Origin: a virus
Virus record (IMG/VR): IMGVR_UViG_3300013126_000174
Coordinates: 1 to 28,996 of that record
Length of the DNA: 28,996 bases
Direction: 5' to 3' (one strand)
The position numbers were made by a program, and so were the translations under genes. The notes below the pieces were generated by a model. That model was not told where the DNA came from and did not search any database. It saw only the letters and a program-made list of their open reading frames with translations. Below are positions 1-28,996 of the stretch, piece after piece (position 1 is the first letter of the stretch; every line of letters starts with the position of its first letter).

Positions 1-711
1 CATGGTCACAAAGTTCAAGTTGACGGTGAGTGGAAAACATTTGCATGTTTAAAACATGAAAAAGGTGAAGCATGTCCTTTCTGTGAGGCACGTGAAGAAT
101 TGTTGGCTACTGGTAAAGAGTCTGACAAAGAGTTGGCTAAAAAATATGCTGCTCGTAAAATGTATGTAGTAAAAGTAATTGACAGAGAACACGAAGATGA
201 AGGTGTTAAATTCTGGAGATTTAACCATGATTACAGAAAAGAAGGTGTATTTGATAAAATTCACGGTGTGTTAACAGCGTTGAAAACAAACAAAAACATC
301 ACTGATGCTGAAAATGGTCGTGACTTGTCAATCTCGATTAACAGAAACCAAAACAATGTTCCAGTTGTTTCTGCTATCGTAGCGTTGGATTCAACACCGT
401 TGAGTGAAGATTCTGAAAAATCTGCTGAGTGGTTGGCTGATGAAAGAACATGGGAAGATGTTTATTCAGTAAAATCTTATGATTATTTAGAAATAATCGT
501 TAAGGGTGGTATTCCAGTATGGGACAAAGATGAGAAAAAATATGTTGATAAAGAATCTTTAAATTCTGATTCAGCTACCTCATCTATGGAAGATGAAATA
601 ACATTAGGTGTTGAGAATGTAAAAGCTAATATACAAGCTGCTACAACAACAACTAAATCTGAACCAGTTGCTACATCTGATGAAGATGAAGACGATGACT
701 TACCGTTCTAA
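1..711 (+). CDS. 32: gp32-like single-stranded DNA-binding protein (5' partial)
   Basis: Coats single-stranded DNA during replication, recombination and repair. The frame is open from base 1, so the true start lies upstream; 236 residues are visible against about 300 in T4 gp32. Near the visible N-terminus is a likely zinc-binding cluster, CLKHEKGEACPFC (visible residues 16-28), resembling the gp32 zinc site. The following segment, MYVVKVIDREHEDEGVKFWR, matches the gp32 core strand pattern (T4: ILVVKD...EGKVFKYRF). The tail is acidic and ends DEDEDDDLPF, which is closer to the tip of bacterial SSB (DDDIPF) than to T4 gp32. It is followed by a terminator and then uvsX, a common T4-like neighbour. 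A TTG or ATG start at or after base 100 is unlikely because it would cut through the zinc site. The family call is firm; the partners of the tail are inferred. Confidence 0.88.
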   Translation, partial: HGHKVQVDGEWKTFACLKHEKGEACPFCEAREELLATGKESDKELAKKYAARKMYVVKVIDREHEDEGVKFWRFNHDYRKEGVFDKIHGVLTALKTNKNITDAENGRDLSISINRNQNNVPVVSAIVALDSTPLSEDSEKSAEWLADERTWEDVYSVKSYDYLEIIVKGGIPVWDKDEKKYVDKESLNSDSATSSMEDEITLGVENVKANIQAATTTTKSEPVATSDEDEDDDLPF

Positions 712-720
712 AAACTAAAC

Positions 721-750
721 AAAAGGGAGTGAGAAATTGCTCCCTTTTTG
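721..750 (+). terminator. Intrinsic terminator after the gp32-like gene
   Basis: A perfect 9-bp stem, AAAAGGGAG (721-729) with CTCCCTTTT (740-748), closes a 10-base loop. The stem ends in a T-run. It starts 9 bases after the stop codon and 34 bases before uvsX, so it probably ends or attenuates gp32 transcription. This would let the abundant gp32 be expressed separately from the downstream genes. Confidence 0.85.
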
Positions 751-783
751 TTCTAAAATAACAAGAGGTGTAATATTAACAAA

Positions 784-1878
784 ATGGCTAAAAAACCAAC
801 AAAAAGTATTGAGAAAAAAGAATTTAATTTAAGTGACTTTAAGAAAAATCAAGGTTTAGATTTTCAAATTAAAGAAAGAGATTTAGCATGGATTCCGTTA
901 TCTGAAGCATTTCATGATGCTGTGAAGGTACCTGGGATTCCTATTGGATATTTTACTAGTTTTAGAGGTTATTCAAATACTGGTAAATCAACAGCTATGT
1001 ATGAAGGTGTAGCTGGTTGTCAAAAATTAGGTATATTACCTATTATCTATGAAACAGAAGGAAACTGGAACTGGGACCACGCTAAAAAAATTGGGGTTCA
1101 GTTTGAAGAAGTTGTTGATGAAGAAACTGGTGAGATAAATTACGAGGGTGATTTTATTTTCTTACAAGGACCAGACTTAGTTAGAATGTATTCTTGTTAT
1201 GACCACCAACACAGTAAAATGACTAGTAAACCATTGAGATATGAACCAGTTGTTGAAGATATTTCATATCACATGAATACAATGTTAGATGCACAACAAG
1301 AAGATTTGTTACCTAGAGATGTTGCTTTCTTCTGGGATTCAGTAGGTTCTATTAACTGTTTCAAAGGTGCTACATCTAAAACTACTAATAATCAATGGAC
1401 TGCTGGTGCATTAGCAACATGTTTCAAATCATTAATTAATTATAGAATACCAGCATCAAGACGTGAAGATGCCAAATACACTGCAACGTTTGCTGTAGTA
1501 CAACAAATATGGTTAGATAATGAAAACAAAGTTATCAAACATAAAGGTGGTGAAGCATTCTTCTATTCCCCAAGACTTATTTTCCATTTCGGTGGTATTT
1601 TAACTCACTCAACTGAAAAGTTAAAAGCTACATTGAATGGTAATGAATATGAGTTTGGTGTTGAGACTAGAATTAGATGTGAAAAGAATCAAGTAAACGG
1701 TGTTGTACAAAAAGGTAAAATTGCATCGGTACCACATGGTTATGTAAGTCCAGATAAAATCAATGACTATACAAAACAATACAAAGAGTTTTTCAAAGAA
1801 CAATTGGAAACTGAATATGACGATTTTGAAATCGTAAAAGAAGAAGTAGGGTTAAGTAGAGAAGATATGTCTGCTTAA
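784..1878 (+). CDS. uvsX: UvsX/RecA-like recombinase
   Basis: An ATP-dependent strand-exchange protein that forms filaments on single-stranded DNA for recombination-dependent replication and repair. It has 364 residues (T4 UvsX has 391). The Walker A motif is GYSNTGKS (62-69), the glutamate-containing strand IIYETEG is at about 87-93, and Walker B is DVAFFWDS (179-186). A GGEAFFYSPRLIFHF segment (255-269) corresponds to the UvsX/RecA segment following the DNA-binding loop. The C-terminus is acidic, as in RecA and UvsX. The ATG at 784 is preceded by ATTAACAAA with no Shine-Dalgarno sequence. It lies between gp32 and a 5' nuclease, as expected for a T4-like recombination and replication cluster. 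Host-type RecA is less likely because of the length and the phage context. Confidence 0.9.
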   Translation: MAKKPTKSIEKKEFNLSDFKKNQGLDFQIKERDLAWIPLSEAFHDAVKVPGIPIGYFTSFRGYSNTGKSTAMYEGVAGCQKLGILPIIYETEGNWNWDHAKKIGVQFEEVVDEETGEINYEGDFIFLQGPDLVRMYSCYDHQHSKMTSKPLRYEPVVEDISYHMNTMLDAQQEDLLPRDVAFFWDSVGSINCFKGATSKTTNNQWTAGALATCFKSLINYRIPASRREDAKYTATFAVVQQIWLDNENKVIKHKGGEAFFYSPRLIFHFGGILTHSTEKLKATLNGNEYEFGVETRIRCEKNQVNGVVQKGKIASVPHGYVSPDKINDYTKQYKEFFKEQLETEYDDFEIVKEEVGLSREDMSA

Positions 1879-1907
1879 TTATTGTTTAACATTTAAAGTT
1901 TTATGCT

Positions 1908-2960
1908 GTGAATAAAAGACCACCAAAAAGCGGTGAAACAGTAAAAAAGATACAAAATACATTATTGGTTGACGGCAATGCTCTTTTTAAAAGGGCATTT
2001 GCTGGAGCCAAAGATGAATATAACTACAAAGGTGAATACGTAGGTGGGTTATATTCTTTCTTAACTACTGTAAGAAAATTACTTACTGAAGATTTATACC
2101 ATAGAGTGTATATATTTTGGGATGGTAAGTTAAGTGGTAGATTACGTTATGATATCTACGAACCATACAAAAGTGCCAGAGGAAAAGACTACAAGAATGG
2201 CACATATCCAATAGATGATGAAGAAATCAGACAAAGAGCTCTAATATGGGAGTATCTAAATGATTTATATGTAAGACAGTTAATTGATGAAGTTGTCGAA
2301 GGTGATGACTTTATAGGATATTATTGTCTAATTAAAAAACCAAATGAGAAAATCACCATTTGTACTAATGATAGGGATATGGCTCAACTTATTGATGATG
2401 ATGTAAGAATATATTATCTAGATAGAAAAGAATATGTTGACAAAACCAATTTTAATTTGTATTTTCGCTATAGGTTAGAAAACGCATGTTTGTTTAAAAT
2501 GTTGATTGGGGATAATTCAGATAGTATAAAAGGAATAAAAGGGTTGGGTGAAGAAACATTGTTTAATAACTTCCCAGAATTAATGGAACGAAAAGTTTCC
2601 TTAGAAGAATTTATCGAGTTAGCAAAAGAAAAACAAGCTGCTAGAATAGCTGAAAAGAAAAAACCACTTAAAGTATTAGATAACATAATTAATCGTGTTA
2701 CTGATGGTGTACAAGGCGAAAGGATTTATGAGATTAATGAAATGTTAATCAATCTAAGAAAACCTATGATGACAGAAGTAGCAATTAATAACCTACACGA
2801 ATTAATTGATGGTACATTGAATGATACTGGTAGAGAAATGAAAAACATCTATGAGTACATGAAAAGAGATGGTTTAAATAAAACAATTGGTGATGCTAGA
2901 TACCCAACGTATCTATTACCATTTAAAGAACTAATAAGTAGAGAAAATTTAATTTTTTAA
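1908..2960 (+). CDS. 5'-3' exonuclease / flap endonuclease (T4 RNase H type)
   Basis: A PIN/FEN-superfamily metal-dependent nuclease, expected to remove RNA primers and 5' flaps from lagging-strand fragments. The acidic active-site residues can be followed in order: LLVDGNALFKRAF (D22), YIFWDGKLSGRLRYD (D72), the EPYKSAR helical-arch segment (85-91), EGDD (131-134), CTNDRDMAQL (D155, D157) and IGDNSDSIKGIKGLGEET (D202, D205, then the helix-3-turn-helix DNA-binding loop). It has 350 residues; T4 RNase H has 305. The start is GTG at 1908. The nearby ATG at 1903 is in another frame and stops after two codons, and no in-frame ATG lies between the upstream stop and the GTG. The motifs resemble the 5' nuclease domain of DNA polymerase I, but no polymerase domain follows. 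Confidence 0.87.
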   Translation: MNKRPPKSGETVKKIQNTLLVDGNALFKRAFAGAKDEYNYKGEYVGGLYSFLTTVRKLLTEDLYHRVYIFWDGKLSGRLRYDIYEPYKSARGKDYKNGTYPIDDEEIRQRALIWEYLNDLYVRQLIDEVVEGDDFIGYYCLIKKPNEKITICTNDRDMAQLIDDDVRIYYLDRKEYVDKTNFNLYFRYRLENACLFKMLIGDNSDSIKGIKGLGEETLFNNFPELMERKVSLEEFIELAKEKQAARIAEKKKPLKVLDNIINRVTDGVQGERIYEINEMLINLRKPMMTEVAINNLHELIDGTLNDTGREMKNIYEYMKRDGLNKTIGDARYPTYLLPFKELISRENLIF

Positions 2961-2976
2961 CAATTTAATACATAAA

Positions 2977-3477
2977 ATGATGAGCACAAAAAATGAAAAC
3001 CAAGCCACATCAACTAATAGAGTTGAAGAGCAAAGATTCGAATTCATTCTGTACATTAATGACCACATTATTTGTCAGAGGTATTTTAACATTCGTGATT
3101 ACAACGATGATGTAATTAACTCTTATGAGATAAAAGAGTTAATGGATAACATTGCTGGAATGAACAATGATGATTTCGGTAAATTAGGTATTATACCTAA
3201 GTATTTGAAAGATAAATCAATCGATTATCTATGGGATAATTATAATCCTTATTTTGTTCAAAAAGAAGAAACAGCTAAAAACATTTTTGACAAAATAGAT
3301 AACTTTCAATTTGAAATTAAAGTTGACAAAGTGACAGTTGGAAAGAGCCAGTTCTGTGGTAATTACTTTCCACCAAAGGTTAGATACGCTGTTGATGTTA
3401 GAGAAATCATACCATCAATCATGAATGAAATAAGACAATTTTTCAGTCAAAAAAAATATACAATGGTTGGTGCTTAA
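2977..3477 (+). CDS. Uncharacterised protein in the replication cluster
   Basis: A 166-residue protein that I do not recognise. It has no signal peptide or membrane segment and is rich in Asp, Asn and Ile. It alternates predicted strands (FEFILYINDHIICQRYFNIR, about 22-41) with an acidic helical middle, and ends in another strand/helix unit (VRYAVDVREIIPSIMNEIRQ). Two adjacent ATGs (2977 and 2980) could both start it; the first is annotated. It lies 16 bases after the 5' nuclease and 54 bases before the helicase, so a role as a replication accessory is plausible from position only. In T4 the equivalent neighbourhood holds the helicase loader gp59 and late-transcription factor gp33, but I see no motif that supports either. 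The last codons fall within a hairpin (3463-3487). Confidence 0.75.
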   Translation: MMSTKNENQATSTNRVEEQRFEFILYINDHIICQRYFNIRDYNDDVINSYEIKELMDNIAGMNNDDFGKLGIIPKYLKDKSIDYLWDNYNPYFVQKEETAKNIFDKIDNFQFEIKVDKVTVGKSQFCGNYFPPKVRYAVDVREIIPSIMNEIRQFFSQKKYTMVGA

Positions 3478-3498
3478 TGCCAACCATTCTATATTTAT
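3463..3498 (+). terminator. Hairpin spanning the stop codon, possible terminator
   Basis: A perfect 8-bp inverted repeat, ATGGTTGG (3463-3470) with CCAACCAT (3480-3487), has a 9-base loop that contains the TAA stop. It is followed by TCTATATTTATT, which is T-rich but not a pure T-run. It could terminate weakly or act as a 3'-end stabiliser before the helicase gene. Confidence 0.4.
3490..3498 (+). promoter_or_regulatory. TATATTTAT motif upstream of the helicase gene
   Basis: The nonamer TATATTTAT follows the preceding hairpin and lies 42 bases (start to ATG) before the helicase. The same core occurs in the other larger gaps at 8178, 10567 and 27534. A TTGG sits 20 bases upstream, compatible with a Bacteroidetes-type -33 element, but this is not shared by the other copies. 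In such AT-rich DNA the motif may be chance. Confidence 0.25.
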
Positions 3499-3531
3499 TA
3501 TAACAAAGTTTTTAAAAAAGTATTAACATAA

Positions 3532-4950
3532 ATGGCAAAGATTGACAAAAATAGTTTAGGGTATTTAGGGCACGATTATCAAACAAGATTGATAGCCCAA
3601 ATTTTAACAGATAGAAAATTCGCAAATAACATTATTGATATAATTGACCCTAATTATTTTGAAGACCCTTATTTAAGAGTTGTTGCTGCAACTATTAAAG
3701 ATGCCAAAGCAAAAGATGATGTGATACCAGATGTTGGTAGTTTAGAGTTTAGATTGTTAGAAGATGTTTCTGATGACATTCAAAGAAAATATACTATCAG
3801 TCAACTTAGAAAGATTCAAGAAGCTGATTTAAATGACACGATAAAAATACAAGACTTAGCCATGAAGTTTTGTAAAACTCAAGAACTTAAAAAAGCTAAT
3901 GCTGAAATAAGTAAAATAATCAACAAAGGTAATATTGAAGATTACGAACAATGTGAAGCTATTTTACGTAAAGCACTTGAACGTGGTGACAACAAAGACG
4001 ATGGTATGGATATTTTCGATAACATCAGTAGTGTTTTGGATGAGGATTTCAGAAAACCAATTAGAACTGGAATTAAAGGGTTGGATGAGATAATGGATGG
4101 TGGTTTAGCTAAAGGTGAATTAGCTGTTATATTAGCACCTTTTGGTGTTGGTAAGACAACAATGGTAACAAAGTTAGCGAACACTGCCATGAATGACGGA
4201 AATAAAGTTTTACAGATATTTTTTGAGGATAATCCAAAAGTTATTCAAAGAAAACATTTAGCTTGTTGGTCTGGGTTTGATTTAAATGAATTAGCCAGTC
4301 ACAAGGAAGAATTAGAAGAAATGTCTAGAGAGATGTCTAAAGGTAAAGGTAGTTTGAAACTTAAAAAGTTTTCAAGTGATGGAACAACTATACCAGTAAT
4401 TAGACAGTATATCAGAAAGTTGATAGCTCAAGGTTGGAAACCAGATATTGTTTTATTAGATTACATTGATTGTGTAGAACCATCTAAAAGATATGACGAT
4501 GCTAACGTAGGTGAGGGTAGCGTTATGAGACAGTTTGAAGCTATGTTAGCTGAATTGGATATTGCTGGATGGACTGCTATTCAAGGTAATAGAAGTTCGA
4601 TTAAAGCTGATGTAGTTGAAGCTGACCAAATGGGTGGTTCAATTAAAAAAGCACAAATCGCACATTTCGTAGTTTCAATTGCAAAAACATTAGACCAAAA
4701 AGAGGCTGGTACTGCTACAATGGCGATTTTAAAGTCACGTTTTGGTAAATCTGGGGTTATTTATGAAAACATCATATTTGATAATGCTAAAATTCAAATT
4801 GATATGGGTCAAAGTAACGGTGCAAGAACGTATAGTGAGCATAAGCAAGACAAAGAAGTGTCTGGACAAAAAAGAGTGAATGAAGTTTTAAGTGCTGCTC
4901 AACAAAGAAATGCAGTATTAAATGCCTTAACTGTTCCAAAGGCAGAGTAA
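3532..4950 (+). CDS. 41: Replicative DNA helicase, gp41/DnaB type
   Basis: A hexameric 5'-3' fork helicase driven by ATP hydrolysis. It has 472 residues, close to T4 gp41 (475). The N-terminal helical domain (about 5-150) begins with the DnaB-like GYLGHDYQTRLIAQIL. The RecA-like C-terminal domain opens with TGIKGLDEIMDGGLAKGEL (179-197), followed by Walker A LAPFGVGKTT (201-210), the catalytic glutamate in IFFEDN (E232) and Walker B DIVLLDYID (about 305-313). The late QGNRSS and KSRFGKSG segments resemble the DnaB H4 loop and arginine-finger regions. No primase is fused to it and none is visible in the window. nrdB follows after 23 bases. The main alternative, a KaiC/RadA-like ATPase, is disfavoured by the DnaB-like N-terminal domain and the genomic context. 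Confidence 0.9.
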   Translation: MAKIDKNSLGYLGHDYQTRLIAQILTDRKFANNIIDIIDPNYFEDPYLRVVAATIKDAKAKDDVIPDVGSLEFRLLEDVSDDIQRKYTISQLRKIQEADLNDTIKIQDLAMKFCKTQELKKANAEISKIINKGNIEDYEQCEAILRKALERGDNKDDGMDIFDNISSVLDEDFRKPIRTGIKGLDEIMDGGLAKGELAVILAPFGVGKTTMVTKLANTAMNDGNKVLQIFFEDNPKVIQRKHLACWSGFDLNELASHKEELEEMSREMSKGKGSLKLKKFSSDGTTIPVIRQYIRKLIAQGWKPDIVLLDYIDCVEPSKRYDDANVGEGSVMRQFEAMLAELDIAGWTAIQGNRSSIKADVVEADQMGGSIKKAQIAHFVVSIAKTLDQKEAGTATMAILKSRFGKSGVIYENIIFDNAKIQIDMGQSNGARTYSEHKQDKEVSGQKRVNEVLSAAQQRNAVLNALTVPKAE

Positions 4951-4973
4951 TAACAACTAATAAAATAAAAAAC

Positions 4974-5927
4974 ATGTATTTAAAAGATAAAACATTAAGT
5001 AAAAGGTATTCTATTTTCCCAGTGATTCACAATGATTTGTGGGAGGATTACAAAAAAGCTGAGGCTCAAACATGGGTTGCTGAGGAACCAGATTTGTCTA
5101 AAGATAAATTTGATGAATTAAAAGAAGAAGAAAAAATTTATTTAAAAAACATTTTAGCATTCTTCGCTATTTCGGATGGTTTGGTAATTGAGAATCTAGC
5201 TAACAATTTCCAAAGAGAAGTTGAAATATTAGAAGCACAGTACTTCTACGGTCACCAAACATTCATTGAGCAAGTTCATGCTAATGGATATTCTTTATTG
5301 ATTGAAACTTATATCAAAGATTTGATTGAGAAAGATGCACTATTCAACGCAATGGAATCAAACCAAGCTGTTGCTAAGAAAGCCGCTTGGGCTGAGAATT
5401 GGATACAACATCCATCTTTCCCACATAGATTATTAGCTTTTGCTTGTGTTGAGGGAATTTCATTTGCTAGTGTGTTCGCTGGTGTATTCTGGTATAGAAG
5501 TAGAAATAAGATGCCTGGACTTGCAGCGATGAATGAATTAATTTTACGTGATGAAACATTCCACTATGAGTTTGCGCTGAAGTTATACAAAACTTATCTT
5601 AAAGATGAATACAAATTATCTAAAGATGAAATTAGAAAAATAGTTTTAGGTTGTTATGAAATTGAAAAAGTTTTCATAGAAGAAAGCATGCCAGAAGGTC
5701 TTCAAGGGTTAACAAAACAAGATATGATTAAATACGTTCAATATGTTACTGATATTGTATTGAATGATTTTAATTGTCCAGTTGAGTTTAACGTAAGAAA
5801 CCCACTAGAATATATGTCTAGAATTGGTTTATCTTCAAAAAATAACTTTTTTGAGAAGAGAGAGGGAGAATATACCAGAGTTGAAATTCCAACAACAATA
5901 GATGGTATGTTTGATGAAGAATTTTAA
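4974..5927 (+). CDS. nrdB: Ribonucleotide reductase class Ia small subunit (beta)
   Basis: Carries the di-iron tyrosyl radical used by NrdA to reduce ribonucleotides. All expected ligands are visible: D68 (AISDGLVIEN), E99 and H102 (IEQVH), E160 (CVEGISFAS), E194 and H197 (RDETFHYEF). The radical tyrosine is Y106 in GYSLLIETYI. The C-terminus TTIDGMFDEEF is the flexible acidic tail that docks on NrdA. At 317 residues it is slightly shorter than E. coli NrdB (376). nrdA begins 12 bases downstream, so the two are very likely co-transcribed and co-expressed. The order is nrdB-nrdA, whereas T4 has nrdA-nrdB. The enzyme looks intact and functional. Confidence 0.95.
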   Translation: MYLKDKTLSKRYSIFPVIHNDLWEDYKKAEAQTWVAEEPDLSKDKFDELKEEEKIYLKNILAFFAISDGLVIENLANNFQREVEILEAQYFYGHQTFIEQVHANGYSLLIETYIKDLIEKDALFNAMESNQAVAKKAAWAENWIQHPSFPHRLLAFACVEGISFASVFAGVFWYRSRNKMPGLAAMNELILRDETFHYEFALKLYKTYLKDEYKLSKDEIRKIVLGCYEIEKVFIEESMPEGLQGLTKQDMIKYVQYVTDIVLNDFNCPVEFNVRNPLEYMSRIGLSSKNNFFEKREGEYTRVEIPTTIDGMFDEEF

Positions 5928-5939
5928 ACAATATAAATT

Positions 5940-8093
5940 ATGAGAATAGTAAAAAGAGATAAATCGACACAAGCGTTTACGCCTAATAAAATTTTAACAA
6001 GAATCAAAACACAAGCAAAAGGACTTAAAGTAGATTCTGACACATTGTTTCAAGAAGTTATTCCGTTGATTAGTGATAATATCACAACAACGGAAATTGA
6101 TGAAATAATTGCGTTTAAAGCAGCAGATAAAGTAATTCAACATCCAGACTATTCATTACTAGGTGGTAGAATACTTTTATCAAGACAATCTAAATTAATT
6201 GGTAAAGAATTACAACCAGTTGATTTAACATATGATTTCTTTGCTGCAACAACTTTCCTTTCAAAATATTCATTAAAAGATGATAAAAAAATGGCGACTG
6301 AATTACCATCATGTATGTATAACCGTGTATCTGGTTATTTACACGATGATAATGAAGAAGACAGAATTGAATTATTGGATGAAGTAACAACAAAACGTGG
6401 CAACTTTGCGACACCGACATACACAAATGCTGGTGTACCAGAAAGAAACGGTATGATTTCATGTAACTTAACTCATTTAGAGGAAGATTCATTTGAAGGA
6501 ATTGAAGAAACACTTACAAAAATTTCTGCGGCATCAAAAGAAGGTTCTGGTATTGGATTATTAATTGACCCATTACGTAGTAAAGATAGTCTTGTTGAAT
6601 CGTTCAAAGGTAACGCTGGTGGTGTTATTCGTTTGGCTGATATGGTTCAATCCAAAATGAGATTTTATAAACAAGGTTCTCGTTCTGGGAGTTGTGCATT
6701 GTATTTGTCTGTATGGCATAGAGATATTCTAGATTTCTTAGAATTGACATTACCAATTGGTGACGAACAATTAAGAACCAGAGATTTGTTCACTTCGGTA
6801 GTTATCAATGATTTATTTATGGAGAAATTACAAAACAATGAAGATTGGTATACGTTTTGTCCTAATGAAATTAAAAAAGCTGGGTTAAAACCACTTTATG
6901 ATTTACATGGTGAAGAGTTTGTTGCTGAATATTATAAAGCTGTTGAATTAGGTTTAGGTAAAAAAGTTAGTCCTAAAAGTATCTTTGATGCGATTATAAA
7001 ATCACAAGTTGAAAGTGGTAAACCTTATGTGATGTTTAAAGATAACGCTAACAAAAATAACATGCAAAGAAACATAGGTATTATCAAACAAAGTAATCTT
7101 TGTATTGAAGTATTCCAAGCATCAAGACCACAATACACACCACAATGTACGCTGGCTTCTGTTAACCTTTCAGAACACTCTACACTAGAAACTATAGCTA
7201 AGACAACAAAAGTTCTTGTAAAGGCTTTAAATAAGGTGATAGATAAAAACAAATGGTCTGACGATTGGAGTAAAGCTGCTGGTGAAGACCAAAGAGCCTT
7301 GGCTATTGGTGTTGCTGGTATGGCTGATTTCTTTGCTAAAAAGAAAATAGCTTATGAGTCTGAAGAAGCTAAACAATGGAATAAAGATATCTTTGAAACA
7401 ATGTATAAAGCTGCTGTTGAAGAATCTATGGGATTAGCTATTGAGCAAGGTAGAAACTATCCAGCATGGGAAGGAAGCCCATATTCAGAAGGTAAAACTT
7501 ATATTGAAGGATGGTCACCACTACCAGAAGGTCAACCAATACCAATGTTAAATAGTTTATTATTAGCACTTATGCCAACTGCTTCGTCTGCTATTTTGTT
7601 AGGTGTGTTTGAATCATTTGAACCAGTTACATCTAACTTATTTACAAGACGTGTTGGACAAGGTGAATTCTTAATTGTTAATAAACATTTGGTAAATGAA
7701 TTATTGGATTTAGACTTATGGGATAGCGATATGATTGATAAAGTAATTGCTAATCAAGGTAGCATTCAAAACATTATGGAAATTCCAGAAGATATAAGAT
7801 TTAGATATAAGGATGTTTGGGAGATACCACAAAGAGTTTTATTAGATTTGTCAATTATTAGAAATAAATACGTTGACCAATCACAATCATTAAATGTATA
7901 CCATTCAGATGCTAAGTATGCTAAAATAGCTTCAGCACTAATGTATGCTTGGAAAGGTGGTTTAAAAACTGGTGTTTATTATACTAGAACAAAATCTAAA
8001 TTAGATGCTAACAAAAAACTAGCTAGTAGTCAAGTAGTACAAGTTGAAAAACCTAAAGACAGTCAATTTGAATGTTTTGGTTGTTCTGCTTAA
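5940..8093 (+). CDS. nrdA: Ribonucleotide reductase class Ia large subunit (alpha)
   Basis: The catalytic subunit, which makes deoxyribonucleoside diphosphates. It has 717 residues (E. coli has 761). The N-terminal VKRDKSTQAFTPNKIL is an ATP-cone-like allosteric region. Catalytic residues can be assigned: C175 (GMISCNLTH) and C403 (CTLASVNL) as the redox pair, and N386, C388 and E390 in SNLCIEV as the active-site set with the thiyl cysteine. Y680-Y681 (GVYYTRT) is the radical-transfer pair from NrdB. The C-terminal CFGC (712-715) is the cysteine pair reloaded by thioredoxin or glutaredoxin. The frame is uninterrupted, with no intron or intein, although phage nrd genes often carry them. A strong terminator follows. 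Confidence 0.95.
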   Translation: MRIVKRDKSTQAFTPNKILTRIKTQAKGLKVDSDTLFQEVIPLISDNITTTEIDEIIAFKAADKVIQHPDYSLLGGRILLSRQSKLIGKELQPVDLTYDFFAATTFLSKYSLKDDKKMATELPSCMYNRVSGYLHDDNEEDRIELLDEVTTKRGNFATPTYTNAGVPERNGMISCNLTHLEEDSFEGIEETLTKISAASKEGSGIGLLIDPLRSKDSLVESFKGNAGGVIRLADMVQSKMRFYKQGSRSGSCALYLSVWHRDILDFLELTLPIGDEQLRTRDLFTSVVINDLFMEKLQNNEDWYTFCPNEIKKAGLKPLYDLHGEEFVAEYYKAVELGLGKKVSPKSIFDAIIKSQVESGKPYVMFKDNANKNNMQRNIGIIKQSNLCIEVFQASRPQYTPQCTLASVNLSEHSTLETIAKTTKVLVKALNKVIDKNKWSDDWSKAAGEDQRALAIGVAGMADFFAKKKIAYESEEAKQWNKDIFETMYKAAVEESMGLAIEQGRNYPAWEGSPYSEGKTYIEGWSPLPEGQPIPMLNSLLLALMPTASSAILLGVFESFEPVTSNLFTRRVGQGEFLIVNKHLVNELLDLDLWDSDMIDKVIANQGSIQNIMEIPEDIRFRYKDVWEIPQRVLLDLSIIRNKYVDQSQSLNVYHSDAKYAKIASALMYAWKGGLKTGVYYTRTKSKLDANKKLASSQVVQVEKPKDSQFECFGCSA

Positions 8094-8112
8094 AATAACA
8101 ATAAAATTAAAT

Positions 8113-8145
8113 AAAAAGGGGTTTTTACAGACCCCTTTTTTTATT
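8113..8145 (+). terminator. Intrinsic terminator after nrdA
   Basis: A perfect 10-bp stem, AAAAAGGGGT (8113-8122) with ACCCCTTTTT (8131-8140), has an 8-base loop and continues into a T-run. It separates the replication/nucleotide module from the baseplate module, so it is the probable end of the early or middle transcription unit. Confidence 0.9.
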
Positions 8146-8170
8146 TGCCATATTTACTTATAAAAATATT

Positions 8171-8332
8171 ATGTTATTATATTTATCTAATAAAGTTGTT
8201 ATGGAATTTAATTCAGTTTCTGAGACAGCTAATTATTTTAAAGTTAATATTTCTGAAATATCAAAAATAATGAATAAAAATAAAGAATATAAAGGTTTTA
8301 TGTTCAAAACTAAAATAGAAAACAATGGCTAA
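8171..8332 (+). CDS. Small NUMOD1-like helix-turn-helix ORF, probable homing-endonuclease relic
   Basis: A 53-codon open frame between the nrdA terminator and gp25. The protein contains VVMEFNSVSETANYF then KVNISEISKIMN and KGFMFKTK. This matches the NUMOD1 pattern of intron and homing endonucleases: a strand, F-x-S-x-x-E-A, a helix-turn-helix with an I-S-x-I core, then G-[YF]-x-[FW]-[KR]. No HNH or GIY-YIG catalytic domain is present upstream or downstream, so it is either a decayed endonuclease tail or a free-standing DNA-binding protein. Its TAA (8330-8332) overlaps the gp25 start (8325) by 8 bases. An internal ATG at 8201 is an alternative start but would lose the first strand. The domain call is by eye. 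Confidence 0.6.
   Translation: MLLYLSNKVVMEFNSVSETANYFKVNISEISKIMNKNKEYKGFMFKTKIENNG
8178..8186 (+). promoter_or_regulatory. TATATTTAT motif at the start of the late module
   Basis: The same nonamer as at 3490 and 27534 occurs just after the nrdA terminator. A new promoter is required somewhere in 8146-8324 if the terminator works. The motif overlaps the first codons of the small NUMOD1-like ORF, which argues either for the internal start at 8201 or against this being the promoter. Confidence 0.25.
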
Positions 8333-8711
8333 TGGTCGATTTATAAATATAAACTATCCCTTCAAAGATAGTAAAAAAGGGTTTTTCTTGGATTTAACAG
8401 AACAAGACAATCAAGCGATTAAAGCTGATTTATTACATTTAATATTAACTAGAAGAGGTCAAAGATTATACAATCCAGATTTTGGTACAGATTTATTAAG
8501 ATTTATTTTCGAACCAAACGATGCTTTGACTGAAGAAGGTATAAAAGAAGAAATTAAAACAGTAGTTAAAAAATTCTTACCTAAACTAAATTTAAACGAA
8601 ATATTAATAGAACCATCACCAGAATCAGAATATGCTGCGGTGGTTTCAATAAGTTATACAATAACTGACGATGTATTTACATCATCAGACATGATAGTAG
8701 TAAAAATATAA
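8325..8711 (+). CDS. 25: Baseplate wedge protein gp25 (GPW/gp25 family)
   Basis: A baseplate wedge subunit that joins the wedge to the inner tube and sheath initiation site in contractile tails. It has 128 residues; T4 gp25 has 132. The family signature LTRRGQRLYNPDFGTDLLRF (41-60) is clear, followed by IFEPND (61-66) and a conserved helix EGIKEEIKTVVKKFLPKL. The C-terminal VVSISYTITDD forms the last strand. The start ATG lies within the end of the preceding small ORF, and gp6 starts 3 bases after its stop, so the genes are probably translationally coupled. This is the first unambiguous late gene and shows that the phage has a contractile (myovirus-type) tail. Confidence 0.92.
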   Translation: MANGRFININYPFKDSKKGFFLDLTEQDNQAIKADLLHLILTRRGQRLYNPDFGTDLLRFIFEPNDALTEEGIKEEIKTVVKKFLPKLNLNEILIEPSPESEYAAVVSISYTITDDVFTSSDMIVVKI

Positions 8712-8714
8712 AAT

Positions 8715-10538
8715 ATGCCAAATGTAAATTATACATCTAGAAACTTTGCTGACATAAGAACAGATTTAGTTAATTATGTAAGACAATATTATCCAGACAT
8801 TTTTAACGATTTCAATGATGCATCAGTTGGTATGATGCTTTTGGAGTTAAATGCGGCTGTTGGTGACATGTTATCATACAACACAGATAGAATGTTTGCT
8901 GAAACACAAATTGATTATGCAAAAGAAAGAAAATCAATATTATCAATTGCCAGAACTTTTGGGTTAAAAATTCCAGGAAAAAGACCAAGTGCAACCATAG
9001 TTGATTTTAGTGTTACATTACCAGTTTTTGGTGACACATTTGATGTTTCATATGCACCACTTTTAAGAGCTGGGTCACAAGTTTCTGGTTCTGGTAAAAT
9101 ATTTGAATTACAAGATGATGTTGATTTCTCATCACCGTTTAACGTAAACGGTATACATAATCGTATTATTATACCAAATTTTAACGCAAATGGTGCTTTG
9201 ACTAACTATACAATTATCAAAAGAGAAATGGTTATAAATGGTTATAGTAAAATATTAAAAAGAGTAATTTCAGCATCTGATTCAAGACCATTTTTAGAAG
9301 TTATATTACCAGAGAATGATGTATTATCAATCGATTCAATCATAACACTTCCAGGTACATCATACCAAACAACACCAAATATCGACCAATTTTTAGATAT
9401 GGATAATAGATGGTACGAAGTTGATGCTTTAGCTGAAGATAAAGTTTTTATTGAAGATACAACTAGAGGTAGTGACGCATCTGGTGTAAATCCAGGAAAA
9501 TGGGTAAGCACAAACAAAAGATTCATTAGAGAATATACAGATTTAGGGTTCACTAAAATTACTTTTGGTGCTGGTACACAAGACACTTCAAGTTTATGTG
9601 ATTTTGATAGTAACCCAACGTTAGTCAACCAAATTGGTAATTTCATCAATAATATGTCATTAGGTACAATTCCTTCACCAAATACAACAATGTATATAAA
9701 ATATAGAGTTGGTGGAGGACCAGATTCAAATTTAGGGCCTAATGTTATTAGAAGTTTAGGTATTGTTAACATGTCAGTTAATGGTGCCAATTCAAACACC
9801 AACCAATTAGTTAGAAACTCATTAAAAGTTAACAATTTATTTCCAGCAATAGGTGGTAAAGACACCCCTAGTATTGAAGAAATTAGAAATATGGTTAAAT
9901 ATAATTTTGCTGCTCAGAACAGAGCTGTAACTATCAAAGATTACCAAACAAAAATTGCTCAGATACCTGGTAGGTTTGGTGTGCCATTTAGATGTGGTGT
10001 TTTTGAAGAAATGAATAAAATTAAAGTTTACGTTTTAGGTTTAGATTCTAACGGTAGTTTAACAAACCAATCAACAACAACCTTAAAAGAAAACATTTCA
10101 AATTATTTAGCTGATTTTAGAATGTTAAATGATTATGTCCAAGTTACAGATGGTAGAATAGTTAATTTATCAGTTGAATTAGATTTATTCATTGATAAAA
10201 ATGCGCCTCAATCTCAAGTAATATCACAAGCAATTACTGAAATTAAAAATTTCTTTGATATTAATAATTTTGATATGGGTCAAAACATTTATATTTCACC
10301 ATTAGTTGAAATATTAAACAATATTGGTGGTGTGTTAAACGTAATTCAATTAAGATTATTTAATAAAGTTGGGGGTGGTTTATATAGTTTAAATGAGATT
10401 TCACAACCTTATTTAATTGATGATACAAGACAAATAGATATCACAGATATGACAATATATGGTGAAGCAACAACAATGTATGAGATTAAATATCCTAATA
10501 AAGACATTTCAGTTAGAGCTAAACAAACTATGTCTTAA
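8715..10538 (+). CDS. 6: Baseplate wedge protein gp6 (J-like)
   Basis: The main wedge protein of contractile-tail baseplates, which forms the iris-like ring around the hub with gp25 and gp7. It has 607 residues (T4 gp6 has 660). The N-terminus is characteristic: YTSRNFADIRTDLVNYVRQY then DASVGMMLLELNAAVGDML and DRMFAETQIDYAKERKSI, the pattern shared by gp6 and P2 gpJ. The C-terminal half has the J-like AVTIKDYQTKIAQIPGR (about 410) and the VELDLFIDKNAP strand. Its position immediately after gp25 is the usual order. No break is seen. The 65-base gap that follows carries a possible promoter motif. Confidence 0.9.
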   Translation: MPNVNYTSRNFADIRTDLVNYVRQYYPDIFNDFNDASVGMMLLELNAAVGDMLSYNTDRMFAETQIDYAKERKSILSIARTFGLKIPGKRPSATIVDFSVTLPVFGDTFDVSYAPLLRAGSQVSGSGKIFELQDDVDFSSPFNVNGIHNRIIIPNFNANGALTNYTIIKREMVINGYSKILKRVISASDSRPFLEVILPENDVLSIDSIITLPGTSYQTTPNIDQFLDMDNRWYEVDALAEDKVFIEDTTRGSDASGVNPGKWVSTNKRFIREYTDLGFTKITFGAGTQDTSSLCDFDSNPTLVNQIGNFINNMSLGTIPSPNTTMYIKYRVGGGPDSNLGPNVIRSLGIVNMSVNGANSNTNQLVRNSLKVNNLFPAIGGKDTPSIEEIRNMVKYNFAAQNRAVTIKDYQTKIAQIPGRFGVPFRCGVFEEMNKIKVYVLGLDSNGSLTNQSTTTLKENISNYLADFRMLNDYVQVTDGRIVNLSVELDLFIDKNAPQSQVISQAITEIKNFFDINNFDMGQNIYISPLVEILNNIGGVLNVIQLRLFNKVGGGLYSLNEISQPYLIDDTRQIDITDMTIYGEATTMYEIKYPNKDISVRAKQTMS

Positions 10539-10566
10539 TAGGGTTTATTTGTTCAATTAAAAAAAC

Positions 10567-10574
10567 TATATTTA
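10567..10574 (+). promoter_or_regulatory. TATATTTA motif upstream of the small membrane-protein gene
   Basis: The core TATATTTA lies in the 65-base gap after gp6, 37 bases (start to ATG) before the next gene. That is nearly the same distance as the copy before the helicase (42). A TTTG lies 15 bases upstream, too close for a standard Bacteroidetes -33 spacing. Confidence 0.25.
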
Positions 10575-10603
10575 ATCAAATAACAAAATTAAAAAAAGAT
10601 ATT

Positions 10604-10960
10604 ATGAGTTGTAATTGTAAAACTAACCAATCAACTAGTGAAACCACTAAAACCGTAGAGAATTATGATAAAAATAGAAGGTTAAGACTAACATTAACTT
10701 ATTCAGCTAAATTTGTTGGATTTTTGTTTTTAATTGTTTTATTACCTTTTATAAACATAATGATTATATGGTTTATGTTCAATACGATTGTTTTAAATAA
10801 AGAAGCAAATGTTGGTCAAATAGTTAAATCATTAGTTGGAAAAAAACGTTTAGGTATAGACGATGATGATGAAGACGATGATGATGATGATTTCGAAGAT
10901 TTAACTGAAGAAGATGTTGTGATGTTAGATGTCGAAGATATAACAGATAGAAGTAAATAA
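10604..10960 (+). CDS. Small membrane protein with a poly-acidic tail
   Basis: A 118-residue protein of unknown function. It has a short Cys-containing N-terminus (MSCNCKTNQ) and a basic patch (KNRRLRL). A long hydrophobic region, FVGFLFLIVLLPFINIMIIW with FMFNTIVL (about 38-65), has a central proline and could form one long or two short membrane spans. The C-terminal half is hydrophilic and contains an Asp/Glu run encoded by a GAT-rich microsatellite (10859-10893). It lies between gp6 and the giant 1529-residue gene, only 4 bases before the latter, so it probably belongs to the tail module or to host-membrane interaction. A holin is conceivable, but the long acidic tail and the location give no particular support. 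Confidence 0.72.
   Translation: MSCNCKTNQSTSETTKTVENYDKNRRLRLTLTYSAKFVGFLFLIVLLPFINIMIIWFMFNTIVLNKEANVGQIVKSLVGKKRLGIDDDDEDDDDDDFEDLTEEDVVMLDVEDITDRSK
10859..10893 (+). repeat. GAT/GAC trinucleotide tract encoding poly-Asp
   Basis: An imperfect run of GAT, GAC and GAA codons encodes a DDDDEDDDDDD-type stretch in the small membrane protein. Such tracts can change length by slipped-strand copying in whole codons. Confidence 0.7.
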
Positions 10961-10964
10961 TTTT

Positions 10965-13900
10965 ATGTCAGAAACAATAAGAATAAGAACGACACCTAAC
11001 GGGAATGACAGTTATCTTAAAGTTAAAATAGACCAAGAATTTGATTTCATTGAAGTTTTATCTTTAAAAATAAGTCAAGAAGAGGCTTATAGAAATTTTT
11101 GTTCTGATTATGGTGCCATTGTCGGGAGAGTAATAATAAATAGTGGATTTGGATTACCAAATGCCAGAGTTAGTGTTTTTATACCTATTGACGAAGAAGA
11201 TAGTAAAAATTCTGTTATTAAGGGGTTATATCCTTATGAAATAATAACAGATAAAGATAGTGATGGTGTAAGATACAATTTATTACCTAAAAATAGCGAA
11301 ACAAACAATGAATGTTTTACTCCAGTTGGTACTTTCCCAAATAAAAGGGAAATACTAGATAACGAAGATTTAGAATACGTATATTGTAAATACTATAAAT
11401 TTACAACGACCACAAATTCAGCTGGTGATTTTATGTTATTTGGTGTACCATTAGGTACATACACAATACATGTTGATGCTGATATTTCTGATATAGGTGT
11501 TGCATCACAAAGACCTTATGATTTAATCAGTCAAGGTACACCACTTAAATTTTTTGAATCGCCAACAAAATTTAAAGGTGGTACAAATTTAGATAAATTG
11601 GTTCAAATCAAGTCAACAAATTACGCTGTTAATGTGCAACCTTTCTGGGGTGATACCGACACATGTGAAGTAGGTATTAGTAGGGCCGATATTGATATGA
11701 ATTATACTATTAGACCATCAGCTATCTTTATGGGTAGTATTTTTGGTGACCAAGATAAACATAGTATAAACAAAAGATGTAGACCTAGAAAAAAACTAGG
11801 TAATTTATGTGAACAAGTAGCTGGTGAAGGTTCCATTGAAATGATTAGAGAAAACGTTGATGGAACAGTTGAACAGTTTGATATAGAAGGTGGAAGAGTT
11901 ATTGATGAAGACGGTACATGGGCTTATCAATTACCAATGAATTTAGATTATGTTATAACTGATGAGTTTGGTAATTTAGTTGCATCAGATGACCCAAATA
12001 AAGGTATACCAACTAGAGCTAGAGTTAGGTTTAGAATCGGTATGGATAACACTGGTGGTGAAGGTAGACTTAGAACTAGAGCTAAATATTTAGTTCCTAA
12101 TAACCCTAGAAATTCAACAGAAGTTGATTATTCGTTTGATGAGACAACTAAAAAAAGTAGTTTTAGAGATTTATATTGGAATAAAATTTATAGTGTTTCT
12201 AACTTTATCCCTAGATTTCAAACAAATAGTTTTAGTGAAACTAGAGCGTTTACTGGTATTAAAGATGTTGATTCATGTGCTGGTGATAAAACACCTTTTC
12301 CTTTCAACAGAGTTAATACCGATTTTAACCCATTATTTTTGATTATATGTTTAATAATCAAAATTATAGCATTTTTAATATATGTTCAAAATAAAGTAAT
12401 TATACCTATAATTAATTTTATAATAACAGTTATAAACATATTAATTGGTTTTTGGAACGGTTTGATAAATAAGCTTTGTGATTTATCAAACTGGGAAGTT
12501 TTAGGTATCAAACCTTTTGGGGCCTTTGATTTTGTTTGTAGTTGGGTGATTACACCTTTAGATTTTGTACCTTGTCAAACAGTAAAATGTCCTTTTGACC
12601 CTACAGAGAGTAAATCATACGCACCTGGTTGTACTTCTAGTAGTAAAGGTTTTCAATCATTGGTAAATAGAGGTGAAAGACCTAATTGTTATCCTGGGGA
12701 TGCATATGGTCATCCAGATAGTATAACTGAATTTGCGGCTGGATTAGATGATTGTATTGCATTTACAATGGCTAGAACATTGAATATTTTTGAATTTGAT
12801 TTTTACAATGATTGGATTAATGGTTCTTTATTTGGTTATTTATTAAAATATAAAAAGAAAAGAAGAAAAAGAGAAGTTTTTTGTGAATACGAATGTTCTG
12901 GTGGTAATTTCACACCAGAAAATGGTGTTGATGGGAACAAAAATAATGTGGGTGATAATGACTGTCGCTCTAATTTTTTATTGGATAGATGTTTTAATAG
13001 TGACAATAACACCAGCAGCAATGGTAAAAACTCACAAAATACAACTTACAGTAGAAATTTAACTGAAGGGTTGATTAAAAAATTAGATATATTCAGAAAT
13101 GGTAAAAAAATAAGTGAAGAGTTTTATTATGCAGCTACAAGACATAATGTAAACGATAAATTATTTGCTACCGATGTTATTTGTCTAGGTTCAGTATTTG
13201 ATTGTGATTGGCAAGGAATTCCAAAAATACAACAATTATTAATCCCAACAACTTATAAAACACCACCAGACACATTTGAACCAACAGATGACAATAAAAT
13301 AGAAACTACTGGTATGGTAGGGGAAGGTGGTAACACTAGAGGTTTATTCTTTGAGGTTAATTGTATTGGGGTACATTCTGATTATCAACAAGTATTAAAC
13401 ATGCGTCACATTTGTGAAATGGGTGTTGATTTAGATGAATTAAGATATATTACTAGTTTTGGTAGTAATACTTTAACACCAGAATATCCAGATGCTATTA
13501 TTAGTGTTAAAGATATTGATGAAACTGGTGGTAAATGGTTTAGAGATGTTTTTTATGGTGTAAATAAAGATATGCCAACATCAGTTACAAGTTTTAACTA
13601 TGGTGCTACATACACTACTGATTTTAACTTACAATCACAAGCCGCTTACCCTTTTGCTACTGTAGGTAGCAATCAAAACGGTCAAAACTATATTGATTTT
13701 AGAGGTTATCCATCTAATAGTAATAATGGGTTCGGTCAGCCAAAACATTCGTTCTACTTCTATTTTGGAATTTCACCAAGTAAAAGTGCTTTGGAAAAAA
13801 TGAACCAAAGATTTTTCACTAGATGTTATCCAAAACCAGAAAAAGAATTTAATATAATTGCGAGTAGTATAGCCGCAACATTAAACAATCCAACAGTCGG

Positions 13901-15554
13901 TAGTTTAACATTCTCTGTCGTTTCTGGTACTGGCCCATACACTTATACAATAAGTGGACCAAATGGATATAATACTACTGGAACGATTAGTTTAGATAAT
14001 AACGGTAATCCAATTCCAGTTACAATAAACGGTAATACTGGTTCATATAACATAGAAGTAGTTGATGCTAATGGTAATGTTTCGACAACAACAATTAGTA
14101 TTGATGGTTTACCAGCGTTATTTGCAACAGCTAAAGTTACTAAAAATTGTTCAACAGTGACTACACCAGATGGTCAAATAACTATTGATAGTTTAGGTGG
14201 TGGTAGTGGTTCTTATACATTTACTTTATATAAAAATGATGGTACTACGGTTGTTAATGGACCAACAAATATATCAACATCTTCAATACCAGTTCAAATT
14301 AATGGTTTACTTACAAATATAGATAGTGATGGTTTAAATCCACCATCTTTTGGTTATGTATTAAAAGTGAGTGATAGTACATCCACTATTACTATTAAAA
14401 ACTTAAAGGTTGAAGGACCAACACCATTGGTATTAACTCAATCAACAAACCCAACTGAAAATAAACAGACAACATGTTGGGGGAGTGCTGATGGTGCTTT
14501 TAAATTTACCCTTGCTGGAGGTATAGCACCATATACTATAACAACAACTGGACCAGCAACATTTGGTAGTAATAGTTCTTTAGTTTCAACAACAGCCACT
14601 AGAGGTCAATATACTATAACTGTTGTTGATGCATTTGGTACTACGTTGGTACAGAATTTTAATGTAACATCTAAAAACGCACAAATGGTTGCACAATTAG
14701 CGAGTACTACTGCTATGGCTAAACAATGTAACCCTAATAATTACATTATTCCATTTAAAATAACTAGTGGTGCACCATTGGCTCAAAACGCTACTTTACC
14801 TTCAAATATTGTTGTACAATATAATATAAATGGTAATTTAGATAGTAATAGTAATCCAATATTCACACAAGTTCCAACAGCTATATATCAAAATGCTAGT
14901 GGTGATGTGTTGATAACAATACCTAAATCAGTAACAATGTCATCTGGTACATCTAATTTAACTAAATTTAGATTAAGATTTGTATCATTAGATGGATTAT
15001 GTTACAGTAATGAAATACAAGTATTGGAATCTCAAATAAGATTACCAAATACAACATTAAGTATTAACTTTAGTGGTATAAATAATGCTAGACAATGTAA
15101 CCCTAATGTTGTTTCATTTAAGTTTAACATATCACATATTCCATTTGGTGCTGTTTCTGGAGCTGATTCAACTAGATATCCATATACATTTAGTTATAAA
15201 GTAAATGGAGTACAAAAACCGTTGGTTACATTTAATACATTAGCTGCGGTACAACAAGGAATCACAACTACAATGCCTAGTGTTACCAATAACGCTAACA
15301 TAAGATATGTAATAACAGATAGCAAAGGGTGTACGGCTAGTGGTTCATTTAATATAACAATGCCAACTGCTATATTGAATGCTACTTGGAGTTATAATAA
15401 TTCAGCTAATCCACAAACCAAAGCGTTGAACGTTACTGGAGGTATACCACCATATACGTATTCACCAGCAATATCTTCACTTAAATCAGTTAAACAAATA
15501 ATTACTGTTACTGATAGTAAAGGTTGTACATTTATAACACCATTAAGCGCATAA
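10965..15554 (+). CDS. Giant virion-type protein with hydrophobic core segment and SprB-like repeats
   Basis: A 1529-residue protein, probably a baseplate or tail adhesin. The N-terminal 200 residues include a carboxypeptidase-regulatory/Cna-B-like fold: AIVGRVIINSGFGLPNARVS then SAGDFMLFGVPLGTYTIHV. Residues 457-505 are almost entirely hydrophobic (LFLIICLIIKIIAFLIY, then VIIPIINFIITVINILIGFW), enough for two membrane spans. A polybasic KYKKKRRKR follows at 628-636. From about residue 965 to the end come roughly six beta-sandwich units resembling SprB repeats, with GTGPYTYTISG, GGIAPYTITTTG and GGIPPYTYSP paired with YTITVVDAFG and ITVTDSKGCT. Units 4 and 5 share a Q-C-N-P-N start. It lies just after the small membrane protein, and the next gene starts 6 bases later. 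Function and virion location are inferred; the repeat family was assigned by eye. Confidence 0.85.
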   Translation: MSETIRIRTTPNGNDSYLKVKIDQEFDFIEVLSLKISQEEAYRNFCSDYGAIVGRVIINSGFGLPNARVSVFIPIDEEDSKNSVIKGLYPYEIITDKDSDGVRYNLLPKNSETNNECFTPVGTFPNKREILDNEDLEYVYCKYYKFTTTTNSAGDFMLFGVPLGTYTIHVDADISDIGVASQRPYDLISQGTPLKFFESPTKFKGGTNLDKLVQIKSTNYAVNVQPFWGDTDTCEVGISRADIDMNYTIRPSAIFMGSIFGDQDKHSINKRCRPRKKLGNLCEQVAGEGSIEMIRENVDGTVEQFDIEGGRVIDEDGTWAYQLPMNLDYVITDEFGNLVASDDPNKGIPTRARVRFRIGMDNTGGEGRLRTRAKYLVPNNPRNSTEVDYSFDETTKKSSFRDLYWNKIYSVSNFIPRFQTNSFSETRAFTGIKDVDSCAGDKTPFPFNRVNTDFNPLFLIICLIIKIIAFLIYVQNKVIIPIINFIITVINILIGFWNGLINKLCDLSNWEVLGIKPFGAFDFVCSWVITPLDFVPCQTVKCPFDPTESKSYAPGCTSSSKGFQSLVNRGERPNCYPGDAYGHPDSITEFAAGLDDCIAFTMARTLNIFEFDFYNDWINGSLFGYLLKYKKKRRKREVFCEYECSGGNFTPENGVDGNKNNVGDNDCRSNFLLDRCFNSDNNTSSNGKNSQNTTYSRNLTEGLIKKLDIFRNGKKISEEFYYAATRHNVNDKLFATDVICLGSVFDCDWQGIPKIQQLLIPTTYKTPPDTFEPTDDNKIETTGMVGEGGNTRGLFFEVNCIGVHSDYQQVLNMRHICEMGVDLDELRYITSFGSNTLTPEYPDAIISVKDIDETGGKWFRDVFYGVNKDMPTSVTSFNYGATYTTDFNLQSQAAYPFATVGSNQNGQNYIDFRGYPSNSNNGFGQPKHSFYFYFGISPSKSALEKMNQRFFTRCYPKPEKEFNIIASSIAATLNNPTVGSLTFSVVSGTGPYTYTISGPNGYNTTGTISLDNNGNPIPVTINGNTGSYNIEVVDANGNVSTTTISIDGLPALFATAKVTKNCSTVTTPDGQITIDSLGGGSGSYTFTLYKNDGTTVVNGPTNISTSSIPVQINGLLTNIDSDGLNPPSFGYVLKVSDSTSTITIKNLKVEGPTPLVLTQSTNPTENKQTTCWGSADGAFKFTLAGGIAPYTITTTGPATFGSNSSLVSTTATRGQYTITVVDAFGTTLVQNFNVTSKNAQMVAQLASTTAMAKQCNPNNYIIPFKITSGAPLAQNATLPSNIVVQYNINGNLDSNSNPIFTQVPTAIYQNASGDVLITIPKSVTMSSGTSNLTKFRLRFVSLDGLCYSNEIQVLESQIRLPNTTLSINFSGINNARQCNPNVVSFKFNISHIPFGAVSGADSTRYPYTFSYKVNGVQKPLVTFNTLAAVQQGITTTMPSVTNNANIRYVITDSKGCTASGSFNITMPTAILNATWSYNNSANPQTKALNVTGGIPPYTYSPAISSLKSVKQIITVTDSKGCTFITPLSA
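13850..15551 (+). repeat. C-terminal array of SprB-like beta-sandwich repeats (protein level)
   Basis: About six diverged units of 60-115 residues. The hallmark is G-G/T-x-x-P-Y-T-[YI] followed, about 30-45 residues later, by Y-x-[IV]-x-V-x-D-x-x-G-[CN]. The clearest are the units around 13930-14080, 14515-14640 and 15430-15530. The exact 16-mer ACAATGTAACCCTAAT at 14723-14738 and 15092-15107 marks a duplication of units 4 and 5. Confidence 0.65.
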
Positions 15555-15560
15555 TAAAGA

Positions 15561-17351
15561 ATGGAAAGAACTAGACAAATATTAAATAAAGAATTAACGG
15601 TTACAAACGTTAATAATGATACTTATTTGAAAATTAACGTAGAAAATTCACAAAAACTATTACCATTGGATGATGTTAATAAAATTGTGAATGTTGCTGA
15701 ACGTTTTAATATTGAAAGAAATAGATGTAAATATTATCGTATTATTGGTACTATTAATCCCACTATTTCGAATCCTTTATTTAATTTATCTAATTCAGTT
15801 GCTGCTGATAAATATACTTGGTCATGGTTTAATAGTGTGGAATTTTTAGATACTTCATACCCAAAGGATAACGATACATTAGACGATACAGATTTAACTT
15901 ATACAGCATCAATTAAAAATAATTTAAAAGAAAAAGACGGTTGGTTTGGTGCCTTTGACCCAGATATTACAAAGTCTGGTCTTTGTAATTTTTTAGATGT
16001 TGAACCTAAACGAGAACGTTTTTCTTTTATACCAGATAAATTACCATACAATGGTACAGCAAATCAACAACCAGTTAAAAATTGGGAGTTAACAATAACA
16101 TATCCACACGCTACTGATAAAACACACAATATGGTAGCAAATGGGTTATTAATAACATCTGTTGAACCAGCTATCGTATCAACAAAAAGTATGACCGCTA
16201 TTGGTTTATCTTGCCGACATAATTTAGCAATAGGTGATATTGTAAGGATAACTGGAACAACTGGATTAAATGGTGATTTTGTTGTTGTTAGAACTGGTTT
16301 AGACAATGGTGATTATAAAGATTATTATTTTGTTATTGATGCATCACCAAACGGGACCATATCAGCCAATTCCAGAATTAAAAAAGTAATAAATGATATT
16401 GAATCTCAGTATTATTTTAGATTATTTAAAAAAATTAAAACTAGAGTGTCACCAGTTATAGAAAATGATGACTATGAAACATATAATTTAGCGTTTAGTG
16501 AAAATTTTTTTACTGACACTATAATACAATTTGTTTTCAATGAAGATATTGATGTTAGTGAATTAACAGACAATTTAGGTAGACCACTAAGCGAAATTTA
16601 TTTAACTATAATAAAAACAGATAGCAATAGGTTATTCACTTCAGTTTCAGCTGGTATAGAAACACCATACAATGCTAGGTTAAAAAATAGTAATACTATT
16701 TCTTACCTTAGAAATATCCCATCAATTCATAGAATACATAATGGTGGTTCAACACCATTTACAACACATACACCATTAGAAACGAACGTGCAAATAAATA
16801 ATAGTGGTAGTAACAATTTATTTTATGGTGATTTGGTTGAGTATAACGAAAATGTATTACTTGAAACAGTATTAGCTGATGTTGTACACTCATTTAATAC
16901 AATAAGTAGAGAAACAAAGTCACAAATATCTTATGTAACACAAGTTGGGTTATTAACAAACTCGACTAAAAAAACTATTGATTTAGGTCCTAGATATGAA
17001 GGTTATTATTATAAACCACATCACAAACTTAAAATAAGAGAGTTCTCAACATATATTGAATATGGTGATGCATTTACTGAAGGGATTCCAAGTTATGCAA
17101 CAAGCACTAGTGATGGTGGTTATGTGTGGAGAGACTTATTAGATTTAGGTGTTAATCAAAGTGAAGAAAAACCATTAGATTACCCTTTTTTAAATAATGC
17201 TCATTATCTGCATCAAAATTTTTGTTTTAATTTAAAAAGACAAGACCCTTTTGCTATGTGGGGTTTATATTATGGTAAATTTCCAGAAGACCCAGTTGGT
17301 GACAAAATAACAGATAAATTTGATGTAAAAGAACAAGACGATGTTTGCTAA
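15561..17351 (+). CDS. Putative large tail/baseplate structural protein
   Basis: A 596-residue protein that I do not recognise. The composition is typical of phage structural proteins (many Asn, Thr, Tyr; long beta stretches), with no signal peptide or membrane segment. Residues about 215-240 contain LSCRHNLAIGDIVRITG then LNGDFVVV, the H-x-L-x-x-G-D-x-V-x-I-x-G pattern seen in many tail and fibre beta-domains. The C-terminal 100 residues are rich in aromatic residues and histidine (EGYYYKPHHKLKI, NNAHYLHQNFCFNL, DPFAMWGLYYG) and probably make a compact, conserved fold. It starts 6 bases after the giant repeat protein and overlaps the next gene by 11 bases. The role is inferred from position only. 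Confidence 0.8.
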   Translation: MERTRQILNKELTVTNVNNDTYLKINVENSQKLLPLDDVNKIVNVAERFNIERNRCKYYRIIGTINPTISNPLFNLSNSVAADKYTWSWFNSVEFLDTSYPKDNDTLDDTDLTYTASIKNNLKEKDGWFGAFDPDITKSGLCNFLDVEPKRERFSFIPDKLPYNGTANQQPVKNWELTITYPHATDKTHNMVANGLLITSVEPAIVSTKSMTAIGLSCRHNLAIGDIVRITGTTGLNGDFVVVRTGLDNGDYKDYYFVIDASPNGTISANSRIKKVINDIESQYYFRLFKKIKTRVSPVIENDDYETYNLAFSENFFTDTIIQFVFNEDIDVSELTDNLGRPLSEIYLTIIKTDSNRLFTSVSAGIETPYNARLKNSNTISYLRNIPSIHRIHNGGSTPFTTHTPLETNVQINNSGSNNLFYGDLVEYNENVLLETVLADVVHSFNTISRETKSQISYVTQVGLLTNSTKKTIDLGPRYEGYYYKPHHKLKIREFSTYIEYGDAFTEGIPSYATSTSDGGYVWRDLLDLGVNQSEEKPLDYPFLNNAHYLHQNFCFNLKRQDPFAMWGLYYGKFPEDPVGDKITDKFDVKEQDDVC

Positions 17352-18192
17352 TAAGTTTAAAATTAACCCTAGTAGTTTTGGTAGTGGTGCAACAGCTACC
17401 ACGATTAATGTACCAATAGTGATGTCAACACAAAATGTTGATAATGCGGAATTAATTGAAAGAGTTTTTGTTGAAGTTGAAACTGAAAATGCAATCAACC
17501 CAATTATAGATTATGAAAAAGTTAGATATTTACCGTTGGATTTACAAGAAAACCACATTGACAAAATTAATTATGACGTTTATTTATTGGACCAACAAGG
17601 TAATTACGTGGGCTTTTACGGTAACATTGGATTTACTGATGACGATATAAAATTCAGAAAAGAATCCTTTAAACAAACACATTTATATTTAGGGTTTTAT
17701 GATAGTGATAACCCTTTAACTCAAAACCTAGTAAGTTACATTACTTTATACCCAGAGTTAAAAGGTAGTGATTTATACCCTCTAGGTACCCCAAATGTTG
17801 TGATAGGTACACCAAGACCAGCTGGTCAGATTCCTATTAATTTTGTGGTTGAAAACCCACTACTTAATCCTAGTGGGGTTTTTGAAGGTTATCATCTTTA
17901 TGATTATAAAAGTGGTTTAAATATTGGTGCTCATAAGTATTTATACATGAGAGCCTCTTTTAGAAACGCTAAAACTGGTAAAATAGTTAACATGATGGTA
18001 AAGAATACTGCACAACCTATCGATAAATTGGTACATGAAATTTACACAAGATACAAATTGGTTAGAAAAAATAATGGTTATTTTTATCAAATTGATAACA
18101 CTTACCAAGGTAATGGGGTCTCTGGAACCAATAACGTATCGTATAATTCAAACACGTGTAAAGTAACACTATATGAAATAAAAGCAACATAA
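17341..18192 (+). CDS. Putative baseplate/tail structural protein
   Basis: A 283-residue protein of unknown function. Its ATG lies within the last codons of the upstream gene (11-base overlap in another frame), and its TAA shares a base with the ATG of the next gene (TAATG), so translation is probably coupled. The sequence looks mostly beta-stranded: INVPIVMSTQNVDNAELIE near the N-terminus, then YDVYLLDQQGNYVGFYGNIG, then a middle with many prolines (LYPLGTPNVVIGTPRPAGQI). No membrane segment or catalytic motif is seen. It is one of a run of four or five genes between recognisable baseplate genes that have no visible T4 counterpart. Confidence 0.8.
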   Translation: MFANKFKINPSSFGSGATATTINVPIVMSTQNVDNAELIERVFVEVETENAINPIIDYEKVRYLPLDLQENHIDKINYDVYLLDQQGNYVGFYGNIGFTDDDIKFRKESFKQTHLYLGFYDSDNPLTQNLVSYITLYPELKGSDLYPLGTPNVVIGTPRPAGQIPINFVVENPLLNPSGVFEGYHLYDYKSGLNIGAHKYLYMRASFRNAKTGKIVNMMVKNTAQPIDKLVHEIYTRYKLVRKNNGYFYQIDNTYQGNGVSGTNNVSYNSNTCKVTLYEIKAT

Positions 18193-19034
18193 TGGAAGTC
18201 ATTAAAAGAAAAATATTATTAGAGGATAGTATCGATAGACATTCACCTAGTAAATGGGGTACTATAACAGCAACAACATTTTACATCAACGTTTTGATAA
18301 CTCAAAATATTGATGATATGGGTATTTTTACCGATATGGATTTTGTTGTTAAAGATAAAAATAGTACACCACCAGATTATAGTGTTTTAAAAGATAAACT
18401 AACAGATTTAGGGTTGACATTTCCTTTTATGACAAATATAACCCCATTTTTCAATACAATTACAACACCGTATAATTTATGGAATGTTTTAAGATTTCCA
18501 GAAAAAGTTGAAAGTTATTACTACAATTATATAAATGCTGTAATAACTGGGTTAACAGAAACTAGAATTGAAGATGTTAGAAGTTATGATTTAAACACAC
18601 CATTTAAAGTTGGTTTTGATATGAATAAAGAATCTTATATCAATTATGAAGGTACTAATATTGTTGGTGTTGATAGGTTATTATCATTTGGAGAACCTAA
18701 AAAATATGTATTTGATGCCTTGGATGATAGTACGTTAGGTACACCACAACAAAAAACTGGGTTATATTTTGAAGATTATACTGGTGCTACAAGTAATAGA
18801 ACTGTTGTTAGATATATAGGGGAAGGTTTTAACCAAACCAATTTATCATTATCGGCTATAACAAAAGAAGAATATTTATTTGGTAAAATTTCTCCACCAG
18901 AAGTTCAAAACGATGTATTTATAGATAGAGGTATAAATTCCGTTTTAGATAAACATTTAAGACTGTCAGAAATTAAGAATATTAAAGGTTTAGAAAATTA
19001 TGGAAATGGCTTCTATAAATTGAATAAACAATAA
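18192..19034 (+). CDS. Putative baseplate/tail structural protein
   Basis: A 280-residue protein of unknown function. It overlaps the upstream stop (TAATG at 18190-18194) and in turn has its own TAA overlapped by the next small gene's ATG (19034), an unbroken coupled string. The C-terminal 60 residues look most constrained: KEEYLFGKISPPEVQNDVF, then IDRGINSVLDKHLRLSEI and YGNGFYKL. No transmembrane segment, signal sequence or enzymatic motif is visible. Structural role is inferred from the gene neighbourhood. Confidence 0.8.
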   Translation: MEVIKRKILLEDSIDRHSPSKWGTITATTFYINVLITQNIDDMGIFTDMDFVVKDKNSTPPDYSVLKDKLTDLGLTFPFMTNITPFFNTITTPYNLWNVLRFPEKVESYYYNYINAVITGLTETRIEDVRSYDLNTPFKVGFDMNKESYINYEGTNIVGVDRLLSFGEPKKYVFDALDDSTLGTPQQKTGLYFEDYTGATSNRTVVRYIGEGFNQTNLSLSAITKEEYLFGKISPPEVQNDVFIDRGINSVLDKHLRLSEIKNIKGLENYGNGFYKLNKQ

Positions 19035-19174
19035 TGACAGAAAAAGAAAAAGAATATAATAAGAAGTGGTTACTTTCACACCATTTGTTATTACCTTTAG
19101 AAGAAATAAATAAATTGTCTGACCATGAAATTAACATCATGGTCAGTTTTATAAATGAAAAATTAAAAAACTAA
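19034..19174 (+). CDS. 46-residue charged protein between structural genes
   Basis: A small open frame, MTEKEKEYNKKWLLSHHLLL then PLEEINKLSDHEIN and IMVSFINEKLKN, which is charged and probably helical. Its ATG overlaps the previous TAA by one base, and it ends 3 bases before the next ATG, exactly filling what would otherwise be a 143-base gap. This tight fit supports it being real. Function is unknown. It contains a perfect 10-bp inverted repeat followed by TTTT (19119-19150), so the same DNA may also act as a transcription signal. Confidence 0.65.
   Translation: MTEKEKEYNKKWLLSHHLLLPLEEINKLSDHEINIMVSFINEKLKN
19119..19150 (+). terminator. Terminator-like hairpin inside the 46-residue ORF
   Basis: A perfect 10-bp inverted repeat, CTGACCATGA (19119-19128) with TCATGGTCAG (19137-19146), has an 8-base loop and is directly followed by TTTT. 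It lies 28 bases before the next ATG. In a co-translated operon it may attenuate distal transcription rather than stop it. Confidence 0.5.
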
Positions 19175-19177
19175 TAT

Positions 19178-20101
19178 ATGGCAACGGGAACATACGGAAT
19201 AGTAAGACCAGCGGATATCTCACCAGATGATGTAGAGATTTTTTATCATTTTACACCATCCAGAGATAAAGTTGGTAACACAAGTTTGATTAAACTAAAT
19301 CCAAATGACGTATTACAAAAGATTGATAACCCTAATAGGGTGCAATCTAATGTTACTGGATTTGAAGTATTTGGTGGTATGTATACTCTAAAATTACCAG
19401 TGGCTAATTTTGGTATAAAAGGGTTTTACACCATTATCATTAAACCAATTGAGATTCGTACTAGAATAGTAGATGTTGGTGTATTATCTTCGTTACCAGA
19501 CACAAAAGGTTTGCTATTTGATATTTCATCTTTACCAACTAACTTCGCTAACAAATTTGAAAACAACGGATTAGTAGGTTACAGAATTGAATATTTGGAT
19601 ACAACAACGGCTGCAAACGATGCTAAAGTTAATAACTTTTTCAGAATAATAACATCTAATAATAGAGCTGAACCAGTTAATCAAAACTTAACCAACACAA
19701 ACCAAAAAGCCATAAGATATCGTTTCAATGATAATTCTAGTTTGACTTTTTGTACTTTGTCACCAGCGTCAGCACCTAATGTTAAACCAAATGCGTTTCC
19801 GTTTATTGGTCAACCAAATCAAGAGGTTATTATAACAAATACATTTTTTAATCCAGTGATGATTGAAGTGGAAATGGTTAACCATGACTTTGACACATTG
19901 GCATATGCTCTTTATGGTAATCAAACTAAAAGTCTTGAAGATGGTATTTACACTATCTACAACTTTAGTAATGATATCTATAAACAATACAACTTATACG
20001 AAATCAAAGACCAATTTAGTGGTGCTCCATTGTTTGAGGTTAGAGAACAAAGAACATCAATTGATTTCGCAAAAACTTTTAATAATATAACTCAAATCTA
20101 A
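19178..20101 (+). CDS. Putative structural protein
   Basis: A 307-residue protein that I do not recognise. The N-terminus (GTYGIVRPADISPDDVEIFY) and later strands (GFEVFGGMYTLKLPVANFG, GFYTIIIKPIEIRTRIVDVG) suggest a beta-rich fold. The C-terminal third (TLAYALYGNQTKSLEDGIYT, NLYEIKDQFSGAPLFEVREQ) is mixed. No membrane or enzyme signature is seen. It starts directly after the hairpin-containing small ORF and ends 8 bases before the gpI-like gene, so it is probably a baseplate component. An overlapping 75-codon frame inside it (19863-20090) is not considered real. Confidence 0.8.
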   Translation: MATGTYGIVRPADISPDDVEIFYHFTPSRDKVGNTSLIKLNPNDVLQKIDNPNRVQSNVTGFEVFGGMYTLKLPVANFGIKGFYTIIIKPIEIRTRIVDVGVLSSLPDTKGLLFDISSLPTNFANKFENNGLVGYRIEYLDTTTAANDAKVNNFFRIITSNNRAEPVNQNLTNTNQKAIRYRFNDNSSLTFCTLSPASAPNVKPNAFPFIGQPNQEVIITNTFFNPVMIEVEMVNHDFDTLAYALYGNQTKSLEDGIYTIYNFSNDIYKQYNLYEIKDQFSGAPLFEVREQRTSIDFAKTFNNITQI

Positions 20102-20109
20102 TTTATAAA

Positions 20110-22809
20110 ATGGCAAATAAGGTAAAGGTATCTGGGTATTCCAAAAAAATCACATATGATTACGGTAATATTCAATATAGAAATTTCGACCCAGATTTAG
20201 TAGGTGTACAGTTGACCAGTGAAGGTGGTACGACTTTATTTACTATGGGTAATTTCAAAATAACTACAAACCTTGACCCAAAACTAAATAAAAATTATAT
20301 AAGTGGTAATTATACTAATTTTATCACATTAGATGATTTAGATTTAAGTTTAGAAGAAACACAAACTATCATAAATAGTAATGTAAATACTTTTTTAAAT
20401 TTAGATGTAACTAACTTAAAAAATTACGCATTATTTGGTTCAATGTCTGAATATGTTAGAGTAACATTGGAGGATATTATTATTAACTGGCCAGCAGCGT
20501 TATATGTTTCACCATATGGTTCGACTGTCAATCAAAATGTTGTTGGAGACACATATGAGGATTATATTTATGATTCATTAAATGATGTGAGTACATTTAA
20601 AGTAAACACAACGTTTATAGAAAATAAATTTGGTATTAATTTTTTAACTACTGGTACAATCATTGATACTTTTAATGAAACAAATGATTTAAGAAACATG
20701 ACTATGAATTACATTTCATATGTCATTTTTAATAACAATAAAGAATACAATATAATTGGATTCACTGGTTCAACAAGCGATACTGCTGATTACGTTTATT
20801 TTAAGGTTAAAGGCGCACCTTTTACTGGTACTAGTACTTCTAGTATGACTATATATCACGTTAAACCAAACAATACTACTGTAAATAAATTTTTCAGTAA
20901 TTTAAGTGGTTTAAAGAAATATCTTTTAAATAGAGATAATATTACGAATTATACAGCGACCTTTAATTATCCAATAAGAACTGAATCTGGTGTGTTAATG
21001 TATACTAATACAACGGTAACATGGCCAGTAACTGATGGTTACAATATTGATTATGATACGGACCAATATTTAAATTATGCTACTGATTTATTAAATATTT
21101 GTACAAACTATGATAATAATGAAACCAATTTGATGGTAAGATTTTTGGTTTCTGAATCAATATCGGCATTTGATACAGTACCAGTTAATTTAGCACCAGA
21201 ACATCAAGATACAACTACTGGTCAAAAAGTTAATAAAACGCTTAGTATTTACGGTAGGTCATTTGATGATTTTAATCAATTTATTGAAGGAATTTCATTA
21301 GCTCATAATGTAACTTATGATAAAATTGACAATACACCAGATAAGTATTTAAAAAATTTGGCTAAAATTTTAGGTTGGGATTTAGTTAATACAATAACAA
21401 ATACTAACCTTTTAGAAAATTTCACAGATTATAGTGAATCATCATATTCTGGTGTATCAATAGGTATGACACCAGCTGAGAAAGATTTAGAACTTTGGAG
21501 AAGGTTAATACTTAATTCAGCTTGGATTTGGAAATCAAAAGGGGCGAGAAAATCTATTGAATTTTTACTTAGTTTTATGAGTATACCTAGAGGTTTAATA
21601 ACCTTTAATGAGTATATCTATAAAGCAAAAGCACCAATCGATATTGATTTATTCATACAAATTTTAAACAATAACGGTATTGATGATGATTTATCACTAT
21701 ACCCAGTTGATTCAGAAGGTTATCCTAAACCATTAGCTAATAATGATTCATTATACTATCAAAGCAATGGTTTATGGTTTAGACAAACTGGTGGTAGTGG
21801 TGCAACCATTGATTTATTGTATGGTAATAACCCACATGCTGGCCCATATGATGGTGGTAGCACATATATTAATCAGTTTAGAAAATTGATACCTAATTTC
21901 AGTGCTACAACAATTGAAGTCACTACATCGACAACATCACAAATAAATTTATTTTTAAATTACAGTGAAGGTGATATCACTAGTTATACTGGTAACACAT
22001 ATATTGATGTTTTAAATAATGAGAATGAAGATATTAGTCAATGTGTTGTTTATAAGGCTGAAATTTTACCAGACCCTATGCCGACTATACCTTTAACAGA
22101 TTGTGGTTGTCCAACTGAAGAAGATGATGAAATGTTAAGTGTTTGTTTAGAAAAAAACACAACAAAGAAAGAAGCATGTACTCAATTAACTGAAGGTGGT
22201 AAAAGATATATCGACCCTAAAACTGGATTTTGGGTTGTAGAAGAAAACCTTTATGGTTTAAATAATACAGTTGTTGCAACAAAACCAACATCATTTATTA
22301 AAAAAGAGTGTTGTAAAATCTTGGGTGGTAAGTCAACTCTATATCAATCAACATGGGCTGGTGCTGTACCATCAACAGATACATATTTAGGTAGTAGTGG
22401 ATATGTTTGTTGTACAACAAAACAATGTGGTTGTAATGTTGCTTGTGATTGGACAATAATTGATAGAAATATGGATAATCCAGCTATCATTCAACCAATT
22501 CAAATACCAGAAAATTCTGGTAATTATTATTTAAAATTTAAACGATTAAGTGGTCATGGTATGGAATCTGTTGTAACTATAGATGGTACTAATTGTCCAC
22601 AAACTTATACAACACCAGTTTCTGGTATTATTGACCCATTTACAAATGAAGTCGGTTTTGGTTGTAGATTAACACAAGCTGGATTAAATGATTTAACTAT
22701 AGGATTTGGTTCATCATTGTTTAAAACATTTGAAGCTAGAAGAATTGGTAGTTTAGGTTGTTGTGCTAATTTAGGTTTTTCTAGATATACTAAAAGTTTA
22801 TACGAATAA
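20110..22809 (+). CDS. Baseplate protein with gpI/gp7-like core and Cys-rich C-terminus
   Basis: An 899-residue protein. Residues about 405-510 resemble the P2 gpI / T4 gp7 wedge element: YLKNLAKILGWDLVNT, then ELWRRLILNSAWIWK and SKGARKSIEFLLSFMSIPR, i.e. a helix with aligned aromatic residues, the K-G-x-x-x-[SA]-[IL] turn and a second helix. In contractile tails this element pairs with gp6/J to form the wedge. The N-terminal 400 residues are beta-rich and unassigned. From residue 664 (DCGC) the tail is rich in cysteine (ECC, VCC, QCGC, ACDW, GCC), suggesting bound metal or disulfides, and looks like an added adhesion or packing module. It lies about 10 kb after gp6, whereas T4 gp7 is adjacent to gp6. 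The gpI assignment is by eye. Confidence 0.75.
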   Translation: MANKVKVSGYSKKITYDYGNIQYRNFDPDLVGVQLTSEGGTTLFTMGNFKITTNLDPKLNKNYISGNYTNFITLDDLDLSLEETQTIINSNVNTFLNLDVTNLKNYALFGSMSEYVRVTLEDIIINWPAALYVSPYGSTVNQNVVGDTYEDYIYDSLNDVSTFKVNTTFIENKFGINFLTTGTIIDTFNETNDLRNMTMNYISYVIFNNNKEYNIIGFTGSTSDTADYVYFKVKGAPFTGTSTSSMTIYHVKPNNTTVNKFFSNLSGLKKYLLNRDNITNYTATFNYPIRTESGVLMYTNTTVTWPVTDGYNIDYDTDQYLNYATDLLNICTNYDNNETNLMVRFLVSESISAFDTVPVNLAPEHQDTTTGQKVNKTLSIYGRSFDDFNQFIEGISLAHNVTYDKIDNTPDKYLKNLAKILGWDLVNTITNTNLLENFTDYSESSYSGVSIGMTPAEKDLELWRRLILNSAWIWKSKGARKSIEFLLSFMSIPRGLITFNEYIYKAKAPIDIDLFIQILNNNGIDDDLSLYPVDSEGYPKPLANNDSLYYQSNGLWFRQTGGSGATIDLLYGNNPHAGPYDGGSTYINQFRKLIPNFSATTIEVTTSTTSQINLFLNYSEGDITSYTGNTYIDVLNNENEDISQCVVYKAEILPDPMPTIPLTDCGCPTEEDDEMLSVCLEKNTTKKEACTQLTEGGKRYIDPKTGFWVVEENLYGLNNTVVATKPTSFIKKECCKILGGKSTLYQSTWAGAVPSTDTYLGSSGYVCCTTKQCGCNVACDWTIIDRNMDNPAIIQPIQIPENSGNYYLKFKRLSGHGMESVVTIDGTNCPQTYTTPVSGIIDPFTNEVGFGCRLTQAGLNDLTIGFGSSLFKTFEARRIGSLGCCANLGFSRYTKSLYE

Positions 22810-22820
22810 AAAAATTATAT

Positions 22821-25800
22821 ATGAGTTACTATTTTGATATAGAAGATTTTGGGACATATTGTAGAAGTTATGCTGATGCTATACTTAAACAAATGGCTAA
22901 TGAAGTTAAAGCCAATAAAGAGAAGTACTATCAACAAAACGGTACTTATGATGGTTATACACCTAAACAAGAAACATTATTCTTTACTAGTGATGGTAGT
23001 ATAAGTATATATCTTTATAACAATGATTTAGGTATTAAAACTTTATTTGATTTTGGTGAATATTGTTGTGAAAATAGATTTGCTTATATACTAAACACTG
23101 CAAAAGAAAAATTAGGTTTATTTACTAATTTAGATGTTACAAGTTTTATATGGGATGCTGAAAACCAAAGTTGTCGTTGGAAACCAATCCAAGATGTTTG
23201 TGAAGGTATTGATATTAAAAAAATTGTATTAAACCCTATTGATGATGATGGGGCTGCATTTATTGTTGAGAATGGTGATAAAACATGTGATTTAAAAATA
23301 GAGTTTAGTTATTTGTTTAAATATGATTGTGATTCTTTATCTAGTTTATTAACTAAACCAGACGTTAACCCAGAAACACTAGAAAAAATAAAATATCTAG
23401 AAAACACATTAGCAAAACAAAAGGCTGAATGTGCTGACATATCTGATAGAATAAAAGCAACAACATTAGAATACAACAAATCATATTATTCATTAGAAAA
23501 TGGTGGTAAATTTTATTGTATCAATGAACAAAATGGTGGGTTATCGCAATTACAAGCATTATTAGGTTTATTAAAATATAATAAATTCATAAACGGTGAA
23601 GCAAATTCATATACAACTAATGATTTTGCACAGTTCATGACTTTAAATAATCAGTCGATACAACAAAATAATAAGGAATTAATGTTTGAATGTAATGTTC
23701 CGTATGGTTACAAATCAAACTTAAAGTTAGAAATAAATGAGTTAACAGTCGAACAGACTAAATGTAATGATGTAGTAAAAAAACTTGAAGCTGAATTAGC
23801 AGCAACACAAACAACTACAACAACAGCTGTTGAATGTTCACAACCAATAAATGCGTTAGAAACTTTTGATGCTAGTGTTACTTTAGATGTTATAGAGTCT
23901 GACGGTTCATTAACAACAGTTAGCGAATTTGATTTATTTCCACAAATTGGTGTGGGTGGATTGTATCAATATTTAATAGATAACCAAGAAAATAGTGGTT
24001 TTTATTTTTGTTCATATCCTAAACCAACTGAAACTTGGACTACTGGTTGTACTACTTTAATAGCACATGAATTATCTTATCCAAATTTAACACCAGATAA
24101 AGAAGAAGATTTAAATGTCTCTTCATGTAAAATAGTTAAAGATTCATTATTGAGTGGTTTATTATCAGAATCACCATTTTCAACGGGACCAAACGATGTT
24201 TCAGCATTCAAACAAAGTTTAAATAAAAGAATATTCTCTTCTAATTGGTTAAATTTTAGTGTAAATGTTGATGATGAGACAATTATTAATTTGATAAAAA
24301 ATAAAAAGATAAAAATTTCTATAAAAATTAATAATTCATGTTCTAATGTTTGTGTTTACATTGATAATATTAAATTGATTAAAAATTGTGTGGATGGAAA
24401 CGGTAAATCAATTACTGTTAACCAATCACCAGGTTTTGAACTTGAAAGAGTAATCGATAATAAAAAATCATGGGTTAACAATACAGTAAGAGTTAATAGA
24501 GATTTTGATATTGAAAATATAAGTAATTTAACTGTATTTAGAAAAACAGATTACGATGTTAATGATGAAAGATTGGTTATAAACACCAAAGAAATTGATT
24601 TACATATAAATATTGCAAGTGCAATTGAAAATGATGTGCAGTGTTTCATCAATGATAACCCTAATATATTAGATTCAATACCAACAAATGATTGTGGTTG
24701 TGAATTATATGAATGTTATGAAGATGTTTTTGAAATAATTACATATGAAGATGCTTTGAATGATGGTATAATACCAGCACCAGTTGACCCAGAAGATATC
24801 TTAACAACAGCTAGAGCTGTTAGAGATGCATGGTTAAAAGCTTGGAATCAATTAATGTTAGCAACACCACCTTATTTAGATTTAAAAGACGCTTTATATT
24901 ATCCAAACCCATCAGAAGATGTGATAACAGTATATAAAGCAACAAGAAATGCTTGGATAAAAGCTTTAAGTTCATTTAATTTAGCATCTGGTGGTGGGTT
25001 CATAGAAGGGTTAACAGTTGACGGTCAATTAAGCATTTCTGCTATAAATTCTTATATTAATAAAACATACAATAATTATGAAAAAATTGCACCACAAATG
25101 TTTAACACAAAATGTGGTAGAATATTTAAAGTAATTTCGGAAGGTGGTTATTTATATTTTGTTGAATCACCAACAAAAGAACTTAAAGTCTATTGGGCTA
25201 ATGAAAATTTTGCACCAAGAAATACAACATGGATTGATTTAACTGCTTGGGTACAAGAAGATTATGCACCATACGTTAACACAACACCATCATTTACAAT
25301 GGAAAAAGCTCCTTTTTTCTGTAAATTTATGATGCCTAATAATTACCAGACAAATATTCAAATGTTAACATTTGAATATCAAACAAATAATAACACAGCA
25401 CATGATGTTTGGACTAACCCAGTTGAAGATACATTTTTTATTGAATGGGATTCAGCAAAAGGTAAATGTATGACCAATAAATTTAAACAAGTTGTTGGCG
25501 AACAATTTAGTATGAATTTCCCTATTATTTCTAAAAATTTATGGGAAAATTATGAATACACAGTTTACTCACCAGAATGTTATATCGATGTTTATTTAAG
25601 AAATAGTGGAAGCACAGCGTGTACATCTTGTTGTAGCGTTGACTTTACTTGGCCAAATGTTTCTGCTGACATAGCAACAATAAATAGGGCTCACCGTGAC
25701 CATACTTTTAAAATAATAAATGAAACAAAATTGGCTGAAAGAACACCTTTATATAATGTTTATGTGGTTGACCCAACGACAAATATGGCACCAGATGAAA

Positions 25801-26372
25801 CAAGTGGTAATATTCCAGTTAAAGTAACGACAACAATTAGAAAAGGTGCTCGTGATGGTGAAATAGTTTATAAAGAAGAATATGTGGTAAATGATTCGGG
25901 TGCAACATGTACTTTATTTGATGACACCACTGGGCTTAAACAATTAAGAGTGGTTGTTGGTATAGCTGACCCAAATAGTGCTTATTGGAACTCAAACGCT
26001 TATTATTGGAATTATAATGGAACTGGTGGTTGTGTGACTGGTGATTTTGGTACTATATTATCTGGTAGTACTAGTGGGTTACCTTTAGCTGGTGCTAGTG
26101 ATAATGCGACAGATAGAAATTGGGATTTTGATAACAATTATTATGTTCATTTTGACGTTGTTAATACTGGCACTAGCCAAGTTTATACAGTGTTAAATAA
26201 CGATTTCAATTTAAAGGATAGAACGTTACCAATTGTACCTCCAGCGTCAGCATCAACACAAACATTTGATATAAACACAGCTATAAGCAGTATAAATTCA
26301 TTTAAAACAACAATACTAGGTCAAATACAAGAAGATTTAGATTATGCTTTAAATAATTGTACAAACTGTTAA
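22821..26372 (+). CDS. Giant Cys-rich tail/baseplate protein
   Basis: A 1183-residue protein of unknown function. Visible parts: an N-terminal domain with Cys pairs (EYCCENRF); two likely coiled coils at about 184-220 (ETLEKIKYLENTLAKQKAEC) and 301-330 (EINELTVEQTKCNDVVKKLE); a beta segment resembling a carbohydrate-binding jelly roll (NWLNFSVNV, then ISIKINNSCSNVCVYIDNIK, about 475-525); a DCGC motif at 624 identical to one in the upstream protein; a tandem 41-residue helical repeat starting at 658 and 699; and two W-D-x5-C motifs (111-118, 876-883). Coiled coils plus beta modules fit a fibre or wedge-associated trimer. It starts 11 bases after the gpI-like gene. Structural role is inferred. 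Confidence 0.82.
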   Translation: MSYYFDIEDFGTYCRSYADAILKQMANEVKANKEKYYQQNGTYDGYTPKQETLFFTSDGSISIYLYNNDLGIKTLFDFGEYCCENRFAYILNTAKEKLGLFTNLDVTSFIWDAENQSCRWKPIQDVCEGIDIKKIVLNPIDDDGAAFIVENGDKTCDLKIEFSYLFKYDCDSLSSLLTKPDVNPETLEKIKYLENTLAKQKAECADISDRIKATTLEYNKSYYSLENGGKFYCINEQNGGLSQLQALLGLLKYNKFINGEANSYTTNDFAQFMTLNNQSIQQNNKELMFECNVPYGYKSNLKLEINELTVEQTKCNDVVKKLEAELAATQTTTTTAVECSQPINALETFDASVTLDVIESDGSLTTVSEFDLFPQIGVGGLYQYLIDNQENSGFYFCSYPKPTETWTTGCTTLIAHELSYPNLTPDKEEDLNVSSCKIVKDSLLSGLLSESPFSTGPNDVSAFKQSLNKRIFSSNWLNFSVNVDDETIINLIKNKKIKISIKINNSCSNVCVYIDNIKLIKNCVDGNGKSITVNQSPGFELERVIDNKKSWVNNTVRVNRDFDIENISNLTVFRKTDYDVNDERLVINTKEIDLHINIASAIENDVQCFINDNPNILDSIPTNDCGCELYECYEDVFEIITYEDALNDGIIPAPVDPEDILTTARAVRDAWLKAWNQLMLATPPYLDLKDALYYPNPSEDVITVYKATRNAWIKALSSFNLASGGGFIEGLTVDGQLSISAINSYINKTYNNYEKIAPQMFNTKCGRIFKVISEGGYLYFVESPTKELKVYWANENFAPRNTTWIDLTAWVQEDYAPYVNTTPSFTMEKAPFFCKFMMPNNYQTNIQMLTFEYQTNNNTAHDVWTNPVEDTFFIEWDSAKGKCMTNKFKQVVGEQFSMNFPIISKNLWENYEYTVYSPECYIDVYLRNSGSTACTSCCSVDFTWPNVSADIATINRAHRDHTFKIINETKLAERTPLYNVYVVDPTTNMAPDETSGNIPVKVTTTIRKGARDGEIVYKEEYVVNDSGATCTLFDDTTGLKQLRVVVGIADPNSAYWNSNAYYWNYNGTGGCVTGDFGTILSGSTSGLPLAGASDNATDRNWDFDNNYYVHFDVVNTGTSQVYTVLNNDFNLKDRTLPIVPPASASTQTFDINTAISSINSFKTTILGQIQEDLDYALNNCTNC
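24792..25037 (+). repeat. Tandem 41-residue repeat in the 1183-residue protein
   Basis: Two adjacent copies begin EDILTTARAVRDAWLKAWNQ (residue 658) and EDVITVYKATRNAWIKALSS (residue 699). They share E-D, T, A-x-R-x-A-W-x-K-A and a later L-A. Both look helical. DNA similarity is also visible (GCATGGTTAAAAGCTT versus GCTTGGATAAAAGCTT), suggesting duplication within the gene. Confidence 0.55.
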
Positions 26373-26400
26373 TAATTATGAGTAACAAAAATTAATATAT

Positions 26401-27510
26401 ATGTATTTATTTGACCCAATGGATTTTGCCTTTCCTAAAGGCTCAGCAACAGCAAATTTACAAATTTCATCATATGGTGTATGGTATAGTCATTATTACA
26501 TGAAAGATTTTGTATTTGTTAATAATCCAGATGGTACTTTAGGTGTTTACTATGACCCTAATTATTTTACTGGAACAACAGAAACAATGCAAAACTTTAC
26601 ATCGCAAGTGAATGAAGAATTTTGTAATATTTTAAAAAACAAATTTGATGAAACCAGAAATGAAATAATTCAAGCTTTCTATGATGGTTATAATCAAATA
26701 CCAGATTGTGTAGACCCATCAAGTTATATTGTTGGAACATGTGCTTCTCAAAGATATGCAACTTATTTTCAAACATACACATATAAAAACATACCTAAAT
26801 GTTATTGGGATAAAAGAAGAAATGTTTGTGCGACAAAACCCCATCCAATAGGGTTAGAGAATGAAGACGGTACTTATTCTGATTTATGTTGTGGTGATAA
26901 TTTTGTTGTTGATTTTGATAAATTAACAACTGAACCTTTATCAGCTGCTACAACAAATGAAAAATTTGATTTAATGATTAACACTGAATTGGTTGATGCC
27001 AAGACAAGGAAAATATTATCTGGTTATCCAACACTTAGAGCGTTGTATGATAGATACGTTAATTCAAGTTATTTTACTGGTGTTCAAAGTTCAGCTTATG
27101 ATTATCAAAAAATGGATGATGTGGCTAAATTAGTTGACAATAATTGGATTGACATTATTGAGCAAGTAGTACCAGCGACAACTATTTGGGGTAGTGTTAA
27201 AGTTTACGAAAACACAGTTTTTGACCGACAAAAATTTAAATATAGATTAGGAACGTTGTTTACGTGTATTGAAAAAGTTGATTCTGATATGATTGGATAT
27301 GAAACAAATGTAGGTGTAGATACAACTATAATTTACCCAAGTAGTGGTTCAACATCAACAAAGGTAAAAAAATGTACTGGTGTTTATATGAAACAAATGG
27401 ATTTTGGTTCTCAGTTTATTGGTAATGTTACTGTTTTTGGTGGTAAAACTATAGAAATTGATACTCAACAATACGCAGCACCTAGAGATGGGTTTATACG
27501 TCAATATTAA
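26401..27510 (+). CDS. Cys-containing tail/baseplate structural protein
   Basis: A 369-residue protein that I do not recognise. The N-terminus MYLFDPMDFAFPKGSA recalls the start of its upstream neighbour (YYFDIEDF), and it shares the W-D-x5-C motif (W136 to C143, CYWDKRRNVC), so the two may be related or may pack together. The middle has a helical KTRKILSGYPTLRALYDRY segment and the paired-aromatic YDYQKMDDVAKLVDNNWIDI. The C-terminal half is beta-rich and ends QYAAPRDGFIRQY. Several cysteines recur, often paired (CC at DLCCGDN). The start ATG at 26401 follows AATTAATATAT with no Shine-Dalgarno sequence. No membrane segment is seen. Confidence 0.82.
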   Translation: MYLFDPMDFAFPKGSATANLQISSYGVWYSHYYMKDFVFVNNPDGTLGVYYDPNYFTGTTETMQNFTSQVNEEFCNILKNKFDETRNEIIQAFYDGYNQIPDCVDPSSYIVGTCASQRYATYFQTYTYKNIPKCYWDKRRNVCATKPHPIGLENEDGTYSDLCCGDNFVVDFDKLTTEPLSAATTNEKFDLMINTELVDAKTRKILSGYPTLRALYDRYVNSSYFTGVQSSAYDYQKMDDVAKLVDNNWIDIIEQVVPATTIWGSVKVYENTVFDRQKFKYRLGTLFTCIEKVDSDMIGYETNVGVDTTIIYPSSGSTSTKVKKCTGVYMKQMDFGSQFIGNVTVFGGKTIEIDTQQYAAPRDGFIRQY

Positions 27511-27533
27511 CAATAAACAAAACAAGATTTAAT

Positions 27534-27542
27534 TATATTTAT
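27534..27542 (+). promoter_or_regulatory. TATATTTAT motif before the 80-residue gene
   Basis: An exact copy of the nonamer found at 3490 and 8178, in the 36-base gap after the 369-residue gene. It lies only 4 bases before the ATG at 27547. If it were a -10/-7 element, transcripts would be nearly leaderless, so its role is doubtful here. Confidence 0.2.
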
Positions 27543-27546
27543 TGAT

Positions 27547-27789
27547 ATGCCACAATTAATTAAAAATATACAAGGAAGTATCGTAGAAAACATCACGGGT
27601 GATGTCAATTACGTTATAAGTGTTTCTGGTGAAATGCAACAAGAAGACTATATAAATATGAATGGATTTGTGGCATTTTTACAAACTTTTTCAAAAGTAA
27701 AAACAGTTACCGAATTAGTAACACCACTAGAATTTGGTTTACCAAATACATATAACATTGAAATGAGTACAATAGAAATAAGTTATTAA
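27547..27789 (+). CDS. Small putative structural protein
   Basis: An 80-residue protein of unknown function. The sequence is beta-stranded at both ends (LIKNIQGSIVENITGDVNYV, NTYNIEMSTIEISY) with a short helical middle (NGFVAFLQTFSKVKTVTELV). It has no cysteine, unlike its neighbours. Its TAA overlaps the next gene's ATG by one base (TAATG at 27787-27791), which supports it being a translated, coupled member of the structural operon. Confidence 0.72.
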   Translation: MPQLIKNIQGSIVENITGDVNYVISVSGEMQQEDYINMNGFVAFLQTFSKVKTVTELVTPLEFGLPNTYNIEMSTIEISY

Positions 27790-28996
27790 TGAGATATCAA
27801 GAAAGAATATACATACAGAATCAGAACTCTTCTGTAAGAAATAGAACTTTTAATAATTTTAATATGAGTTCTGATATGTGCGTATTCAATACACCCATAT
27901 ATAATCTTAGTGGTGCGACAAAAATAGATTGCTGTCCAGCATGTCCAGAAACAATTACACCACATGATACTTACACTGGTGGTACAGTAACTTTACCAAC
28001 AGTAACGACTGGTGGTGATTGTGTAGATATATTAACTATTATTAGAGCTGCTGTTTCCCAAGCAAAAAATGATTATATCGCTTCTGGTGTTACTGCTGTT
28101 ACCAACCATTTAAATATTGAAGTAATTGAATGTACACAAGTAGTAAAATGGAGGTTAGGTGATGGTGAAGCTTGGTTATTAAGAGGTCCAAATGGTGAAA
28201 TTCAAACTTATTATATTTCTGATTATACTGATACTCAAAATAATATTATGAAATATGTTACTAATAATACTGGTACATGTTGTGATGGTTATTTAATTGA
28301 TGACCAAAAAGTATGGAATGATTTTTTGATTGCAACTGGTTATACTGGTACTACTTTATTTATTGATTTACCATATATTTCATCCACATCTTGTAAGTTG
28401 AATCAATATAATTGTCCTCAATATAATAATATTACTGGTGCAACATATCTTATTTCCGCTAATACTCAAACAATACCTTTAACATTTGATTTTACAGCAA
28501 ATACTCAAACATTTTTAGATACTGAAAGTAATTTTAGATATGAAATTTATAAATATAACGATGAACAAACACAATTTTCATCAATACCAGTTTATAAATC
28601 TGATATATACTCATATTCAGCATTTAGTGCGACAAATACAACTACACAGTTTATACCATCTAGTGGTATAACGTTGGATGGTGACTATTTAGTTAAATCA
28701 TATTTCCAATATAGTGCATGTACAACATTCTTAAAATTATTAGGTAAAAAAGTTGATACTGTAAATTATAAATCTGGTTTTCAATATGGTATCTATAATA
28801 AAGATATTGATTATTATTTTGTCGCTGTTAAAAATGCTGAAATACCTAATTTCATAAACAATGGTACAAATAATTCATCAGCTAGTAGCTTACAACAAAG
28901 TGTTTTTTTACCAGAAAGTGGTGTAAATATTGTACCGTTACCGTTTGGTATTGTCAATAACTTTGTGTTAACATTAAATGGATTGGTGTTGGCTGA
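27789..28996 (+). CDS. Structural protein, 3' partial
   Basis: An open frame of at least 402 codons that starts at the ATG overlapping the preceding stop and runs off the end of the window. The N-terminus is MRYQERIYIQNQNSSVRNRT. It then has a Cys cluster (DCCPACP, about 48-54), a helix starting DILTIIRAAVSQAK (residue 80) that recalls the repeat in the 1183-residue protein, and further Cys motifs (GTCCDGYLI). The rest alternates predicted strands rich in Tyr, Thr and Asn (PLTFDFTANTQTF, FIPSSGITLDGDYLVKSYF). This composition matches the other adhesin or baseplate-type genes here. No function can be assigned. Confidence 0.82.
   Translation, partial: MRYQERIYIQNQNSSVRNRTFNNFNMSSDMCVFNTPIYNLSGATKIDCCPACPETITPHDTYTGGTVTLPTVTTGGDCVDILTIIRAAVSQAKNDYIASGVTAVTNHLNIEVIECTQVVKWRLGDGEAWLLRGPNGEIQTYYISDYTDTQNNIMKYVTNNTGTCCDGYLIDDQKVWNDFLIATGYTGTTLFIDLPYISSTSCKLNQYNCPQYNNITGATYLISANTQTIPLTFDFTANTQTFLDTESNFRYEIYKYNDEQTQFSSIPVYKSDIYSYSAFSATNTTTQFIPSSGITLDGDYLVKSYFQYSACTTFLKLLGKKVDTVNYKSGFQYGIYNKDIDYYFVAVKNAEIPNFINNGTNNSSASSLQQSVFLPESGVNIVPLPFGIVNNFVLTLNGLVLA

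Follow-up and report, generated by a model that had tools for sequence, protein, structure and literature searches.

Among the closest described systems are the SprB repeat proteins (PF13573), which include the gliding adhesin SprB of Flavobacterium johnsoniae, a protein of 6497 residues (PMC9870892), and other surface proteins of Bacteroidota. They are built of tandem Ig-like units with the common pattern GGxxPYTY ... Y.V.V.D..GC. SprB-like structures on the host surface matter to phages, since gliding mutants show greater phage resistance (PMC5682007) and the gliding machinery has been proposed as a phage receptor (PMC7345892). Ig-like domains are also a known theme on phage particles: the T5 pb10 decoration protein, T4 Hoc and the neck whisker protein gp24 all carry PKD/Ig-like beta-sandwich units, and share single-unit similarity with the protein described here. 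These virion proteins, however, have few units and sit on the capsid or neck, whereas here a string of SprB-type domains, nearer to host SprB, is attached to a baseplate-cluster protein; it is a variant of the theme. The tandem BACON repeats of crAssphage are a comparable case, in which a phage protein carries several copies of a domain associated with Bacteroidetes, but the domain family and the phage group are different ones (PMC6949934). A literature search found no paper tying the term 'SprB repeat' to phage proteins, while one uncultured phage protein among the predicted viral structures of BFVD already bears that name.

SprB repeats do occur in another phage genome, that of the 642-kb uncultured phage LR756502.1, but as part of a full SprB-type, T9SS-secreted adhesin and not of a baseplate protein. 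This adhesin (L129:9838-14847, about 514378-519387) has 1670 residues, a signal-peptide-like start, 13 SprB repeats (311 bits), a CHU_C domain and a T9SS type B domain (TIGR04131, 50.1 bits against a cut-off of 35), and over 1009 residues it shares 45% identity with a protein of Bacteroidota. The flanking open reading frames look like T4-type topoisomerases by eye.

The DNA analyzed here (the window) is a stretch of 28,996 bases from an IMG/VR virus record, with all genes in one direction; its features given below lie on the plus strand. It encodes a 1529-residue protein (10965-15554) that combines a conserved baseplate-cluster core with an SprB-like Ig tail. A preliminary description had noticed SprB-like hallmark units in the C-terminal third, and both motif counts and profile searches confirm them. 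The motif P-Y-T-[YI] occurs three times within residues 963-1529 (at 991, 1189 and 1496) and V-x-D-x-x-G-[CN] twice (at 1032 and 1515), against means of 0.02 and 0.01 in same-residue shuffles; among 20,000 shuffles the P-Y-T-[YI] count is never reached and the V-x-D-x-x-G-[CN] count about once. Neither motif is present in the core. Residues 963-1529 (13851-15551) alone score 35.4 bits against PF13573 (E 8e-9), over the curated cut-off of 28 bits, and the whole protein falls slightly under it (26.4 bits, E 5e-6). Single PF13573 stretches, of 18-21 bits, lie at 13899-13964, 14160-14240, 14466-14561 and 15426-15464, and the search across the window gave no stretch outside this open reading frame. 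The segment therefore has a score at the level of the family as well as the tandem pattern GGxxPYTY plus V.D..G[CN], which is based on the four stretches and on motif counts far over the shuffles, with D1, D3 and D6 (see below) as the clear units.

A scan of IMG/VR identified 106 relatives of the protein, of which 80 were kept, on contigs of up to 362 kb. In an alignment of 45 proteins the conserved core (residues 1-954; 10965-13826) stops sharply at residue 954 and is followed by a C-terminal tail of 1 to 630 residues. The boundary at residue 955 is marked by 'LxKMNxxFFTxC', and identity to the window protein over 41 relatives is 48-70% in the cores and 21-51% in the tails. The SprB-like units are thus present as first described, but by this homologue boundary the tail begins earlier, at residue 955 (nucleotide 13827).

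The AlphaFold2 model of the tail, computed from a 41-row alignment (pLDDT 89), predicts an all-beta chain of about six Ig-like beta-sandwich domains over residues 955-1529 (13827-15551). Each was scored against host SprB units and against nine ordinary phage Ig units, z values being means. D1 (residues 955-1048; 13827-14108) contains the first PF13573 stretch, is found in 41 of 41 tails and scores z 5.6 against host SprB and 3.2 against phage Ig. D3 (residues 1153-1237; 14421-14675), with the best PF13573 stretch (14466-14561), scores 8.1 versus 3.6, and the terminal unit D6 (residues 1468-1529; 15366-15551), with the last stretch, 6.7 versus 3.2. These three are clearly SprB-like. D2 (residues 1049-1152; 14109-14420; stretch 14160-14240) and D5 (residues 1362-1467; 15048-15365; delimited by the predicted strands) are weakly so, at 2.3 versus 1.4 and 2.5 versus 1.9, respectively. 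D4 (residues 1238-1361; 14676-15047), likewise delimited by predicted strands, is a divergent beta domain with z about 0 and no SprB signal. The proposed make-up of repeated units therefore applies to D1, D3 and D6, faintly to D2 and D5, and not to D4. Structural matches of the tail model (Foldseek and VIA-align) are strings of Ig, FnIII and MG domains, with bacterial adhesins and the grappling-hook protein GhpA of Aureispira (Bacteroidota) among them. Such matches of a predicted model reflect a common fold, not a function. The predicted Ig-like fold, of the kind known from virion domains, is borne out by AlphaFold2 and Foldseek, and decoration and whisker proteins are also matched at the profile level.

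At the sequence level, the affinity of the tail for SprB is real. PF13573 is the main family in the tails of the IMG/VR relatives, matching 39 of 41 (best E 2.6e-25), and a unit HMM built from Bacteroidota SprB units alone matches 40 of 41 tails but none of the 42 cores; of 861 control sequences made by shuffling or reversal, it matches 2. In blastp against host open reading frames with SprB repeats all 41 tails match, with E values from 1e-4 (L059) to 1e-59 (L073). The L073 tail is 39% identical to a Bacteroidota SprB-repeat protein over 496 residues, and the window tail is 27% identical to such a protein over 281 residues (E 4e-11). Against this, the tail might have no special link to the host proteins and be made of ordinary Ig-like (PKD-type) phage domains, whose likeness to SprB would reflect shared membership in one large superfamily. 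The host SprB-unit profile also matches, in the PDB, the T5-type decoration protein (38 bits), neck whisker gp24 (35 bits) and other phage Ig proteins, and single decoration and whisker units reach 27 and 23 bits against PF13573, no worse than the single stretches of the window protein. Moreover, D2 and D5 do not separate host SprB from phage Ig and D4 is related to neither set. We consider this reading rather unlikely: D1, D3 and D6 are closer to host SprB than to the nine phage Ig units, with size-matched draws in agreement (P 0.99-1.00), and the long alignments of tails to host proteins span multiple units. All 40 sampled tail units lean to the host side, in a sample picked with a host HMM. 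The units of SprB and the Ig units of phages appear to belong to a single superfamily.

The preliminary description had also proposed that the domains may have been borrowed from a host surface adhesin, which the phylogeny of units does not establish. In the unit tree the D1s of all phages cluster by position, as do the D3s; the grouping takes 2 changes for D1 and 4 for D3, where shuffles need 28 and 32. This grouping suggests an old, inherited array, in a tree that is poorly resolved and has too few columns to settle the direction of transfer. Single SprB units, in addition, are similar to Ig domains from phages that infect other hosts. Transfer of SprB-type domains from host to phage is plausible.

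The tail shares with SprB repeat proteins its tandem Ig-like units and similarity over several of them, but differs in having about six divergent units, a baseplate-cluster core and no T9SS sorting domain. The 1529-residue protein is not itself an SprB adhesin, because no T9SS sorting domain (TIGR04131 or TIGR04183) was found in it; its N-terminus, MSETIRIRTTPNGNDSYLKVKI, looks charged rather than hydrophobic when read by eye, with no apparent signal peptide. Sorting domains suspected in six tails were judged to be chance matches, those examined being sub-threshold and lying on SprB units; the Por_Secre_tail matches among relatives are under the Pfam cut-off and overlie an SprB unit. The last tail unit of one relative (L078:7167-8408) passes TIGR04183 (T9SS type A) with 26.5 bits against a cut-off of 23 and overlaps an Ig-like unit, probably also by chance.

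The gene neighborhood points to a role in the baseplate. Upstream in the window lies a T4-like set of replication and nucleotide genes, including a UvsX-like recombinase and NrdA/NrdB, followed by gp25, gp6 and large proteins. The gp25-like baseplate protein (128 residues; 8325-8711) is assigned by its position and matched in 54 of 63 loci; in the Flavobacterium phage immuto a 'baseplate assembly protein' stands immediately ahead of gp6. The gp6-like baseplate wedge protein (8715-10538) matches the immuto 'baseplate wedge protein' in tblastn (E 3e-58) and is syntenic across the loci. Among the 63 relatives with loci long enough for gene order, gut loci included, the row gp25, gp6, core, o596, o283, o280, o307, o899 is constant wherever covered, with the exception of a few odd placements of gp25 and nrdA. 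The core occupies the position of T4 gp7, right after gp6, with a 118-residue open reading frame intervening in many loci (37 of 63; 10604-10960 in the window). This small protein, between gp6 and core, has a TM-like segment (hydropathy 2.8) and an acidic C-terminus. The core shows no homology to T4 gp7 (hhalign probability 0.1%), and homology was rejected for both gp7 and gp10, as well as for the syntenic-looking proteins of immuto and of Microcystis phage Mel-JY01. From the T4-type gp25-gp6 synteny, the 1529-residue protein is probably a baseplate protein, its exact role being assigned by position; its earlier label as virion-type is likewise drawn from gene order.

The predicted structure of the core (pLDDT 84, pTM 0.82) has one full-length match in BFVD, to A0A8S5LA66 from Myoviridae sp. 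ctPuP5 (32% identity, E 6e-86); structure searches reported no solved full-length relative. Residues 46-249, approximately (11100-11711), form a predicted CarboxypepD-regulatory/transthyretin-like domain (PF13620), which is detected in 31 of 42 cores at E<=0.01, the window core being sub-threshold, and which aligns to carboxypeptidase N with a VIA Z score of 7.7 (rmsd 2.1, 79 aligned). Residues 456-508 (12330-12488) form a long hydrophobic helix, TM-like at its start, in the AlphaFold2 model as read by DSSP, and all 46 of the 46 cores, those of the gut relatives among them, have a hydrophobic stretch at the same position. In the window copy, Asn recurs along this helix at a spacing of about seven residues. 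A TM-like helix is unusual for a baseplate protein, and it could be a buried helix of an oligomer or a membrane-inserting element.

The conserved helix would also suit a membrane protein: the infected cell might produce the protein and take it up into its membrane through this helix, without its entering the virion. Although the presence of the helix in every core and of a TM protein next door agrees with such an arrangement, we regard it as very improbable: neither a signal peptide (by eye) nor a T9SS sorting domain was seen, the gene holds a fixed place in the baseplate row, and T4 gp7, a true baseplate protein, likewise carries a stretch annotated as integral membrane.

The SprB-like repeats had been taken as a pointer to the host phylum. 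A Bacteroidota host is supported without them, because UvsX has its sole matches among 50,697 phage records in Flavobacterium phages (immuto, 34% identity), immuto is among the few matches of gp6, and the best matches of NrdA are to Cellulophaga and Tenacibaculum phages. In a survey of Bacteroidota, Bacillota (the phylum of locus L088, titled Clostridiales) and control genomes, PF13573 is over its cut-off in 44 of 198, 0 of 199 and 0 of 14 genomes, respectively. The pointer to Bacteroidota is supported by UvsX, NrdA and these counts, but a single SprB-unit match does not by itself fix the phylum, because such units resemble Ig domains of phages with other hosts.

We favor, at a probability of roughly 0.6, the interpretation that the protein is a conserved component of the baseplate periphery in a clade of T4-like myophages infecting Bacteroidota. 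Residues 1-954 would dock the protein in the baseplate, and residues 955-1529 would point outward as a string of SprB-repeat-type Ig-like domains. This adsorption arm would contact the host surface, a polysaccharide or a surface protein, weakly and multivalently, and would be modular, fast-diversifying, and lost or swapped in other members of the clade. The observations behind this interpretation are the sequence relation to SprB, the predicted Ig fold, the sharp boundary, the loss or replacement of the tail, its lower conservation and the fixed synteny beside gp6; from them we infer location in the virion, projection, binding and ligand. Cell attachment by the tail, as first proposed, is likely. 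The arm might instead bind environmental or host-secreted polysaccharide, tethering particles near cells in a mucus-like manner and not through a cell receptor. Ig domains on phages are a known theme (for example, PMC6867891) and SprB itself is an adhesin (PMC9870892), but a position by gp6 in the baseplate cluster suits cell contact more than capsid decoration, and we hold such tethering to be quite unlikely. It is a doubtful extension of the adsorption-arm interpretation that a whole clade of Bacteroidota phages took up the host's gliding-adhesin repeat as a baseplate receptor-binding arm; these phages would then share the binding targets of SprB, either host glycans or the gliding machinery, and would exchange the module when their hosts change.

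The tail has diversified faster than the core. In 550 of 550 pairs, tail identity is lower than core identity, and among close pairs the means are 78% for the core and 57% for the tail, falling from 69% in D1 and 63% in D2 to 50-56% in D3-D6. The gradient from D1 to D6 is consistent with an arm that faces, at its outer end, a target subject to change; weaker conservation of the tail could also reflect relaxed constraint instead of selection.

To our knowledge, few receptors or receptor-binding proteins have been described for uncultured phages of Bacteroidota. The tail is a candidate module for adhesion in a clade that is widespread and that offers natural controls in its members with no tail or with another tail, and it adds to the evidence that Bacteroidota phages share adhesion domains with the surface proteins of their hosts. 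Two relatives of the aquatic clade (L043 and L065) stop at the boundary and have no tail, and in L043 the downstream gene starts at most 3 bases from the end of the core. Four rumen or gut MAG contigs (L087, L088, L089 and L091) encode the core within open frames of 1452-2439 residues, with unrelated tails that lack SprB units. In a midpoint-rooted core tree the deepest branch separates these four from the others and the tail-less members are nested within the SprB-tailed clade, so the simplest reading is that the ancestor was tailed and the tail was lost twice. L059, labeled tail-less in that tree, has an 86-residue tail, which both inspection by eye and blastp show to be a single SprB-like unit. 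INPHARED contains no isolated phage with the 1529-residue protein or with the tail of the window, and among 395 genomes of the phylum that were searched, the core turned up solely in the MAG used as centre. In one further relative (L041:995-5668) the core/tail gene, 73% identical at its start, is broken into three open frames, through either real decay or an assembly error.
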